DNA from: Roseomonas sp.
Lineage (GTDB): Bacteria; Pseudomonadota; Alphaproteobacteria; Acetobacterales; Acetobacteraceae
DNA: 64,000 nt
NCBI GenBank assembly: GCA_020249435.1
Contig: JADCFQ010000007.1
Coordinates: forward strand, 124,001-188,000
Direction of reading: 5' to 3'
Numbering within the stretch: position 1 is the stretch's first letter; each line of letters begins with the position of its first letter. The position numbers were made by a program, and so were the translations under genes. This document shows positions 1 through 64,000 of this stretch, piece after piece. Below the pieces are notes generated by a model that was not told where the DNA came from, ran no database searches, and saw nothing but the letters and a program-made list of their open reading frames with translations.

Positions 1-316
1 CCTCATAGCGGCTGATCACCTGCGCGGCCTCGGCCCCTGCCTTATTGAACAGGCGCGCAAAGAAGCCTGGCTTTTCCGCAAGGCCCGAAACATCAAAGCC
101 GCGCAGCGCGGTCAACAAGTTGCCGAGTGTCTGCCCAGCCTCCCCCGCTTCGCGGTTTTTCGCCCCTTCCAGCATGGCATCCGCCGCCGCCGAGGCGCGG
201 GTTTGCGCTTCCTGTCCGAAGCGGAGGACGGCAGCCGGGTCCGTCACATCCAACTGGGCCGCGAGGCGTTCAACCTCGGCCCGGCGTTCCTCAGGGGTCA
301 CGATAATGTCGCTCAT
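1..316 (-). CDS. TelA-family toxic anion resistance protein, C-terminus cut by window edge
   Basis: Only the first 105 residues are inside the window. The translation begins MSDIIVTPEERRAE, is charged and helical, and ends with a PGFFARLFNKAG stretch followed by VISRYE. This is the typical N-terminal signature of the TelA/YaaN family, cytoplasmic helical proteins linked to tellurite and other toxic anion resistance. The ATG at 316 overlaps the stop of the XpaC-like gene just upstream (ATGA), so the two are translationally coupled. TelA and XpaC-like proteins are commonly encoded together, which supports both calls. The biochemical function of the family is poorly known. The start is secure; the remaining two thirds of the protein cannot be seen. 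Confidence 0.8.
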   Translation of the reverse strand, partial: MSDIIVTPEERRAEVERLAAQLDVTDPAAVLRFGQEAQTRASAAADAMLEGAKNREAGEAGQTLGNLLTALRGFDVSGLAEKPGFFARLFNKAGAEAAQVISRYE

Positions 317-1023
317 GAATAGCCTTCCTCGCGCAGCCTGTCGGCCAGCACTTTCACTTGGATATCGAGTGCGGCGCTCTCCTCGGCGCGGAGGTCTTCG
401 CGCAAGCGCCGTGCAGCGGTTTCAAGATCACGCAGCAGCGCGCCAAGCGCGGGCGGTGGTGCCGCGCCGGCTTCAAGCCGTGTCGCGATACGTTCCAGCC
501 CATCCAAATGCACGGCAAGGAAGCGGCGCGCGCGCGCAATACCCTCGGGCCGCGCTTCCAGATCATCCAGCACCTGGCCAATCGCCTGCGCCACCGGGAT
601 CAGGCGCGGTTCATTGCCGCGCGCTGCGATGGCCGCAACCCCAGCCAGCCGGATGCGCGCATCGGCAAGCGGGCCGGTAGGCGGCGGCGGTGGTGGTGCG
701 GGCGGCGCGGCTTCCGGGATTTCGGCATAGAGCAACCGGGTGCCACCCCAGGCGCCGAGCGCAAACAACACCCCAATAATCGGCCCTGCCCCGGCACCAA
801 GCCCGGTCGCGAGGCCCGCTGCCACGCCCATGAGCACGGCGGCACGCTTGGCGTCGCCTTTCCTGGCGCGCTTCATGATGCGCGCGGCGATGAAGGGCAA
901 ACCAATGCCGAGCAGGCAGCCGATCAGCGCTGTCTGGCGCATGGCAAAAAGATTGAAGATTGCCGCCGGCAGCAGCGCGAGCCCCATCATGGGCAGCACC
1001 CAAAGGCGCCAGAAGCTATTCAC
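313..1023 (-). CDS. XpaC-like (5-bromo-4-chloroindolyl phosphate hydrolysis family) membrane protein
   Basis: A protein of 236 residues starting at a GTG that overlaps the TGA of the small gene upstream. The first ~100 residues hold about three hydrophobic segments (WVLPMMGLALLPAAIF, ALIGCLLGIGLPFIAA and a Gly/Ala-rich helix near AGLATGLGAGAGPIIG). A proline run (PPAPPPPPPTGP) then links to a charged helical C-terminal half. This matches the XpaC family, membrane proteins usually found beside TelA. The reading frame stays open for another 790 bases upstream, but that part is antisense to a conserved dehydrogenase and is not coding. Function is unknown beyond the family association; a role with TelA at the membrane is inferred from overlap and co-occurrence. 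Confidence 0.72.
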   Translation of the reverse strand: MNSFWRLWVLPMMGLALLPAAIFNLFAMRQTALIGCLLGIGLPFIAARIMKRARKGDAKRAAVLMGVAAGLATGLGAGAGPIIGVLFALGAWGGTRLLYAEIPEAAPPAPPPPPPTGPLADARIRLAGVAAIAARGNEPRLIPVAQAIGQVLDDLEARPEGIARARRFLAVHLDGLERIATRLEAGAAPPPALGALLRDLETAARRLREDLRAEESAALDIQVKVLADRLREEGYS

Positions 1024-1178
1024 AGCCCGAACACCGAAGCGACCGCGCGCCACAGTGCGAGCATGCCCACCAGTGCCATGGTGCCGCCCAGCAGCATGAA
1101 GCCAAGCGAGCGCTTCAGGCCCACGGGTAGGGTTGGGGTCGGCGGCGCCGGCAAGGGCGCGTTGCGGTTTTGGCTCAC
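1020..1178 (-). CDS. Small single-span membrane protein upstream of xpaC/telA
   Basis: This 52-residue frame begins with GTG, translated as MSQNRNAPLPAPPTPTLP. It continues into one strong transmembrane helix (LGFMLLGGTMALVGMLAL) and ends ASVFGL. The frame is closed four codons upstream of the GTG by TAA, so its size is well bounded. Its TGA overlaps the GTG start of the XpaC-like gene, giving a chain of three overlapping genes on the minus strand. A proline-rich cytosolic tail plus one helix resembles small accessory subunits of membrane complexes. I do not recognise a named family. Coding status rests on overlap, bounded frame and the helix; no clear ribosome binding site was identified. 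Confidence 0.55.
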   Translation of the reverse strand: MSQNRNAPLPAPPTPTLPVGLKRSLGFMLLGGTMALVGMLALWRAVASVFGL

Positions 1179-1239
1179 GCGGCGTTACATCGCCTTTGTG
1201 CCGCGCCCTATCAAGACCGGCAAAGGGGGAAGTTACACC

Positions 1240-2169
1240 ATGGAGCAAATCGCCATCATCGGGGCCGGGCTGATTGGCCGCGCCTGGGCCATGGTTTTCG
1301 CCCGCGCCGGCCATGACGTGCGGATTTGGGACCCGGTGGCGGGGGTTTCTGCAACGGCCCTCGGCCTTATCGGGCAAAGCTTGAAGGATTTGGCGGATGC
1401 CGGGCTGATCGCCGAAGCGCCCGCCGTGATTGCCGCGCGCATCAGCGCTACCGCCAGCATGGAAGAATGTGTCGCGGGTGCCGCTCATGTGCAGGAAAAC
1501 GGGCCCGAGCGCGTGGAGCCCAAACGCGAGATTTTCGCACGGCTTGATGCGCTGTGCGGGCCTGATGTGGTGCTGGCTTCCTCCACCTCCGGCATTCCAG
1601 CCAGCGCCTTTACTGAGGGGCTGGCCGGGCGCGCGCGCTGCCTGGTCGCGCATCCGGTGAACCCGCCCTATCTGGTCCCGCTCGTGGAATTGGTGGGCGC
1701 ACCCTGGACCGCGCCGGAAGTGGTGGCACGCACGCGCGCCTTGATGGCGCGTGTCGGTCAGGTGCCGGTGACCGCGATGAAGGAAACCCGCGGCTTTGTG
1801 CTGAACCGGCTGCAAGCCGCATTGGTTGCCGAAGCCTTCCGCCTGGTGCGCGATGGCGTGATGAGTGTTGAGGATGTGGATGCCTGCGTGAAGGATGGGC
1901 TTGGGCTCCGCTGGTCCTTCATGGGGCCGTTCGAGACGATTGATCTGAACGCGCCGGGCGGCGTTGCGGATTACGCCGCGCGCTTTGGGGGGCTGATGGG
2001 CGGGATTACGGAAGAACAGACGCCGTTTTTGTATGATGCGGCAACAGTTGCGCGCGTGACGGCAGAACGCCGCGCAGCGCTGCCCTTGGAGAAGATTGGT
2101 GAGCGTTCAGCCTGGCGGGATCGGCGGTTGATGGGGGTGTTGGGGCATAAGAAGCAGGCGCGCGAATAG
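1240..2169 (+). CDS. 3-hydroxyacyl-CoA dehydrogenase family protein (lambda-crystallin/L-gulonate dehydrogenase type)
   Basis: A 309-residue NAD-dependent dehydrogenase. The Rossmann fold is at the N-terminus, with GAGLIG at residues 8-13. ENGPER at 86-91 and the STSGI segment near 115-119 follow. HPVNPP at 138-143 carries the catalytic histidine region, and a helical C-terminal domain completes the fold. HPVNPP and ENGPER are typical of the lambda-crystallin/L-gulonate 3-dehydrogenase branch rather than of fatty-acid FadB enzymes. The likely reaction is oxidation of a small 3-hydroxy acid; the exact substrate is not readable. The ATG at 1240 follows a good AGGGGGA site. The gene is divergent from the XpaC/TelA set and convergent with the phosphatase. 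Confidence 0.85.
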   Translation: MEQIAIIGAGLIGRAWAMVFARAGHDVRIWDPVAGVSATALGLIGQSLKDLADAGLIAEAPAVIAARISATASMEECVAGAAHVQENGPERVEPKREIFARLDALCGPDVVLASSTSGIPASAFTEGLAGRARCLVAHPVNPPYLVPLVELVGAPWTAPEVVARTRALMARVGQVPVTAMKETRGFVLNRLQAALVAEAFRLVRDGVMSVEDVDACVKDGLGLRWSFMGPFETIDLNAPGGVADYAARFGGLMGGITEEQTPFLYDAATVARVTAERRAALPLEKIGERSAWRDRRLMGVLGHKKQARE

Positions 2170-2173
2170 CGCG

Positions 2174-2887
2174 CTACTTCGCCTGTAAAAACGCGAGGCT
2201 CTCCCCTTCCAACATCACCGCCGTGAGCCCCCCGCCGGACCAGGCGGCGGTATCAATGCAAATGCGGTTTTCCCGCACCACCGGCATGAACCCTGCCGTA
2301 TGCCCATGCACCACCACACGCCCATGATCGCGCGGGCTATTCAAAAAATCATGCCGGATACGCAGCAAATCCTCACGCGATTGATCTTCCAGCGCCACCC
2401 CTGGGCGAATGCCGGCATGGACAAACAGATAGCCGCCTTCCTCATGCCACAGCGCCAAATCGCGGAGGAACCGGCGCTGATGCGGGGCAATCGCCTCGGG
2501 CCAGGTCTCACGCGGTGCATCGGGCGCAACACCCCAGGAATCGAGCGTCGCCCTGCCCCCGCCCCAGAGCCAATCCGCCGCCGCCGCACCATCGCCCGCA
2601 AGCGCGCCCAGCATGGTTTCCTCATGATTGCCCATCAGATGCAGCGTGGGCAGGCCAGGAATGGGATCGCCGTTGGAGAGGTAATCCACCACGCCGCGTG
2701 ACTCCGGCCCCTTATCCACGTAATCACCCAAATGGATCAGCATCGCGGAAGCCACGGGGCGGCGGCGCAAATCCTCGGCGATTTGCGCGTGCAGATCACG
2801 CAGCTGCGGCAGCGTGCCATGGATATCGCCAATGGCATAAAGGCGCCGGCCGCGCGGCAAATGCCCAGGCGCACCACGTATTTCCAT
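2174..2887 (-). CDS. PP1-like metallophosphoesterase / serine-threonine protein phosphatase
   Basis: A 237-residue cytoplasmic phosphatase of the calcineurin-like superfamily. The ordered metal-binding motifs are visible: GDIHG at residues 20-24, GDYVDKG at 54-60, GNHEE at 86-90, then LFVHAGI and VVHGHTA in the C-terminal half. Length fits bacterial PP1-like/diadenosine tetraphosphatase-like enzymes. The ATG at 2887 overlaps the TGA of the upstream permease gene; a GTG one codon earlier (2890) is an alternative start. It is the last gene of the peptide-transporter run. It may simply be read through from it, as no functional link to transport is evident. Confidence 0.87.
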   Translation of the reverse strand: MEIRGAPGHLPRGRRLYAIGDIHGTLPQLRDLHAQIAEDLRRRPVASAMLIHLGDYVDKGPESRGVVDYLSNGDPIPGLPTLHLMGNHEETMLGALAGDGAAAADWLWGGGRATLDSWGVAPDAPRETWPEAIAPHQRRFLRDLALWHEEGGYLFVHAGIRPGVALEDQSREDLLRIRHDFLNSPRDHGRVVVHGHTAGFMPVVRENRICIDTAAWSGGGLTAVMLEGESLAFLQAK

Positions 2888-3756
2888 CACTTCCGATCCG
2901 CCCTTGGGTCCAAGGCGTCGCGCAGCCCATCGCCCACCAAATTGAAGGCCAGCACGACCACAAAAATCGCGAGCCCCGGCATGATGGAAAGCCAGGGCGC
3001 CTGAGTCAAAAACCGTTGCGCGCTATTCAGCATGGACCCCCAGGAAGGCGCCGGTGGCTGCTGCCCAAGCCCCAGGAAGGAAAGCGATGCTTCGGCGATG
3101 ATCGCTTCCGCAATCGCAAGGCTCGCCTGCACCAGCAAGGGCGGGATGATATTGGGCAGCACATGAAAAAGCCCGATGCGCCAGGGCGGATTGCCAAGCG
3201 CGCGTGCCGCTTCCACCCAATCGGTTGATTTCGCATCAAGCGCCATGCCGCGCGCCAGCCGCACGAAAACCGGCGATGCGGTAATGGCAATGGCCAGCAT
3301 GGCGTTTTCCAAAGCCGGTCCCAGAAACGCCGCCAGCGCAATCGCCAGAATGAGAAACGGGACGGAGAGCATGGCATCCGCCACGCGTGAAATCAGCCCA
3401 TCCACCCAGCCACCGATCAAGCCCGCGAGCAAGCCGAGCGGCACACCAATGAACAGCGCGCCAAGCACCGAAATCACGCCCGCCATCAGCGAAGCCCGCG
3501 CGCCCCAAATGACGCGGGAGAGCACGTCGCGGCCATTTTCATCCGTGCCGAACCAATGCTCGGCGGAAGGCGGCTTGCGGATGCGGGTCCAGCTTGTTTG
3601 CAGCGGATCGTAAGGCGCGATGAAGGGGGCGAGCAGCGCAATCAGCACAAAAGCCACCACCACCACCAGGCCAAACACTGCAAGCTTGTGGCGAAAGAAG
3701 CGCTTCAGCGCGCGGCGCGCAGGGCTTTCGCCCATGGCGATGGTGGGCGCATTCAT
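2887..3756 (-). CDS. Peptide/nickel-type ABC transporter permease (DppC/OppC family)
   Basis: A 289-residue inner-membrane permease. An N-terminal hydrophobic segment (KLAVFGLVVVVAFVLIALLA) is followed by the family linker containing HWFGTDENGRDVLSRVIWGA. A five-helix permease core then carries the EAA loop EAARALGNPPWR, which contacts the ATPases. These features are standard for DppC/OppC, the second permease of peptide, nickel or opine importers. It overlaps the DppB-type gene by four bases and ends at the phosphatase. It works with the permease at 3753-4700, the binding protein at 4706-6220 and two ATPases. Substrate cannot be told from the permease. Confidence 0.93.
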   Translation of the reverse strand: MNAPTIAMGESPARRALKRFFRHKLAVFGLVVVVAFVLIALLAPFIAPYDPLQTSWTRIRKPPSAEHWFGTDENGRDVLSRVIWGARASLMAGVISVLGALFIGVPLGLLAGLIGGWVDGLISRVADAMLSVPFLILAIALAAFLGPALENAMLAIAITASPVFVRLARGMALDAKSTDWVEAARALGNPPWRIGLFHVLPNIIPPLLVQASLAIAEAIIAEASLSFLGLGQQPPAPSWGSMLNSAQRFLTQAPWLSIMPGLAIFVVVLAFNLVGDGLRDALDPRADRK

Positions 3757-4700
3757 GCCTGACGCAGCCTTGGATTGATCGCCATGTAAAGCAAATCAGC
3801 CACCAGTGAGAGCAGCACGAAAATCAGCGCAGTTGCCAGCACCACACCCTGCACCACCGGGTAATCCCGGTTGAACACGGCATCCACAATCAGCTTGCCA
3901 AAACCCGGAATGGTGAAGACCTGTTCGGTTAAAACCGCTCCGGCCAGCAACCGGCCAAATTCAATCGCGCCCAAGGTCACCACCGGGATCAGCGCATTGC
4001 GCAGCGCGTGCTTCCAGACCACCACGCGTTCGCGTAGCCCCTTGGCGCGGGCCGTGCGCACATAATCCTGCGACAGCGCCGTCAGCATTGCCGCGCGCGT
4101 ATGGCGCATCAGCACGGAAGCAACGCCGGTGCCGAGCACGAAGGCCGGCATGATGGTTGTCGCGATGGATTGCCAGAAATCCTCAGTGAGCGGGACGTAA
4201 CCGGATGGCGGCAGCCAGCCGAGTTCCACACTGAAAAACAGGATCATCATAATGCCGAGCCAGAAATTCGGCGTCGAAATGCCAAACAAGGCGACACCAT
4301 TCGCCGCCCAATCCGTCGGCTGATCGCGCTTAACGGCGGAGAGAATGCCCGCCGGCACGCCGATCAGCACCGCAATGATGAAGGACATGGCGGCAAGCTG
4401 CGCGGTGACCGGCAACTTGTCCAGAATAAGCTGACTGACCGGCATTCTGATGCGCCAGGAAAAGCCGAAATCACCGGTCAGCACATTGCCAATCCAATAG
4501 AGGTATTGTTCATGGATCGGCCGATCCAGTCTGAGTTCTGCGCGGATTTGCGCCAGCACTTGCGGGTCGCCGCGTTCTTCCCCTGCCAGGATCAGCGCCG
4601 GATCGCCGGGCATCAATTGTTGCAGCCCGAAGATCAGGATGGAGAGGATGAACAGCGTCGGCAGTACCTGCCCAATCCGCCGGAGAAGCCAGACCCACAT
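3753..4700 (-). CDS. Peptide/nickel-type ABC transporter permease (DppB/OppB family)
   Basis: A 315-residue inner-membrane permease. It begins MWVWLLRRIGQVLPTLFI, the usual first helix of DppB/OppB proteins, followed by LMPGDPALILAGEE in the periplasmic loop. The transport core follows, with the RTARAKGLRERVV coupling loop and the closing LYMAINPRLR. Length and layout match the family. Four-base overlap with the DppC gene and five bases from the binding-protein gene indicate a single transcript. It forms the translocation pore with the DppC-type subunit. Confidence 0.93.
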   Translation of the reverse strand: MWVWLLRRIGQVLPTLFILSILIFGLQQLMPGDPALILAGEERGDPQVLAQIRAELRLDRPIHEQYLYWIGNVLTGDFGFSWRIRMPVSQLILDKLPVTAQLAAMSFIIAVLIGVPAGILSAVKRDQPTDWAANGVALFGISTPNFWLGIMMILFFSVELGWLPPSGYVPLTEDFWQSIATTIMPAFVLGTGVASVLMRHTRAAMLTALSQDYVRTARAKGLRERVVVWKHALRNALIPVVTLGAIEFGRLLAGAVLTEQVFTIPGFGKLIVDAVFNRDYPVVQGVVLATALIFVLLSLVADLLYMAINPRLRQA

Positions 4701-4705
4701 GGCGG

Positions 4706-6220
4706 CTATTGCAACCGCACGCCTTGCAGCCGCACCAACCCATCCGCGATGGGCCGATAGCCGGAAAGCCGCGCGCTATGCGCCATGATATTCTTGCGGT
4801 GCCAAAGATAGATGCGGTGCACATCCTCGCCATAGGCGATGCGCGCGGCACGGGCGTAGAGCGCCTGGCGCTTCGCCAGATCCAATTCCGTGCGCGCTTC
4901 ATCCAACAGCTTGTCCACCTCGGCATTCGAATAACGGCCATCATTCTGCCCGCCGCCAGTGCGCGTGAAGCTGAAGATATTGCCATCCGGATCGGTGCGG
5001 CCGGACCAGCCGACCAGGTAGGTTTCGAACTCACCCCGCGCGGCGGCCTGCAAGGAAGAAGCGAATTCCATGGCGCGGAGGCGCAGATCAAAACCCGCTT
5101 CCTTCACCATGGCCTGAATAACCTCACCAACTTGTCGCAGATCAGGGTTATTCGGCACGGTCATTTCAACCGTGACCGGCAAGGTGACGCCTGCTTCACG
5201 CAACAGCGCCTGCGCGCGCGGCAGGTCCCGCGCGGTGGGTGGAAAATCACGCACATGAAAGGGGCTCGCCGGCGGGAAAGGCTGGCGCGTTGGCACATAC
5301 ATGCCCTCATAAACCACCTGGTTCACCGCAGCGCGATCAATCGCCAATTCAAAGGCGCGGCGAATGCGCGCATCGCGGCCAAAGGGCGTATTCGCGCGTT
5401 CGCCATTGCCGGTATTGATGCTGATGCTTTGATAGCCAAGTTCATCCACCGCAACGGCGCGCAGATTGCGGCTGCGTTGGATGGGCTTCATGTCATCGGG
5501 TTCCATCCGCTCGGCGAATTCAACCGCGCCGGATTGGAGGTTCGCAAGCCGCACCGTATTGTCCGGAATGGGCAGATAGGTCACGCGCGCCAGATGGATA
5601 TTCCGCGCGTCCCAATATTCCGGGAAGCGTTCACCAACAATGCGTTCCTGCGCGACACGCTCCACAAAGCGGAAGGGGCCGGTGCAGACCGGGCGCGTGC
5701 CAAAATTGCGCCCAAGCGCCTCTGCCGCCTTGGGGCTCACCGGCATGCCGGCGCGATCCGTCAGCGCCGCAAGGAAGGAAGCCGATGGCCCCTTCAGGCG
5801 AATGCGGATGGTCTTCGGGTCAATAACCTCCACTGTTTCCATATCGGCGATTTCGCTGCGGCGGAAACTGCCTTGCAAGGTCAGATGCCGCATCAGCGAA
5901 TAGCGCACCGCTTCCGCATCCATCACTTCATTGTCGTGAAAGCGCACGCCTTCGCGCAAAGTGATGATAAGGCTGCGCGGGTCTTCCCAGCGATGGCCGG
6001 TTGCCAGTTGCGGCACGATTTCGAGTTTTTCATTGATGTCAAAAAGCTTGTCGCAGAGCGCCGCATAGACAATGCGCCCGACAAAAGTACGCGACAGCGT
6101 CGGGTCCAGAATATCGGGGTCTTCCTTCAGCGCAATGCGCAAATGCTGCGCGCTGAGTGGGGCAGCCGTGACGGCCAATACCCCAAAGGCGGCAAGCGCC
6201 GCGCGGATCATGGTTTTCAT
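4706..6220 (-). CDS. Periplasmic peptide-type ABC transporter substrate-binding protein (SBP family 5)
   Basis: A 504-residue secreted protein. The first ~24 residues form a Sec signal (KTMIRAALAAFGVLAVTAAP, then a likely cleavage after LSA). The mature part shows the family 5 order: LKEDPDILDPTLSR at the start, EDPRSLIITLREGVRFHDN in lobe I, and IRRAFELAIDRAAVNQVVYEG in lobe II. It overlaps the upstream ATPase stop by four bases. The gene order ATPase-ATPase-binding protein-permease-permease makes a self-contained importer. The substrate could be a peptide, glutathione, opine or similar compound; the sequence does not decide. Confidence 0.92.
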   Translation of the reverse strand: MKTMIRAALAAFGVLAVTAAPLSAQHLRIALKEDPDILDPTLSRTFVGRIVYAALCDKLFDINEKLEIVPQLATGHRWEDPRSLIITLREGVRFHDNEVMDAEAVRYSLMRHLTLQGSFRRSEIADMETVEVIDPKTIRIRLKGPSASFLAALTDRAGMPVSPKAAEALGRNFGTRPVCTGPFRFVERVAQERIVGERFPEYWDARNIHLARVTYLPIPDNTVRLANLQSGAVEFAERMEPDDMKPIQRSRNLRAVAVDELGYQSISINTGNGERANTPFGRDARIRRAFELAIDRAAVNQVVYEGMYVPTRQPFPPASPFHVRDFPPTARDLPRAQALLREAGVTLPVTVEMTVPNNPDLRQVGEVIQAMVKEAGFDLRLRAMEFASSLQAAARGEFETYLVGWSGRTDPDGNIFSFTRTGGGQNDGRYSNAEVDKLLDEARTELDLAKRQALYARAARIAYGEDVHRIYLWHRKNIMAHSARLSGYRPIADGLVRLQGVRLQ

Positions 6221-7278
6221 GTTTGTTCTCCCATCCCGGTGGGTGAAGGGGCCTTGCCCCGGAAAAAACCTTGCAGCCGCGCCAATCTTTCACCGCCGCC
6301 GAGCGCTGCACTACGCTCAACGGGTGCGGGCAGGCTTGCGGCAAAATGGCAGGCAACAGCGTGGCCGGCACCTTCAAGCCGCGGCGTTTCCGCGCGGCAG
6401 CGTTCGGTAGCGTAAGCGCAACGCGTATGAAAGCGGCAGCCGGAAGGTGGAGCGATGGGGCTTGGCACATCGCCTTCCAAGGGCGGCGTTTTGGTCTGCG
6501 CGCCCGGCATGGCGGCGACCAGCGCACGCGTATAGGGATGGCGCGGCGCGCCAAGCACGTGTTCAGCCGGGCCTTCTTCCACAATGCGTCCAAGATACAT
6601 GACCGCCACGCGATCCGCGACATGGCGCACCACGCCAAGATCATGGCTCACCAATACAAAGGTCAGGCGCAAATCGCGGATCAGATCGCGCAGCAGGTTG
6701 ATCACCTGCGCCTGCACGGAAACATCCAAGGCGCTTACCGGTTCATCGCCAATGATCAGGCGCGGATTGCTGGCAAGGGCGCGGGCAATCGCGATGCGCT
6801 GGCGCTGCCCGCCCGAAAATTCATGCGGCCAGCGCCCGGCATTTTCCGGCCGCAGGCCAACGCGGCGGAGCAATTCGGCAACGCGCGCGGCTTCCTCGGC
6901 GCGCGGCACCACGCGATGCAGCCGAAGCGGCTCCGCAATCGCCTGCGCCACCGTCATGCGCGGATCAAGGCTGCCGAAAGGATCCTGGAAGATGATTTGC
7001 ATATCGCGACGACGCGCGCGCAAGGCAGCTGGCGAAAGGCAGGCAAGGTCTTCGCCGGCGAAACGCACCGAACCGCTATCGGGTTCAATCAAACGCAGCA
7101 TCACGCGCCCGAGTGTGGATTTACCGCAGCCGCTTTCGCCGACAATCGCCAGTACCTCGCCTTCCGCAACAGCCAATGATACGCCATCCACGGCATGCAC
7201 CGCGCCGGCGTGGCGGCCAAGTGCATCACGCACCGGGAAATGCTTCACAACATCGCGGAGTTCCAACAACGCCGTCAT
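6217..7278 (-). CDS. Peptide-type ABC transporter ATP-binding protein (DppF/OppF family)
   Basis: A 353-residue cytoplasmic ATPase. Walker [10 protein letters not shown] is at residues 47-55, a Q loop lies in IIFQDPFGSLDPR, the signature is FSGGQRQR and Walker B is LIIGDEPVSALD. The C-terminal oligopeptide-transporter extension contains HPYTRALVAAMPG and a cysteine-bearing CRFHTRCAYATERC segment. Such extensions in Opp/Dpp ATPases can hold an iron-sulphur cluster. It overlaps the next ATPase (OppD-type) by four bases and the binding protein by four bases, so all five transporter genes are probably cotranslated. Confidence 0.93.
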   Translation of the reverse strand: MTALLELRDVVKHFPVRDALGRHAGAVHAVDGVSLAVAEGEVLAIVGESGCGKSTLGRVMLRLIEPDSGSVRFAGEDLACLSPAALRARRRDMQIIFQDPFGSLDPRMTVAQAIAEPLRLHRVVPRAEEAARVAELLRRVGLRPENAGRWPHEFSGGQRQRIAIARALASNPRLIIGDEPVSALDVSVQAQVINLLRDLIRDLRLTFVLVSHDLGVVRHVADRVAVMYLGRIVEEGPAEHVLGAPRHPYTRALVAAMPGAQTKTPPLEGDVPSPIAPPSGCRFHTRCAYATERCRAETPRLEGAGHAVACHFAASLPAPVERSAALGGGERLARLQGFFRGKAPSPTGMGEQT

Positions 7279-8264
7279 GCCGCCGCCCCCAGCATGGCAT
7301 CCAGCGGCGCGCGCAGGCAGGCGCTGAAATGGCCGGGCGCAACCTCGGCCAAGGGCGGCGCGCCTTCAGCGCAGCTCGCAATGGCAAAGGGGCAGCGCGG
7401 TGCAAAGCGGCAGCCAGGCGGCGACGCGCGCAAATCCGGCACGGTGCCTTCAATGCTGGCGAGCCTTTCGCCACGCACCCCTGCCGCTGGTGCCGCACCC
7501 AGCAGGCCAACCGTATAGGGATGTTCCGGTCGTGCAAAAAGATCAGCCGCCCGCGCCTGTTCCGCCACCCGCCCGGCATACATCACCACAACATCATCGG
7601 CGTGATCCGCGACCACCCCCAGATCATGCGTGATCAGGATCACTGCCGTGCCGGTCTCCCGCTTCAGATCATCCAGCAGGGCCAGGATTTGCGCTTGCAC
7701 CGTCACATCAAGCGCCGTGGTTGGTTCATCCGCAATCAGCAGCTTGGGCCGGCAGGCGAGTGCAATCGCGATCATCACGCGCTGGCGCATACCGCCCGAG
7801 AGCTGATGCGGGTATTGTCGCGCGCGTCGCGCCGCATCGGGGATGCGCACTTTCTCCAGCATCCCGACCGCCGCCTTGATGGCCGCGTCGCGGTCAAGTT
7901 TTTGGTGCAGGCGCAGCGCTTCCGCCACCTGTTCGCCGGCAGTGAAGGCCGGGTTCAGGCTTGTCATGGGTTCCTGGAAAATCATCGCCATTTCGGCGCC
8001 GCGCAAGGCCCGGCGATCTTCTGCCGGCAGGCCGATCAACTCCCGCCCCATCAGCCTGGCGCTACCCGTCACCGCCGCGTTTTCCGGAAGCAGCCCCATA
8101 ATGGCCAGCGACGCTACCGATTTGCCGCAGCCGCTTTCGCCGACAATCGCGAGCGTCTTGCCGGCTTCGGCGCGAAAGGAAATGCCATCCAGAATGGACA
8201 ACATGCGCCCATCCTGGCGAAAGCCAAGGCTGAGCCCGGACACGTCCAGCACCGGCGCGGTCAC
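7275..8264 (-). CDS. Peptide-type ABC transporter ATP-binding protein (DppD/OppD family)
   Basis: A 329-residue ATPase and first gene of the peptide-importer operon. It has Walker A GESGCGKS, a Q loop in [12 protein letters not shown], signature [15 protein letters not shown] and Walker [13 protein letters not shown]. The C-terminal [12 protein letters not shown] and [14 protein letters not shown] segment is typical of OppD/DppD. I chose the GTG at 8264 because AGAGGG lies eight bases before it. A TTG at 8270 would lie only two bases from the same site. It pairs with the OppF-type ATPase to energise the two permeases. Confidence 0.91.
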
Positions 8265-8380
8265 TGGCAAATCCCTCTGGCTGAGATGGGCGGCTTCATC
8301 ACGCGACTAGAAACCCCCAAAGCGGTTCTTTCGCAAGCCCTGACCTGATGCAGCACGCCAAGGCCGTGATGCAGCCTGCC

Positions 8381-8421
8381 CAAAAGCAAAGCGCCCCTGC
8401 CGCGAACCGCGGCAGAGGCGC
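8381..8421 (-). terminator. Rho-independent terminator of the branched-chain amino acid transporter operon
   Basis: Bases 8391-8404 and 8408-8421 form a 14-position stem with one C/A mismatch and a three-base loop. On the minus strand the stem is followed by a T-rich stretch (TTTGCTTTTG, 8381-8390). It lies 25 bases after the stop of the LivM gene on the same strand, and also separates that operon from the peptide-importer operon downstream. Confidence 0.85.
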
Positions 8422-8446
8422 CCTGTTTCAACAGCGTCGCGGCGTC

Positions 8447-9433
8447 TTACAGGCGTACACGCAGCAGATTGCCAATTTCCCCCACAATGCCACGCCGGAA
8501 GGCGAGCACGCAGGCGATGAAGATGACACCCTGGATCACCGTGACCCAGGCGCCCATTTCGGCCAGGTAGTTCTGCATGGCGACAATCACTGCGGCACCG
8601 ATCATCGGGCCAAACACCGTGCCAAGCCCGCCCACCAGCGTCATCAGCAGCACTTCACCCGACATGGACCAGTGCACATCGGTCAGCGTCGCAATGCCAA
8701 AGACCAGCGACTTCGTGCCGCCCGCAACACCGGCCAGCGTCGCAGACAGGATGAAGGCCACCAGCTTGTAGTCATCCGTCCTATAGCCAAGCGATGTGGT
8801 GCGCGGTTCATTTTCACGAATGGCCTTCAGCACCTGACCGAAAGGCGAATGCACAATGCGATGGATAAGCAGGAAGCACGCCACAAAAACCGCTGCGACG
8901 AACCAATACATCGTCATGTCATTGGCAAGGCTGATCACGCCAAACAGATGCCCACGCGGCACGGCCTGGATGCCATCCTCACCGCCGGTGAAGGGCGCTT
9001 GCAGACAGAAGAAGTAGATCATCTGCGCCAGCGCAAGCGTGATCATGGCGAAGTAGATGCCCTGGCGACGAATGGCGATCCAACCGAAAATCGCCCCCTG
9101 CACCCCGGCCAATAGGGCGCCGATGATGATGGAAAGCTCCGGCGTCAGCCCCCAAACCTTGGCGCTATGCGCGGCGATATAGCCGCCCATGCCGAAATAG
9201 GCAGCATGGCCGAAGGAAGTCAGCCCGACATAACCAATCAGCAGGTTGAAGGCGCAGGCAAAGAGCGCGAAGCAGAGCAGCTTCATCAGGAAGACTGGAT
9301 AGAGGAAGAAGGGTGCGACAACCAAGGCCGCGAACATCACCAAAAGGGCGATGAACTGTGCCTTGGTGAAGCCGAAGATTTCTTCCTGCGGTCCCGCCGG
9401 CACCGCGCTGCTTGTCATGGAATGACCGGCCAT
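8447..9433 (-). CDS. livM: Branched-chain amino acid-type ABC transporter permease LivM
   Basis: A 328-residue inner-membrane protein with about eight to nine helices. LivM-type landmarks are the N-terminal segment ending in LMKLLCFALFACAFNLLIGYVGLTSFGHA (given here only as a location, residues ~50-78), then IAIRRQGIYFAMITLALAQ and the C-terminal GGLGTVFGPMIGAAV, which holds the ATPase-contact region. The start at 9433 has GGAGGG eight bases upstream; Met6 at 9418 is an alternative. The gene sits three bases after livH and is followed by a strong terminator, so it is the last gene of the operon. With LivH it forms the pore. Confidence 0.93.
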   Translation of the reverse strand: MAGHSMTSSAVPAGPQEEIFGFTKAQFIALLVMFAALVVAPFFLYPVFLMKLLCFALFACAFNLLIGYVGLTSFGHAAYFGMGGYIAAHSAKVWGLTPELSIIIGALLAGVQGAIFGWIAIRRQGIYFAMITLALAQMIYFFCLQAPFTGGEDGIQAVPRGHLFGVISLANDMTMYWFVAAVFVACFLLIHRIVHSPFGQVLKAIRENEPRTTSLGYRTDDYKLVAFILSATLAGVAGGTKSLVFGIATLTDVHWSMSGEVLLMTLVGGLGTVFGPMIGAAVIVAMQNYLAEMGAWVTVIQGVIFIACVLAFRRGIVGEIGNLLRVRL

Positions 9434-9436
9434 GGA

Positions 9437-10321
9437 TCAAGCCCTCCCGAAAAGGCCGGCAGGACGCGCCAGCAAGACGATAACCATGATGATGAAGATG
9501 ACGGTCGCCGATGCTTCCGGATAGAAAACCTTGGTCAGACCTTCAATGATGCCAAGCCCGAAACCGGTCAGCACGGACCCGAGAATGGACCCCATCCCCC
9601 CGATCACCACCACCGCAAACACGACGATGATCAAATTGGTGCCCATTTGCGGATTGACCGAATAGATCGGCGCGGCGAGCACGCCGGCCAGCGCAGCAAG
9701 TGCCACACCCGCCCCATAGGTCAGCGTGATCATGCGCGGCACATTCACGCCAAAGGCCTGCACCAGCGGCGCGTTTTCCGTCGCCGCACGCAGATAGGCG
9801 CCAAGCCGCGTCTTTTCGATCACCAGCCAAGTGGTGATGCAGGCAAATAGCGCGAACACCACAACCCAGCCGCGATAGACCGGCATGAACATGAAACCGA
9901 GATCCCAGGCGCCAGAAAGCTGCGGCGGGATCCGGTAAGGCATGCCGGACGATCCATATTCATTTCTGAACACGCCTTCGATGATCAGCGATATGCCGAA
10001 GGTGAGCAGCATGCCGTACAAATGATCCATCTTGTACAATCGACAGATCATAGTTCGTTCCAATATCACCCCCGTGAGCCCCACCAGCAGCGGCGAGAGG
10101 ATCAGCGCCCACCAATAGCCGATGCCAAGGTAATGCAGCAGCATCCAGGCCACGAAGGCGCCCATCATGAACTGGGCGCCATGGGTGAAGTTGATGATGT
10201 TGAGCAGCCCGAAAATCACCGCGAGGCCGAGTGACAGCATCGCGTAAAAGGCGCCATTGATCAGTCCGAGCAGAAGCTGTCCAAAGAGCAGCGGCGCCGG
10301 TATGCCGAATATCTCATCCAT
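9437..10321 (-). CDS. livH: Branched-chain amino acid-type ABC transporter permease LivH
   Basis: A 294-residue inner-membrane permease of the LivH family. The sequence begins FGQLLLGLINGAFYAMLSLG, the canonical first helix. It contains NFTHGAQFMMGAF and the GGMGSILGSVLTGFGLG coupling region, and ends ARPAGLFGRA. Length matches the family. It lies between the three binding-protein genes and livM on the same strand. Substrates of Liv-type systems include leucine, isoleucine and valine, but many homologues take amides, urea or aromatic acids. Confidence 0.93.
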   Translation of the reverse strand: MDEIFGIPAPLLFGQLLLGLINGAFYAMLSLGLAVIFGLLNIINFTHGAQFMMGAFVAWMLLHYLGIGYWWALILSPLLVGLTGVILERTMICRLYKMDHLYGMLLTFGISLIIEGVFRNEYGSSGMPYRIPPQLSGAWDLGFMFMPVYRGWVVVFALFACITTWLVIEKTRLGAYLRAATENAPLVQAFGVNVPRMITLTYGAGVALAALAGVLAAPIYSVNPQMGTNLIIVVFAVVVIGGMGSILGSVLTGFGLGIIEGLTKVFYPEASATVIFIIMVIVLLARPAGLFGRA

Positions 10322-10402
10322 GCGGTGATTTTCCCTCAGGGCACCGCCGCGCCGCGACGGGTGTCACGGGCGGGGCGCGAAGTGGATAGGCCAAGTTTCA
10401 TC

Positions 10403-11638
10403 TCAGGCCCGGATCATGGGGCAATTGCCCTCATTCAAGGGGCGGAAGGCTTCCTCTGCCGGCGTGGTTTGCAGCAGCTTGTAATAGTCAAACGGCCCGC
10501 GGCTTTCGGATGGCGCCTTCACTTCAAACAAATAGGAAGGGCAAAGCTTGCGCCCATCAGGGCGGATGGTGCCCGGGCCAAAGGCGTCATCATCGCAAGG
10601 AATGGACTTCATGCGCGCAACCACTTCTGCGCCTGAAGCCTTTGAAGCAGCGACACCCATATCGGCAATGGCCTTCAGGTAATGCAGCGCCCCGGAATAA
10701 TTGGCGATGGATGCCATATTGGGCCGCACATCACGTAGCCGCGGACGCAGCCTTTCGGAGATGGCGCGGGTGCGGTCATTCAAATCCCAGTAGAAGCTTT
10801 CCGTCAGGATCAGCCCCTGCGCCGTTTGCAGGCCAAGCGCATGCACATCCGGCAGGAACATCAGCAGCGCGGCCAGCTTCACGCCACGGCGTGTAATGCC
10901 GAATTCCGCCGCCTGCTTCACGGTGTTGATGGTATCGGCACCGGCATTGGCCATGCCGATCACCTTGGCGCGGGAAGCCTGCGCCTGCACAAGGAAGGAG
11001 GAAAAGTCAGTCGTCGCCGGGAAGGGATAGCGCACCTGCCCCATCACGCGGCCACCGGCATTGCGGACGAAATTCGCGGTATCGCGTTCCAGCGCATGGC
11101 CGAAGGCGTAGTCAGCCGTGATGAAGAACCAGCTATCGCCACCCGCGCGCACCATGGCGCCGCCAGTGGATTTCGCCAGCATGTAAGTGTCGTACATCCA
11201 ATGCACGGTATTGGGTGTGCAGGCCGGCCCCGTCAGGTCCGACGTTGCGGAACCGGTATTCACGCAGACCTTGTTCTTTTCCCGCGCAATATTGGCGACA
11301 GCGAGACCAACCGAAGATGTCGGCACGTCAATAATCATATCAACGCCCTGGTCATACCATTGGCGCGCGATATTCACGCCGATATCAGGGCGGTTCTGGT
11401 GATCGGCATTGATGACTTCAACATTGAAGCCGCGATTGCCGAATTCCTGCACGGCCTGGCGCGTGCATTCCAGCCCATAGGGACCGCTGATATCGCGATA
11501 CGGGCCGGACATGTCGTTCAGCACGCCAATACGAATGGTATTCGCCGCCTGCGCGCGGGCAGAACGCCATGGCAAGCCACCAAGAGCGGCACCGCCAGCA
11601 GCAGCACCACCAAGAACACTACGCCTTGTTGTTGTCAT
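10403..11638 (-). CDS. Liv-type ABC transporter substrate-binding protein, copy 1 of 3
   Basis: A 411-residue periplasmic binding protein of the Leu/Ile/Val family (type I fold). A twin-arginine-like leader (TTTRRSVLGGAAAGGAALGG) ends near ARAQA. The mature protein starts with IRIGVLNDMSGPYRD and contains DHQNRPDIGVNIARQW and FFITADYAFGHALERD. It ends with the motif TTPAEEAFRPLNEG and a single cysteine near the end. It is a close paralogue of the two genes that follow upstream on the transcript (11665-12891 and 12925-14160), and the three are colinear over their full length. All precede livH and livM. Confidence 0.92.
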   Translation of the reverse strand: MTTTRRSVLGGAAAGGAALGGLPWRSARAQAANTIRIGVLNDMSGPYRDISGPYGLECTRQAVQEFGNRGFNVEVINADHQNRPDIGVNIARQWYDQGVDMIIDVPTSSVGLAVANIAREKNKVCVNTGSATSDLTGPACTPNTVHWMYDTYMLAKSTGGAMVRAGGDSWFFITADYAFGHALERDTANFVRNAGGRVMGQVRYPFPATTDFSSFLVQAQASRAKVIGMANAGADTINTVKQAAEFGITRRGVKLAALLMFLPDVHALGLQTAQGLILTESFYWDLNDRTRAISERLRPRLRDVRPNMASIANYSGALHYLKAIADMGVAASKASGAEVVARMKSIPCDDDAFGPGTIRPDGRKLCPSYLFEVKAPSESRGPFDYYKLLQTTPAEEAFRPLNEGNCPMIRA

Positions 11639-11664
11639 GACGTTTCCTTCCTCAATATATCAGA

Positions 11665-12891
11665 TCACGAACGCACGAGCGCGCAGCCGCCTTCACCAAT
11701 CGGGCGGAAGGCCTCTTCGGCGGTCGTAGTCTGCAACAGCTTGTAGTAATCCCAAGGCTTGGTGCTTTCGGCGGGCGTCTTCACCTCAAACAAATATGAG
11801 GGGATGAGGCGCCGGCCATCCGGGCGGATTGTGGCCTTACCGAACAAATCATCCTCAGAAGGCTGGGCCTTCATGCGGTTCACAACATCAAGGCCGGAAG
11901 CCTTCGCCGCAGGCAAGCCCATGGCCGCCACAGTCTTCAGAAAATGCAAGGCGCCGGAATAGTTACCGGCGTGGATCATATTCGGGTAATTGGTGGGCAC
12001 GCGCTTCAGCATACGCTCAGTCCAGGCGCGGGTCTTGTCATTCATGTCCCAATAGAAGCTTTCGGTGCAAACCAGGCCCTGCGCCGTTTGCAGCCCCATG
12101 CCATGGACGTCATTCACGAAAAGCAGCAGTGACGCGAGCTTGATGCCGCGCCGCGTCAGCCCGAATTCTGCCGCCTGCTTCACGCAATTCTGCGTATCAG
12201 CGCCAGCATTGGCGAGGCCGATCACCTTCGCGCGGGAAGCCTGTGCCTGCAGCAGGAATGAGGAGAAATCCGTGGTACCCGGGAAGGGCGTGCGCACCTG
12301 GCCAAGAATCCGGCCGCCGGAGCTACGCACGAAATTTGACGTGTCGCGTTCGAGCGCATGGCCGAAGGCATAATCAGCCGTGATGAAGAACCAGGTGTCA
12401 CCACCCGCGCGCACCGTCGCACCGCCGGTGGAACGCGCCAGCATGTAAGTGTCATAGGCCCAGTGAATGGTATTCGGGCTGCATTGCGCGCCGGTCATAT
12501 CGGCCGTGGCCGAACCAACATTGATATAAGCCTTGTTCTTTTCCCGCGCGACGCCGGAAACGGCGAGGCCCACGGAAGATGTCGGCACATCAATGATCAG
12601 GTCCATGCCCTGATCATACCATTGGCGCGCCAGGTTCACGCCGACATCCGGACGGTTCTGGTGATCCGCTTCAATGATTTCCACGCGGAAGCCATGGCTC
12701 GCGCCAAATTCGGCAGCCGCTTCACGCGCAGCGGCAACCGATGTCGGCCCCGTATTGTCACGGTAAAGACCGGACATATCGGTCATGACACCGATACGCA
12801 CGGTATTCGCCGCCTGCGCACGCGCAAGGGAGAGCGGCAGGGCGCCGGTGGCGGCCGCTCCGGCAAGAACATTACGACGTGAAACCTGCAT
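11665..12891 (-). CDS. Liv-type ABC transporter substrate-binding protein, copy 2 of 3
   Basis: A 408-residue paralogue with an RR-containing leader (QVSRRNVLAGAAATGALPLS) and mature start IRIGVMTDMSGLYRD (preceded by NTV). It shares DHQNRPDVGVNLARQWYDQG, FFITADYAFGHALERDTSN and the TTAEEAFRPIGEG end with its neighbours. It differs most in the early lobe (AAREAAAEFGASHGF) and in the loop after YWDMNDKTRAW. Such differences may alter ligand choice. The gaps to copies 1 and 3 are only 26 and 33 bases, consistent with one transcript and tandem duplication. Confidence 0.92.
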   Translation of the reverse strand: MQVSRRNVLAGAAATGALPLSLARAQAANTVRIGVMTDMSGLYRDNTGPTSVAAAREAAAEFGASHGFRVEIIEADHQNRPDVGVNLARQWYDQGMDLIIDVPTSSVGLAVSGVAREKNKAYINVGSATADMTGAQCSPNTIHWAYDTYMLARSTGGATVRAGGDTWFFITADYAFGHALERDTSNFVRSSGGRILGQVRTPFPGTTDFSSFLLQAQASRAKVIGLANAGADTQNCVKQAAEFGLTRRGIKLASLLLFVNDVHGMGLQTAQGLVCTESFYWDMNDKTRAWTERMLKRVPTNYPNMIHAGNYSGALHFLKTVAAMGLPAAKASGLDVVNRMKAQPSEDDLFGKATIRPDGRRLIPSYLFEVKTPAESTKPWDYYKLLQTTTAEEAFRPIGEGGCALVRS

Positions 12892-12924
12892 CTTTCTTCT
12901 CCCTCAAGCAATGATGGTGTTGGA

Positions 12925-14160
12925 TCAGCTACGGATCAGCGGGCAATTGCCTTCGGCCGTTGGGCGGAAAGCTTCCTCACCCGGGGTGGTTTGCAAAAGC
13001 TTGTAGTAATCCCAGGGACCGCGGCTTTCGGCCGGTGTCTTCACTTCGAACAAATAGGCGGGGTGCAGCTTCCGACCATCGGCGCGGATGGTGCCTTTGC
13101 CGAAGCAATCATCATCGGTCGGGATGGCCTTCATGCGTGCCACTGCCGCCGCGCCATCCGCCTTCGCCGCAGCCACGCCCATATCAGCGACCGCCTTCAG
13201 GTAATGCAGCGCGCCCGCATAGGAACCGGCATGGGTCATGGCCGGCATATTGGGCGCCATGGCGGAACGAACCTTATTGGTGAAGCGGCGCGTTGCGTCG
13301 TTCAGATCCCAATAGAAGGTTTCCGTCAGTACCAGCCCCTGCGCCGTTGCCAAGCCAAGCGCGTGCACATCGTTCAGGAACATGAGCAAGGACGCAATTT
13401 TGATACCACGGCGCGTAATGCCGAACTCGGCAGCCTGCTTCACGCAATTGGTGGTATCTGCGCCCGCATTGGCAAGCCCAATCACCTTGGCGCGCGAAGC
13501 CTGAGCCTGCACCAGGAAGGAGGAGAAATCGGTCGTGCCCGGGAAGGGCGTGCGCACCTGGCCAAGCACGCGCCCGCCAGCGGCACGGATGAAGTTGCTG
13601 GTGTCACGTTCAAGCGCATGGCCGAAGGCGTAGTCAGCCGTGATGAAGAACCAGCTATCACCACCCGCACGCACCATGGCACCCCCGGTGGATTTCGCGC
13701 ACATCCAGGTGTCATAGGTCCAGTGCACGGTATTGGCATTACAGCGGGCGCCGGTCAGGTCGCTGGTCGCCGCACTACAATTGATGTGCACCTTGTTCTT
13801 TTCACGGCAGATATCGGAAACAGCCAGCGCCACCGAGGATGTGGTGACATCGAGCAGCACATCCACGCCATCGCGATCAATCCATTGCCGGGTGATGTTC
13901 ACGCCGACATCGGCGCGGTTCTGATGGTCCGCCGATACCACTTCAATATTGAAGCCACGGCCAGCGAATTCCTGCACGGCGGCCCGCGCGCATACCACGG
14001 AGCTCATGCCCGAAATATCGCGATACATGCCGGACATGTCGTTCAGCACGCCAATCTTGATGGTATTGGCGGCCTGTGCCTTGGCGCTGCGATAGGGCAA
14101 GCCGCCAAGGGCGGCGGCGCCGGCTGAACCGGCCAGAATGTTACGACGTGAAAGGCTCAT
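12925..14160 (-). CDS. Liv-type ABC transporter substrate-binding protein, copy 3 of 3
   Basis: A 411-residue paralogue, first of the three on the transcript. A Tat-like leader (SLSRRNILAGSAGAAALGG) is followed by KIGVLNDMSGMYRDISGM, DHQNRADVGVNITRQWIDRD, FFITADYAFGHALERDTSN and a TTPGEEAFRPTAEG end. It resembles copy 1 most in the N-terminal lobe. A GGGGAG site ten bases before the ATG gives a strong start. A stem-loop lies in the 56-base gap after the LivF gene. Three binding proteins sharing one membrane complex would widen substrate range; this is an inference from the layout. Confidence 0.92.
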   Translation of the reverse strand: MSLSRRNILAGSAGAAALGGLPYRSAKAQAANTIKIGVLNDMSGMYRDISGMSSVVCARAAVQEFAGRGFNIEVVSADHQNRADVGVNITRQWIDRDGVDVLLDVTTSSVALAVSDICREKNKVHINCSAATSDLTGARCNANTVHWTYDTWMCAKSTGGAMVRAGGDSWFFITADYAFGHALERDTSNFIRAAGGRVLGQVRTPFPGTTDFSSFLVQAQASRAKVIGLANAGADTTNCVKQAAEFGITRRGIKIASLLMFLNDVHALGLATAQGLVLTETFYWDLNDATRRFTNKVRSAMAPNMPAMTHAGSYAGALHYLKAVADMGVAAAKADGAAAVARMKAIPTDDDCFGKGTIRADGRKLHPAYLFEVKTPAESRGPWDYYKLLQTTPGEEAFRPTAEGNCPLIRS

Positions 14161-14187
14161 TTTTTCTGGACTCCCCTGCTTTTGTTT

Positions 14188-14212
14188 CGCCGTCCTGGCT
14201 TGGCTGACGGCG
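14188..14212 (-). other. Stem-loop between livF and the binding-protein genes
   Basis: Seven-base perfect arms (14188-14194 and 14206-14212, CGCCGTC/GACGGCG) enclose an eleven-base loop. They lie in the 56-base gap between the LivF stop and the start of binding-protein copy 3. No T tract follows on the minus strand (AAACAAAAG instead), so it is not a good terminator. Stem-loops at this place can stabilise the downstream binding-protein mRNA; that role is inferred. Confidence 0.35.
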
Positions 14213-14216
14213 CTGG

Positions 14217-14960
14217 TTAGACCCCAAGATATTGATGCAACCGATCGAGCGATGAATTCAGGTCCTCATTCGCGACCATATCCACCACGCGGCCATGTTC
14301 CATGACGTAATGCCGATCCGCGACGGTTTGCGCGAAACGGAAATTCTGTTCCACCAACAAAACGGTGAAGCCGCGCTTTTTCAATTCGCGAATGGTGCGC
14401 CCGATCTGCTGCACGATCACCGGCGCGAGCCCTTCTGATGGCTCATCCAGCAGCAGCAGGCGTGCACCGGTACGCAGAATGCGCGCAATGGCAAGCATTT
14501 GCTGCTCACCACCGGAAAGCTTGGTGCCTTGGCTGCGCGCCCTTTCCTTCAAATTCGGAAACAGCGTGTAGATCTCATCCAAGGGCATCCCACCGGCACG
14601 CACCATGGGTGGCAGCATCAGGTTTTCGGTGACGTCGAGCGAGGCGAAAATTCCGCGCTCCTCAGGGCAATAGGCAATCCCCGCACGCGCAATGATATCG
14701 GGCCGCGCATTGACGAATTCCTTGCCCTCATACTTGATGGAACCGCTACGGCGCGGCACCAGCCCCATGATGGACCGAAGCGTGGAGGTCTTGCCCGCGC
14801 CATTGCGGCCAAGCAGCGTCACCACCTCACCTTCGCGGATATCAATATCCACGCCGTGCAGGACATGGCTTTCGCCATACCAAGCCTCAAGCCCACGAAT
14901 TTCCATCAAGGCGCCGGTGCTAGCCTTGGCGCCGGCAGGGGCGGTCATCACATCAGCCAT
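14217..14960 (-). CDS. livF: Liv-type ABC transporter ATP-binding protein LivF
   Basis: A 247-residue ATPase. Walker A GRNGAGKTS follows VVTLL; the signature is LSGGEQQMLAIARIL and Walker B is LLLLDEPSEGL. LEAWYGESHVLHGVDIDI in the first strand is typical of LivF. The ATG at 14960 (MADVMTAP) was chosen. The frame is open a further 46 codons, but that part overlaps the end of livG and is not conserved. Even so the gene overlaps livG by eight bases. LivF and LivG form the ATPase dimer. Confidence 0.93.
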   Translation of the reverse strand: MADVMTAPAGAKASTGALMEIRGLEAWYGESHVLHGVDIDIREGEVVTLLGRNGAGKTSTLRSIMGLVPRRSGSIKYEGKEFVNARPDIIARAGIAYCPEERGIFASLDVTENLMLPPMVRAGGMPLDEIYTLFPNLKERARSQGTKLSGGEQQMLAIARILRTGARLLLLDEPSEGLAPVIVQQIGRTIRELKKRGFTVLLVEQNFRFAQTVADRHYVMEHGRVVDMVANEDLNSSLDRLHQYLGV

Positions 14961-15732
14961 GGGCGGCCTCCGTCGGGGCTTCCGATCCAAGATAGGCCGC
15001 GACCACATCCGGGTTGCGCGACACGGCGGCGTAGTCACCTTCCGCCAACACGCTGCCGCGCGCGAGCACGGTGATGGTATCGCAAAGCCCCTGCACAACG
15101 CGGAGATTATGTTCCACCAGCAGAATGGTGCGGCCCACGGAAACGCGCTTCACCAGCGCCACAACCCGGTCCACATCATCATGCGCCATGCCGGCGGTTG
15201 GTTCATCCAGCAGCATCATCACCGGATCAAGCGCGAGCGTGGTCGCGATTTCAAGCGCGCGCTTGCGCCCATAGGGCAATTCGCCCGCCGTCAGATGCAT
15301 CCATTCCGTGAGACCCACATCTGCCAGCAATTCCTCGGCCCGCGCATCGAACTTGCGCAGCACCGAATCGGAACGCCAGAAATCGAAGGAACCGCCACGC
15401 GCGCGTTGTAGAGCCACGCGCACATTTTCAAGCACGGTCAGATGCGGAAACACGGCAGAGATCTGAAAGCTCCGCACCAGGCCAAGGCGCGCAACCTCAG
15501 CTGCCTTCATCCCCGTGATGTCGCGACCATCATAGCGAATGGCGCCACGGGTCGGCGGCAGGAATTTCGTCAGCATATTGAAGCAAGTGGTCTTGCCGGC
15601 GCCGTTTGGGCCGATCAAGCCATGGATGGTACCCCGGCGAACGCTCAGGTTCACGTCGCTCACCGCGACGAAGCCCCGGAATTCCTTGGTAAGCCCTTCC
15701 GTTTCAAGGATGGTGTCAGACACCCGAACCAC
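14953..15732 (-). CDS. livG: Liv-type ABC transporter ATP-binding protein LivG
   Basis: A 259-residue ATPase, first gene of the Liv operon. It shows TEGLTKEFRGFVAVSDVN, Walker A GPNGAGKTT, the LivG-specific RTFQ-like segment (here LVRSFQISAVFPHLTVLENV in two pieces), signature LPYGRKRALEIATTLAL and Walker B MMLLDEPTAGM. The signature begins AGELPYG rather than LSYG or LSGG, which is normal for LivG. The GTG at 15732 lies very close to an AAGGGGGG run. The GTG at 15723 has better spacing (ten bases) and is a real alternative. Confidence 0.92.
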   Translation of the reverse strand: MVRVSDTILETEGLTKEFRGFVAVSDVNLSVRRGTIHGLIGPNGAGKTTCFNMLTKFLPPTRGAIRYDGRDITGMKAAEVARLGLVRSFQISAVFPHLTVLENVRVALQRARGGSFDFWRSDSVLRKFDARAEELLADVGLTEWMHLTAGELPYGRKRALEIATTLALDPVMMLLDEPTAGMAHDDVDRVVALVKRVSVGRTILLVEHNLRVVQGLCDTITVLARGSVLAEGDYAAVSRNPDVVAAYLGSEAPTEAAHG

Positions 15733-15853
15733 GCCCCCCTTCTTGCGGCGGTTGATACCGCCAAGCCTCTTTGAACCCTACCTATGCGAGGCTCGGCCTT
15801 CCTGCAAGCCACCCCTTTCATTTCCCGACAAAAATCGGCGGCCACAGCATGAA

Positions 15854-15886
15854 CAAAAAAAGGGCAGAGGTTGCCCCCTGCCCTTT
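15854..15886 (-). terminator. Rho-independent terminator of the trigger factor gene
   Basis: On the minus strand, 22 bases after the trigger factor stop, AAAGGGCAG (15878-15886) pairs with CTGCCCTTT (15859-15867) across a ten-base loop. It runs directly into a TTTTTTTG tract. Nine-base perfect stem, unambiguous. Confidence 0.9.
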
Positions 15887-15908
15887 CCAGCCCTTTGGGA
15901 TACCCCAA

Positions 15909-17774
15909 TCAGGCTTCCGACAATTCCTCAGGCTTCACCTGGCGCTCGGCCACCTTGGCCAATTCCAGGATGAAATCCACGACCTTTTCCTCAAAAATCG
16001 GGGCGCGGAGGTTTTCCATCGCTTCCGGATTCTTGCGGAAGAATTCGATCACCTGCTGTTCCTGGCCACGGTAGCGCGCGGCTTCCTGGCGAAGCGCGCG
16101 GCTCAGCTCATCCGGTGTCACCTGGATGTTGTTGCTGCGGCCAATTTCGGACAGCAGCAGGCCAAGCCGGATACGCCGCTGGGCGATACCGCGATATTCA
16201 TCGCGCAGCGTCGCCTCATCCTTGCCCGCATCATCCGAATCGAGGCGCCCTGCCTTCAAATCGGCTTCCACGCGCTGCCAGATTTGGCTGAACTCACCCT
16301 CCACCATGCCTTCCGGCACGGGGAAGCTCGCCTGATCGGCAAGCTTGTCCAAAAGGGCGCGCTTCAGGCGCATGCGCGCCATGCCATCATATTCGCGCTG
16401 CAAGCCTTCCTTCACCTGGGCTTGCAGGCCAGCCAGATCATTCTGCCCGACCGTCTTCGCCAATTCATCATCAATGGCGCGCGGCACGCGCTGCTGCAGC
16501 TTCTTCGCCGTAATGGAGAAGACCGCGCGCTTGCCCGCCAATTCGGCCGAGCCGTAATCCAGCGGAAACACCACCTGGATATCGCGGCTGTCGCCCACGG
16601 AAAGCCCTTCCATCTGCTCGGTAAAGCCTGGAATGAAGCCGGGGCCGCCGACTTCAATCGGCATATCGGTGGCAGAGCCACCCGCGAAGGGGGCAAGGGC
16701 GGGTTCTTCAGTACCAGCAATCAACCGCGCCGGGCCGATCCGCAGCGTGAATTCCACAGCCGCACCCGCTGCCATTCCATGCAAATAGATGAACGGCCGG
16801 CAAGCGCCGATTTCCGCCTGATTGGGGAAGGTGAAAGCAAGCGTGCTGCGCCCGGCCGTCACATCAAAGCCTTCGCGCTGCAAATCCAGGAAATCAACGC
16901 TGTCCTGGCCGAGGCTATAAAGGTTGAAGCCAAGCTTGCCCTGCGTGCCTTCCGGCAGGCTGCCGCCAGCCAGCTTGGTGCTGACCATCAGGCTTTGCGT
17001 GGCACCCGGTGCCGCGGCGATACCCTTCGGGCCTTCCAGGAACACCTGCACCCAGCCGGCTTCGCTCGCCGTGCCGCTGACGCGCAAATCGAAATAGGGC
17101 AGCGCCTCTTCCGTGCCGATGGCAGCGATTTCGGACTTCAGGCCACCCGAAAGCCCAATCTCCCACCCGCGCGGCGCCTGGCCGGGGATGCCGGGCACGG
17201 CGCCAAGCGCCGGGCCATTGGTCAGCAGGTCAGGCACTACGGAGCCAGCGAAATCGCAGACCATCACCTCGCCCTTGGTGGCGGGGCGGGCTTCGGCCAC
17301 ATCCGTCAATTCGCCATTGCGGGTCGCGAGCGTTTCCAGGATTTTCTGCACTTCCTCATCGGAAGGCTCGGCGCGTAGGCGTTCCAACTCGATGCCGGAA
17401 AATTCGGGCATCGGGACATCCGGCAGCACTTCCAATTCCATGCGGAATTCAAGATCAGCGCCTTCGGCGAAATTCGTCACTTCGATCTTGGGCTGCAAGG
17501 CGGGCTTCAGGCCGCGATCCGCGACCAGCCTGCGCTGCGCGTCATTCACGGATTCTTCGAGCACTTCGCCCATCACTGCGGTGCCATAGCGCTGCCGCAC
17601 AATGGAAAGCGGCACCTTGCCCGGGCGGAAGCCCGGCAGCGAAACCGTCTTCGCGATTTCGGCAAGCCGCTTTTCGCGGCTGGTGGCGATATCGCCGGCC
17701 GGAAGCGTCACGGAATAGGCGCGCTTCAAACCTTCATGCGCGAGCTCATTAACCTGCATCGGAGGATCGTCCAT
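15909..17774 (-). CDS. tig: Trigger factor with an extra ~180-residue domain inside the FKBP domain
   Basis: A ribosome-bound chaperone and prolyl isomerase. The frame is 621 residues against about 430-450 for the family. The ribosome-binding domain holds the GFRPGKVP signature at residues 48-55. The FKBP-type domain starts near 166 (TKGEVMVCDFAGSV), is interrupted from about 181 to 361, and resumes with PFAGGSATDMPIEVGG and GFIPGFTEQMEGL. The C-terminal chaperone domain runs from about 432 (RAIDDELAKTVG) to the end. Removing the insert leaves a normal ~440-residue protein. Numbering is from the ATG at 17774. The ATG at 17759 (MQVNELAHEG) better matches the family start. An intrinsic terminator follows and tRNA-Leu lies upstream. 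Confidence 0.9.
   Translation of the reverse strand: MDDPPMQVNELAHEGLKRAYSVTLPAGDIATSREKRLAEIAKTVSLPGFRPGKVPLSIVRQRYGTAVMGEVLEESVNDAQRRLVADRGLKPALQPKIEVTNFAEGADLEFRMELEVLPDVPMPEFSGIELERLRAEPSDEEVQKILETLATRNGELTDVAEARPATKGEVMVCDFAGSVVPDLLTNGPALGAVPGIPGQAPRGWEIGLSGGLKSEIAAIGTEEALPYFDLRVSGTASEAGWVQVFLEGPKGIAAAPGATQSLMVSTKLAGGSLPEGTQGKLGFNLYSLGQDSVDFLDLQREGFDVTAGRSTLAFTFPNQAEIGACRPFIYLHGMAAGAAVEFTLRIGPARLIAGTEEPALAPFAGGSATDMPIEVGGPGFIPGFTEQMEGLSVGDSRDIQVVFPLDYGSAELAGKRAVFSITAKKLQQRVPRAIDDELAKTVGQNDLAGLQAQVKEGLQREYDGMARMRLKRALLDKLADQASFPVPEGMVEGEFSQIWQRVEADLKAGRLDSDDAGKDEATLRDEYRGIAQRRIRLGLLLSEIGRSNNIQVTPDELSRALRQEAARYRGQEQQVIEFFRKNPEAMENLRAPIFEEKVVDFILELAKVAERQVKPEELSEA
16692..17234 (-). other. 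Inserted domain within trigger factor, phage-tail-like beta-sandwich candidate
   Basis: This segment codes for residues ~181-361 of the trigger factor. It opens with PDLLTNGPALGAVPGIPGQ then PRGW. It has alternating hydrophobic strands (YFDLRVSGTASEAGWVQVF), and closes with RPFIYLHGMAAGAAVEFTLR followed by IGPARL. The opening (L-TNG---GAVPG-PG--P-GW) and the closing FTLRIG pattern resemble domains I know from phage tail fibre or spike proteins of alphaproteobacteria. That resemblance is from memory, not a search. The frame is open throughout and base composition matches its neighbours, so it looks like a settled domain rather than a recent disruption. No repeats were seen at its borders. Confidence 0.6.
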
Positions 17775-17810
17775 CCCAAGTTAGAGAAACAAAAGGTACC
17801 GGCGGCGCTT

Positions 17811-17895
17811 TGGTGCGGGCGAAGGGACTCGAACCCCCAAGGCTTGCGCCACCGGAACCTAAATCCGGCGTGTCTACCAATTCCACCACGCCCGC
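17811..17895 (-). tRNA. tRNA-Leu (anticodon TAG)
   Basis: The minus strand folds as a class II tRNA. The acceptor arms GCGGGCG/CGCCCGC, an anticodon stem CCGGA/TCCGG around the loop TTTAGGT (anticodon TAG), a long variable arm with TGGCGCAAGCC, the T loop GTTCGAGTC and an encoded CCA end (17811-17813) are all present. It lies between the trigger factor and the dehydrogenase E1 gene on the same strand. Confidence 0.95.
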
Positions 17896-17979
17896 GCCCA
17901 ACGGCGCCGCGCCGCGGTCGGCGGCTGGGCTTTAGCCTATGCCTCGGCGCTTTCCAAGGGCGCTTCGGTCAAAACAATT

Positions 17980-20364
17980 TCAAGAAACCAAAGCCTGGGC
18001 CGAGGCATCCAGAATGGCGGCCTCATCCAGCCCATATTCGCGGTAGAGGTCGGGGATATCGCCCGCCTGGCCGAAGCGGTCCACGCCGAGCGGCACCACC
18101 TTTTGCCCGCGCACGGACCCAAGCCAGGCATGGGCGGCGGGGTGGCCGTCCAGGACCGTGACTAGGGCCGCATTGGCGGCGAGCGGTTCCAGCAGGGTTT
18201 CAATCCAGCTTGGCGCGCCAAAGCCAGCCCGCGCCTTCCGCCGTGCCGCCAGCCAATCCGTATGCAGCTTGTCCGGGCTGGTAATGGCGAGCAGCCCGGC
18301 TTCAGGGATATCCTCGCGGATGGTGTTGAAGGCGGCCATGGCCTCGGGCGCCAGGGCGCCCTGATAGGCCAGCGCAAAACTTGCCCCCGGTGCGGGCGGC
18401 ACTACCCAATAGGCGCCGGCAATCACCGCCGCAGGGTCAAGGGTGCGTTCGGGCTGTTCCAGCCCGCGCGTCGAAAGCCGGAGCCATACCGCCGAACCAT
18501 CGGGCTGCTGCATGTGGTGGAAGGCATGGCGCAACAGGATGGCCAATTCATCGGCATGGGCGGGTTCGTAGGACACAAGCCTATCCTGCGCCATGCCGAT
18601 CAGCGGCGTATTGACGCTTTGATGCTGGCCGCCTTCCGGTGCCAAGGTCAGGCCGGAAGGCGTTGAAACCAAAAGAAACCGCGCATCCTGATAGCAGGCG
18701 TAAATCAGCGCATCCAAGCCGCGATTGACGAAGGGATCATAGACCGTCCCCACCGGCAAAAGCCTGGCACCATACAGCCGGTCCGCAAGCCCCAACCCCG
18801 CCAGCAGCAGGAACAGGTTCTGCTCCGCAATGCCCAATTCCACATGCTGGCCTTCGGGCGACATGCCCCAGCGCTGCGCCGAAGCCAGCTTGGCATCGCG
18901 GAACACGTCATTCTTCTTATGACGATCAAATATGCCGCGCCTATTCACCCAGGGGCCGAGATTGGTGGAAACCGTCACATCCGGGCTGGTGGTGACAATG
19001 CGCTTGGTGAGGTCGGCATTCTCCCCCTGCCCGCGCCCGATCTCGGCCAGGATTTCGCCAAAGGCGGCCTGGGTGGAGTGCTTGCGCCCCGCCGGCACGC
19101 GCGGCGCGGCGAAGCGTTCCGGCACATGGATCGTGGGGGATTGCAGGGAACGGCCCTGGGGCGACAGGGGCCTCGCGAAATCAATGCTGGCCAGGAAGTC
19201 GCGCAATTCTTCCTCGGGCACATCAAGCCCTTCAAATTCACCCCATTCCTGACCGGGGCGGATTTTCATGGCGGCGCGGAAGCCTTCCATCTGCTCCTTC
19301 GTCATCAGCCCGGCATGGTTGTCCTTATGCCCGGCAAAGGGCAGGCCGATGCCCTTGATGGTATAGGCAATGAAGCAGGTCGGCTGATCGCCCGCCGCAT
19401 CCTGGGCACGGAAGGCCTCGGTCAGGGTTTCAATGTCATGCCCGCCGAGGTTGTTCATCAGCGCGGAAAGCTCATCATCCGAAAGCGGGTCAATAATGGC
19501 GCGAATGCCGGCGACGCGGCCAAGCTCGGCAAGGATGGCGGCACGCCAGGCGGCACCGCCCTGGAAGGTCAGCGCGGCGTAGAGGCTATTCGGGCAATCA
19601 TCAATCCAGCGGCGTAATTGATCGCCATCGGGGCGCGCAAAGGCGGCTTCCAGCTTGCGGCCGTATTTGAGCGTGACAACATTCCAGCCCATGTCGCGAA
19701 ACAGGCCCTCGATCCGGCCAAAAAGCCTGTCTGGAACTACGGAATCGAGGGATTGGCGGTTGTAATCCACCACCCACCAGACATTCCGGATATCGTGCTT
19801 CCATCCTTCCAAAAGGGCTTCGTATATATTGCCTTCATCCAATTCGGCATCGCCCACCACGGCGACATGCCGGCCAGGCGGAATGCCCTCGGGCGCCATG
19901 CGATGCAGATGGACATAATCCTGCACGAGCGAGCCGAAGGACGCGAGCGCCACACCAAGCCCGACAGAGCCGGTGGAGAAATCCACCTCTGACCCGTCCT
20001 TGACGCGGGAAGGATAGGGCTGAATGCCGCCAAATTGGCGGAGCGTTTCCAGCTTGGCGCGGTCTTGCCGGCCCAGCAGGTAATTGATGGCGTGAAAGAC
20101 CGGGCCGGCATGGGGCTTCACCGCCACGCGATCGGCAGGCTTCAGGATATCGAAGTAAAGCGCGGTCAGGATGGAAATGCAGGAAGCGCAAGACGCCTGA
20201 TGCCCGCCCACCTTCAGCCCATCCCGATTGGGGCGGATGTGATTGGCGTGATGGATCATCCAGGAGGATAGCCAAAGCAGCTTCCTCTCCAGCGCATGGA
20301 GGATTTCAATCCGCCGCGCGCTGCCCGGCAGATGGCGCGCCTTGCCCTTGCCTTGCACTGTCAT
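17980..20364 (-). CDS. Thiamine-diphosphate-dependent 2-oxoacid dehydrogenase E1 (AceE/transketolase-like)
   Basis: A 794-residue cytoplasmic enzyme of the homodimeric pyruvate dehydrogenase E1 type. The thiamine diphosphate motif is GDAELDEG followed by VDYNRQSLD. Upstream GGHQASCASCISILTALYFD and the DFSTGSVGLGVALASFGSL segment, and downstream HVELGIAEQNLFLLLAGLGL, follow the AceE layout. The protein is shorter than E. coli AceE (~887). Related proteins include 2-oxobutyrate dehydrogenase E1 (MdeB) and uncharacterised transketolase-like proteins. The ATG at 20364 has GGGAG six bases upstream. No E2 or E3 gene is nearby, so its complex and substrate are open. It follows malonyl-CoA decarboxylase by 64 bases. 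Confidence 0.85.
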   Translation of the reverse strand: MTVQGKGKARHLPGSARRIEILHALERKLLWLSSWMIHHANHIRPNRDGLKVGGHQASCASCISILTALYFDILKPADRVAVKPHAGPVFHAINYLLGRQDRAKLETLRQFGGIQPYPSRVKDGSEVDFSTGSVGLGVALASFGSLVQDYVHLHRMAPEGIPPGRHVAVVGDAELDEGNIYEALLEGWKHDIRNVWWVVDYNRQSLDSVVPDRLFGRIEGLFRDMGWNVVTLKYGRKLEAAFARPDGDQLRRWIDDCPNSLYAALTFQGGAAWRAAILAELGRVAGIRAIIDPLSDDELSALMNNLGGHDIETLTEAFRAQDAAGDQPTCFIAYTIKGIGLPFAGHKDNHAGLMTKEQMEGFRAAMKIRPGQEWGEFEGLDVPEEELRDFLASIDFARPLSPQGRSLQSPTIHVPERFAAPRVPAGRKHSTQAAFGEILAEIGRGQGENADLTKRIVTTSPDVTVSTNLGPWVNRRGIFDRHKKNDVFRDAKLASAQRWGMSPEGQHVELGIAEQNLFLLLAGLGLADRLYGARLLPVGTVYDPFVNRGLDALIYACYQDARFLLVSTPSGLTLAPEGGQHQSVNTPLIGMAQDRLVSYEPAHADELAILLRHAFHHMQQPDGSAVWLRLSTRGLEQPERTLDPAAVIAGAYWVVPPAPGASFALAYQGALAPEAMAAFNTIREDIPEAGLLAITSPDKLHTDWLAARRKARAGFGAPSWIETLLEPLAANAALVTVLDGHPAAHAWLGSVRGQKVVPLGVDRFGQAGDIPDLYREYGLDEAAILDASAQALVS

Positions 20365-20428
20365 GATCCGCTCCCCCGACAAGCTGCCTGGAATATGGCG
20401 CTTTGGATGCGGCTAAGGAAGGGGCCAA

Positions 20429-21820
20429 TCAGGCGCGGATCAGCCGCTTCAGCCCGCCCGAGGCCGCGCGCTGGCCATCCCCCACATAGGCTTCGTGATT
20501 ATTTTCGATGCTCGCCGGGTCATAAAGATAATTCACCATCAGCCCGCAGGATTGCCGCAGACCATTTTCCGAGACATCGGCGCGCCAATTCAGCCTTTCG
20601 ACGCGCGCCCCGTTGGAGAGGTGAAAATGCGCGACGGGATCAAGCGCGCGCCCTGCCCTGCCCGATGGCGCTTCCTTGATCAGATACCGCGCGCCAAGCC
20701 GGATCAGGATGGGCGCCATGGCGCGGGCGAGCGCTTCCTGCTTCAGACAAGCGCGGTCCGTGATGAGGTTGGCGAAATCCAGCACGGCGCCATCGCCGAG
20801 CGCTGTGGTGAGGGCCGCTTCTTCTTCGCTGGTCAGCAGCGCCTCGCCAGCCCGCGCGCTTTTCTCCAGCCAGGCGCGGAAGCCCGGCATGGGGGAGAGC
20901 GTGCAAAAGGTCTTGAGCTTCGGGAATTCGGCAGCGAGCAATTCCACCACGCGCTTGATCAGGAAATTGCCGAAGGAAATGCCATCCAAGCCGCGCTGGC
21001 AATTGTTGATGGAATAAAACACGGCGGTATCCGCCTGCCCGGCATCCTGCAACGGCGCCTTTTCATCAAGGAGCTTTTGCACACTGGCCGCCATGCCGCG
21101 TTCCAGTGCGACTTCCACGAAAATCAGCGGCTCATCGGGCATGCGCGGATGGAAAAACGCGTAGCAGCGGCGGTCCGAATCAAGCCGGTTGCGCAAATCC
21201 CGCCAGGTGCGGATGCGATGCACCGCTTCATATTGCACCAGTTTTTCGAGCAAGGCGGCGGGCGATTTCCAGTCAATCGCGCGCAATTCCAGAAAGCCGA
21301 CATCGAACCAGGAAGCAAGCAGGCCCTTGAGGTCAGTCTCAAGCGCCTGCAAGGGTGCTTCGTGATCCTTGAGGCGGAGCAATTCCGCACGCATTTCGAC
21401 AAGGAACTTCACGCCATCCGGAATGGCGGCAAAGGCGGTGAGCAGCTTAAGGCGCGGCGGTTCCAAGGCGCGGCGCAACCCGGCAAGGGCAATGGCGCGC
21501 AGCGCGGCATCCGGCGCGGCGCTCAGCTTTTCAATGGCGCGCGTGACAGCCATGCCATCGGAATCAAAGGCTGCAAGGGCACGGAGGAAGCCAAGCCGCC
21601 CCGCCTCATCCAGGCTGCGATAACGCTCCGCCAGGGCGGCAGCACGGTTGCGCGCCGAGACCTCACCACCACGGGCTTCAAGGCAGGCGCGAAATTCCTC
21701 GGCGAAATCACTGGCGGGTTGCGGGCTGCGCTGCACGACCCAGGCGAGATCACGCCAGAGTGAGGCCACACGCTGCATGGCGCGATTCATGAGGCCGGCT
21801 TCAATGGTGATGTCGGACAT
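20429..21820 (-). CDS. Malonyl-CoA decarboxylase
   Basis: A 463-residue enzyme converting malonyl-CoA to acetyl-CoA and CO2. The N-terminal helical domain spans roughly residues 1-170. The catalytic GNAT-like domain includes FVEVALERGMAASVQKLL, NNCQRGLDGISFGNFLIKRV and TFCTLSPMPGFRAWL, diagnostic of the family. Near the C-terminus HFHLSNGARVERLNWRAD and GLMVNYLYD match the conserved end. No malonyl-CoA synthetase (matB) is visible next to it. It precedes the E1-like dehydrogenase on the same strand. Confidence 0.92.
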   Translation of the reverse strand: MSDITIEAGLMNRAMQRVASLWRDLAWVVQRSPQPASDFAEEFRACLEARGGEVSARNRAAALAERYRSLDEAGRLGFLRALAAFDSDGMAVTRAIEKLSAAPDAALRAIALAGLRRALEPPRLKLLTAFAAIPDGVKFLVEMRAELLRLKDHEAPLQALETDLKGLLASWFDVGFLELRAIDWKSPAALLEKLVQYEAVHRIRTWRDLRNRLDSDRRCYAFFHPRMPDEPLIFVEVALERGMAASVQKLLDEKAPLQDAGQADTAVFYSINNCQRGLDGISFGNFLIKRVVELLAAEFPKLKTFCTLSPMPGFRAWLEKSARAGEALLTSEEEAALTTALGDGAVLDFANLITDRACLKQEALARAMAPILIRLGARYLIKEAPSGRAGRALDPVAHFHLSNGARVERLNWRADVSENGLRQSCGLMVNYLYDPASIENNHEAYVGDGQRAASGGLKRLIRA

Positions 21821-21855
21821 GCGTGTCCCGATCCCCTTCGCCGCAAAGCCTATCG

Positions 21856-21886
21856 AAAAAATGGTTAAAAAATCAAAGCATTTTTT
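21856..21886. other. AT-rich inverted repeat upstream of malonyl-CoA decarboxylase
   Basis: AAAAAATG (21856-21863) and CATTTTTT (21879-21886) form perfect eight-base arms around a 15-base A-rich loop. This lies in the 93-base gap between the stop of the NAD(P)HX repair gene and the start of the decarboxylase, both on the minus strand. It could end the first transcript (T-rich arms on either strand) or be an AT-rich promoter element for the second. The sequence does not decide. Confidence 0.35.
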
Positions 21887-21913
21887 GTGGCAATTGTGCG
21901 GGCTTGTGCGATT

Positions 21914-23344
21914 TCAGGCCGACAGCGCCTGATGCGCCGCGGCCATGAGGGCGGGCAAATCTTCGGCGATCAAACCGGGCGGGCCAGCGGCAGCACCCGC
22001 ACCATGCAGCCAAACGCCGGCGGCCGCTGCTTCAAACGGCGCCATGCCTTGGGCAAGCAAGGCCGCGATGGCGCCGGCCAGAATATCCCCCGTGCCAGCG
22101 GTGGCGAGGCTGGGCGGCGCATTGTCATTGATAATCACGCGCCCATCCGGGCCAGCGATGATGCTATCCGGGCCTTTCAGCACCATCACCGCGCCAAGCC
22201 GCGCCGCCGCAGCGCGTGTGGCCGGCAGCCGATCCGCGCCCGGCGCGCCGAAAAGCCGCGCGAACTCGCCTTCATGCGGCGTGATCACCGCCGCGCCGCG
22301 CAGGAGTTCGGGCGCGTCAGACGCGGCCATCAGTGCGCCGGCATCAGCCACCAGAATTTTGCCCGCTTCGATCAATGTGCGGATGGCAGCGCGGGTTGCC
22401 TCATGCGGCAAAAGCCCGGGGCCCGCGAGCCAGACCTTGCGGCGCGCATCGGGCAGCAGCGCCTCCAGCGTTGCATCGCTTACCAATTGGCCGGGCGCAT
22501 CGGCGCGCAGCATGGCGGCCAGTTCCAGGGTTTCGGCATGCAGCGTGACCAGCCCCGCGCCGAGCCGCCGCGCCGCGGATGCCGCAAGCCGCGCGGCACC
22601 GGGCATGGCGGCGCCCGCCAGAATGGTCAGATGGCCACGCGTATATTTATGCGCGCCGATATCAAGCGATGGCAGCGCCCAAAGCGTGGGGTTATTGCGC
22701 CAGCAGCGCGGCGCGATGTCCTGCAAAACCGCCTCGGGCAAACCGATATCAGCCAGCAAGGTCTGACCGCAAAGCGCCCGCCCCGGCAGCAACAGATGCC
22801 CGGGCTTCAAGCGAAAAAAGCTGATCGTGAGTGCGGCTTGCGGGGCGTAACCCAGCACCTGCCCGGTAGAGCCATCCAAGCCGGAAGGCACATCCACCGC
22901 GACCAGGGGCGCCTGGACCGCGCGGAGAATTTCCATGACTTCCGGCGCCAAGGGGCGCGTCAGGCCGGCGCCAAACAGCGCATCCACCACCAACCCGGCG
23001 CGCGCAGCCTCGGCTTCACTGAAAGCCACCATGGGCCCGCGCCAGCGCAGCGCTGCGGCTGCCGCCGCCGTGCCGGGGCTGGGTGATGCCAGGGCCGCCA
23101 CCGCAACGGGCCAACCCGCCTGTTCCAGGTAACGCGCGGCGACATAGCCATCGCCGCCATTATTGCCCGGCCCGGCCAGCACCAGCGTCCGGCAGGGGCG
23201 AAAACGGGCAAGGATGGCCCGCGCCACGGCCCGCCCCGCCGCTTCCATCAGGGTCTCCGTGGCCATACCCGCCGCCAGCGCCGCCGCATCGGCGCGCGCC
23301 ATTTCAGCCGGGGTTAGCAATTCGGTTGGGTAGGGCCGCGCCAT
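21914..23344 (-). CDS. nnr: Bifunctional NAD(P)H-hydrate epimerase / ADP-dependent dehydratase
   Basis: A 476-residue metabolite-repair enzyme acting on hydrated NADH and NADPH. The N-terminal YjeF/NnrE epimerase domain (about residues 1-210) holds GPGNNGGDGYVAARYL and VVDALFGAGL. The C-terminal NnrD kinase-like dehydratase has YTRGHLTILAG, GPGLL and the nucleotide-binding ATAGTGDILAGAIAALLAQG. The ATG at 23344 (MARPYPTEL) was preferred to a start 11 codons earlier with no homology. The gene is divergent from the ParA-like gene across 95 bases. Confidence 0.93.
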   Translation of the reverse strand: MARPYPTELLTPAEMARADAAALAAGMATETLMEAAGRAVARAILARFRPCRTLVLAGPGNNGGDGYVAARYLEQAGWPVAVAALASPSPGTAAAAAALRWRGPMVAFSEAEAARAGLVVDALFGAGLTRPLAPEVMEILRAVQAPLVAVDVPSGLDGSTGQVLGYAPQAALTISFFRLKPGHLLLPGRALCGQTLLADIGLPEAVLQDIAPRCWRNNPTLWALPSLDIGAHKYTRGHLTILAGAAMPGAARLAASAARRLGAGLVTLHAETLELAAMLRADAPGQLVSDATLEALLPDARRKVWLAGPGLLPHEATRAAIRTLIEAGKILVADAGALMAASDAPELLRGAAVITPHEGEFARLFGAPGADRLPATRAAAARLGAVMVLKGPDSIIAGPDGRVIINDNAPPSLATAGTGDILAGAIAALLAQGMAPFEAAAAGVWLHGAGAAAGPPGLIAEDLPALMAAAHQALSA

Positions 23345-23439
23345 GGGCCGTTTATAGCCGATCCGCGCGCCAGCCATATGGGCTGGATCAAGTGGCGCCC
23401 CAAGCTGCTATAGAAGACACCTGAGCTTAGGAGTCGAGC

Positions 23440-24078
23440 ATGGCCTTCGTGATCGCCATCGCCCAGCGCAAGGGCGGCGCCGGCAAATCCACCGTGGCGG
23501 CCAATCTGGCCACCGCGCTGGCGGAATCAGGCCATCGTGTCGGGCTTTTGGACATAGACCCGCAGCGCAGCCTGGCGCGTTGGGACCAGCAGCGCGGCGT
23601 CAGCAAAAAGGCCCATACGCTGCATTTTGAGGCCCCGACCGGCTGGCGCCTGCCCGCCACCCTGGAAAGGCTGCGGCGCGATCAGGATTTCGTGCTGCTC
23701 GATACGGCCCCGCATGATGACACGGATGCCAAGCTTGCCATTCGCGGTGCGGATTTGGTGCTGGTGCCCTTGCAGCCCTCGGCGGCTGATCTTTGGTCCA
23801 TGGATGCGACGCTTGATCTGGCGAAGCAGGAACGGCGCCCCTTCCGCCTGCTGCTGAACCGCACACCGGCATCTGGCAAGCTGCGCGAGGATATTGAAGG
23901 CCAAATCCGCGACCGCAAGCTGCCGCTGCTGGAAACCACGCTTGGCAATCGCACCGCCTATGCCCAGGCCTTCATGTCCGGGCTTGGCGTGGTGGAAGCT
24001 TCACCGCGCGGGCCGGCGGCGGCGGAAGCGCGCGCGCTTGCGGCGGCCTTGGAAGCCATCCGCAAGAAAGGTGTTTGA
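23440..24078 (+). CDS. ParA/MinD-family ATPase, orphan
   Basis: A 212-residue cytoplasmic ATPase. The deviant Walker A KGGAGKST is at residues 11-18 (preceded by FVIAIAQR), the DIDPQRSLARW segment follows, and switch II is LLDTAPHDDTDAKLA. Length and the ALAESGHRVGLLDID region match small ParA-like proteins. No ParB gene or parS-like repeat is next to it, and the main chromosomal parAB is not here. It is therefore an orphan that may position another cargo. TAGGAG lies six bases before the ATG. It overlaps or abuts the CopD-like gene, suggesting cotranscription. Confidence 0.88.
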   Translation: MAFVIAIAQRKGGAGKSTVAANLATALAESGHRVGLLDIDPQRSLARWDQQRGVSKKAHTLHFEAPTGWRLPATLERLRRDQDFVLLDTAPHDDTDAKLAIRGADLVLVPLQPSAADLWSMDATLDLAKQERRPFRLLLNRTPASGKLREDIEGQIRDRKLPLLETTLGNRTAYAQAFMSGLGVVEASPRGPAAAEARALAAALEAIRKKGV

Positions 24079-24080
24079 TC

Positions 24081-24542
24081 ATGGGTGATATCCTGCTCGC
24101 GCTCCATTTGCTCGGCGCCGTGCTTTGGGTGGGCGGCATGGCCTTCGCGCTTTTGGTGCTGCGCCCCGCCGCGCATGAGGTGCTGCAAGCGCCGGAGCGG
24201 CTCGCACTCGCGCAAGCCGCCTTTAGGCGTTTCTTTTTGATTGTGTGGCATGCCATGCCCATCGTGCTGCTGACCGGCTGGGCCTTGTTCTTCCTGTGGC
24301 ATGGCGGCTTCGCGGGCGCGCGATGGAGTCTGCACCTGATGCATTTGCTGGGGCTGATTATGGGATTGGTCTTTCTGGCGCTATTCTTCGGCCCCTGGGG
24401 TGCGATGCGCCGCGCCATGGCAGCGGGCGACAAGCCAGGTGCCGCGCGTGCCTTGGAAAGCATCAGAAAGTTGGTCTTGATGAATTTGGTCATGGGTTTG
24501 GTCGTGGTGGCATTCTCCGGCGTGGGGCGCATCGCGGGATGA
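24081..24542 (+). CDS. CopD-like four-helix membrane protein
   Basis: A 153-residue inner-membrane protein with four hydrophobic segments (ILLALHLLGAVLWVGGMAFA, MPIVLLTGWALFFLW, MHLLGLIMGLVFLALFF and LVLMNLVMGLVVVAFSGVG). The first helix pattern HLLGAVLWVGGM is typical of the CopD/DUF2269-type superfamily, in which histidines may bind haem or metal. Start ATG at 24081 lies two bases after the ParA stop. A TTG at 24075 overlapping that stop is possible. Its stop overlaps the ATG of the acetyltransferase gene. Function is not established. Confidence 0.75.
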   Translation: MGDILLALHLLGAVLWVGGMAFALLVLRPAAHEVLQAPERLALAQAAFRRFFLIVWHAMPIVLLTGWALFFLWHGGFAGARWSLHLMHLLGLIMGLVFLALFFGPWGAMRRAMAAGDKPGAARALESIRKLVLMNLVMGLVVVAFSGVGRIAG

Positions 24543-24976
24543 GTATTACACTCAAGGACGGCATTCAGATTGTTGAAGATGCCGCGCCCGAATTCGAAGC
24601 CGTTGCCGCCATTCAGCGCGGTCTGCATAATTTCAACCAGGAAACCGGCGGGCCTTATGACCGCGAACCGGTCACACTTTTGGTGCAGGATGCCGATGGC
24701 AAGACGCTTGGCGGCTTATTGGGCCTGACCTTCTGGGGCTGGCTATTCATTGATTGGCTCTATCTGGAACGCGGCATGCGGAGGCGCGGCATTGGTGAGG
24801 AATTGCTGCGCCGGGCTGAGGCGATTGGCCGCGAACGCGGCTGCACCAATGCCTATACGGATACTTTCAGCTTCCAGGCACCAAGCTTTTGGAAGCGTAA
24901 TGGTTACGCTGAATTCGGCAAGCTGGAAGGCATGCCAGCCGGCCATGCGCGGGTGTGGTTGCGGAAGAAATTGTAA
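24539..24976 (+). CDS. GNAT-family N-acetyltransferase
   Basis: A 145-residue acetyltransferase. The acetyl-CoA-binding motif A is LERGMRRRGIGEELLRRAE (R-x-x-G-I/G pattern), followed by CTNAYTDTFSFQAPSFWKRN and GYAEFGKLEGMPAGH. LLGLTFWGWLFIDWL forms the preceding strands. This FQAP-FW--GY pattern is seen in a GNAT subgroup of unknown substrate. The ATG overlaps the stop of the CopD-like gene (ATGA), so ParA, CopD-like and GNAT genes form one plus-strand unit. It is convergent with the Bug gene two bases further on. Confidence 0.88.
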   Translation: MSITLKDGIQIVEDAAPEFEAVAAIQRGLHNFNQETGGPYDREPVTLLVQDADGKTLGGLLGLTFWGWLFIDWLYLERGMRRRGIGEELLRRAEAIGRERGCTNAYTDTFSFQAPSFWKRNGYAEFGKLEGMPAGHARVWLRKKL

Positions 24977-24978
24977 TT

Positions 24979-25947
24979 CTATTCCACCCTGATCCCCGCC
25001 TTGGCCACCACATCGGCCCACATCGCAATCTCTCGCCGCAGCACGGCATCGAATTCAGCGGGGCTTTGCCCACCGGGTTCGGTGCCCAGTTCCAGGATGC
25101 GCTGCGTCAGATCGGGCGCCGCAATCGCCGCTGCCATCGCCTCATGGAGCTGCGCCTGAATGGCGGCGGGCGTGCGCGCCGGCAGGAAGGCCGCAACCCA
25201 GGTATCCGCTTCAAACCCCGGCACGGTTTCCGCGACACTCGGCACCTCCGGAAAGGCGCGGTTGCGCGTGGGGGACGTGACGGCGATGGGCCTGATCTGT
25301 CCTGACCGAGCGAGCCCCGCCGAGGCCGTGAGCGAATCAAAACCCAATTGCACATTGCCGGCCGCCAAATCCTGCAAGGCCGGGCCGGAGCCGCGATAGG
25401 GGATGTATTGGATATCCACCCCGGTGGTCAGGCGAAACAGCTCCGCCCCCAAATGCGGCCCGCCGCCCGGTGAGCCCGCCGTGTAATTCAGCTTGCCCGG
25501 ATTGGCCCGCGCATAGGCCAGCAATTCGGCAATGGTTCGGATGGGCAGGCTTGGTGTGGCCGTCACCAGCATGGGCGTGCGCCCCAGCATGGTGATGGGC
25601 AGGAAGGCGCTTGGAATATCAAACGGCGCCTTGTCCTTATGCGTGGTCGGCAGGATGGAATGGGCCGAGGCATTGATCAGGACCGTATAGCCATCGGGCG
25701 CCGCGCGGGCGACTTCCCCCATGCCAATAATGCCCGAGGCGCCGGCGCGATTTTCCACCACAATCTGCCAGCCCTTTTGTTCCGTGATCTTGCGCGCCAC
25801 GAGGCGGCCCAGAATGTCACTCGGCCCGCCGGGCGGGAAGGCGATCACGAAGCGGATGGGCGCAGCCGGCCAGGCACCCTGGGCGCGGGCGAGCGCAGGC
25901 GCCAATAGCCCAGCGGCAAGCACCCCCCGACGAGACAAAAGCGGCAT
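24979..25947 (-). CDS. TctC/Bug-family periplasmic binding protein
   Basis: A 322-residue secreted protein of the tripartite tricarboxylate transporter receptor family. Its leader is MPLLSRRGVLAAGLLAPALA with cleavage near ARAQG. The mature start AWPAAPIRFVIAFPPGGPSD, VVENRAGASGIIG and APDGYTVLI are the standard Bug motifs. YTAGSPGGGPHLGAELF lies in the ligand loop. The ATG at 25947 was chosen because it begins the signal peptide; the frame is open 13 codons further. No TctA/TctB membrane genes are beside it. Bug proteins usually bind small carboxylates; the ligand is unknown. Confidence 0.9.
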   Translation of the reverse strand: MPLLSRRGVLAAGLLAPALARAQGAWPAAPIRFVIAFPPGGPSDILGRLVARKITEQKGWQIVVENRAGASGIIGMGEVARAAPDGYTVLINASAHSILPTTHKDKAPFDIPSAFLPITMLGRTPMLVTATPSLPIRTIAELLAYARANPGKLNYTAGSPGGGPHLGAELFRLTTGVDIQYIPYRGSGPALQDLAAGNVQLGFDSLTASAGLARSGQIRPIAVTSPTRNRAFPEVPSVAETVPGFEADTWVAAFLPARTPAAIQAQLHEAMAAAIAAPDLTQRILELGTEPGGQSPAEFDAVLRREIAMWADVVAKAGIRVE

Positions 25948-26158
25948 GGCCCATCCCCCATTCCTTGCACCGATTGGCCTCGTCACTGCCCTGCCGTCAG
26001 TTACTAGGCACTGTTTATCGGCATTCTTCAGAGTGCGTGGAGCTTACACCTCATGCGCGACTGGTCCAGACAAATCCCGTAGGCGACGCGATAAGATAAG
26101 GCATGACAGGCGCGTGGCCGCCCTTTCCGTATGGCCGCGAGGCTATCAGCCCGATTCG

Positions 26159-26326
26159 AGAGAAGCTTCAGCTTTTCTTGAGACCATCTTGAGGACGCTG
26201 GATCAGGCCTCGCGACATTAGGCCGGCGTCGGGATAGTCCCGACGGTGAACGGACCCACGCGCATGCTGCCAGCCAAATTCAGGCCTTCAAGCGATACCG
26301 GGACTGCGCCTGTACCGGGCAAGCAG
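26159..26326 (+). repeat. Leader repeat copy A (before and into the first LuxR-type gene)
   Basis: This ~168-base segment aligns without gaps to 30095-30262. The first 39 bases match at 32 positions by my count, and both copies end in GGCAAGCAG. It covers most of the 298-base gap after the Bug gene (25948-26245), in which I see no other gene, and runs into the start of the regulator. It contains CTTGAG twice, eleven bases apart (about one helical turn), an arrangement seen in direct-repeat operators. A hairpin follows at 26227-26245. Confidence 0.7.
26227..26245 (+). promoter_or_regulatory. Perfect hairpin directly before the LuxR-type gene start
   Basis: CGTCGGGA and TCCCGACG (eight-base perfect arms) enclose the loop TAG. 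They end one base before the GTG at 26246 and 19 bases before the ATG at 26264. The matching region of copy B (30161-30183) differs in sequence but still pairs. In mRNA it could limit ribosome access. Role inferred. Confidence 0.5.
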
Positions 26327-27574
26327 CCCCCAATCGCGCCAGATTGCGAGGCACGGTCTTCCCCTGGTCCTTGGCGTCTTTTCTCTGAGCCATCCCCTGA
26401 TCATGGTCTCAGCGGGGGCGAATTGGATGGTGCCATAGCCAATGACCAGCTCGGCGCGCTGATTGGCCGGATATATGATTGCGCCTTCGAACCGGAACGC
26501 TGGCATGACACTATCGGGCATATTGCGCGCGCCATTGGTGCGGAAATGGGGATCCTTGCCCTGCATGATCATCGGGAAAACCGGAGTATTCGCACCTTCT
26601 CCTGCGGCATTCCCGCGCGCCTGATCTGGGCATATGAACTGCAGCACGCACAACACAATCCGATTGCCGCGATGTGTATGGCGGGCCGGTGTGAAGGCGC
26701 TATCCATACGCCGCGCAGCCTGTTTGACGACCCCGATCAATGGTTCCGTTCGAACATGTATCGCGCGCTCATGCGCAGGACCGGCGCTGGCGATGTGATC
26801 GGGCTTTATGCGCTTCATGGTGAAGAACGCGGCGCTTGGCTGGGTGCCTTTCGGCGCAGGCACGATCCGGATTTCGGACCAGAGGAACAGCATATTCTGC
26901 GGCTTCTGGCGCCGCATATCCTGCGCGTCATGCGGTTTGCCGATTTGCTTGAAACGCGCACCATCAGGGCCAATCGTTTGGTCGCTGCCCTGGATGCGCT
27001 TTCTGCCGGCGTATGGTTGGTGGATCACAACTGTCGGGTGCTGCATGCAAATGGTGCAGCAGAGGCGCTGCTTAGCCGCCAGGGCGGGCCGCTCCGTATC
27101 CTGGAAGGCCGGTTGACGGCCACCAGTCTCGCGGATGCGCAGCGCCTGAACCATGCCATTCGGCAGGCCGTTACGGGCGATTTATCTGGCAATACCACCG
27201 AAGAGACGATGGCGGAGAATACCATAGCCCTGGGCGATGCCGCGTTCGGCGAAGCATTGATTGCAACCGTGGTGCCGCTTCATAAAAGTACGTTGCCCGC
27301 ATCAGTGGCGGTATTCGTGCAAGGCCCGGCAACGGCACCGGCCACACGGCTGCAAGCCTTTGGGACCCTGCACGGGCTAACACCCGCTGAACTGCGCTGC
27401 CTGAATGAGATTTTCCTAGGCCGGAACGTTCCCGAAGCCGCGACTGCGCTTGGCGTCGCGCAATCCACCCTGCGCAGCCAACTCAGCAATATCTTCGAGA
27501 AGACTGCTACCACCAGCCAGACTGAATTGACCCGCTTCGTAGCAAGCTTCGTGGCCCCCTTACGCTATGGGTAA
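26246..27574 (+). CDS. LuxR-type transcriptional regulator with PAS-like sensor region (1 of 2)
   Basis: A regulator of up to 442 residues. After a non-conserved N-terminal ~65 residues come LIGRIYDCAFEPERWHDTIG and a GAF/PAS-like sensor part, including a PAS-type VAALDALSAGVWLVDHNCRV near residue 250. The C-terminal helix-turn-helix is LTPAELRCLNEIFLGRNVPE then ATALGVAQSTLRSQLSNIFEK. Start is uncertain: GTG at 26246, ATG at 26264, or a later TTG nearer the conserved part. The second LuxR-type protein at 28573-29700 has the same domain order and the same IGR-YDCA--PE-W motif. The regulator converges on the outer-membrane protein gene. Confidence 0.83.
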   Translation: MNGPTRMLPAKFRPSSDTGTAPVPGKQPPIAPDCEARSSPGPWRLFSEPSPDHGLSGGELDGAIANDQLGALIGRIYDCAFEPERWHDTIGHIARAIGAEMGILALHDHRENRSIRTFSCGIPARLIWAYELQHAQHNPIAAMCMAGRCEGAIHTPRSLFDDPDQWFRSNMYRALMRRTGAGDVIGLYALHGEERGAWLGAFRRRHDPDFGPEEQHILRLLAPHILRVMRFADLLETRTIRANRLVAALDALSAGVWLVDHNCRVLHANGAAEALLSRQGGPLRILEGRLTATSLADAQRLNHAIRQAVTGDLSGNTTEETMAENTIALGDAAFGEALIATVVPLHKSTLPASVAVFVQGPATAPATRLQAFGTLHGLTPAELRCLNEIFLGRNVPEAATALGVAQSTLRSQLSNIFEKTATTSQTELTRFVASFVAPLRYG

Positions 27575-27595
27575 TCCGTCAACCGTAACCTAACA

Positions 27596-28576
27596 TCAGA
27601 AACGCATGCCAATGCGCAGGATCGCGCGATCCACGCGCAGCCGGTATTGCGCCTCAATATCCCTCAGCGCCTTGAAGGCGACGAACATGCCAAGCTCGGG
27701 CAAATCAGCGGCAATCACCCCGCCTAGCGATACAACTTCCGTGCTGCCCATATTCTTGCCGTTCTGGCGATCTTCGCGAAGCTGCGTGGCATAGGTACCT
27801 GCGGGGCCAAGTTGGAACCTGCCAACCCGTTCGGTTACCGCCCAATCCAGCACCACCATATCGCCCGCCTGATAGCCTGTCGTGTCATTACGGTCGTGGA
27901 TATTGTAGAAAAAACGGGCGCTCAATTCGGTGCCATCCGCAAGCCAGGGCGGGCTTATCCAGGTTGCCGCAAGGCTTGGTACCAGGACCGTTGTATTCAA
28001 GCCGGCATTGGCCAGGCTTTCGGGACTATAGGCGCCGGTTGGCAACACCAGGCCAAGGCTGATGCCGAGTGTGAGACCATAAGGAATATATCGCCGGCGC
28101 GGATCTTCGGCGGCTGGCCCACGCATGCCCAATTCACCAATGGGGCGGGACCAAAACGCCTCCATATAAGTATCCCCGACATCGGTTCGGCACTCCGAAC
28201 GGTTCAGGGCCGAAATTCGCAAGCAGACCTTGCCCGCCACACCCGTGATGCCCAAACCAACCCGCCCGCCGGCGAGCATGTCCTCAAAAACATGGTAAAG
28301 CCCGGCTCCGGCAGCAACAGTGCCACCGCTGAAGCCCAGGGGACTTTTACTGCCATCCTTGTCACGGAAATCCGCAACATTTCCGGCAAGCGGCATCAAC
28401 AAAAGATAGGTTCCAGGTGGCGGTGCAAGCGCGGCGCGCAGATCCGAACCCCCAAGCGGCCCGGCAACAAACCCACCTTCAGAAGCAAGGCCAGGCTGGG
28501 TGCGAATGGCGATGATCAGGCCAATCCGGCTGAAGCACCGCATCTGCCGGCAAAACGCCCAAAGCAGCGCCTTCAT
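27596..28576 (-). CDS. SphA/phenol MetA-degradation-type outer-membrane protein
   Basis: A 326-residue predicted outer-membrane beta-barrel. After a hydrophobic leader (cleavage probably near PGLAS) come FVAGPLGGSDLRAALAPPPG, then alternating strands such as YGLTLGISLGLVLPTGAYSP and FFYNIHDRNDTTGYQAGD. The last residues are RVDRAILRIGMRF, a typical barrel end with terminal Phe. The GG-D-R-ALAPPPGTY start is typical of the SphA / meta-pathway phenol degradation-like family, thought to move hydrophobic compounds. Its ATG overlaps the stop of the LuxR-type gene upstream, so that regulator and the porin are cotranscribed. Ligand unknown. Confidence 0.8.
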   Translation of the reverse strand: MKALLWAFCRQMRCFSRIGLIIAIRTQPGLASEGGFVAGPLGGSDLRAALAPPPGTYLLLMPLAGNVADFRDKDGSKSPLGFSGGTVAAGAGLYHVFEDMLAGGRVGLGITGVAGKVCLRISALNRSECRTDVGDTYMEAFWSRPIGELGMRGPAAEDPRRRYIPYGLTLGISLGLVLPTGAYSPESLANAGLNTTVLVPSLAATWISPPWLADGTELSARFFYNIHDRNDTTGYQAGDMVVLDWAVTERVGRFQLGPAGTYATQLREDRQNGKNMGSTEVVSLGGVIAADLPELGMFVAFKALRDIEAQYRLRVDRAILRIGMRF

Positions 28577-29700
28577 GATGATGGTGCCTCGATCACCGGC
28601 GCATCCCGCAGGGGAGAGGCCATGGAAAGCGCACGGGCCAGCAAATCAGCCTGCCGTCCCGTGCCGGTACGCCGAAACAATTCGGACAGGTGGCTGCGCA
28701 CCGTGGTTGAGGAAATCCCGATAATCTCCGAAATCGCCTCTGGCGTGTGACCCTGCGCGAGAAAGGCAAGCACCTGAACCTGCGCCGGCGTCAGCCCGAA
28801 AACACGCGCGGCGATGGCAACCGGGTTATGGCTTTCCGCGCGCGGTTCGCGCAGCACGAGCAGCGTTGAACGATCACCCGGGGCGCCATTGCTGCGCTTG
28901 GCATCATCAAGGGTGACGGCAAAGACCAGCCATTCCGTTCCACCTGCCGCTACAAGGGCTTCGAAACCGCCCCTGGCCGCCAGGGCATTGTTCAATATCT
29001 GGTCGGTTGCATCATTATGGCCACGGAGTCGCCGCTCAGACCGGCGGAATGGTTCACCCTTTTCCAGCAACATATCGGCCGGCGGATTGGCGAAGATGGG
29101 CTGACCTTCGCCGTCAAGAATAAGCACCGCCGCCCCCAATTGTTCCAGCGCAGCACGGTAGGTATCTGCGGCAACCCTTTGGGCGCCGAGGACGGTCGAA
29201 ATCTCCACGGCTCGGCGAATATGGGGGGCAATCAGTTCAAGCCCTGCTACCTGCCGATCCGTGACCACACCGCGATTAGTGTCGGTAACGAAGCCCCAAT
29301 GCCCGAAACCGCCCGCCTCCCGCGTGACCACGAAAAACACGGCATCATGCAGATTTCGCGGGGCCAGATATTCCTTATAGTAACGCGTGGCCCTTAAGCG
29401 TTCCAACCCGTAATCGCTCGAAGCCCAGAATCCCTTATCAAGTGGCCAGGTAAGCGCATAAGGGAGCAACGGATTGATGGGCAGGAATTGCTGCGACGGA
29501 TCATTCGGTTCAAGCCCCGTACGCACCTGTTCAATAAGCACCCGCCCCCCAGGCGAAACCACGGCGAAGTTTGAACGGCAGCCGCCGATTTCCTCCTGAA
29601 GTTCCAACAGGACATTTTCCCAGAGTTCCGGGCGCAGGGCACAATCATAAACACGCCCGATCATGGCGCTCAGATAGTGGCGATCATCAGACAAACGCAT
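28573..29700 (-). CDS. LuxR-type transcriptional regulator (2 of 2)
   Basis: A 375-residue regulator. The N-terminal sensor region begins right away with AMIGRVYDCALRPELWENVL. A PAS-like segment (LEQLGAAVLILDGEGQPIFA) lies near residue 190. The C-terminal helix-turn-helix is FGLTPAQVQVLAFLAQGHTP followed by ISEIIGISSTTVRSHLSELFRR. It overlaps the SphA-like gene by four bases and is probably its local regulator. Inverted and direct repeats in the gap upstream (29701-29900) are candidate operators. The regulator is homologous in layout to the one at 26246-27574 but has diverged clearly. Confidence 0.86.
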   Translation of the reverse strand: MRLSDDRHYLSAMIGRVYDCALRPELWENVLLELQEEIGGCRSNFAVVSPGGRVLIEQVRTGLEPNDPSQQFLPINPLLPYALTWPLDKGFWASSDYGLERLRATRYYKEYLAPRNLHDAVFFVVTREAGGFGHWGFVTDTNRGVVTDRQVAGLELIAPHIRRAVEISTVLGAQRVAADTYRAALEQLGAAVLILDGEGQPIFANPPADMLLEKGEPFRRSERRLRGHNDATDQILNNALAARGGFEALVAAGGTEWLVFAVTLDDAKRSNGAPGDRSTLLVLREPRAESHNPVAIAARVFGLTPAQVQVLAFLAQGHTPEAISEIIGISSTTVRSHLSELFRRTGTGRQADLLARALSMASPLRDAPVIEAPSS

Positions 29701-29764
29701 GCACGAAAAGCCTTTCTGGTCCGTATTTTGGTTGGCCGGATTATTGGCCGAAGAGATTAATGTT

Positions 29765-29795
29765 CGCCTTAGTAGCCAGAGGGTTTCCTAAGGCG
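29765..29795. promoter_or_regulatory. Inverted repeat upstream of the second LuxR-type gene
   Basis: CGCCTTAG and CTAAGGCG are perfect eight-base arms separated by 15 bases, placed 65-95 bases before the regulator start at 29700. With the TTGGCCG direct repeats between it and the gene, it is a plausible operator or promoter region for the luxR/sphA transcript. No binding evidence is available. Confidence 0.4.
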
Positions 29796-29874
29796 CGCTG
29801 TTGCGGGCACGGTAACGGCAATTGGATGCGGTTATTGGCCCACGCCTGTTGCGTAGCCTCGGAATAATTTGTCG

Positions 29875-29896
29875 GCATCCTCCAAATGGAGGATGC
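29875..29896. other. Perfect nine-base hairpin in the luxR-lysE gap
   Basis: GCATCCTCC (29875-29883) and GGAGGATGC (29888-29896) pair fully around the loop AAAT. The 3' arm overlaps the start of a second possible hairpin, GCGCCGGGGCGC (29895-29906), so the two structures compete slightly. No T tract follows on the plus strand. The GGAGG in the 3' arm is a ribosome-binding-like sequence but no start codon follows at suitable distance. Confidence 0.45.
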
Positions 29897-30094
29897 GCCG
29901 GGGCGCGGTTCAGGGGCGTTCTTAACGCGATGTTAAGCGATCCGCCCCTGACCCCGCCCGCGCCGATTCCTGCGCATAACTGCAACCCCAGCCCTCGATT
30001 TTTTTGCGCTGAAATCCAGGGATTGGCGGTGGCTGCGAACCCCCAAGGGCAGCCGCGACGATCCTCAGGCCAAGCCAGCCTGCAGACCGCTTTT

Positions 30095-30262
30095 AGAGAA
30101 GATTTAGCCTTTCTTGAGACCGGTCTGAGGACGGTCGCTGGGGCTTCGCTGCAGTTTGGCCGTGTCGGGATTACCCCGGCGCGGAACGGATTCATGCGCA
30201 TGCCGCAAACCAATCTCAGAGCTTCCAGCCATCCCACCAAGGCGTCTGGCGCAGGCAAGCAG
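30095..30262 (+). repeat. Leader repeat copy B (before lysE)
   Basis: Diverged direct copy of 26159-26326, aligned without gaps. Its hairpin (CGTGTCGGG 30161-30169 with CCCGGCGCG 30175-30183) pairs with two G-T wobbles, while copy A pairs perfectly with a different sequence. The ATG at 30200 corresponds to the ATG at 26264 of the first LuxR-type gene. The short peptide after it (LRASSH, later GAGKQ) still resembles that protein's FRPSSD and PGKQ. Copy B therefore looks like a leader with a decayed 5' gene end, now standing before lysE. Confidence 0.65.
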
Positions 30263-30293
30263 GACCGAATTCTGCCAGCCGGGGACACGCAAC

Positions 30294-30974
30294 ATGCCGC
30301 CTGAACTTGGTGCCTTTCTGCTGGGCTATCTGCTCATCATGGTCTCGCCGGGGCCGAATATGGTCGCCATTGGCACCATTGCGGCACTGGAAGGCCTGGC
30401 CAACGCCTTGCCCATGATTGCCGGCATCGCCTTCGGCGTCGGTGGGCTCGCGAGCTTCGTGCTTGCCGTCAGTGAATTGATGCAGGTGGAAGCGCTTTCC
30501 CCCCCGCTGCAATTCCTGGCGGGGCTGATGCTGCTGACGGTGGCCTGGGCAGTCTCTCGCACCCGGAACTTTGCGCAGACGGAAGGAACCAGCCGCCCGC
30601 GTTCCAATGGCCAAGGGCTGGCGCTGTTTCTGGCGGGGTTTTCCACCGCCGCGAGCAACCCGATCACCATCGCCTATTTCGCCGCGGCCCTGGTGCCGAT
30701 TGGGCGAGCGAATGTGGCGGAAAGCGGTTCAAGCCTGGCCATCGTACTTGTCATTACCGCCGCGGCTGCCCTGTTCTGGTTCGTGTGCGCCGTATTGATG
30801 GCGCGGCCCGTCATGCGCGGTTTTGTCAGAAAGCGCGAAGGGCTGATCCGCACCGTGGCGGCCATGCTGATCGCCGTGATTGCGCTGCCCATGCTGCTGA
30901 ACGCGCTTGGTCTTTTGCCGGGTGGTGTAATCACAAGCTTGGGGATCGCGAGTGTTGCGGCGGTGAAGCCGTGA
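30294..30974 (+). CDS. LysE-family translocator
   Basis: A 226-residue inner-membrane exporter. MPPELGAFLLGYLLIMVSPG with GPNM following is the canonical LysE/RhtB start. About six helices follow, including the ASNPITIAYFAAALVPIG segment that matches the conserved (N)P-K/-T- motif region. Members export amino acids such as lysine, homoserine or threonine; the substrate is not evident. The ATG at 30294 was chosen from homology. The leader repeat copy B ends 31 bases upstream. The next small ORF starts 40 bases downstream, so it may head the operon to 34590. Confidence 0.87.
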   Translation: MPPELGAFLLGYLLIMVSPGPNMVAIGTIAALEGLANALPMIAGIAFGVGGLASFVLAVSELMQVEALSPPLQFLAGLMLLTVAWAVSRTRNFAQTEGTSRPRSNGQGLALFLAGFSTAASNPITIAYFAAALVPIGRANVAESGSSLAIVLVITAAAALFWFVCAVLMARPVMRGFVRKREGLIRTVAAMLIAVIALPMLLNALGLLPGGVITSLGIASVAAVKP

Positions 30975-31014
30975 TCGCGCGGGCGCATCACCCTTTGACA
31001 CAGGGCTGCGCCCC

Positions 31015-31206
31015 ATGACCGGCGCGTTTTTCATCATGTTTTTCCTGCTCTGCGGCCCATTCGAAATGTTCTGCGAACAGGGGCGCATCATTCAGCCTTC
31101 CTGCGCCGCGTCCGAGGCTTGGCTGCGCGCCGGGCTGCGCAGCGATCAATCGCTCCTCATCATGGATTGCCGCCCATACGAACCGGCAGAGGCGGATGAT
31201 GACTGA
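31015..31206 (+). CDS. Small hypothetical protein with hydrophobic N-terminus
   Basis: A 63-residue frame. TGAFFIMFFLLCGPFEMFC is a short hydrophobic start, followed by CAASEAWLRAGL and an acidic tail (AEADDD). Four cysteines are present in all. I recognise no family. Support comes from its place between lysE and an overlapping second small ORF on the same strand, and from signal-like residues at the start. No convincing ribosome binding site was found. Confidence 0.4.
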   Translation: MTGAFFIMFFLLCGPFEMFCEQGRIIQPSCAASEAWLRAGLRSDQSLLIMDCRPYEPAEADDD

Positions 31207-31429
31207 CCGCCAAGGCCATGGCGCCAACCGCGCGACGCTTAGCCAATGGCAGGAAAGGTTCCGCTGCGCGGCAGAGCGTGCCGCGCTGTGGTGGGTGGCG
31301 CATGTCGCTGAAGTGCTGCTGGTGCTGGCAGTTGTTTTGGCGGTGGTGGCGGCGTGGTTGGGCCTATTGCCGGATGCTGACCTCTCCAGCCTTTTCGACC
31401 CCAACCCCGCGCGTGCGGAGGCCAGGTAA
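31199..31429 (+). CDS. Small single-span membrane protein before the MFS gene
   Basis: A 76-residue protein with one long hydrophobic helix (VAEVLLVLAVVLAVVAAWLG) after a basic N-terminal half. Two ATG codons in tandem (31196 and 31199) follow GAGG; the second has better spacing. It overlaps the stop of the preceding small ORF. Its own TAA overlaps the ATG of the MFS gene (TAATG), the strongest evidence that it is translated. No family recognised. It may assist the transporter, an inference from coupling. Confidence 0.5.
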   Translation: MTDRQGHGANRATLSQWQERFRCAAERAALWWVAHVAEVLLVLAVVLAVVAAWLGLLPDADLSSLFDPNPARAEAR

Positions 31430-32781
31430 TGGCCGCGCCCGTTTCCCACTGGCAGCGCCATCGCGGCTGGCTGGTCGTGCTGGGGGCCTTCCTGGTCATG
31501 CTGGTGGGCTTCGGCGCGATCTATTCGAGTTCAGCCTTCGCGCCGGAAATCGCTGCCAGCCTGGGGCTTCAACGCGGCGATGCCGCCATGGTGCTGGCGC
31601 TCAGCAGTAGTGTCACCTTTTTTGTGAGCGCCATCAGCGGCCCGCTTTCTGATCGTGTCGGGCCGCGCCCACTCGCGGTTTTCGGCACGCTGCTGATTGC
31701 GCTTGGCCTTGGCATTGCTGCTGCGGCCACGGATGCCGCCAGTTTCTTCGCAAGCTACGGGCTTTTGGTCGGTATTGGCGTCGGCCTCGCATATGTGCCG
31801 GCGGTAGCAACTGTGCAGCGGTGGTTCCTCGCCAATCGCGGCCTTGCTTCCGGCATAGCACTCAGCGGCATTGGTGTCGGCACGGCGCTGATCCCGCTGA
31901 TCAAGCTGATCCTGGCTGATTTCGGTGATTGGCGCTTTGCCTTCCTGATCTGTGCGGGCCTTGCCGCGCTGGTCGGGCTTGCTGGCGCGCTGCTGCTGGA
32001 AGCGCGGCCCGAGGCGCATGGCTTGGGCCCTGATGGCACCAGGCTGCGCACCAGGCAGGCCGCACCCAAGCCGGAAGGCCTGGAATTACGGGAAGCGCTG
32101 CGGAGCCCTGCCTTTCTGCTGGCCTATGCCGGTACGCTACTGGTCGCGATCCCAGCCGCCGCGCCGCTCATGCTGCTGGTCGGCACGGCAGAGGCGCGGG
32201 GCCTTTCCCATCCCCAGGCCGTGGCGCTGCTCGGGCTGATGGGCGTTGGCACCATCATTGGGCGGTTTTGCCTGGCGGCGCTGGCCGATCTGCTGGGCAG
32301 GAGGCTTGGCTTTCTGCTGTCTTGCCTTGGCGTTTCGGTTGCCATGATGCTTTGGGCGCTGGCCGAAGGCGCAACATCCTTGCAAGGCTTTGCGCTGATC
32401 TACGGCGCGCTGCAGGGCGGTTTTGTCGCGCTACTGCCCGCCTTTGTGGCCGATAGCTTCGGCAGCCGTTCGGTCGGCGGCTTGGTTGGGCTGCTTTACA
32501 CGAGTCGCGGCATTGCGCTGCTGGCGGGGGTGCCGCTGGTCAGCCTGGGCGTGTCCGCCCTTGGCGCGCATGACCTGCCGGTCGCTGTTTGCGGCCTTAT
32601 TGGCATGCTGGGCACGCTGCTGCTGGCCATGGCCCGGCCTGCGCCCCGCAAGGGCAAGCCCCATCCCAAGGCTGAGCCCCCCCAAACCGAAACCGCCATC
32701 ACCCAGCTTGAGCCCGCGCGCCTGTTGCGTCGGAAATCAGCGGTACTGGCCATGCAAAGGGCAGGTCACCATGGAAACTGA
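31429..32781 (+). CDS. Major facilitator superfamily transporter
   Basis: A 450-residue inner-membrane transporter with twelve predicted helices. The first helix (HRGWLVVLGAFLVMLVGFGA) leads to a motif A-like loop, SGPLSDRVGPRPL, in the loop between helices 2 and 3. A related sequence, LADLLGRRLGF, lies in the second half. The arrangement with YSSSAFAPEIAASLGLQRGD and a VPAVATVQRWFLANRGLASG segment matches the oxalate/formate antiporter-like monocarboxylate branch of MFS. Start overlaps the small membrane protein stop. Its end overlaps the lipoprotein-like hydrolase gene by eleven bases. Substrate unknown. Confidence 0.85.
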   Translation: MAAPVSHWQRHRGWLVVLGAFLVMLVGFGAIYSSSAFAPEIAASLGLQRGDAAMVLALSSSVTFFVSAISGPLSDRVGPRPLAVFGTLLIALGLGIAAAATDAASFFASYGLLVGIGVGLAYVPAVATVQRWFLANRGLASGIALSGIGVGTALIPLIKLILADFGDWRFAFLICAGLAALVGLAGALLLEARPEAHGLGPDGTRLRTRQAAPKPEGLELREALRSPAFLLAYAGTLLVAIPAAAPLMLLVGTAEARGLSHPQAVALLGLMGVGTIIGRFCLAALADLLGRRLGFLLSCLGVSVAMMLWALAEGATSLQGFALIYGALQGGFVALLPAFVADSFGSRSVGGLVGLLYTSRGIALLAGVPLVSLGVSALGAHDLPVAVCGLIGMLGTLLLAMARPAPRKGKPHPKAEPPQTETAITQLEPARLLRRKSAVLAMQRAGHHGN

Positions 32782-33739
32782 ACGCCGCCGCAGCTTGGCG
32801 CTTTCCTTCGCATCAGTGCTGACCCTGGCCGGGTGCCTTCTGTCCGGCCTGCCACGCACCGCGATGGCCGAGGCGCCCGCCCCAGAATCCAACAGCCAGA
32901 CCGCGAGCCTGCCCAAAACCCCGGCGCGCGGGGGCGTGCGTTCCTTCGCGGTGGAATTGGCTGATGGCAGCGGGATATTTGATATGCCGGAAGCGACCAC
33001 GCAGCACAGATTGCCCGCAGTGCTGATCATTCATGACGCGCCGGGCGCCGATGGCCGCGCCGCGCGCTATGCGGAGCAATTGCTCGGCGCCGATATCGCC
33101 GTGCTGGAATTGCACGACGCAAGCCTTGCTTCCGTTGGTGCGGCGCTGGCGGCACTGGCGGCGGACCCACGCATCAACCCAGCGCGGATTGGCGTGTTGG
33201 GATTTGGCCAAGGCGCCCGGTTGGCGCTGGAAATGCCCGGCGCATCGGTACGCGCCTTGCTGTACCCGGGCTGCGCTTCCCTTGCTGGCGCACGAAAAAT
33301 CGCGGCCAATACAATCGCCATCGCCGCGCGCGAGCCCCTCACCTGGCGTTTCGATGCACTGATTCGCGGCTTCATCGGCCCGGCCGAGTATGCGTGGAAC
33401 TACAATGTCTCAGGCGGGGCGCCGGGCTTTACCCTTGGGCAAAGCGCTTCCGCCATGCTGCTGCTGCACGGCACGGAAGACCCGGCCAACCCGCCTGATG
33501 CCTGCGCACGCCTGACCCAAACCCTGCAAGGCCAGGGCGTTGCGGTGGAGCATCACGAAATCCCCGGCGCTGGCTATGCCTGGGATGTGCCTGAGCTTGG
33601 CGCCGGCCAATCCGCGCTTTTGCCCGCCCCCGGCATGCCGGAACGCCTGCCCATCCGCCCCTGGCCCGCCATGGCAGCAAAAACAGCGGCCGAGGTTACG
33701 GGGTTTTTCGCCCAGCATTTCAGCGACACCCCACCATGA
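32771..33739 (+). CDS. Exported dienelactone-hydrolase-like protein lacking catalytic residues
   Basis: A 322-residue alpha/beta-hydrolase-fold protein. The leader has a lipobox-like LAGC at residues 19-22 and a possible Sec cleavage after AMA further on. The fold is visible: PAVLIIHDAPG, then VLGFGQGARLAL at the nucleophile elbow (about 142-153), and LLHGTEDPANPPD at the acid position. Dienelactone hydrolases carry Cys or Ser in G-x-C/S-x-G; here the elbow reads GFGQG with Gly146. The usual histidine in GAGHGF is replaced (GAGYAW, Tyr269). It is therefore probably not a hydrolase and may bind a ligand. It overlaps both the MFS and TauE-like genes. Confidence 0.75.
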   Translation: METERRRSLALSFASVLTLAGCLLSGLPRTAMAEAPAPESNSQTASLPKTPARGGVRSFAVELADGSGIFDMPEATTQHRLPAVLIIHDAPGADGRAARYAEQLLGADIAVLELHDASLASVGAALAALAADPRINPARIGVLGFGQGARLALEMPGASVRALLYPGCASLAGARKIAANTIAIAAREPLTWRFDALIRGFIGPAEYAWNYNVSGGAPGFTLGQSASAMLLLHGTEDPANPPDACARLTQTLQGQGVAVEHHEIPGAGYAWDVPELGAGQSALLPAPGMPERLPIRPWPAMAAKTAAEVTGFFAQHFSDTPP

Positions 33740-34590
33740 GCCTGGATGCCGCCGAACCCCGCCGCCCCGCGCGCTGGCGTGTGCTCGCCGCGGGGCTTGC
33801 TGGGCTTGCCATATTGCCGGCCTATGCCGCGCTGCTGGGTGATGTTCCCGGCATGGCGCAACCCCTGACTGCGATTTTCGGTGTTTTCCTGGCGGCCTAT
33901 GCCTCGGCCATGGTGGGTTTTGCCTTCTCAGCCCTATGCGCGCCGATCCTGGCGCTGGCGGGGCTTGATGCGCTAAGCCTGGTGCAAACACTGATGATCT
34001 GCAGCATTGCAATTTATGGCTGGAGCACCTTTGTGCTGCGCCGGGACCTGGATTTCCAGGCTCTCGCGCCGCTGCTGCTGGGCGGGCTTTGCGCCTTGCC
34101 TTTTGGTGTCTGGCTTTTGCTACGCCTGCCAGAGGGTTCCCTGCATGCAACCGTGCTTGGCGCGATGCTATTCGCCTATGGCGTCTTCGCCCTGCTGCGC
34201 CAGCCAAGGCCGCTCCGCCGGCCCGATCGCTTCGGGACTGAGCTGCTTATCGGCGCAACAGGTGGGCTGACCGGCGCGCTGGCTGCCTTTCCTGGCGCGA
34301 TGATTGCCATTTGGTGCGGGCTGAAACCCTGGCGGAAGGAACGCCAGCGCGCGGTGCTGCAAGCCTATATCCTGGTGATGCAAGTGGCTGCCCTTGGCGT
34401 GATTGCCGCGCTTTCCGGGGCAAATGGCCGCACCGCGCTGCCGAATGGCGCCTGCTTCGCCTATCTGCTGCCCGCCGCGCTTGGCACGGTTTGCGGGCTG
34501 GAGGTGTTTCGCTTCATGACCGAAAGGCAGTTCGGCCGTTCGGTCAATCTGCTGCTGGTCTTGAGCGGGATTGCGATGCTGCTGGCGTGA
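33736..34590 (+). CDS. TauE/SafE-family membrane exporter
   Basis: A 284-residue inner-membrane protein with about eight helices. Two related halves are visible, each starting with a Gly/Ala-rich helix (YASAMVGFAFSALCAPILAL and ATGGLTGALAAFPGAMIAIW). This is the pattern of TauE/SafE anion exporters, proposed to move sulphite, sulphoacetate or related organic anions. The ATG overlaps the stop of the preceding gene (ATGA), completing a translationally coupled run from the small ORFs to here. It converges with the papain-like peptidase gene after seven bases. Confidence 0.83.
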   Translation: MSLDAAEPRRPARWRVLAAGLAGLAILPAYAALLGDVPGMAQPLTAIFGVFLAAYASAMVGFAFSALCAPILALAGLDALSLVQTLMICSIAIYGWSTFVLRRDLDFQALAPLLLGGLCALPFGVWLLLRLPEGSLHATVLGAMLFAYGVFALLRQPRPLRRPDRFGTELLIGATGGLTGALAAFPGAMIAIWCGLKPWRKERQRAVLQAYILVMQVAALGVIAALSGANGRTALPNGACFAYLLPAALGTVCGLEVFRFMTERQFGRSVNLLLVLSGIAMLLA

Positions 34591-34597
34591 GGAGGGC

Positions 34598-35869
34598 TTA
34601 TTGAATGACCCCATATTCCCAGACGAAATATTCCATCAACGCCGCCGGGATCAGGCCATAGCCGCGCGGAAAATCCCAATCCCCCTTTGCTTCCTTCGCG
34701 AGCGGCGATTGCCGGGCGAAATCCTGCGCACCCCAACTGTTGCGAAACAGGAAAAAGCCGGGAAATGACTTATAGCCAGGAAACACCGGCGAAGCGATGC
34801 CCGGCACGTTGCGCAGATAGCCAACGACGCAAACGGCGTGGCCCGCCTTGCCAACAATATGGGTTGGTGGCGGCAGCGGAAGCAGCCCTGAATTCCAGAA
34901 GAATTGATCATACCAGATATTGCCGGATGGCTTCTGGGGATCGGCAAAACCTGCGATGCTGACCGCAACTGGTTTTCCGTCCTTCAACCAATCATAAACG
35001 CGCCGCGCCAAGCCGGGCGGACGCGACTGGTAGTCTGGGAAATCCAAGCCCGCCACCGAAAATTTCCGCGCTTTCCCATCCGCCATGGCGGCGGCTGTGA
35101 TGGGCTGAGCGACCTTGTTCCAATCCAGGATGTTGTTGGCCTCATCCCCAGGCTCAAAGTAATCGCGGCAAAGACCTTCCTGCGCCGCGCCATCAACATT
35201 CAGCACCGCAGCCGCATCAATCTGCTTAAGCCCCCCACCCTGATAGGCCGGTTGTTGGATCTTGGGGGAGGTGATTACGCCCTTTCGCGCCAACCGATAC
35301 AGAAAACGCGCAGAAAGCCTTTGCGGTGGCGTAACGCCTGGAAGTTGACGCGCTGCCTGCAATTCAGCACAGGCGGCCATCGCAAACCCGATACAGGAAG
35401 GCCAAGGCCGCTGATCGCGGACCGGCCAAAGGCGCATGGACCGAAGGTCTATTGACTTGTTCGGCAGTTCACGCCGAACCGGCTTATTTATGGCATTTTT
35501 CTCCACAGCCGCCACAAACGTCGCCGCTGTTGCCTCCCTCGTTGACAGCGCTGATCCGTCCAGGGCAGCGAGGGGAACATTAAAGGCGCGGGCCTCCTGA
35601 AGGGCCTCGATGGCTTGGAAATTGGGGGGCAGCGCCCCGCTTTGCGCCAAAATAAACAGGACATGAGAGCGTACATCACGCTGACCGCCGGTTGGATAAC
35701 GCGACCAATCCAGCCCCAAGGCTTTTTGCGCCTTTGGGTCACTCAGCGAGGAGTTATTGAACAGAAATGCGTAAGCCTGTTCCGGGGTGGTCAGCGCCAG
35801 GGTAACCGTAATGTCATTGATGACTTTCGCGGAAATACCGCCCTGCCGCAAGATGGTGATGAGATCCAT
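34598..35869 (-). CDS. Papain-like (C1-type) cysteine peptidase
   Basis: A 423-residue protein from the ATG at 35869, which has GAGG five bases upstream. The frame is open 14 codons further without a site. The catalytic order of papain is complete. Gln153 (VRDQ) is six residues before Cys159 (PSCIGFA), as in papain; His344 is in GKAGHAVCVVGY and Asn377 in FLFRNSWG. The ~140-residue N-terminal region (starting DLITILRQGGISAKVINDI) has no recognised fold and no signal peptide. The 33-residue His-Asn spacing indicates an extra loop. It is the last gene of the trio with the PAP2-like enzyme and the CadC-like regulator. A cytoplasmic or conditionally exported peptidase is inferred. Confidence 0.83.
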   Translation of the reverse strand: MDLITILRQGGISAKVINDITVTLALTTPEQAYAFLFNNSSLSDPKAQKALGLDWSRYPTGGQRDVRSHVLFILAQSGALPPNFQAIEALQEARAFNVPLAALDGSALSTREATAATFVAAVEKNAINKPVRRELPNKSIDLRSMRLWPVRDQRPWPSCIGFAMAACAELQAARQLPGVTPPQRLSARFLYRLARKGVITSPKIQQPAYQGGGLKQIDAAAVLNVDGAAQEGLCRDYFEPGDEANNILDWNKVAQPITAAAMADGKARKFSVAGLDFPDYQSRPPGLARRVYDWLKDGKPVAVSIAGFADPQKPSGNIWYDQFFWNSGLLPLPPPTHIVGKAGHAVCVVGYLRNVPGIASPVFPGYKSFPGFFLFRNSWGAQDFARQSPLAKEAKGDWDFPRGYGLIPAALMEYFVWEYGVIQ

Positions 35870-35959
35870 GTCAGCCTCTTTTTTTTCCTGTGAAGATTTC
35901 ATTGCGAGCATGGCGCTGGCCTGGCCGCGCCATACCGCCTTGAAGCACGGGCCAATGTT

Positions 35960-36970
35960 TTATGTCGGCGGCAGGAGACTCTTCACCTTTTCGGCCAAAA
36001 CATCGGGCAAGGGCCTGAAGGGCTGGAATTGGTCTGGCGTCTGATACGCGTTGGTGTGCAGCCATTCTGTCTTGATATCGGCGACAAGCCGGGTCAATTC
36101 AGTCGACTGCCCCGCATTTGCCGCCACAAACTTGCCTTTCCAAAGCTGTGTCAATTCTTGCGCAAGCCAAAGCCCGGCTTCGGAATCGGCACTGAAATGC
36201 ACGCCGGCGATTTCACGATTGCGCGCAATCCGCGCCGCAAACGCCTTTGCCGGGGTTTCAATACCATGCGGCGTATTCCCCTGGCGCAATATGGCAGAGA
36301 GCATTTCGGCGATCAGATGGCTTTGGAAGGAATGATTGCTTGGGTAGGACGGATGCCGCGGGGTGGGTACGATTGGCAGCAGGGCGGGATAGAGTTGTAC
36401 GGGCCGCGGCGCCTTGAATTCCCTTTTCCAATGCATGCCAATTACCGTTCCAACGGCGAAGCAAAGATAGATCAGGGCAGCGGTTGCCGGGCGGCGCGAT
36501 TGGTCCGCATTCAGGAATTGCCGCCAATCCTTATCCAGGCGGGCGCTTTGTTGCAGAATTTCTTCCTGACGGGTCGGCCTGAGGACTGCCTGCTGACGCA
36601 ATCTGTTGATTTCAGCCTTGAGCCATTGGCCAGCGACATAATTGCCAGAAGCATCCTTGACGGCAGACGTATAAGGTGGATCCGCCGGGCGCTTGGCGCG
36701 CCAATTTTCGGCCAGCAGAACAGGCAGGCTGAGCTGCGCGCGTAGCGCCGGGGACCACCAGGCATCATCGAATTTTGTTTGGCCGAAATCAATGAGGATC
36801 GGGTAATCACCCGGAATCCTTGGCGGGTAGGGAGCATTGGGCTGCGGCTCGTTTTCGCCGAGCATCCCTCCTATGGCGATGCCGGGAATGGCATTGGCGC
36901 CGCCGTCCATTCCGCCTTCCATACCCCCTTCCATGCCACCTTCCATTCCCCCTTCTCCAAAGCTTGGCAT
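35960..36970 (-). CDS. Vanadium haloperoxidase / PAP2-superfamily protein with GGM(E/D) N-terminal repeat
   Basis: A 336-residue protein without signal peptide. The oxyanion-binding residues of the PAP2/vanadium haloperoxidase superfamily are all present in order: Lys182-x6-Arg189-Pro190, Ser211 and His213 in PSNH, and Arg252-x5-His258-x3-Asp262. Absence of membrane helices and the length favour a soluble haloperoxidase-like or acid phosphatase-like enzyme. Residues 6-24 are a tandem EGGM/DGG repeat. The gene lies 46 bases after the regulator gene and 90 bases before the peptidase start. Whether it binds phosphate or vanadate cannot be told from sequence. Confidence 0.8.
   Translation of the reverse strand: MPSFGEGGMEGGMEGGMEGGMDGGANAIPGIAIGGMLGENEPQPNAPYPPRIPGDYPILIDFGQTKFDDAWWSPALRAQLSLPVLLAENWRAKRPADPPYTSAVKDASGNYVAGQWLKAEINRLRQQAVLRPTRQEEILQQSARLDKDWRQFLNADQSRRPATAALIYLCFAVGTVIGMHWKREFKAPRPVQLYPALLPIVPTPRHPSYPSNHSFQSHLIAEMLSAILRQGNTPHGIETPAKAFAARIARNREIAGVHFSADSEAGLWLAQELTQLWKGKFVAANAGQSTELTRLVADIKTEWLHTNAYQTPDQFQPFRPLPDVLAEKVKSLLPPT
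36899..36955 (-). repeat. 12-base tandem repeat coding for GGM(E/D)
   Basis: Four to five 12-base units encode Gly-Gly-Met-Glu/Asp in residues 6-24 of the PAP2-like protein. Glycine codons vary between units (GGG, GGA, GGT, GGC), so the peptide rather than the DNA seems to be maintained. Confidence 0.8.
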
Positions 36971-37016
36971 TTCCTTTTCCTTTCAGGTTTACAGGAAAAT
37001 CGAGATAGAGCACTCG

Positions 37017-38609
37017 TTACGCCGGTACACCCGCCGCGACTAAGAAATCCGCATATAGGCGTCGCCTTTCTGCGGACTGACTGCCGGCGGTATTTGCGAC
37101 CTTTCGCGCCCTCAAATTAGGTTGGAGAAGCATCAAGTTCTCTCGCAATGACTTGGCCTCCTCTAATCGTTCTGCGCCAACAAGTGCAGCCACTGTGGTG
37201 CGCAGATTGCTCGTGTAATTGGGATTGCGTTTATAGGAACGAAGACCCCAAACAGCCGCGTCATCAAACCTATTCAAGGAAAAATAGGCTATACTCAGGT
37301 AATGCTCGTGACGGTAGCGAAATGGATCCAACGGTGACAGGCTCAAAGCCCTCTCACCCCTGCGTACGGCCTCGTCGGCCTTGCCAATATAGGACAAAGT
37401 CGGCATCGACCACGTCAATGTTTCCACATCATTCGGAGCCATTCGGAAAGCATCGTCGAGTAGGCTTTCCCCAGAAACAAAGTCTTGCTCCATGATGGTT
37501 CTGCTATGGCCGAAAAGAGCAAGCGTGCGCGCGTTCTCGGGGTCTAGTCGCAAGGCATTCCTCGCTGTCTTTTCCATTAAAGTTTTGTCGGCCACCCAAT
37601 CGGACGACCAAAACTGGAACATCCTTAGTGTCAGCCACCACGCCTTCGTACCCAGTAAACTGCCATAGCCGCCATCCAACTCAAGCGCGCGTTCCAGGAT
37701 GCGCCCGGCCTCATCAAAGGAATGGCGGTCAAGCCGAAGGATCAACTCCTTCGCGCGCAGAAGTAGATGATAAGCGCCCAAATGTTCGGGGGGGCGGCGC
37801 AGGCTGCAGCGCAGCTCGGCGGCGGTGATCTGCGGCACCAGTGCATGCGTAATTTTGCTGGCGACCTCATCCTGGAACTCGAACAATTCCTCACGCTGCA
37901 AGCGCACATTGTCGGTCCAAAGCCGCACCCCTGACTCGCTGTCTTCCAGGTTGACCGAAAGGCGCAGCTTCTGGCCTTGTGCGCGAATGGTGCTGGTCAC
38001 CAAATAGCGCGCGCAAAGCTTCTGCGCTACCTCGGAAAAACCCGTATTGGCAGGGTCCACCAGGCGCGATGAATTGCTGGAAATTACCACCGGTTCGCGA
38101 AACCGCGTCAGGATTTCCGTGATGTCATGCGTAATGCCCTCAGCGAGCCAAGGGTCTTCCGGGTCCGGCCCCAGCCAGCGCGGACGCAACACGGCAACGG
38201 TCGGTGCATCCGCGCTTACCGGAAGACGATCCAGGACGCTTCCCACTGGTGCGGGCATAATGGGCGCGGCGAACACAGCGGGACGGGCCACTTCCTGTTC
38301 CGGCACCGTATCCAGAACATAGCCACGGCGGGGCAGGGTTTTCAGCATCTCGGCATCGGCGGCGCCCAAAGCGCGGCGCAATTCGCTGATGCATTGCGTG
38401 ACCCCCGCTGGCGTCACGGTCACATCCGGCCAGACACGATCCAGAATCTCATCCTGGGAAAGCAATTGCCCAGCATGTTCCAGCAGCAAATTCAGCAAAG
38501 AAAGCGTCTTGGCGCGCAGCATCGTGCGCGACCCATCCGCGGCAATCACCTCACCGCGCACGGCATCAAGCACACACCCCCCAAAGCGCACCCGCCCGGA
38601 TGTTTGCAC
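37017..38609 (-). CDS. CadC/OmpR-type winged-helix regulator with TolB-like and TPR domains
   Basis: A 530-residue regulator. Residues ~5-105 form an OmpR/CadC-type winged helix (LLSQDEILDRVWPDVTV, then QCISELRRALGAAD and LPRRGYVL). Residues ~130-270 resemble the TolB-like domain often found with such regulators or with adenylate cyclases (PTVAVLRPRWLG, LAEGITHDITEILTRF). From ~285 to the end are TPR-like helices (ALELDGGYGSLLGTKAWW, ALRLDPENARTLALFGHS). No transmembrane helix separates the parts, so the protein is cytoplasmic. It starts with GTG. A perfect palindrome lies 19 bases upstream. Sampled lines of this gene are 52-55% G+C against 67% in a sampled catabolic gene, a sign of transfer. 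Confidence 0.85.
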   Translation of the reverse strand: MQTSGRVRFGGCVLDAVRGEVIAADGSRTMLRAKTLSLLNLLLEHAGQLLSQDEILDRVWPDVTVTPAGVTQCISELRRALGAADAEMLKTLPRRGYVLDTVPEQEVARPAVFAAPIMPAPVGSVLDRLPVSADAPTVAVLRPRWLGPDPEDPWLAEGITHDITEILTRFREPVVISSNSSRLVDPANTGFSEVAQKLCARYLVTSTIRAQGQKLRLSVNLEDSESGVRLWTDNVRLQREELFEFQDEVASKITHALVPQITAAELRCSLRRPPEHLGAYHLLLRAKELILRLDRHSFDEAGRILERALELDGGYGSLLGTKAWWLTLRMFQFWSSDWVADKTLMEKTARNALRLDPENARTLALFGHSRTIMEQDFVSGESLLDDAFRMAPNDVETLTWSMPTLSYIGKADEAVRRGERALSLSPLDPFRYRHEHYLSIAYFSLNRFDDAAVWGLRSYKRNPNYTSNLRTTVAALVGAERLEEAKSLRENLMLLQPNLRARKVANTAGSQSAERRRLYADFLVAAGVPA

Positions 38610-38627
38610 CTTGACCTGACCCCTGTT

Positions 38628-38645
38628 TGTATCAAAAATGATACA
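38628..38645. promoter_or_regulatory. Perfect palindrome upstream of the CadC-like regulator
   Basis: TGTATCA and TGATACA are seven-base perfect arms around AAAA, 19-36 bases before the GTG at 38609. Size and symmetry fit a dimeric repressor or activator site. It may serve the regulator and the trio downstream; the binding protein is unknown. Confidence 0.5.
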
Positions 38646-38798
38646 CTCGGAAAATTAACGGTTCATACGCCGCCGCGTCAATAAAGATTCGGTGAAATGG
38701 TAAAAAGCCAAGGCACGCGCCACGCCTGCGCCCCCAGCCATGCGGGTTCAAGCCAAACCGCCCACGTGCCCGGAGACCAGCGGCGGCCTTTCACCGTG

Positions 38799-38822
38799 CC
38801 CTGCCGCGCCCCATCGGCAGGG
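38799..38822 (-). terminator. Possible terminator hairpin after isocitrate dehydrogenase
   Basis: CCCTGCCG (38799-38806) and CGGCAGGG (38815-38822) pair perfectly around eight bases, 21 bases after the isocitrate dehydrogenase stop on the minus strand. No T tract follows, so it is a weak candidate. Apart from it and the palindrome near the regulator, the 234-base gap holds nothing I recognise. Confidence 0.35.
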
Positions 38823-38843
38823 TCACGCGCCGCGGTGGCAGGC

Positions 38844-41180
<2,337 letters not shown>

Positions 41181-41250
41181 CTAGCCTGCCAGATCATTTC
41201 TAAGAAAATTTTAATTCTTGCGCTGGATCAAAGGCTTAAGCGCTTGCGGA

Positions 41251-42243
41251 TCAACGGTCCCCATAGCCATTCGGATGCGCTTCCCGCCAGGCCCAAGTGG
41301 TGCGCACAATTTCATCAATATCGCCAAAGCGCGGCGCCCAGCCGGTTTCGCGCCGGAGCTTCTCGCTTGCTGCCACCAACACGGCAGGGTCACCGGCGCG
41401 GCGGGGGCCGATGCTATGCGGCACGGCGCGGCCACTGACGCGTTCAATCGCGCCCAGCACCTGCTTCACCGAATGGCCTTCGCCATTGCCGATATTGTAG
41501 CGGCAAGACCCATGGGATTCGAGGCGCGCGAGCACGCGCAAATGCGCATCCGCCAGATCCGTCACATGCACGTAATCACGAATGCAGGTGCCATCGGGGG
41601 TTGGGTAATCATCGCCAAACACCGTCAGCGCCGGGCGCCGGCCAAGCGCCGCATCAATCGCGAGAGGTACCAGATGGGTTTCGGGGTTGTGATCCTCCCC
41701 TGCCCGTCCGGCAGGGTCTGAACCGGCAGCGTTGAAATAGCGCAGCGCGGCGTAGCGGAGCCCATGGATACGCTCTGCCCAGGCTAGCGCGGTCTCCACC
41801 ATCAGCTTGCTCTCGCCATAGGGATTGCCGGGGGCTACAGGGCAATCCTCATCAATCGGGATGCGTTCCGGCTTGCCGAAAAGTGCCGCGGTGGAAGACA
41901 GCACAAAGCGCAGGCACCCGGCTGCGACCGCGGCTTCAATCAGCCGCACGCTATTGCCGAGATTTTCCGCGAGGTAATGCATGGGCGATTTCATGCTTTC
42001 GCCCACCAGGGAAAGCGCCGCGAAATGCAGCACCGCATCAAAGCGCCAATTGGCGAAAACCCGCGCGAGCTCGGCACGATCCGCCAGCGGCGCCTGCACC
42101 AAAGTCGCACCAGCCGGCACGGCAGCGCGATGGCCCTGGCTGAGGTCATCCAGCACCACCACCTCATCACCACGATCAAGCAGTGCCAGCACCGCATGGC
42201 TGCCGACAAAACCCGCACCGCCTGTCACCAGATAACGCGCCAT
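41251..42243 (-). CDS. galE: UDP-glucose 4-epimerase
   Basis: A 330-residue extended SDR enzyme interconverting UDP-glucose and UDP-galactose for polysaccharide synthesis. The NAD motif GGAGFVGSH is at residues 8-16, and LHFAALSLVGES and LSSTAALFGKP follow. The catalytic Tyr-x3-Lys is in NPYGESKL, and CIRDYVHVTDLADAHL and YNIGNGEGHSV complete the GalE pattern. The ATG at 42243 begins the nucleotide-binding strand (ARYLVTGG); a longer frame upstream overlaps the L,D-transpeptidase end region and is not supported. The gene is 22 bases downstream of the transpeptidase on the same strand. Confidence 0.95.
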   Translation of the reverse strand: MARYLVTGGAGFVGSHAVLALLDRGDEVVVLDDLSQGHRAAVPAGATLVQAPLADRAELARVFANWRFDAVLHFAALSLVGESMKSPMHYLAENLGNSVRLIEAAVAAGCLRFVLSSTAALFGKPERIPIDEDCPVAPGNPYGESKLMVETALAWAERIHGLRYAALRYFNAAGSDPAGRAGEDHNPETHLVPLAIDAALGRRPALTVFGDDYPTPDGTCIRDYVHVTDLADAHLRVLARLESHGSCRYNIGNGEGHSVKQVLGAIERVSGRAVPHSIGPRRAGDPAVLVAASEKLRRETGWAPRFGDIDEIVRTTWAWREAHPNGYGDR

Positions 42244-42265
42244 ATCCAAACCCTGCCTTACAGCG

Positions 42266-43747
42266 TCACTGCCGGGGCGAAGCCTCTGCCAGCCTTTCGC
42301 TGCGCGGTGCCTCCAGCGCGCGGAGATAGGCGGCATCAAGCCCGTAGATATCCCGGCGCATGACCACCCTGCCGGCTTCAACCATCACCGTGTCATAATG
42401 AAGGCGCACCGGTATTGCGCGCGCGAGAGAAACGCCCTGAGTCACGCCGCCTTCCAAGGCGCGGTCTATGCGTTCCTGATTCCAGGCGGGCATGCCGCTG
42501 AAGGCTTCCGCCAGCAACTCCATCGGCCGTTCAAGCCGAATGCAGCCCGATGAAAAGGCGCGGTCCGGGCGGCGGAACAAATGCCGATCTGGCGTGTCAT
42601 GCATGAAAATATCGTCGCGGTTCGGCATGACGAATTTGATCCGGCCGAGCGCATTCGCCTCACCGGGGTCCTGGCGGATGATGAAGGGGAAGCGGTCCTT
42701 GGAATAGGCGCTGAAATCCAGCGTGGTCGCGTCAATTTCCGTAAGCTCGCCATCAATCCGCTGATACAGCCGATAGCCCAAGGCCTGCATGCGCCCGGGC
42801 TCTCGGCGGAAGCGCGGCGACAAATCCTCCCGCGCATTGCGATCCGGCACGCCCCAGGGCGGGTTGAATTGCACCGCGACCAGCCGGACATCGAGCATCG
42901 GGGTTTGCCGATCTGTCCTGCCCACCACCACGGCCATATCCTGCACCACGCGCCCGGCATCGGTGAGTTTCAGGCGGAAATGGGGGATATTCACCTCAAT
43001 GCGCCGATCAGGCGGGGCGGCCAGGCCGCGGCGCATATCAAGCGCCACGCGAAGCTGGGCAATCTTGGCCTCAACTGGCGTATTCAAGGCAGCCCAAGTC
43101 AGGCGCCCGATGCGGCCATCAGCTTCCAACCCTTCTGCGGCCTGAAAGCGCCGGACGGCTTCTTCCAGCCGCGTATCGTAAACGGGGCTTTCCGCTGCCG
43201 CACCGCGCAGCACTTCCGGATCAAGCACCGCCAGCCGCGCGCGAAGCTGCCCGACCCGCGCGGCGTCATGGCTGCCGGGTTCGAGCGTGCTGGTAAGATT
43301 GCCTTCAATGCCTGGCCAACCGCCGCGCGCCGCAATGGCACGCAGCCGCGCAAGTTCCGCCTTGATCGGCGCCGCATCGGGATGAAGGGCTGCGGCCTGA
43401 TCCAGCACACTCGCCGGATCGGCACTGGCATAAAGCCTATCGCGCCAGGCAGGGAAATCGGCCCGCGCGGCATCGCGCCGGATATCCACGCGCCCTGGCA
43501 GCGCCGCCACACGGCCCAGCACCAAATCCCGCAAGGCCGCTTCGGCGCGCGACATCAGCGCAGCGCCCGGCAGATCATAATGGCGCGGATCAAGCCCATC
43601 CTCGGCGAGCACTTCCAGCCGGCGCGCGAGGTTTTCCTGCGCCATGCGCGAAGCGGCGCTGGCGCGCGGCAGCAGGCTTGCCGAAAGCCCCGCCGAGGCG
43701 ACACTCAGCATCATAGTACGACGCGCGAATCGCTTTGAATTACTCAT
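42266..43747 (-). CDS. L,D-transpeptidase (YcbB/LdtD-like) with peptidoglycan-binding domain
   Basis: A 493-residue exported protein. An RR-containing leader (RFARRTMMLSVASAGLSASL) ends near PRASA. A helical region, a peptidoglycan-binding domain 1 (YDTRLEEAVRRFQAAEGLEA, DGRIGRLTWAALN) and a YkuD catalytic domain follow. The YkuD part has IFMHDTPDRHLF and the active-site FSSGCIRLERP with its cysteine. This layout matches YcbB-type enzymes that make 3-3 cross-links in peptidoglycan. The gene precedes galE on the same strand; both concern the cell envelope. Confidence 0.93.
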   Translation of the reverse strand: MSNSKRFARRTMMLSVASAGLSASLLPRASAASRMAQENLARRLEVLAEDGLDPRHYDLPGAALMSRAEAALRDLVLGRVAALPGRVDIRRDAARADFPAWRDRLYASADPASVLDQAAALHPDAAPIKAELARLRAIAARGGWPGIEGNLTSTLEPGSHDAARVGQLRARLAVLDPEVLRGAAAESPVYDTRLEEAVRRFQAAEGLEADGRIGRLTWAALNTPVEAKIAQLRVALDMRRGLAAPPDRRIEVNIPHFRLKLTDAGRVVQDMAVVVGRTDRQTPMLDVRLVAVQFNPPWGVPDRNAREDLSPRFRREPGRMQALGYRLYQRIDGELTEIDATTLDFSAYSKDRFPFIIRQDPGEANALGRIKFVMPNRDDIFMHDTPDRHLFRRPDRAFSSGCIRLERPMELLAEAFSGMPAWNQERIDRALEGGVTQGVSLARAIPVRLHYDTVMVEAGRVVMRRDIYGLDAAYLRALEAPRSERLAEASPRQ

Positions 43748-43798
43748 ATTGTTTTGTTAGCGCTTTCGCGGGCAGGTACGCAATTTTCTTTGTTGGCG

Positions 43799-45208
43799 TC
43801 AGGAAAGCCGATCCGCGCCTTGTGGCGCCCCAGCCAATTCATTGACGGTGATCGGCTTATAGGGCGCGCGGGGGCGGAAATGCCCGACTTCTTCCACCGG
43901 CACACTACGCGTTTCCGCAATCACCGCTGCCACGGTCGGGCCGCAGAGCCGCCCCTGGCAGGGGCCCATGCCGCAGCGCAAATAGGCCTTGGCCTGGTTG
44001 GGGCCGGTTGCGCCAATCGCCGCTGCCCAGCGCAAAGATCCCGCCGTCACTTCCTCACACCGACAGATGATGGTGGAGTCCTCAGGCGGCGCCAGGATTT
44101 CCTGTGACGGTGCGTAAAGCGCATCCAAAAAGGGGCGCAGCGCGCGGGCTTGCAACAACGCCGCCGCACTGGCTTCCGCCCGGAAATCACGATCCGCCGC
44201 TGCAAGTCTGCCAAGCCTGAAGGCCGCATCCAAGGCGGCCAATTGCCCGGTGGCCACTGCCGCTTCCCAGCCGCCAATCACCGCGCCATCGCCGGCAACC
44301 GCAATACGCGCATGGGAAGACGCGCCAAAAACATCAAGCTTGGGGCGCCAGCAAAGCTGTTGTGCATCCCAGCCATGTTCCAAGCCAATCGCCATGGAAA
44401 TATGTGTGGAAGGCATCACCCCTTCATGCAGCAGCAGCGTATCACAGGCTTCATAGCCACCTTCAAAGCGCAGCCCCTGCACTCGCGGGCTGCCTTCAGC
44501 GCGCAAATGCTTCGCCCCCGTAATTACCCGCATGCCGGACTGACGCGCCTTCAGGATCAGCCCAATGCCTTTGGCAAGCTGCGCAAAGCCGCTGAAAATC
44601 CCGCCCTGTTCCAAAGCCGTGCGCAGAATGGGTTGGGTGCGCGTTTCGACGAGCACCGGCAGCACACCTGCGCGGATCAATTGATTGGCGAGCAGCCACA
44701 TCAGCGGCCCCTGCCCTGCCAGCACCACCCTGCCCGATGGCACCATGCCAGCAGTTTTCAGCGCAATCTGCGCTGCCCCGGCAGACATCACCCCAGGCAG
44801 CGTCCAGCCCGGAATGGGCACGGGTCTTTCCTGCGCCCCGGTCGCGAGCAGAATACGCTCGGCGACGAAATCACTACTTTCGCCCAAACGAGAAACCGAA
44901 AGCGTGCCCGTATCGGGATCCAGCATCCAAAGCGTGGCGCCCGGGCGATAGGTGATATCCAGCGCCCGAAACCGCGCGATCAGATCAAGCCCCGGCGCCA
45001 TGTCACGCGCCAAGGCGGGATCGGCGCCGGCCAATTCGGCAGCGCGAAAAACCTGCCCGCCAGGTGCCGCGTTTTCATCCACCACCAGGACAGAAAGCCC
45101 GCATTCCCGCGCGGTGATGGCAGCCGCCATGCCAGCCGGCCCGGCACCAATAATCGCTAGGTCGAACTTGCTTGGCGCCGGGCTTGTCTTGACGGGCACA
45201 AGGTTCAT
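43799..45208 (-). CDS. FAD-dependent dehydrogenase subunit with Fe-S site (HcnB/OoxA-like)
   Basis: A 469-residue flavoprotein. The FAD motif is DLAIIGAGPAGMAAAITA near residue 16, and a second nucleotide site follows at VVLAGQGPLMWLLA. The C-terminal BFD-like region binds a [2Fe-2S] cluster, with ICRCEEVTAG and RCGMGPCQGRLCGPT (Cys-x-Cys and Cys-x4-Cys-x4-Cys). Such proteins are one subunit of heterotrimeric dehydrogenases: hydrogen cyanide synthase HcnABC, opine or nopaline oxidases and D-hydroxyproline dehydrogenase. It overlaps the small ferredoxin-like subunit by four bases. Cyanide formation is only one possibility; amino acid or opine oxidation is more likely in this catabolic setting. 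Confidence 0.88.
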   Translation of the reverse strand: MNLVPVKTSPAPSKFDLAIIGAGPAGMAAAITARECGLSVLVVDENAAPGGQVFRAAELAGADPALARDMAPGLDLIARFRALDITYRPGATLWMLDPDTGTLSVSRLGESSDFVAERILLATGAQERPVPIPGWTLPGVMSAGAAQIALKTAGMVPSGRVVLAGQGPLMWLLANQLIRAGVLPVLVETRTQPILRTALEQGGIFSGFAQLAKGIGLILKARQSGMRVITGAKHLRAEGSPRVQGLRFEGGYEACDTLLLHEGVMPSTHISMAIGLEHGWDAQQLCWRPKLDVFGASSHARIAVAGDGAVIGGWEAAVATGQLAALDAAFRLGRLAAADRDFRAEASAAALLQARALRPFLDALYAPSQEILAPPEDSTIICRCEEVTAGSLRWAAAIGATGPNQAKAYLRCGMGPCQGRLCGPTVAAVIAETRSVPVEEVGHFRPRAPYKPITVNELAGAPQGADRLS

Positions 45209-45501
45209 CGCGGCACCTCCCGCGCGCCATGCTGGCGGGCGATGCGCATGCCGGCAGCGACCGGCACCATGCAGGCTTGCCGGTTCGCGATACCGTCAAT
45301 TTCGGCCAGGCAATCGAAGCAAACGCCCATCATGCACCAAGCCAGGCGCGGACTGCCGGAGACCGGCGTTTCACGCATGGCCGGCAGGCCCGCAATCAGC
45401 ATGGCGGCGGCGGCGCTGCTGCCTTCCGGCACCATCAGGGCGCGGCCTTCGACAAAAACCTGCACCGTCTCCGGCCGATGATCGGGGCGTGTGCGAAACA
45501 T
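45205..45501 (-). CDS. Small [2Fe-2S] subunit of flavoprotein dehydrogenase (HcnA-like)
   Basis: A 98-residue ferredoxin-like protein. The cluster ligands are visible in LAWCMMGVCFDCLAEIDG (Cys-x4-Cys-x2-Cys) with a further Cys in RQACM. It begins FRTRPDHRPETVQVFVEGRA, a beta-grasp start, and passes electrons between the two flavin subunits. The ATG at 45501 overlaps the stop of the DadA-like subunit gene, and its own end overlaps the start of the HcnB-like gene, so the three are coupled. Confidence 0.88.
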   Translation of the reverse strand: MFRTRPDHRPETVQVFVEGRALMVPEGSSAAAAMLIAGLPAMRETPVSGSPRLAWCMMGVCFDCLAEIDGIANRQACMVPVAAGMRIARQHGAREVPR

Positions 45502-46604
45502 CAAAAGCGCTTTGCCGAAAATGGCGCGAGGAAGGGGTCTAGTTCTCCGCGCGCAATCATGGGTGCCAGCAGCTTGCCATGCGCCGCGGCCAGCGTCACT
45601 CCGGAATGGCAATTCGCCGTATAGGCGCCGGGCAGGGTTTCGGATTGCTCATAAATGGGCAGCCCATCGGGCGACATGACGCGAAGCGCAGACCAGGCGC
45701 GCACCACATTCAGCTTGCCAATCCAGGGAAAACAGAGCGCCGCGCGATGGGCAATTTCCGCCATCACCGGTTGGGTTTGGCGCGTGTCAAACCCCACTTC
45801 CTCCACGCTGTCGCCCAGCATGATGCTGCCCTCTCCGGTTTGGCGAATGGTGGTGGTGGGCATGGGCAGGGCTGCGCGCGCCCTTTCCGTCACCAGCACC
45901 TGGCCGCGCTGCGGGCGGACCGGCGCCTTCAGCCCGAAATGCGTGGCAAGCGCCGCATTGCCAAGGCCAGCCGCCAGAACCGCACGTTCCGCCTGAATGG
46001 TGCCGAGGTTGGTCTCCAGCAGGAAATTGCGCGGCGCCGTTGCGATGCCGGTGATTTTCACATTGGGCAGATAAACCCCGCCAAGTGCGGTAAAACCGTG
46101 ATGCAGGCTGCGAAGAAGCGCCAGCGGGCTGACATGCCCATCATAGGGCGTGAAGGAAGCCCCCACCACGGCGGGGCCAAGGCCGGGCAGCATCTCACGC
46201 GCTTCCCGCGCATCCAGCATGCGATAGTCAAACCCGTAATTGCCCGCTTCGCGCTTCATTTGTTCCAGGCGGGTTTCACGGTCTTTCATTTCCTGATCGG
46301 AAAGACACAGATGCAGCCCGCCCGGCTGAGACAGCCCAAGCGAAAGGCCGGTCTGCTTCGCCAGATCATCCGCCAGTTCCGCCCAGCCTTCGGCCGATTG
46401 GCGCGTCCAGCGCTGATACCATGGCGCGCCGAGCCCCTTGGATTGCACCCAAACCAGGCCGAAATTCCCCCGGCTGGCGCGATAGGCGGCATCCCCCTCA
46501 TCCAGCAGCGCAACCGAAAGCCCTTCGCGCCGAAGGCCCCACGCAATGGCGGAGCCCACCAGCCCGCCCCCAATCACCATTGCGTCGAAGCGTGTTCCGG
46601 TCAT
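45501..46604 (-). CDS. DadA/glycine oxidase-like flavoprotein subunit (HcnC-like)
   Basis: A 367-residue FAD-dependent oxidoreductase of the D-amino acid oxidase superfamily. The FAD motif is AMVIGGGLVGSAIAWGLRRE near residue 9. SRGNFGLVWVQSKGLGAPWY lies in the substrate region and GLPIYEQSETLPGAYTANC in the C-terminal flavin-contact part. As first gene of the overlapping trio it should be the substrate-oxidising subunit. TTTCG/CGAAA arms (46625-46639) lie just upstream and may be part of its promoter region. Substrate unknown. Confidence 0.87.
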   Translation of the reverse strand: MTGTRFDAMVIGGGLVGSAIAWGLRREGLSVALLDEGDAAYRASRGNFGLVWVQSKGLGAPWYQRWTRQSAEGWAELADDLAKQTGLSLGLSQPGGLHLCLSDQEMKDRETRLEQMKREAGNYGFDYRMLDAREAREMLPGLGPAVVGASFTPYDGHVSPLALLRSLHHGFTALGGVYLPNVKITGIATAPRNFLLETNLGTIQAERAVLAAGLGNAALATHFGLKAPVRPQRGQVLVTERARAALPMPTTTIRQTGEGSIMLGDSVEEVGFDTRQTQPVMAEIAHRAALCFPWIGKLNVVRAWSALRVMSPDGLPIYEQSETLPGAYTANCHSGVTLAAAHGKLLAPMIARGELDPFLAPFSAKRF

Positions 46605-46648
46605 GACAGAACCAGTTTATGCGCTTTCGGTTAACGAAACATGCGACA

Positions 46649-47398
46649 TCACCGCCCGCCGCCAACCTGGAGGCAAGCTGCCGTGACATAGGAAGCCGCG
46701 TCAGAGGCCAGGAACAGGATGCATTCCGCCACTTCTTCTGGCTTGCCAGGCCGGCCCATGGGGACCAGCGGCCCAAGCCGCGCCAGCCGATCGGGCGCGC
46801 CGCCCCGGGCATGGATTTCCGTTTCAATCAGGCCGGGATTGACCGCATTCACCCGCATGCCTTCCTGCGCCACTTCGCGCGCGAGGCCGATGGTGAGCGT
46901 ATCCACCGCCGCCTTGCTCGCCGCGTAATGGACATATTCGCCCGCACTGCCGAGTTCCGAAGCGCGGGAGGAGACATTCACAATCGCACCGCCCTTGCCG
47001 CCATGCTTGGTGGACATGCGCTTCACCGCTTCGCGGCAGAACATGGCAAGGCCGGTTACATTGGCGCCCATGGTATTGGCCCAGCCGGCATGGGTAATGC
47101 TCTCGAGCCGCCCGCGCGGTCCGGTGCCGCCGGCATTATTCACCAGCACATCAATCCGCCCGAAATGCTTCATGACGGCGTCAAAGGCGGCAATCGCATG
47201 CGCCTCATCCTCGACCGAGCCTTGCAGCAGCAGCACTTTGGCCCCCGCCGCTTCGCAATCCCGCTGCACCGCTTCGGCGCTCGCGCGATCCTGCTGATAG
47301 GTCAGGCATAAATTATAGCCACGGGTGGCAGCCATGCGCGCGGTGGCCGCGCCAATGCCGCGCCCGGCGCCGGTGATCAGCATGGTTTTTCTGGACAT
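46649..47398 (-). CDS. Short-chain dehydrogenase/reductase (SDR)
   Basis: A 249-residue classical SDR. The NAD(P) motif is TGAGRGIGAATARMAA at residues 9-24, NNAGG follows strand 4, and catalytic Ser is in VNVSSRASELG. Tyr-x3-Lys is in VHYAASKAAVDTL. PGLIETEIHARGG and VGGGR end the protein. The C-terminal GK-EEVAE-ILFLASD pattern is common to FabG-like and sugar or glucose dehydrogenase-like SDRs. It is divergent from the next SDR gene across 210 bases. Substrate cannot be told. Confidence 0.9.
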   Translation of the reverse strand: MSRKTMLITGAGRGIGAATARMAATRGYNLCLTYQQDRASAEAVQRDCEAAGAKVLLLQGSVEDEAHAIAAFDAVMKHFGRIDVLVNNAGGTGPRGRLESITHAGWANTMGANVTGLAMFCREAVKRMSTKHGGKGGAIVNVSSRASELGSAGEYVHYAASKAAVDTLTIGLAREVAQEGMRVNAVNPGLIETEIHARGGAPDRLARLGPLVPMGRPGKPEEVAECILFLASDAASYVTAACLQVGGGR

Positions 47399-47494
47399 GG
47401 CCTCTCCCCTTTGTTTTCGGGGGCTTTATGCCATGGGAAGGCGGGCTTGCCGATACCCGCGCGGCGGGTGAGCATCGCCGGACAGGAGGCCACC

Positions 47495-47605
47495 ATGACC
47501 CCGTATTCGCCCACCAGCTTCACGTCGCTGACCTTTCATGATGCCGTGCCGCGCTTTCCAGCGGGGCAACACAGATCAGCGCAGGCGCAACACAGGAAAG
47601 GCTGA
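47495..47605 (+). pseudogene. 36-codon ORF resembling an amidase N-terminus, possible remnant
   Basis: A very good site, GGAGG, lies five bases before the ATG. The peptide starts TPYSPTSFTSLTFHDAVP and continues RFPAG, then loses any recognisable pattern and stops three bases before the SDR start. The SF-DAVP-F--G string recalls the first helix of amidase-family enzymes, which I know from related genera; this is from memory. It could be the 5' remnant of a deleted amidase gene whose strong ribosome site now serves as a coupled leader for the SDR. Confidence 0.35.
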
Positions 47606-47608
47606 ACA

Positions 47609-48379
47609 ATGACACGCAATCTGGAGGGCAAGAGCGCGCTCGTGACTGGCGGCGTCTCTGGCATAGGGCGCGCGACCGCGCTCGCTTTTGCGCGTGAGGG
47701 TGCGCGGGTGGCAGTGGCGGATATTCTGGAGGAAGCCGCGCAACGCACTGTCGCCGAGATCGAGGCGATGGGTGGCCAAGCCATGGCCATCGCCTGTGAT
47801 GTCACGGATGATGACGCGGTAAAGGCCATGATCGCCCGGGCGGTGGATGCCTTTGGTGGCCTTGACTGCGCCTTCAACAATGCTGGCATTGCCCCGTATC
47901 AGGTGAATGCCGGGGGGCAGAAAATCGCGGATGTCGCGCCCGAAGCGTGGCGCCGCTTGATTGAGGTGAATCTGACTGGCGTTTGGCTATGCCTGCGGCA
48001 TGAAGTGGCACAAATGCGCGCGCAGGCTTCGGGCGGCGTCATCATCAATACGGCTTCGATCCTTGGGTTGGTCGGATCGGCTAGTTCCTCTGCCTATGTT
48101 GCGGCAAAGCACGGTGTGGTGGGTCTCACGAAGACAGCCGCCGCTGACCATGCCGAGGATAACATCCGCGTCAATGCGGTCTGCCCGGGCTATATCGAAA
48201 CACCAATGACCGAGGAGACGATGCGCCGGCGCGGAGAACGCATTCTGGCGCGCGTGCCCATGGCGCGCATGGGCCAGGCAAATGAGATCGCCGAAGCGGT
48301 GGTATGGCTGTGCAGCCCGAAAGCAAGCTTTGTGACGGGTGTCTCCTGGGCGGTGGATGGCGGCTATACGGCGATTTGA
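47609..48379 (+). CDS. Short-chain dehydrogenase/reductase (SDR)
   Basis: A 256-residue classical SDR. TGGVSGIGRATALAFARE is the cofactor motif and DVTDDDAV the adenine-binding aspartate. The FNNAGIA segment, INTASILGLVG with catalytic Ser, and SAYVAAKHGVVGLTK with Tyr-x3-Lys follow. It ends VSWAVDGGYTAI, typical of FabG/glucose dehydrogenase-like enzymes with NAD preference. It starts three bases after the short leader ORF and is followed at 77 bases by an enoyl-CoA hydratase gene on the same strand. Confidence 0.9.
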   Translation: MTRNLEGKSALVTGGVSGIGRATALAFAREGARVAVADILEEAAQRTVAEIEAMGGQAMAIACDVTDDDAVKAMIARAVDAFGGLDCAFNNAGIAPYQVNAGGQKIADVAPEAWRRLIEVNLTGVWLCLRHEVAQMRAQASGGVIINTASILGLVGSASSSAYVAAKHGVVGLTKTAAADHAEDNIRVNAVCPGYIETPMTEETMRRRGERILARVPMARMGQANEIAEAVVWLCSPKASFVTGVSWAVDGGYTAI

Positions 48380-48456
48380 CGCACTTGCTGAAGCGGGCAT
48401 GATCGCAGCCGGGATCGCCGCCACCACCCCGCCCATTTCTGTTTGAGGAACGCCAA

Positions 48457-49245
48457 ATGTCCGAAATCGAGATCACCGATGATGCCGGACTTCGCATCAT
48501 TCGCCTGAACCGCCCGGAGAAGAAAAATGCCCTCACGCGCGCCATGTATAGCGCGATGGCGGCTGCGCTGCGGGACGCCGCGACCACACCCGCCATTCGC
48601 GCCATTCTGATCACGGGCGGTGATGCCTGTTTCACCTCTGGCAATGATGTTGCGGATTTCCGGGCGCGTGGCGAACAGCAGGCGGAAGTGCCCTCCCCCG
48701 CGCGGGAAATGCTGGCAGCGCTTGGCGAATGCCCGAAGCCCGTGGTGGCGGCCGTGGCCGGTTATGCGATTGGCATTGGCACGACGCTGCTTTTGCATTG
48801 TGACCTGGTTTATGCCGGGGATAACGCCATCTTCCGCATGCCTTTCGTGGATTTGGGGCTTTGCCCGGAAGGTGGTTCATCCCTGCTGGTGCCGATGCGG
48901 GGCGGGCAATTGCTTGCCAATGAATTGCTGATGCTGGGGGATGCCTTTGCGCCGGACGTCGCTTTGCGCGCCGGCATCATCAATGCCGTAGTGCCCGCAG
49001 GCGCATTGCTGGCGCATGCGGAAGCCAAGGCGCGCGCCTTGGCGGCCAAACCGCCAGCGGCCATGGCACAGACCAAGGCGCTGCTCCGGCGCGCCGATGC
49101 CGCGGGCATTGCGGAGCATATGCAGGTGGAATTCGCGGCCTTCGGTGCGCTGCTGCGCGGGCCGGAAGCAGCGGAAGCGGTCGCGGCATTTCAGGAAAAG
49201 CGCAAGCCGGATTTCTCGCGCTTTTTCGCAGGCGGTAAGGGCTGA
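48457..49245 (+). CDS. Enoyl-CoA hydratase/isomerase family protein
   Basis: A 262-residue crotonase-fold protein. RIIRLNRPEKKNALTRAMYS is the conserved start. The oxyanion hole is formed by the CFTSGNDVADF and VAGYAIGIGTTLLLHCD loops. The PFVDLGLCPEGGSSLLVP segment holds a glutamate at the general-base position used by hydratases and isomerases. Family members act on enoyl-CoA thioesters in fatty or aromatic acid breakdown. Four bases separate its stop from the iron-type dehydrogenase gene. Confidence 0.9.
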   Translation: MSEIEITDDAGLRIIRLNRPEKKNALTRAMYSAMAAALRDAATTPAIRAILITGGDACFTSGNDVADFRARGEQQAEVPSPAREMLAALGECPKPVVAAVAGYAIGIGTTLLLHCDLVYAGDNAIFRMPFVDLGLCPEGGSSLLVPMRGGQLLANELLMLGDAFAPDVALRAGIINAVVPAGALLAHAEAKARALAAKPPAAMAQTKALLRRADAAGIAEHMQVEFAAFGALLRGPEAAEAVAAFQEKRKPDFSRFFAGGKG

Positions 49246-49249
49246 AGCA

Positions 49250-50389
49250 ATGCTGCATCAATGGCCGGCCCAGGCGCGGGTTTATCATGATGTTTCGGTC
49301 GCGGAAGCACTGCCGGGCGAGGTCGGCACCGCAGCTCGGGTTGCGCTGGTTACCACGCATTCCCTGATGAAAAGCCGCATTGCCGAGAGTGTGCGCGAAG
49401 CGCTCGGCGCGCGGCTGGTCGCGGAGACCGCCGCGATGCGCGCGCATAGCCCGGTTGAGGATGTGCTGGCGCTGGCCAGGCTGCTGCGCGAAAGCCGCGC
49501 CGAATTGGTAGTGGCGCTGGGTGGCGGTTCGGTGATTGATGGCGCGAAGGTCGCCTGCCTTGCTGTCTGGCGCGGCATTACGGATCGCGCGGCACTGATT
49601 GAAGCAGCAGTGTCTCGTGGCGCATCGCCGGGCGCTTGGGATGGCGCCGCACCCGCGCCGCGATTGGTGGCGGTGCCGACCACGCTTTCAGCCGCCGAAT
49701 TCGCGCCCCATGCCGGCTATACGGATTTGAGTGAGGGGCGGAAGCATCGCGCGCTGGATCCCTGGATGGTGCCGCGCGCTGTTTTGCTTGATCCCGCCGC
49801 GACTTTGGAAACACCGGCAGCGCTTTTCCTGTCATCGGGCATTCGCGCATTGGATCACGCGGGAGAGCGTTGGTGCGCGCTGGAACCAGCACCCTTTTCG
49901 GATGCGGTTTCGCGCCAGGCGATGCTGATGCTGGCAGAGGGCCTGCCGCGTGTGGCGCAGGCAGCCGGAGATTTGCGGGCGCGCGCCCTTTGCCAGCAAG
50001 CCGCCTGGCTTTCCGTGCAGGGCGGTTGGGCGGGTGTGCCGGTCGGTGCCAGCCATGGGCTTGGCTATATTCTGGGCGCGGCGCGCGGTGTGCCGCATGG
50101 CATCACTTCCTGCCTGATGCTGCATGCGGTGATGCGCTGGAATGCGCCGGTGAATGCGGCGCGGCAAGCGGATATCGCAGCGATTTTCGGCGGTGCGGAA
50201 GCCGGCACAACGATTGAGGATTTCGTCGCGGGGCTGGGCCTGCCGACGCGCTTGCATCAGCAAGGCATTACCGAAGCGGAAATCCCGGGCCTTGCCGCAC
50301 GCTGGACCGGCGATGCGCCGATTGCGACCAATCCCCGCCCCGTGCGTGGAGCGGCGGATTTGGAGGAAATATTACGTCTGGCAATCTAA
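49250..50389 (+). CDS. Iron-containing alcohol dehydrogenase / maleylacetate reductase-like
   Basis: A 379-residue NAD(P)-dependent dehydrogenase of the iron-ADH family. The cofactor motif is ALGGGSVIDGAK near residue 86. VPTTLSAAEFAPHAGYTD follows, and metal-binding histidines are in SHGLGYILGA and GVPHGITSCLM. A third comes from IRALDHAGERW. Layout matches maleylacetate reductases and related enzymes of aromatic compound catabolism, though a general alcohol dehydrogenase role is not excluded. The ATG at 49250 begins the homology. It converges with an SDR gene, overlapping it by four bases. Confidence 0.87.
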   Translation: MLHQWPAQARVYHDVSVAEALPGEVGTAARVALVTTHSLMKSRIAESVREALGARLVAETAAMRAHSPVEDVLALARLLRESRAELVVALGGGSVIDGAKVACLAVWRGITDRAALIEAAVSRGASPGAWDGAAPAPRLVAVPTTLSAAEFAPHAGYTDLSEGRKHRALDPWMVPRAVLLDPAATLETPAALFLSSGIRALDHAGERWCALEPAPFSDAVSRQAMLMLAEGLPRVAQAAGDLRARALCQQAAWLSVQGGWAGVPVGASHGLGYILGAARGVPHGITSCLMLHAVMRWNAPVNAARQADIAAIFGGAEAGTTIEDFVAGLGLPTRLHQQGITEAEIPGLAARWTGDAPIATNPRPVRGAADLEEILRLAI

Positions 50390-51159
50390 AGATTCCGCCG
50401 TTCCGCGCGTAGCGTCGGCAGGCCAATCCCGGTCGCGTCAAACCCGCCATCCACGGCAATCACCTGGCCGGTCAGGTAACTCGCGCGGTCGCTGCATAGG
50501 AAGAACACTGCCTCTGCCAGCTCCGCTTCCAGCCCATAGCGATTGAGCGGCAAATGGTCGTGATAATCGGCGCGGATTTCCGGCGTATGCACGGCCTTCG
50601 CCATGGCCGTATCCACCGGGCCGGGGGCGACCGCATTCACGCGTATGCCAAGCTTTGCGAATTCCACCGCCTGCTGCTTTGTCAAATGCGCAAGCCCGGC
50701 CTTGCTGGTGCCATAGGCAACGCGCAAAGTTGAAGCCCGCAAGCCGGAGATGGAGGTGATATTCACCATCGCTCCGCCGCCGGCTTCTGCCATGATCGGC
50801 GCTGCGGCCTGTGCCACGAGGAATGGGCCGGTCAGGTTCACCGCCAGCACGCGCGCCCAATCTTCCGGCGTGGTTTCCAGAATGGGTTTGAAAATCGCGA
50901 TGCCGGCATTATTCACCAGCGCATCCAATCGCCCGAAATGCGCGGCAGCTTTTTGGACCGCCGCAGCAATGGCGGGCGGGTCTGAAACATCGCAGATGAT
51001 CTCGAGCGTCTTTGCGGGCTCGGCCAGCGCTGCCATGGTTTCGCGAAGTTGTTCGGCGTTGATGTCAAGCAGCGCGACATTCCAGCCCTCGGCCAGGAAA
51101 CGACGGGCGACGGCAAGCCCGATGCCGCGCGCGGCGCCGGTTACAAGGGCGGTTTTCAT
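50386..51159 (-). CDS. Short-chain dehydrogenase/reductase (SDR)
   Basis: A 257-residue classical SDR. TGAARGIGLAVARRFLAE is at residues 7-24. NNAGIAIFKP, NITSISGLRAS with catalytic Ser, and VAYGTSKAGLAHLTKQQAVE with Tyr-x3-Lys follow. GPVDTAMAKAV and VIAVDGGFDATG end the fold. It lies 16 bases downstream of another SDR gene on the same strand, and that in turn follows the DadA-like gene, so the three probably form a transcript. Confidence 0.9.
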   Translation of the reverse strand: MKTALVTGAARGIGLAVARRFLAEGWNVALLDINAEQLRETMAALAEPAKTLEIICDVSDPPAIAAAVQKAAAHFGRLDALVNNAGIAIFKPILETTPEDWARVLAVNLTGPFLVAQAAAPIMAEAGGGAMVNITSISGLRASTLRVAYGTSKAGLAHLTKQQAVEFAKLGIRVNAVAPGPVDTAMAKAVHTPEIRADYHDHLPLNRYGLEAELAEAVFFLCSDRASYLTGQVIAVDGGFDATGIGLPTLRAERRNL

Positions 51160-51175
51160 GCTGATATCCTATCCT

Positions 51176-51979
51176 TCAACGCGGCATGGTGCCGGCGCGG
51201 CCAGCGGTTGAACCGCCATCAATCACCAATTCACTGCCCGTCATATGCCGCGATGCATCCGATGCCAGGAATACAACCCCAGCCGCGATATCCGCCGCCG
51301 TGCCGGCTTCCCCCAAGGGTACAATATTCGCTGCCAATTGGCGCGGATCAATCGGCGCATTACGGCCACCTTCAGCGCCCTGCGGCATCTTCTGCCAAAT
51401 ATCGGTTTCAATCACGCCGGGATGGACGGAATTGCAGCGAATCCCATCCCGCGCGCCGGCGCATTCCAGCGCGACCGATTTTGAGAATAGCCGCACCGCG
51501 CCCTTGCTCGCGGAATAACCAGCCAAGCCGGCAGAACCGCGAATGCCGGCGATGGACGACATCATGATGATGGAACCGCCTCCGGCGCGCCGCATGGCTG
51601 GAATGGCGTATTTCACCGACAGAAACACACCATCAATATTCACCGCATTCTGCCGCCGCCAATCGGCCAGCGACATATCAAGCAAAGGCTTCATGATGGC
51701 GATACCGGCATTGGAGACGAGCACATCAAGCCGTCCGAATTGGGCCTCAATGGCGGCGATCACCTCGGCCCAACGCGCTTCATCCGTCACATCCTGGTGA
51801 AGATAAAGTGCCTGATGCCCAACGCCGCGGAGCTTTGCAGCCAAAGCCTCGCCGCGCGTATCATCAACATCGGTCAGCACCACCTTGGCACCTTCGGCGG
51901 CGAGAGCCTCCGCGCACGCCGCGCCAATACCCGCCGCAGCGCCCGTGATCAGCGCGACCTTGCCTTGCACCTGTCCCAT
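51176..51979 (-). CDS. Short-chain dehydrogenase/reductase (SDR)
   Basis: A 267-residue classical SDR. TGAAAGIGAACAEALAAEGA is the cofactor motif and LTDVDDTRG follows. SNAGIAIMKPLLD, MMSSIAGIRGSAGLAGYSAS with Tyr-x3-Lys and GSELVIDGGSTAG are further landmarks. The ATG at 51979 (MGQVQGKVALITG) was chosen; the frame opens six codons earlier at an unlikely start. It lies 10 bases after the DadA-like gene. Its N-terminal half (SNAGIAIMKPLL) is close to that of the next SDR (NNAGIAIFKPIL), perhaps an old duplication. Confidence 0.9.
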   Translation of the reverse strand: MGQVQGKVALITGAAAGIGAACAEALAAEGAKVVLTDVDDTRGEALAAKLRGVGHQALYLHQDVTDEARWAEVIAAIEAQFGRLDVLVSNAGIAIMKPLLDMSLADWRRQNAVNIDGVFLSVKYAIPAMRRAGGGSIIMMSSIAGIRGSAGLAGYSASKGAVRLFSKSVALECAGARDGIRCNSVHPGVIETDIWQKMPQGAEGGRNAPIDPRQLAANIVPLGEAGTAADIAAGVVFLASDASRHMTGSELVIDGGSTAGRAGTMPR

Positions 51980-51989
51980 TGCATCCCCC

Positions 51990-53243
51990 TTAAGCAAAAC
52001 GTTCCGCCGCGAAGGGCGTGAAATCGAAATTGGGCTTTTCGCCCGCGACCAAAGCGCCCATCAGCGCGCCAGTCGGCGCCGAGCCCGTCAGGCCCAAATG
52101 CCCATGACCAAAGGCGCAATAAAGCCCCCGCCAATCACGCACCGGCCCCATCACCGGCACGCTATCGGGCAGGCAGGGGCGATGGCCCATCCAGATCTTG
52201 CCGCCTTCCGTGCGCGCCTTCGGGAATACCTTTTTCAGATCACCCAGCAGCAACCTGGCGCGCGATTCCGTGGGCGGCGCATCAAGCCCGGCGATTTCAA
52301 CCGAACCCGCCACGCGCAGCCCTTCTTCCATCGGGCTGATAAACACCTTGCGATCAGCGGGCGACAGCACACGCCCCACCTTCACGCCCGCATCCGGTAG
52401 CATCACGTGATAACCGCGCTGGGTTTCCAACGGCACTTTCAGCCCAAGCGGAGCAAGCAAACGCGCGGACCAGGCGCCAGCCGCGAGCACAATCTGATCC
52501 GCGGCAATATCCTCACCCACGCAGCGCACACCGGTCGCGCGCTGACCTTCGGTCAGAATCGCCTGCACCTCAACGCTGCGAATCTCGCCCCCCATCCGGC
52601 GCACGCCATTCGCCACCACGGCAGCCAGGCGCGCTGGATTCACGCAGGAACCGTGATCGGGCAGATAAAGGCCAATCTGGTAATCTTCCGAAACCTCTGG
52701 CTCCAAGTCGCGCAAGGCCGGCCCGACCAGCTTTTGCACTTTCAGCCCGTGCTTCTGCCTGAGCGTGAGGGAGGCGTTATCTTTCGCCAGTTGTTCCTCA
52801 TTCCGATAAAGATACATCTGGCCTTCTTCGCGGATCAGATCACTCGCCCCTTCCGCCGCCAGGATTTCACGATGCCGGTCCGGCGCAGAAAACAGCAGCG
52901 CGGAAAGCGCGACGGCGGCGGATTCGACCTTCTCCTGCCGGGCGGAAGCGACAAAGCGCAACAGCCAAGGCATGGCGCGCAGCCAATAGCGCGCGGGGAT
53001 ATGCAAAGCGCCGGCGGGGTCCATCAGCATTTTCGGCACCTGCGCCAGCACGCCCGGCATGGCAAGCGGCGCCACCGACCCATGGCTGATGGCGCCCGCA
53101 TTGCCGGTATAGGCCGCACCTTCCTTGCCGGCTTCCAGCACCAGCGGCTTCAGCCCGCGTCGCGCCAAATGCCAGGCGATGCACAGGCCAACAATGCCTC
53201 CCCCGATGATTACCGGGGCGGGTTGGGGAGATTGCGTTTCCAT
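51990..53243 (-). CDS. D-amino acid dehydrogenase-like FAD oxidoreductase (DadA family)
   Basis: A 417-residue flavoprotein. PVIIGGGIVGLCIAWHLARR is the FAD motif near residue 10, and GNAGAISHGSVAPLAMPGVL is the DadA-type loop. The C-terminal part GHRPCLPDSVPVMGP followed by FGHGHLGLTGSAPTGAL is diagnostic for DadA/SolA-like enzymes. It oxidises D-amino acids or related secondary amines to oxo acids, passing electrons to the membrane. It heads a minus-strand run with two SDR genes and is divergent from the dioxygenase gene across 95 bases. Confidence 0.9.
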   Translation of the reverse strand: METQSPQPAPVIIGGGIVGLCIAWHLARRGLKPLVLEAGKEGAAYTGNAGAISHGSVAPLAMPGVLAQVPKMLMDPAGALHIPARYWLRAMPWLLRFVASARQEKVESAAVALSALLFSAPDRHREILAAEGASDLIREEGQMYLYRNEEQLAKDNASLTLRQKHGLKVQKLVGPALRDLEPEVSEDYQIGLYLPDHGSCVNPARLAAVVANGVRRMGGEIRSVEVQAILTEGQRATGVRCVGEDIAADQIVLAAGAWSARLLAPLGLKVPLETQRGYHVMLPDAGVKVGRVLSPADRKVFISPMEEGLRVAGSVEIAGLDAPPTESRARLLLGDLKKVFPKARTEGGKIWMGHRPCLPDSVPVMGPVRDWRGLYCAFGHGHLGLTGSAPTGALMGALVAGEKPNFDFTPFAAERFA

Positions 53244-53338
53244 CAGGCCATCCTGACGCAGTCTTCAGCCCCAGGGAAGCGCCCGGTTGACGCACCGGGG
53301 CCGGGGCCTCAATTTCGGCGCCTGTGGAGGATGCCAGC

Positions 53339-54220
53339 ATGAAAATCACCCCTAATAATGCCGGGCTCGGCGCCCGGGTTGAAGGCATTGACCTGCGTGA
53401 GCCTGCCTCGCCCGAGGATTTCCGCACGCTTTTGCGGGCGCTCGGCGAATATGGCGTGCTGTGTTTCCCAAAGCAGGATCTGGAAGCGCCGCAAGTGGCT
53501 GCCTTCGGCAAGCGCTTTGGCGATTTGGAAGTGAATGTCGCCAATCTGTTCCATGCGCCGGGCCATCCGGAAGTGATGATCCTTTCCAATATGAAGGATG
53601 AAGCGGGCAAGCCTATTGGGCTGAATGATGCCGGCCAGGGCTGGCATACGGATATGTCCTATTCAAAGGAAATTGCGCTGGCGAATATGCTGCACGCCAA
53701 GCGCGTGCCGAGGCGTGACGGCAAAGTGCTGGGGGCGACGCAATTCCGCAATATGCATGCCGCCTTTGCCGATTTGCCGGCCGAGGTAAAGGCGCGCATT
53801 GAAGGTCGCGTTGCCATTCATGATTTCAGTAAATTCTGGGATATGATGCGCCAGCGCCCGGGCAGCATTCGCGGCCCGCTCACGCCCGAACAGCGCGCGA
53901 AAAAGCCGCCGGTTGAGCAACCGATTATGCGTATTCACCCGATCACCGGGCGGCCAGTGCTTTACTGCAATTGCGGCTATGCCATGCATGTGAAGGATAT
54001 GGACCGCGCCGAATCCGATGCGCTGCTGGATTATTTGTTTCGCCATCAGGCGCAGGACAAATACCTCTATACGCATGAATGGTCGGAAGGTGATGTGCTG
54101 ATCTGGGACAATATCGGCACCATGCATAATGCGGTGGCCGATTACCTGCCCGGCGAGGACCGCTACATCCTGCGCGTGCAGGTGATGGCGACACTCGATT
54201 ACGCGGCGCTGGCGGCATGA
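53339..54220 (+). CDS. TauD/TfdA-family Fe(II)/2-oxoglutarate dioxygenase
   Basis: A 293-residue oxygenase. The iron-binding His-x-Asp is in GWHTDMSY, and the distal His in GTMHNAVADYLPGED. The Arg that binds 2-oxoglutarate is in RYILRVQV. GARVEGIDLREP at the start is typical of the family. Members hydroxylate small sulphonates, aryloxyacids or other carboxylates, often releasing an aldehyde. The ATG at 53339 has GGAGG about nine bases upstream. The stop overlaps the start of the fumarylacetoacetase-family gene (ATGA), so the two steps are linked. Confidence 0.9.
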   Translation: MKITPNNAGLGARVEGIDLREPASPEDFRTLLRALGEYGVLCFPKQDLEAPQVAAFGKRFGDLEVNVANLFHAPGHPEVMILSNMKDEAGKPIGLNDAGQGWHTDMSYSKEIALANMLHAKRVPRRDGKVLGATQFRNMHAAFADLPAEVKARIEGRVAIHDFSKFWDMMRQRPGSIRGPLTPEQRAKKPPVEQPIMRIHPITGRPVLYCNCGYAMHVKDMDRAESDALLDYLFRHQAQDKYLYTHEWSEGDVLIWDNIGTMHNAVADYLPGEDRYILRVQVMATLDYAALAA

Positions 54221-55125
54221 AACTGGTCACGTTTCAGGGCGCGCATGGCGCAACACTTGGCGGTGTGGTCGGTGAAAGCGTAGTCGCCCTGCGCCCTGCC
54301 CTATCCGCCGCGATGCGCGCCGCCGGTGAGGCTGATCGTAGCGCCGAGGTGATCCCCGCCGATATGGTAGCGCTGCTTGGCGACGAGGCGGCGATGACCG
54401 CCGCTGGCCGCGCGCTTGCCTTTGCCGCGCGGGTCGAGAACGCCGCGCTGCGTCAACCACTTGCGGGGGCAAAACTCCTGGCGCCGTTGAAGCCCGGCAA
54501 GATTTTGGGTGTCGGGCGCAATTACGGCGATCACGCCAAGGAAGTCGGTGGACCGAAATTGGAAATGCCGCGCATTTTCATGAAGCCGGCAAGCTCCGTC
54601 GTTGGTCCCGGCGCGGTAGTGAAGATCCCGCGCGATGTGAAAAAGCCCGATTGGGAAGTGGAACTTGGTGTGGTGATCGGCAAGTCCGCGCGGGATGTAC
54701 CGGAAGGCGTCGCCCTGGATTACGTCGCGGGCTATACGGTGCTGAATGATGTCAGTGCGCGGGAATTTCAATTCGATGTGCCGCTTGCCATGACATCCTT
54801 CGCCAAAGGCATGGATGGCTTCTGCCCCATGGGCCCCTGGATCGTGACGCCAGAAGAAGTGGGCGAGCCCTGGATGCTGGACGTGAAATGCTGGCTGAAT
54901 GGCGAAGAAGTGCAGCACGGCAATACACGCGATCTGATCTTTTCCGTCTCCGCGCTGATTGCCTTTCTCTCGCGCTATATGACACTGGAACCAGGCGATG
55001 TGATTGCGACCGGCACGCCAGCCGGCGTTGGGCATTTCCGCGACCCGCCACGCTATTTGAAGCCGGGCGACAAGTTGCGCCTGGAGGTGGAGCGCGTTGG
55101 TGTGCTGGAACATGCGATTGGTTGA
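54217..55125 (+). CDS. Fumarylacetoacetate hydrolase-family protein
   Basis: A 302-residue protein. After ~80 variable residues, the FAH core begins with GKILGVGRNYGDHAKEVGG. Metal-binding glutamates are in WEVELGVVIG and an aspartate in VLNDVSAREFQFD. GDVIATGTPAGVGHFRDPPR and LKPGDKLRLEVE complete the fold. Relatives include 2-hydroxyhepta-2,4-diene-1,7-dioate isomerase, ureidoglycolate lyase and acylpyruvate hydrolases. The reaction is cleavage or decarboxylation of a dicarbonyl acid; substrate open. Coupled to the dioxygenase gene and followed at 18 bases by two Bug genes. Confidence 0.9.
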   Translation: MKLVTFQGAHGATLGGVVGESVVALRPALSAAMRAAGEADRSAEVIPADMVALLGDEAAMTAAGRALAFAARVENAALRQPLAGAKLLAPLKPGKILGVGRNYGDHAKEVGGPKLEMPRIFMKPASSVVGPGAVVKIPRDVKKPDWEVELGVVIGKSARDVPEGVALDYVAGYTVLNDVSAREFQFDVPLAMTSFAKGMDGFCPMGPWIVTPEEVGEPWMLDVKCWLNGEEVQHGNTRDLIFSVSALIAFLSRYMTLEPGDVIATGTPAGVGHFRDPPRYLKPGDKLRLEVERVGVLEHAIG

Positions 55126-55143
55126 CATGAAGGGGAGGCAAGA

Positions 55144-56130
55144 ATGACAAAGCGTTTTTTGCTGGCAGCCATGGCTGCGTTTTTGGCGCTGCCTGCCTGG
55201 GCGCAGCCCAAAGCGCCGGGCACGGATTATCCGAATAGGCCCGTGCGCGTGGTAGTCGCCCTTGCCCCTGGCGGCAATGCGGATATCAATGCGCGTCTGA
55301 TTTCAACGGCGTTGTCGCAGCAATTGGGGCAGCAATTCGTGGTGGAAAATCGCCCCTCGGGCGGTGGCACGGTTGCCTTTGAAACCCTCGCGCAGACGCC
55401 GCCCGATGGCTATACCTTACTGGTTGGCGCGCTTGGGTCCCATGCGCTGAATATCGGGCTTTATGGTGACAGGCTGCGCGTGCATCCGTTGACCGGCGTG
55501 GATCACATCACCATCAGCAGTCATTCCGCGATTGTGCTGGCGGTACACCCTTCGCTTGGCGTCAATACGCTTTCAGAATTCCGTGCGCTGCTTGCCGCCA
55601 ATCCAAACAAGTATGATTTCGGCTCCTCAGGCAATGGCACGACCGGGCATATTTCCTCGGCTCTTTTGCTGCATTTATTGGGGGTGCAGGCGCAGCATGT
55701 GCCTTATCGCGGTTCCGCGGCATCCTTTGCCGACCTCGCCGTGGGGCGCATTGCGTTTCAGTCGGACACCATCTCCTTCCTTGCGGATCATATCCGTGCG
55801 GGAACCGTGCGCGGCCTTGCAATTGCCACACCTGAGCGTTCACCCATGGCGCCCGATGTGCCGACCTCAGCCGAAGCCGGCCTGCCTGCCTTTCAGGCCA
55901 CAACCTGGACCCCGTGGTCCGCGACACTCGGCACGCCGCTGCCGATCCGGCAATTTCTGTATGAGCAAATCGCCATTGCGCTCCGCAAGCCTGATGTGCG
56001 CGATAGGCTGGTGCAGCTTGGCAATACCATCCCGGATGGCATGACGCCGGAAGCAACGCGTGCCTTCATCGCAAGCGAGATTGACAAATGGGTGCCGATC
56101 GTGCGGGCCACCGGCGCGCGTGTGGATTGA
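55144..56130 (+). CDS. TctC/Bug-family periplasmic binding protein
   Basis: A 328-residue secreted receptor. A Sec signal (TKRFLLAAMAAFLALPAWAQ) is followed by YPNRPVRVVVALAPGGNADI. VVENRPSGGGTVAFE, PPDGYTLLVGALGSH and YDFGSSGNGTTGHISSALLL are the standard Bug motifs. GAGG-like bases lie before the ATG. It stands 11 bases before a second Bug gene in the same direction, downstream of catabolic genes. No TctA or TctB membrane subunits are present in the window. Confidence 0.91.
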   Translation: MTKRFLLAAMAAFLALPAWAQPKAPGTDYPNRPVRVVVALAPGGNADINARLISTALSQQLGQQFVVENRPSGGGTVAFETLAQTPPDGYTLLVGALGSHALNIGLYGDRLRVHPLTGVDHITISSHSAIVLAVHPSLGVNTLSEFRALLAANPNKYDFGSSGNGTTGHISSALLLHLLGVQAQHVPYRGSAASFADLAVGRIAFQSDTISFLADHIRAGTVRGLAIATPERSPMAPDVPTSAEAGLPAFQATTWTPWSATLGTPLPIRQFLYEQIAIALRKPDVRDRLVQLGNTIPDGMTPEATRAFIASEIDKWVPIVRATGARVD

Positions 56131-56141
56131 GTAAGACCCAA

Positions 56142-57110
56142 ATGAAAATCGAAAGACGCACGCTTCTCGGCACCCTGGCCGCAACCGCCCTGCCAGGGCT
56201 GGCGCAAGCGCAAGATATCGCCTGGCCCACCAAGCCCATTCGCGTGGTGGTGCCCTATGCCGCCAGTGGGGGGACAGATATTCTGGTGCGCGCGATTGGC
56301 GAGGCGTTGCGCAGTACGCTGCCGCAATCTTTCATTGTGGAAAACCGAGCTGGCGCGGCGGGTGTGATCGGTTCCGAAGTGGTCGCACGCGCGGAACCCG
56401 ATGGGCATACCTTGCTCGTGGTTGTTTCAACCCACATCATGAACAAATACCATCTGCCCAGCATGCCTCATGATGCGATCCGCGATTTCACGCCGATTGC
56501 CATGCTGACGCGCAATACCATGGTGCTGGTGGCCGGCGGCAATCAGCCTTTTGATTCGCTAACCTCCATGCTCGCCTATGCCAAGGCTAATCCGGGTAAG
56601 GTGGGTACGGGTTCAACCGAGGCGCTGTCCTCCTTCATCGGGCAGGAAATGGCACGGCGTGCTGGGGTGGACATGCCCGATATCGCCTATCGCAGCGGCG
56701 GGCCTTTGATGAACGACATTGTCGCCGGGCATTTGCCGAGTGGCTGGACCAGCACGGTCAGCGCCATGCCGCATATGCAAACCGGGCGCGTGCGTGTGCT
56801 CGCGGTTTCCACCGGGACACGTTCGCCCTTCTTCCCGGATGCGCCAACGCCCGCCGAACAGGGTGTGCGCGATTTTGATCTGTCCGGTTGGGTTGCCATG
56901 CTGGGGCCACCACGCATGGCGCCTGCCCTGGTGGATCGCATCTATCGCACCATCAGCGCGGTTTTCGCCGATGAAACCTTCAAGCAAAGGCTGGTGGCGC
57001 TGGGTGTGGAGGCAGATGTGCGCCCATCTGCGGCGCTGCTGGACGCCATGCAACGCGATGATCGCATTTGGGCCGCGGCGAGTGCTGCCGGCCATATCCG
57101 ACCACAATAA
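56142..57110 (+). CDS. TctC/Bug-family periplasmic binding protein
   Basis: A 322-residue secreted receptor with the leader KIERRTLLGTLAATALPGLA and cleavage near AQAQD. IAWPTKPIRVVVPYAASGGT, VENRAGAAGVIGSEVVARAE and PDGHTLLVVVSTH are Bug motifs. It differs from the preceding paralogue throughout and is not a recent duplicate. The ATG at 56142 starts the leader; the frame is open 18 codons further into the previous gene. It is followed at 17 bases by the PEP mutase-family gene, suggesting a shared transcript and a possible common substrate. Confidence 0.91.
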   Translation: MKIERRTLLGTLAATALPGLAQAQDIAWPTKPIRVVVPYAASGGTDILVRAIGEALRSTLPQSFIVENRAGAAGVIGSEVVARAEPDGHTLLVVVSTHIMNKYHLPSMPHDAIRDFTPIAMLTRNTMVLVAGGNQPFDSLTSMLAYAKANPGKVGTGSTEALSSFIGQEMARRAGVDMPDIAYRSGGPLMNDIVAGHLPSGWTSTVSAMPHMQTGRVRVLAVSTGTRSPFFPDAPTPAEQGVRDFDLSGWVAMLGPPRMAPALVDRIYRTISAVFADETFKQRLVALGVEADVRPSAALLDAMQRDDRIWAAASAAGHIRPQ

Positions 57111-57127
57111 ACAGATAAGGAAATCCC

Positions 57128-58006
57128 ATGGCCAATCCATCTCTTCGCAAGGCGCTTGCCGAGAAGCGCTTCATCCTGGCACCTGGTGTTTTCGACATGA
57201 TCTCGGCCAAGATCGCTGACGGCATGGGGTTTGATTGCATTTATGGAACGGGCTTTGGCGCCGTTGCCTCGGCCCTTGGTGTCGCGGATGCGGGCATTGC
57301 CACCTATGCCGATATGGTGGCGCGCATGGGCACCATGGCGCGCGGCTGCAAGACACCTTTGGTCGCGGATGCCGATACGGGCTATGGCGGTTTGCTGAAT
57401 GTGCGTCACACCACGCTTGGCTATGAAGCCGCAGGCATGACCGGCATTCAGCTTGAAGATCAGGAAATGCCCAAGAAATGCGGCCACACCCCTGGCAGGC
57501 GCGTGATCCCCGCCGAGGAGATGGTGCTGAAGATCAAGGTTGCCGCCGAAGCGCGGCGCGATCCGAATTTCCTGATTGTGGCGCGTACGGATTCCCGCAC
57601 CACACTTGGGCTTGAGGAAGCCATTCGCCGCGGGCGCATGTATGGCGATGCGGGCGCCGATATTGTCTTCATCGAAAGCCCGGAAAGCGAAGATGAAATG
57701 CGCGCCATCGGCAAGGCGATTGCCAAACCCTTGCTCGCCAATATGGTGGAAGGCGGGCGCACGCCCATCCTGCCCGCCGCGCGCTTGCAGGAAATTGGCT
57801 ATGCCATGGCGATCTACCCCGCCATTGGCTTCCTTGCCGCAGCCGCCGCGCTGGAGCGCGCCTATGCGCATTTGAAGACCGCCGGCGATAGTCTGGCACT
57901 TGGTGAATCCTATGGCTTCAAGAAAATGACCGAGCTCATGGGCTTCCTGGAAGTCTGGGATTTTGAAAAGCAATGGGCACAGCCCGAAAAGGATACGGCA
58001 GCATGA
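57128..58006 (+). CDS. PEP mutase / isocitrate lyase-family enzyme
   Basis: A 292-residue cytoplasmic enzyme with a TIM-barrel. VADADTGYGG binds magnesium, and GIQLEDQEMPKKCGHTPGRR carries the KKCGH signature of isocitrate and 2-methylisocitrate lyases. LIVARTDSR follows. Length and lack of a long C-terminal extension fit 2-methylisocitrate lyase, oxaloacetate decarboxylase or dimethylmalate lyase-like enzymes. The product would be a 2-oxo acid or succinate plus pyruvate. An AAGGAAA stretch precedes the ATG. Its stop overlaps the haloacid dehalogenase start. Confidence 0.88.
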   Translation: MANPSLRKALAEKRFILAPGVFDMISAKIADGMGFDCIYGTGFGAVASALGVADAGIATYADMVARMGTMARGCKTPLVADADTGYGGLLNVRHTTLGYEAAGMTGIQLEDQEMPKKCGHTPGRRVIPAEEMVLKIKVAAEARRDPNFLIVARTDSRTTLGLEEAIRRGRMYGDAGADIVFIESPESEDEMRAIGKAIAKPLLANMVEGGRTPILPAARLQEIGYAMAIYPAIGFLAAAAALERAYAHLKTAGDSLALGESYGFKKMTELMGFLEVWDFEKQWAQPEKDTAA

Positions 58007-58728
58007 GCGCGCTTCCCGACGTGAAAGCACTGGTCTTCGATGTTTTCGGCACGGTGGTAGATTGGCGGAACGGTATTGCGCGCGATGCACGCATATTCCT
58101 GGCACGTCATGGCCAGGGCGATATAGACCCGCATCGCTTCGCCGATGCCTGGCGCAAACGCTACCAGCCCGCGATGGAGGAAGTGCGCAGCGGCCGGCGC
58201 CCCTTCACGCGGCTGGATGTGCTGCATCGGGAAAACCTTGATGGTGTGCTCAAGGATTTTGGCGTTGCCACCAGCGGTATCAGTGAGGAGGAACTCGATT
58301 GGTTCAATCGTGCCTGGCATCGGCTGAACCCCTGGCCTGATACCGTGCCAGGCTTGATCCGCCTCAAGGCAAAACACTTCATTGCCCCGTTGTCGAATGG
58401 CAATATCCTGCTGCTCGCGAATATGGCGAAACGCGCCGGCATGCCGTGGGATGCGATCCTGGGGGCCGAGGCTGCGCAAGCCTATAAGCCGCAGCCCGAA
58501 GCCTATTTGCGCACCTGCGAAATTCTGGGCCTGAAGCCCGCGCAAGTGGCGCTGGTTGCCGCGCATAATGGAGATTTGGCCGCGGCGCGCAAATGCGGTC
58601 TGGCCACCGCTTTTGTGCTCCGCCCCAATGAACATGGCGCGGATCAGGCAACCGATCTGAAGGCGGAACAGGATTGGGGCGCGATCGCGACCAGCTTTGA
58701 GGATTTGGCTGACCAGCTGGGTTGCTGA
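58003..58728 (+). CDS. Haloacid dehalogenase type II-like hydrolase
   Basis: A 241-residue HAD-superfamily enzyme. The nucleophile is Asp13 in VFDVFGTVVDW. Ser is in PLSNGN, Lys in AYKPQPEAY and the acidic end in AAHNGDLAAARKCGL. The VFDVFGT-VDWR and SNGN patterns are those of L-2-haloacid dehalogenases, although many relatives act on phosphates. It overlaps the preceding gene by four bases, so the pair is coupled. The frame opens ten codons earlier, inside the previous gene. Confidence 0.87.
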   Translation: MSALPDVKALVFDVFGTVVDWRNGIARDARIFLARHGQGDIDPHRFADAWRKRYQPAMEEVRSGRRPFTRLDVLHRENLDGVLKDFGVATSGISEEELDWFNRAWHRLNPWPDTVPGLIRLKAKHFIAPLSNGNILLLANMAKRAGMPWDAILGAEAAQAYKPQPEAYLRTCEILGLKPAQVALVAAHNGDLAAARKCGLATAFVLRPNEHGADQATDLKAEQDWGAIATSFEDLADQLGC

Positions 58729-58749
58729 ACAGCCATTCCGCGCCGGGGT

Positions 58750-59733
58750 TTACTCGGCGCGGATATTGCCCTCACGGATCACCGGCGTCCATTTCGCGTG
58801 ATCGCGCGCAATCAGCGCGGCGAATTCGGCGGGGCTTGAGGCGATCACATCCGCAGCCTGCACGCGCTGCACGGTTTCCTTCACCTCGGCTGAGGTAATG
58901 ATGGCGCGAAACACGCGATTGGCAGCGGCCACCACATCATCCGGCATGCCGGCGGGGCCGACGATGCCGTGCCACGTCATCGCTTCAAAGCCTGGGAAGG
59001 TTGCAGCCACGGCGGGCACGCCGGGGAGTGCCGCAACCGGTGCAGGCGTGCCGATGGCAAGCGCGCGCACACGCCCTTCACGAATAAAGGGAAGTGCCGT
59101 GGAAACAGACGGGAAGGAAAATTCGGTTTCACCCTGGATCAGGCTTCGCATCACATCCGCGCCGCTGCGGTAATGCACGGCGGTCAGTTTCACGCCGGCG
59201 CGGCGGCCCAGAAGCTCGGCGGCCAAATGGCTGACATGGCCAACACCTGGTGAGGCGTATTGAATGCCATCCGCCCGCGCGCGGGCACGGGCCAGCAATT
59301 CTTCCAAGCTTTGCACGGGCAAATTGGCGGGGACGATCACTGCGATCGGCAAATTCACCAAATGCGAAATCGGCGTGAAGGCGCGCATCGGGTCGTAATT
59401 CAGCGCCGGCTGCAATTCCTTGCCAATGCAATTGGCGCCGAGATCGGCCATCATTAGCGTATAGCCATCGGGACGGCTTTGCGCGACGAAAGCGCCCGCA
59501 ATGGCGCCACCAGCGCCAGAGCGGTTTTCCACCACCAGCGCCTGACCATTCGCCTGCGCCGCAAAACCATTGGCCACCAGGCGGGAAAGCGTATCAACCG
59601 CACCACCCGCGCCGAAGGGTACAATCAATCGCACCTGCCGATCCGGTCAGGCGGCCTGCGCGGCAACCGCCTTGGGCAGCGATGATGCAAAGCCAAGCAC
59701 AGCCAGGGTGCGACGTGAAATGGAAATGGACAT
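58750..59733 (-). pseudogene. TctC/Bug-family binding protein gene interrupted by one in-frame TGA
   Basis: A full Bug gene can be read on the minus strand from the ATG at 59733, which has GGGAGG nine bases upstream. It encodes the leader SISISRRTLAVLGFASSLPK and the AVAAQAA cleavage region. Codon 29 is TGA (59647-59649), followed in the same frame by PDRQVRLIVPFGAGGAVDTL and all later Bug motifs (VVENRSGAGGAIAG, RPDGYTLMMADLG) to the normal end. Other Bug proteins here have Trp-Pro at that position (AWPAAPIRF, AWPTKPIRV), so TGG to TGA is the simplest explanation. Internal starts would lack a signal peptide. Either pseudogene, sequencing error or readthrough. Confidence 0.85.
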
Positions 59734-59838
59734 GGCAATAAACCTCCCGTTTCGGCGTATTTTGGCATGCGGCGGGCTTCCTGCAAGCGCCTCGGCGCGG
59801 TTAAGCTTGAGCATGATTGCAAAAGAAAGGCCCGCCGC

Positions 59839-60561
59839 ATGACCTGGTCCATTGTTGCGCATGATCCCGCCACGGGCGCCTTCGCCGTGGCTGTTACCAC
59901 CTGCAATATCGCCGTTGGTGCCACCTGTCCTTTTCTGAAATCCGGTGTGGGCGCCGTCAGCACGCAATCCATGAGCAATCGCTATCTTGGTCCGGCCGTG
60001 CTGCAAGGCCTGGAACGCGGCCTGACGCCGACCAAGGCAATTGAAGCGGCGCTGGTGGGTGATGAAGGCAAGGGCTTGCGGCAAATTCATGCGGTGGATT
60101 GCCATGGCCGCAACGCTGCCTGGACCGGCGATAATTGCGTTGAATGGTGCGGGCATCTCAGCGGCGATGGCTTCAGCGTCGCCGGCAATATGCTGGCGGG
60201 TAGTGCCGTGGTGCAGGCAAGCTTTGATAGTTTCCGCGCCAATGCCAGCCTTGCGCTGCCGGAACGCCTGATCACGGCGCTTGATGCCGGCCAAGCGGCA
60301 GGCGGTGACAAGCGCGGCAAGCAATCTGCCGCACTTGTTTTGACCAGTACCGAGGATTTCCCGGACATCAACCTGCGCGTGGATGACCATACGGCACCGC
60401 TCGCAGAGCTGCGTCGCCTGTTTGGCCTTTGGCGCATTCAGGCCGAGCCTGGGCTTGCGTCCCGGCCCAGCAAGGCCAATCCTTCCGGCGAGACCGATCT
60501 TGATGTGATTGAAGCCGCCTGGATTGCGCGCGGCTTGGATTTGCGCCTGCGGCGCCCGTGA
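59839..60561 (+). CDS. DUF1028-family protein (Ntn-hydrolase-like)
   Basis: A 240-residue protein starting TWSIVAHDPATGAFAVAVTT, followed by CPFLKSGVGAVSTQSMSN and later GNMLAGSAVVQASFDSF. These are DUF1028 signatures. The family resembles Ntn-hydrolases and often sits in catabolic or amino acid gene sets; no reaction is firmly assigned. LRVDDHTAPLAELRRLFGLW near the end is also conserved. The ATG at 59839 was chosen from homology; an AAGG site precedes it. The tartrate dehydrogenase-like gene starts 16 bases later. Confidence 0.87.
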   Translation: MTWSIVAHDPATGAFAVAVTTCNIAVGATCPFLKSGVGAVSTQSMSNRYLGPAVLQGLERGLTPTKAIEAALVGDEGKGLRQIHAVDCHGRNAAWTGDNCVEWCGHLSGDGFSVAGNMLAGSAVVQASFDSFRANASLALPERLITALDAGQAAGGDKRGKQSAALVLTSTEDFPDINLRVDDHTAPLAELRRLFGLWRIQAEPGLASRPSKANPSGETDLDVIEAAWIARGLDLRLRRP

Positions 60562-60577
60562 AAGGAAACCAGTAATC

Positions 60578-61654
60578 ATGAAAAACTATCGCATTGCCGC
60601 CATGGGTGGCGATGGCATCGGGCCGGATGTCATCAGGGCGGGCTGCCGCGTTTTACAGGCTCTGGCTGAAAAGAATGGCGGCTTCAGGCTGGATTTTCAG
60701 GATTTCGATTGGGGCAGCGATTATTATCGCCGGACCGGGCGGATGATGCCGGAAGATGGCTTGCGGCAATTGCAGGGTTTTGATACGATTTTCTTCGGCG
60801 CGGTTGGCGCGCCGGATATTCCTGACCATGTCACGCTATGGGAATTGCGCTTGGCGATCTGCCAGGGCTTCGACCAATACGCCAATGTTCGCCCCACGCG
60901 CCTGCTGCCCGGCATCAACGGCCCCTTGCGGCCTGATCTGGGGGAGCAGATTGATTGGGTGATCGTCCGCGAAAATAGCGAGGGCGAATATGCCGGCGTT
61001 GGCGGGCGCGCGCATCGCGGCCTGCCGATTGAAGTCGCGATGGATGTGGCAGTCTTCACCCGCGAAGGCGTCGCACGCATTTGCCGCCATGCCTGCGAAG
61101 TCGCCATGTCACGCCCGCGCAAGCATTTGACGGTGGTGACGAAATCCAACGCGCAGCGTCATGGCATGGTGATGTGGGATGAGGTGTGTGAGGAAATCAC
61201 CGCGCAATACCCAGCTCTCACGGTCGAGAAAATGCTGGTGGATGCGATGACCGCGCGCATGGTGATGAAGCCCGGCAGCGTTGATACGGTGGTCGCCACC
61301 AATCTGCATGCCGATATCCTGTCTGATCTTGCGGCGGCCCTGGCGGGATCACTCGGGATTGGCGCGACAGGCAATATTGATCCGTCGCGCAAGCGCCCTT
61401 CCATGTTTGAACCGATCCATGGTTCAGCCTTCGACATCACCGGCAAGGGCATTGCCAATCCGCTCGGCGCCTTCTGGACTGCTTCAATGATGCTGGAGCA
61501 CCTTGGTGAGGCAACGGCGGCGACGGAGCTTATGCGCGCGGTGGAATTGGTGACCAGCCGCGGCAATGTGCTGACACCCGATTTGGGCGGCAAGGCCACC
61601 ACAGATCAGGTGACTGAGGCCATCATCAACGCCATTCGCGGCGTCAATGTCTGA
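60578..61654 (+). CDS. Isocitrate/isopropylmalate dehydrogenase-family enzyme (tartrate dehydrogenase-like)
   Basis: A 358-residue NAD-dependent beta-decarboxylating dehydrogenase. GGDGIGPDVIRAG is at residues 9-21. VRENSEGEYAGVGGRAHRGL, VTKSNAQRHGMVMWDEV and the metal site TNLHADILSDLAAALAGSLG follow. FEPIHGSAFDITGKGIANP completes the pattern. The F-WGSDYY and GGR-HRG features favour the tartrate/D-malate dehydrogenase branch over LeuB. Expected products are oxaloglycolate or pyruvate plus CO2. The ATG at 60578 has AAAGGAA upstream. Confidence 0.9.
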   Translation: MKNYRIAAMGGDGIGPDVIRAGCRVLQALAEKNGGFRLDFQDFDWGSDYYRRTGRMMPEDGLRQLQGFDTIFFGAVGAPDIPDHVTLWELRLAICQGFDQYANVRPTRLLPGINGPLRPDLGEQIDWVIVRENSEGEYAGVGGRAHRGLPIEVAMDVAVFTREGVARICRHACEVAMSRPRKHLTVVTKSNAQRHGMVMWDEVCEEITAQYPALTVEKMLVDAMTARMVMKPGSVDTVVATNLHADILSDLAAALAGSLGIGATGNIDPSRKRPSMFEPIHGSAFDITGKGIANPLGAFWTASMMLEHLGEATAATELMRAVELVTSRGNVLTPDLGGKATTDQVTEAIINAIRGVNV

Positions 61655-61680
61655 AACGCGTTTGCAAAGGGAAATGCCCC

Positions 61681-62370
61681 ATGGAATTCGTTGACCTCAG
61701 CCGGGAAATCTTTCACCGCACCCAGACGCATCCCAGCCATCCGCCTGTGGTGATGACCGTCTGGGGTGATCACAGCGAAAAGAAGGTCGCCGGCAATACG
61801 GTTTTCACCAGCAAGGCACTTTATTTTTCGATGTCGGATCACGCCGGCACGCATGTGGATGCGCCGGTGCATTTCGATCCGCGCCCGGATGCGCTTTCGG
61901 TCGAACAAATGCCGCTCGAGAAATTCTACACCAGTGCGATTTGCCTTGACCTTTCCCATGTGCCGCTCAAGCACGCCATTACTGTGAAGGAAATGGAAGC
62001 CGCTCTCACCGCATCAGGTCAGGAAATCCGCAAGGGCGATACGGTGCTGATCTGGATGGCGACGAATGAAAGGCTGCTCGGCAAGCCTGGCTATTTGCAT
62101 GACTTCCCGGGGCTGGCGCTGGAATCCGTCCATTGGCTCGCGGATCGCGGCATTGGCATGTTTGGGGTGGAAGCGATCAGCCCCGCGCCAGAGGGTGAGT
62201 TGAATTTCCAGGCCCATATGGCCTGCGCGGAACGCGGCATTACGCATATGGAATGCCTTGCCAATCTGGATAAGTTGATTGGCCACGGGCGCTTCACCTT
62301 CATTGGGTTTCCGCTGAAGATCAGGGGCGGCACGGCAAGCCCCATCCGTGCCGTTGCCATGTTCCCCTGA
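61681..62370 (+). CDS. Cyclase-family hydrolase (kynurenine formamidase-like)
   Basis: A 229-residue metal-dependent hydrolase of the putative cyclase family. The metal-binding signature is SDHAGTHVDAPVHFDPRPDA near residue 57. KGDTVLIWMATNERL and GIGMFGVEAISPAPEG follow, and HMACAERGITHMECLAN ends the metal-binding region. Members include kynurenine formamidase, isatin hydrolase and other amide or lactam hydrolases. It follows the tartrate dehydrogenase-like gene by 26 bases on the same strand and is convergent with an enoyl-CoA hydratase gene. Confidence 0.88.
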   Translation: MEFVDLSREIFHRTQTHPSHPPVVMTVWGDHSEKKVAGNTVFTSKALYFSMSDHAGTHVDAPVHFDPRPDALSVEQMPLEKFYTSAICLDLSHVPLKHAITVKEMEAALTASGQEIRKGDTVLIWMATNERLLGKPGYLHDFPGLALESVHWLADRGIGMFGVEAISPAPEGELNFQAHMACAERGITHMECLANLDKLIGHGRFTFIGFPLKIRGGTASPIRAVAMFP

Positions 62371-62378
62371 TTTTGGGA

Positions 62379-63119
62379 TCAGCGCCCGCGAAAACGTGGC
62401 GGGCGCTTTTCGCGAAAGGCGGCCTTGCCTTCGGCAAAATCCTCAGAAGCGCGAATGGCGCCCATGCGTTGGCCATGGATCGTCATTTGCTCTGAAGGGC
62501 CGCGCGGCAGGATTTCCTCGGTCACCATGCGCTTCAATTCCGCGACGACCATCGGTGCCATGCCAGTCAATTCAACTGCCCAGGCCTTCGCGACCTCGAG
62601 CGCCTTGCCGTCTTCCACCACCTCATTCACCAAACCAATCGTGGCCGCACGATCTGCATCCACGGTGCGGCAGAGCAGCATGATTTCCATCGCGATCTTG
62701 TGCGGAATGCGGCTGACCAGGCCCGCGATCATGCCGCCAGTCAGGCCAAGCTTTGCCTCCGGATAATAGAATTTCGCGCTTCTGCCGCAGACCAGCAAAT
62801 CGGCCATCATCGCCAACACAATGCCACCACCCACGCACCAACCTTCAACCGCGCAAATCACGGGCTTGAGTGGCCGATAGCCGACACTTGGAATGGTGCG
62901 CCATAATTCGGGCGGATCGGCGACATCAGCGCCAAAGGTAAAGGCGCGCGTGCCGGCGGCAGTGATGATGGCGCAGCGCAAATCATCGCGCGCTTCAAAT
63001 TCGCGCATGGCGGCCTGCACTGCCTCCCCCATTGGTTTGCTGATGGCATTACCCTTGGCGGGATTATTCAGCATAACGATGCGGATAGGGCCTTCATCGG
63101 TGACGGTTACATGTTCCAT
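62379..63119 (-). CDS. Enoyl-CoA hydratase/isomerase family protein
   Basis: A 246-residue crotonase-fold protein. VTDEGPIRIVMLNNPAKGNA is the conserved start. The oxyanion loops are FTFGADVADPPE and VEGWCVGGGIVLAMMADLLV. The YPEAKLGLTGGMIAGLVSRI region carries the position of the first catalytic glutamate but reads GLTGG rather than a G-x-P-E-G-G core, so hydratase activity is uncertain. It ends KRPPRFRGR, typical of the family. It lies one base upstream of the Bug gene end region on the same strand, so these two share a transcript. Confidence 0.88.
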   Translation of the reverse strand: MEHVTVTDEGPIRIVMLNNPAKGNAISKPMGEAVQAAMREFEARDDLRCAIITAAGTRAFTFGADVADPPELWRTIPSVGYRPLKPVICAVEGWCVGGGIVLAMMADLLVCGRSAKFYYPEAKLGLTGGMIAGLVSRIPHKIAMEIMLLCRTVDADRAATIGLVNEVVEDGKALEVAKAWAVELTGMAPMVVAELKRMVTEEILPRGPSEQMTIHGQRMGAIRASEDFAEGKAAFREKRPPRFRGR

Positions 63120-63120
63120 G

Positions 63121-64000
63121 TCAGTTCACTTTCGCTCCTGTTCTTTCGATCACACCTTGGAAAACGGCGCGATCTTCGCGGATGCGCCGGCTAAAGGCAT
63201 CCCCTGTTTCAAAGGCTGGACGCAGCCCGCCAATCGCCATGCCGGAAGCAACCGCAGGCGCGCGGAGCGATTCCTCCAGAGTGGCCGTAATGCGCGCTTG
63301 AATGTCCGGCGGCGTATCCGCAGGCGCGGCGATGCCGAACCAGGACATGGCGCCGCGTTCCGCGAGGCCCAATTCCATCAGCGTCGGCACATCCATGAAT
63401 TCCTCATGCCGCCGATCACCGAAACTCGCGAGTGCAATCAAGCGGCCATCACGCACACCGGGCAGCGCTGCGGGATCGCAAATCATTTGAATCCGCCCTG
63501 CGAGCAGATCAATGAAGGATTGGCCGGAACCGCGATAGGGCACGTGTTCCAGCTTGATGCCAGCAGCCTCGGCGAAGATTTCACATTGCAGTTGCGTGAT
63601 GGTGCCGTTGCCTGCGGAACCAAAGCGCAATTCGCCTGGCTTTTGCTTGGCAAGCGCGACCAGTTCACGGATATGCCGTGCCGGCACGGAAGGATGGATG
63701 ATGACGAAGGCATCGGAAGCGGCGACGCGCGCAATCGGCACGAAGGCGCGATCCACATCATAGGGAAGCTGCATCATCGTCGGGCTGATGGTAAAAATCG
63801 CTGTCGGAAAAAGCAACAACGTATGGCCATCGGGTCTTGTGCGCGCGACCAGATCAGCGCCAATCGTCCCGCCCGCACCGCCGCGATTTTCAATCACCAC
63901 GGTCTGGCCCAGCACCTTGCCCCATTCCTGCACCAAGGGCCGCGCGACATTATCGGTGCTACCGCCCGGCGGGTATGGCACAATCAGGCTGATGGGCCGA
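63121..64000 (-). CDS. TctC/Bug-family periplasmic binding protein, N-terminus beyond window
   Basis: About 293 residues are visible. The frame continues to the window edge as RPISLIVPYPPGGSTDNVAR, then VVIENRGGAGGTIGADLVAR, RPDGHTLLLFPTAIF and LRFGSAGNGTITQLQCEIFA. These are Bug motifs. The signal peptide must lie beyond 64000. GTG codons near 63981 could start a frame but would give a protein without a leader. The enoyl-CoA hydratase gene is immediately downstream. It is the fifth Bug gene of the window, counting the interrupted one. Confidence 0.9.
   Translation of the reverse strand, partial: RPISLIVPYPPGGSTDNVARPLVQEWGKVLGQTVVIENRGGAGGTIGADLVARTRPDGHTLLLFPTAIFTISPTMMQLPYDVDRAFVPIARVAASDAFVIIHPSVPARHIRELVALAKQKPGELRFGSAGNGTITQLQCEIFAEAAGIKLEHVPYRGSGQSFIDLLAGRIQMICDPAALPGVRDGRLIALASFGDRRHEEFMDVPTLMELGLAERGAMSWFGIAAPADTPPDIQARITATLEESLRAPAVASGMAIGGLRPAFETGDAFSRRIREDRAVFQGVIERTGAKVN

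What the first reader, a model, noticed from the sequence alone, without database searches (positions are those of the whole stretch)
16692..17234. Trigger factor with a foreign domain inserted in its FKBP fold
The essential chaperone is 621 residues long because about 180 residues interrupt the first strands of the FKBP domain. The family FKBP sequence resumes cleanly afterwards (PFAGGSATDMPIEVGG). The insert has an L-TNG---GAVPG-PG--P-GW opening and FTLRIG closing that remind me of phage tail fibre or spike domains. I know of no described trigger factor with such a domain. It could give the chaperone a carbohydrate- or client-binding surface.
Basis: partly seen in the sequence, partly recalled or inferred. 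Interest (0 to 1): 0.85.

Follow-up and report, generated by a model that had tools for sequence, protein, structure and literature searches.

The report
Trigger factor carrying phage tail domain
In a group of bacteria related to Roseomonas, the chaperone that meets new proteins at the ribosome carries, inside its proline-isomerase domain, a beta-sandwich domain of the kind found in phage tail proteins, and the chaperone still looks intact.

The parts
15909..17774 (-). tig, trigger factor, 621 aa from first ATG (likely start at Met6, 616 aa); the only trigger factor found in the genome
   Evidence: one match in the own genome
17328..17759 (-). Trigger_N ribosome-binding domain, residues 6-149, with the GFRPGK signature
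   Evidence: Pfam PF05697 E 9.8e-38; signature count
17235..17288 (-). first part of the FKBP domain, residues 163-180 (strand 170-179), up to the insertion point
   Evidence: secondary structure of the model; alignment
16692..17234 (-). inserted CBM4-like beta-sandwich of phage tail type, residues 181-361
   Evidence: profiles; pLDDT 93.4 for residues 176-364; fold; tree
16488..16691 (-). second part of the FKBP domain, residues 362-429, with pocket residues F363, I381, F384, F403, Y407, F419
   Evidence: Pfam PF00254 363-422 E 2.9e-8
15963..16436 (-). Trigger_C chaperone domain, residues 447-604
   Evidence: Pfam PF05698 E 1.8e-37

Best explanation
The insert is a jelly-roll domain homologous to modules of phage tail and baseplate proteins. 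It entered the trigger factor gene probably once, early in one clade of Acetobacteraceae, in the loop between the first FKBP strands, next to the isomerase pocket. Since then it has been kept under purifying selection in some lineages and lost, or exchanged by recombination, in others. Shown by computation: presence, homology, predicted fold, intact pocket and ribosome signature, selection, patchy distribution. Inferred: the domain works as an accessory client-docking surface on the isomerase head, holding nascent or misfolded chains beside the active site, as SlyD's insert-in-flap domain does for its FKBP domain, but from a different loop and with a different fold.
Against: No direct evidence of client binding. 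Insert-free congeners live without it; the label needs 9 changes on the trigger factor trees. In some lineages the insert changes very fast: the L227/L228 inserts are 37% identical (omega 0.97, dS 0.65 against 0.12 and 0.25 in the flanks) while the rest is 96-97% identical; L065/L233 59%, omega 0.755. That looks like relaxed constraint, allele replacement or diversifying selection rather than a conserved docking site. The single capture rests on one branch (95/92), and the bootstrap had not settled. Transfer from chaperone to phage is not excluded, though the domain is more diverse and widespread on the phage side.
Confidence: 0.5

Rival explanations
1. Tolerated passenger: the loop accepts a compact domain without harm, and the insert has no selected function; it persists because clean removal is rare.
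For: Repeated absence among close relatives; omega of 0.97 and 0.755 in two of the ten further pairs tested. 19 of 30 insert-free genes inside the insert clade have loops of 11-20 residues, against 6-7 in all 15 family genes outside it, as imprecise loss would leave.
Against: Mean omega 0.100 in the window's lineage, about that of the ribosome-binding part; found in 33 of 35 genomes of the genus; all five second copies found in that genus by full-length search keep the domain although their isomerase pocket has decayed.
Confidence: 0.22
2. A working carbohydrate-binding module: the domain binds a glycan and tethers the chaperone to it or to glycosylated clients.
For: Nearest folds apart from trigger factor are CBM4, CBM16 and CBM22 modules and phage tailspike modules; one phage-type carrier, L115, has a sub-threshold CBM_4_9 match, E 0.021.
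Against: The insert itself has no Pfam match at E <= 1; trigger factor is cytosolic (recalled) and no signal peptide is seen by eye. Residues that mark the phage copies are mostly gone: Q at 350 in 68 of 75 phage-type rows, 0 of 45 main and 0 of 12 paralog rows; R at 185 in 66 of 75, 3 of 45 and 2 of 12; W at 260 in 64 of 75 but not among the five commonest letters in the 45 main rows, and in 3 of 12 paralog rows. Any ligand site has probably changed.
Confidence: 0.12
3. Phage interaction: the chaperone-borne tail domain acts on phage tail assembly, for example as a decoy or poison subunit, or is a handle by which phage tail proteins reach the chaperone.
For: The domain is common in the phage pool of the same family: at least 39 of 397 family genomes carry it in an ORF without a trigger factor match, while of 385 class genomes only the own one and one other match at E <= 1e-6. 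Patchy presence, fast change in the g4 and g17 pairs and paralogs without ribosome signature resemble arms-race genes.
Against: No PADLOC match for the protein or four paralogs at E <= 0.01; around the paralogs I recognised no phage or defence genes by eye, without a family search and from an output that was cut; purifying selection in the window lineage.
Confidence: 0.08
4. Artefact: assembly chimera, intein or misread frame.
For: None found.
Against: Same insert in many assemblies and cultured strains; in frame, no stops, GC3 0.740 against 0.730 and 0.745 in the flanks; omega 0.1; a CBM4-like fold.
Confidence: 0.01

Closest known systems
Trigger factor (Tig, TIGR00115)
   Same: All three domains, isomerase pocket, ribosome signature, score above the curated cut-off
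   Different: About 180-residue foreign domain inside the FKBP domain; none of the 16 solved trigger factor sequences listed is longer than 444 residues
SlyD / SlpA insert-in-flap (IF) FKBPs
   Same: A second domain inserted in a loop of an FKBP fold near the active site of a folding enzyme
   Different: IF sits in the flap and has about 65 residues (PMC11013033); here another loop, about 180 residues, CBM4-like fold
Phage tail proteins of phrog_5939 and gp46-type baseplate proteins (phrog_180) that carry this domain
   Same: Homologous domain, iE down to 1e-32 with the insert profile
   Different: There it is one module, at times in tandem, of a tail protein; the chaperone copies have mostly lost R185, W260, Q350 and their neighbours
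CBM4-2 of Rhodothermus marinus xylanase; CBM-like modules of tailspikes K2-2 and CBA120 TSP4
   Different: 13-16% identity; no sequence-family match; sugar binding untested

Membership tests
Trigger factor | Trigger_N, FKBP_C and Trigger_C above cut-off, in order | tested here: met
Trigger factor | Ribosome-docking signature GFRxGK | tested here: met
   GFRPGKVP at 48-55; GFRPGK in 44 of 44 insert-bearing main genes
Trigger factor | Isomerase pocket residues (Ec F177, I195, F198, F217, Y221, F233; positions, roles recalled) | tested here: met
   all six present in the window; F198, F217, Y221, F233 in 44 of 44, F177 in 43 of 44
Trigger factor | Chaperone and isomerase activity | not testable with these tools
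   needs purified protein
SlyD-type IF domain | Domain placed in the FKBP flap | tested here: not met
   insert lies between Ec residues 172 and 176; the flap region FPLDYGSAELAGKRAVF is uninterrupted
CBM4/9 (PF02018) | Sequence-profile match | tested here: not met
   no Pfam match at E <= 1 on the insert
CBM4/9 (PF02018) | CBM4 jelly-roll fold | tested here: met
CBM4/9 (PF02018) | Binds carbohydrate | not testable with these tools
   none
Phage tail domain (in phrog_5939-type proteins) | Sequence homology over the whole domain | tested here: met
Phage tail domain (in phrog_5939-type proteins) | Residues typical of the phage copies (R185, W260, P349, Q350, E352) | tested here: not met
   the window has T, Q, A, R, I; in phage-type rows 66, 64, 67, 68 and 73 of 75
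Known anti-phage system | PADLOC model match | tested here: not met
   no match at E <= 0.01

The most novel reading that the evidence does not exclude
A ribosome-bound chaperone has captured a phage tail module and turned it into a changeable specificity domain: gained once, then swapped and diversified between lineages and carried into paralogs that have left the ribosome, so that these cells have a family of folding factors whose client range, possibly including phage tail proteins, is set by a phage-derived domain.
Probability: 0.12. Interest if true: 0.9.

Novelty: new variant of a known kind. Interest (0 to 1): 0.7.

Why it matters
Trigger factor is found in nearly all bacteria and usually keeps one architecture (recalled), so a phage tail module fixed inside its isomerase domain is unexpected. 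It gives a natural experiment on what the isomerase head is for: close relatives with and without the insert can be compared directly. It also shows a fold of viral tail proteins moving into the protein-folding core of a cell, and trigger factor paralogs that lost ribosome and isomerase motifs yet carry that module.

Tried and rejected
The single insert sequence found nothing in Pfam, PHROGs, NCBIfam or PDB; tblastn gave only E 0.03 to phage Cd, weak plasmid hits (best E 0.09) and no confirmed relative in viral contigs. The homology appeared only with the 28-row profile. Considered and rejected: assembly artefact, intein, unrelated insert. Separate captures in each genus: the trigger factor trees need 9 changes (8 forced), but the domain trees put the chaperone copies together, so loss or exchange is preferred; I could not tell loss from exchange. 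Sliding DNA identity in 16 pairs from four genera showed no clear import tract. Longer loops in insert-free relatives may be scars of loss or a permissive state that came first; six of the 30 have short loops (6-7), five have 8; loop ends depend on where the profile matches end. In one search long paralog branches spoil the root; one search leaves paralogs out and uses six outgroup rows. The full-length model has pTM 0.51, so the placing of the insert relative to the other domains was not used. Most paralogs outside the window's genus were found with the insert profile, so paralogs without the domain would have been missed; the five in the window's genus came from a full-length search.

Rows dropped: near-identical or fragmentary genes before the trees (lists in the scripts). 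In one search viral domains were thinned to 37 of 78 and the other non-chaperone ones to 37 of 41; viral ones to 19 and chaperone-borne ones to 36 of 59. In one search two fragments from the window's genus were labelled paralog by my E-value rule; leave them out of that group. The match list is capped, but rows spanning the insert rank above the cut.

Papers: PMC11559001, PMC11013033 and PMC6166725 were seen as passages only; the others as search listings with abstract openings.

Full report
What is there. The window holds one trigger factor gene at 15909-17774 on the minus strand. All three trigger factor domains are recognised, but the FKBP match starts only at residue 363, and E. coli trigger factor aligns as query 6-179 and 362-618, with only its residues 173-175 skipped. 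Residues 181-361 (16692-17234) are an in-frame insert; GC3 is 0.740 against 0.730 and 0.745 in the flanks, overall GC 0.650 against 0.614 and 0.613. The own genome has no other trigger factor match and one other FKBP_C place, in a 117-aa frame.

It is real and lineage-wide. Of 32 loci found in genome contigs 22 carry the insert, six lack it and four are fragments that do not reach it; carriers include cultured Neoroseomonas and Roseomonas strains. Of 35 genomes of the genus, own included, 33 have a match that runs into or through the insert, one has only a weak match and one has none. Of 397 genomes sampled from the family, 373 have a trigger factor match; in 28 the main gene spans the insert (13 of 13 in the window's genus, three each in g29, g64, g17 and g4, one each in g6, g16 and g37), and three of these also list a second insert-bearing copy. 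In 385 genomes drawn from the class, the insert profile hits the own genome and one other, there in a 402-aa frame (E <= 1e-6).

What the domain is. One sequence alone finds nothing convincing. A profile of 28 inserts matches 77 of 397 family genomes at E <= 0.01, many in genes that are not chaperones: at least 39 of the 397 carry it in an ORF without a trigger factor match. It matches gp49, a tail protein of Azospirillum phage Cd, over the whole domain at iE 3e-22. Of ten carriers scanned against PHROGs, nine match tail or baseplate families and the tenth is a trigger factor paralog. In reverse, a profile of eight phage-type domains finds the window insert as the only hit in the own genome (E 1.4e-23) and 279 relatives in viral contigs, of which 79 loci were kept. 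89 ORFs on the fetched viral loci match the insert profile at iE < 1e-5, and two of the viral proteins have four or five copies of the domain.

How it got there. In a tree of 93 domains, 36 chaperone-borne and 57 phage-type copies are split by one branch (95/92; 96% of 200 bootstrap trees; bootstrap not settled); a quick tree of 134 rows says the same (59 against 75, SH-aLRT 99). The trigger factor backbone, insert left out and rooted on six outgroup rows, puts all 27 insert-bearing genes in one clade of 57 rows (98/96), 30 of which lack the insert; 9 changes are needed and 8 are forced by well-supported branches. One capture near the base of this clade, then repeated loss or exchange, fits both trees. 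Insert-free genes inside the clade have loops of 6-20 residues (19 of 30 have 11 or more, five have 8, six have 6-7), family genes outside it 6-7 (15 of 15), the six outgroup rows 6-10. That is what losses with scars would leave, though a permissive long loop could have come first. The insert-bearing genes of G372 and G421 have GRLV-type flanks unlike their congeners, which hints at exchange; sliding identity shows no clear tract.

Is it used? In 12 window-like genes (66 pairs) mean omega is 0.122 for the N part, 0.100 for the insert and 0.052 for the C part. In five pairs from the other branch of the genus the insert has 0.22-0.32 against 0.05-0.19 in the flanks; a g29 pair has 0.17, a g64 pair 0.27, a pair of paralogs 0.09, and the g17 and g4 pairs 0.97 and 0.755. 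So it is constrained in the window's lineage and fast-changing elsewhere. Ec F198, F217, Y221 and F233 are kept in all 44 insert-bearing main genes and all 33 insert-free ones; GFRPGK is in 44 of 44 and 32 of 33. Of eleven insert-bearing paralogs none keeps Y221, eight have Leu for F198 and six lack the ribosome signature. Most paralogs outside the window's genus were found through the domain itself, so that sample is biased; the five in the window's genus came from a full-length search and all five have the domain. Against the phage copies, the main chaperone copies keep the core (G271 and R345 in 45 of 45, G220 in 44, P201 and G234 in 42) but have mostly lost R185 (3 of 45), P349 (7 of 45) and Q350 (0 of 45), and W260 is not among their five commonest letters: repurposed rather than merely carried.

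How it most likely works. The insert leaves the FKBP fold just before F363, the equivalent of Ec F177 at the pocket (role recalled). SlyD uses an inserted domain to hold clients for its FKBP pocket, and grafting such domains into FKBP12 raises folding activity without harming the isomerase (PMC11013033, passages). I therefore think client docking is the likeliest role, at about even odds for the whole statement; homology and architecture alone I hold at about 0.9. Rivals are a passenger, a sugar-binding module and a phage-directed function.

Novelty. It is a trigger factor by every test made, so not a new kind of protein; the architecture is new as far as my searches reach (searches listed no description; listings only). 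A survey of trigger factor duplicates (PMC11559001, passages) does not hold the words Roseomonas, Acetobacteraceae or insertion in its main text.

Noticed in passing
L068, L069, L070, L073, L075, L097 (same gene as L128), L132, L133, L238, L241, L252, L123: Diverged trigger-factor-like genes in several Acetobacteraceae that carry the phage-type domain; of eleven counted none keeps Ec Y221 and six lack the ribosome signature (L123 was not counted).
   Followed up: partly
L155, L164: Viral proteins with five and four copies of the same domain in tandem.
   Followed up: no
L115:6284-7501: A gp46-type baseplate protein with this domain at its C-terminus.
   Followed up: no
window 17759: The first ATG of tig is probably five codons too early; Met6 (MQV) is where the Pfam and E. 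coli trigger factor matches begin.
   Followed up: partly
window 17811-17895: A tRNA-Leu gene lies directly upstream of tig on the same strand.
   Followed up: no
L227 and L228: Inserts only 37% identical although the rest of the two chaperones is 96-97% identical: allele swap or very fast change.
   Followed up: partly
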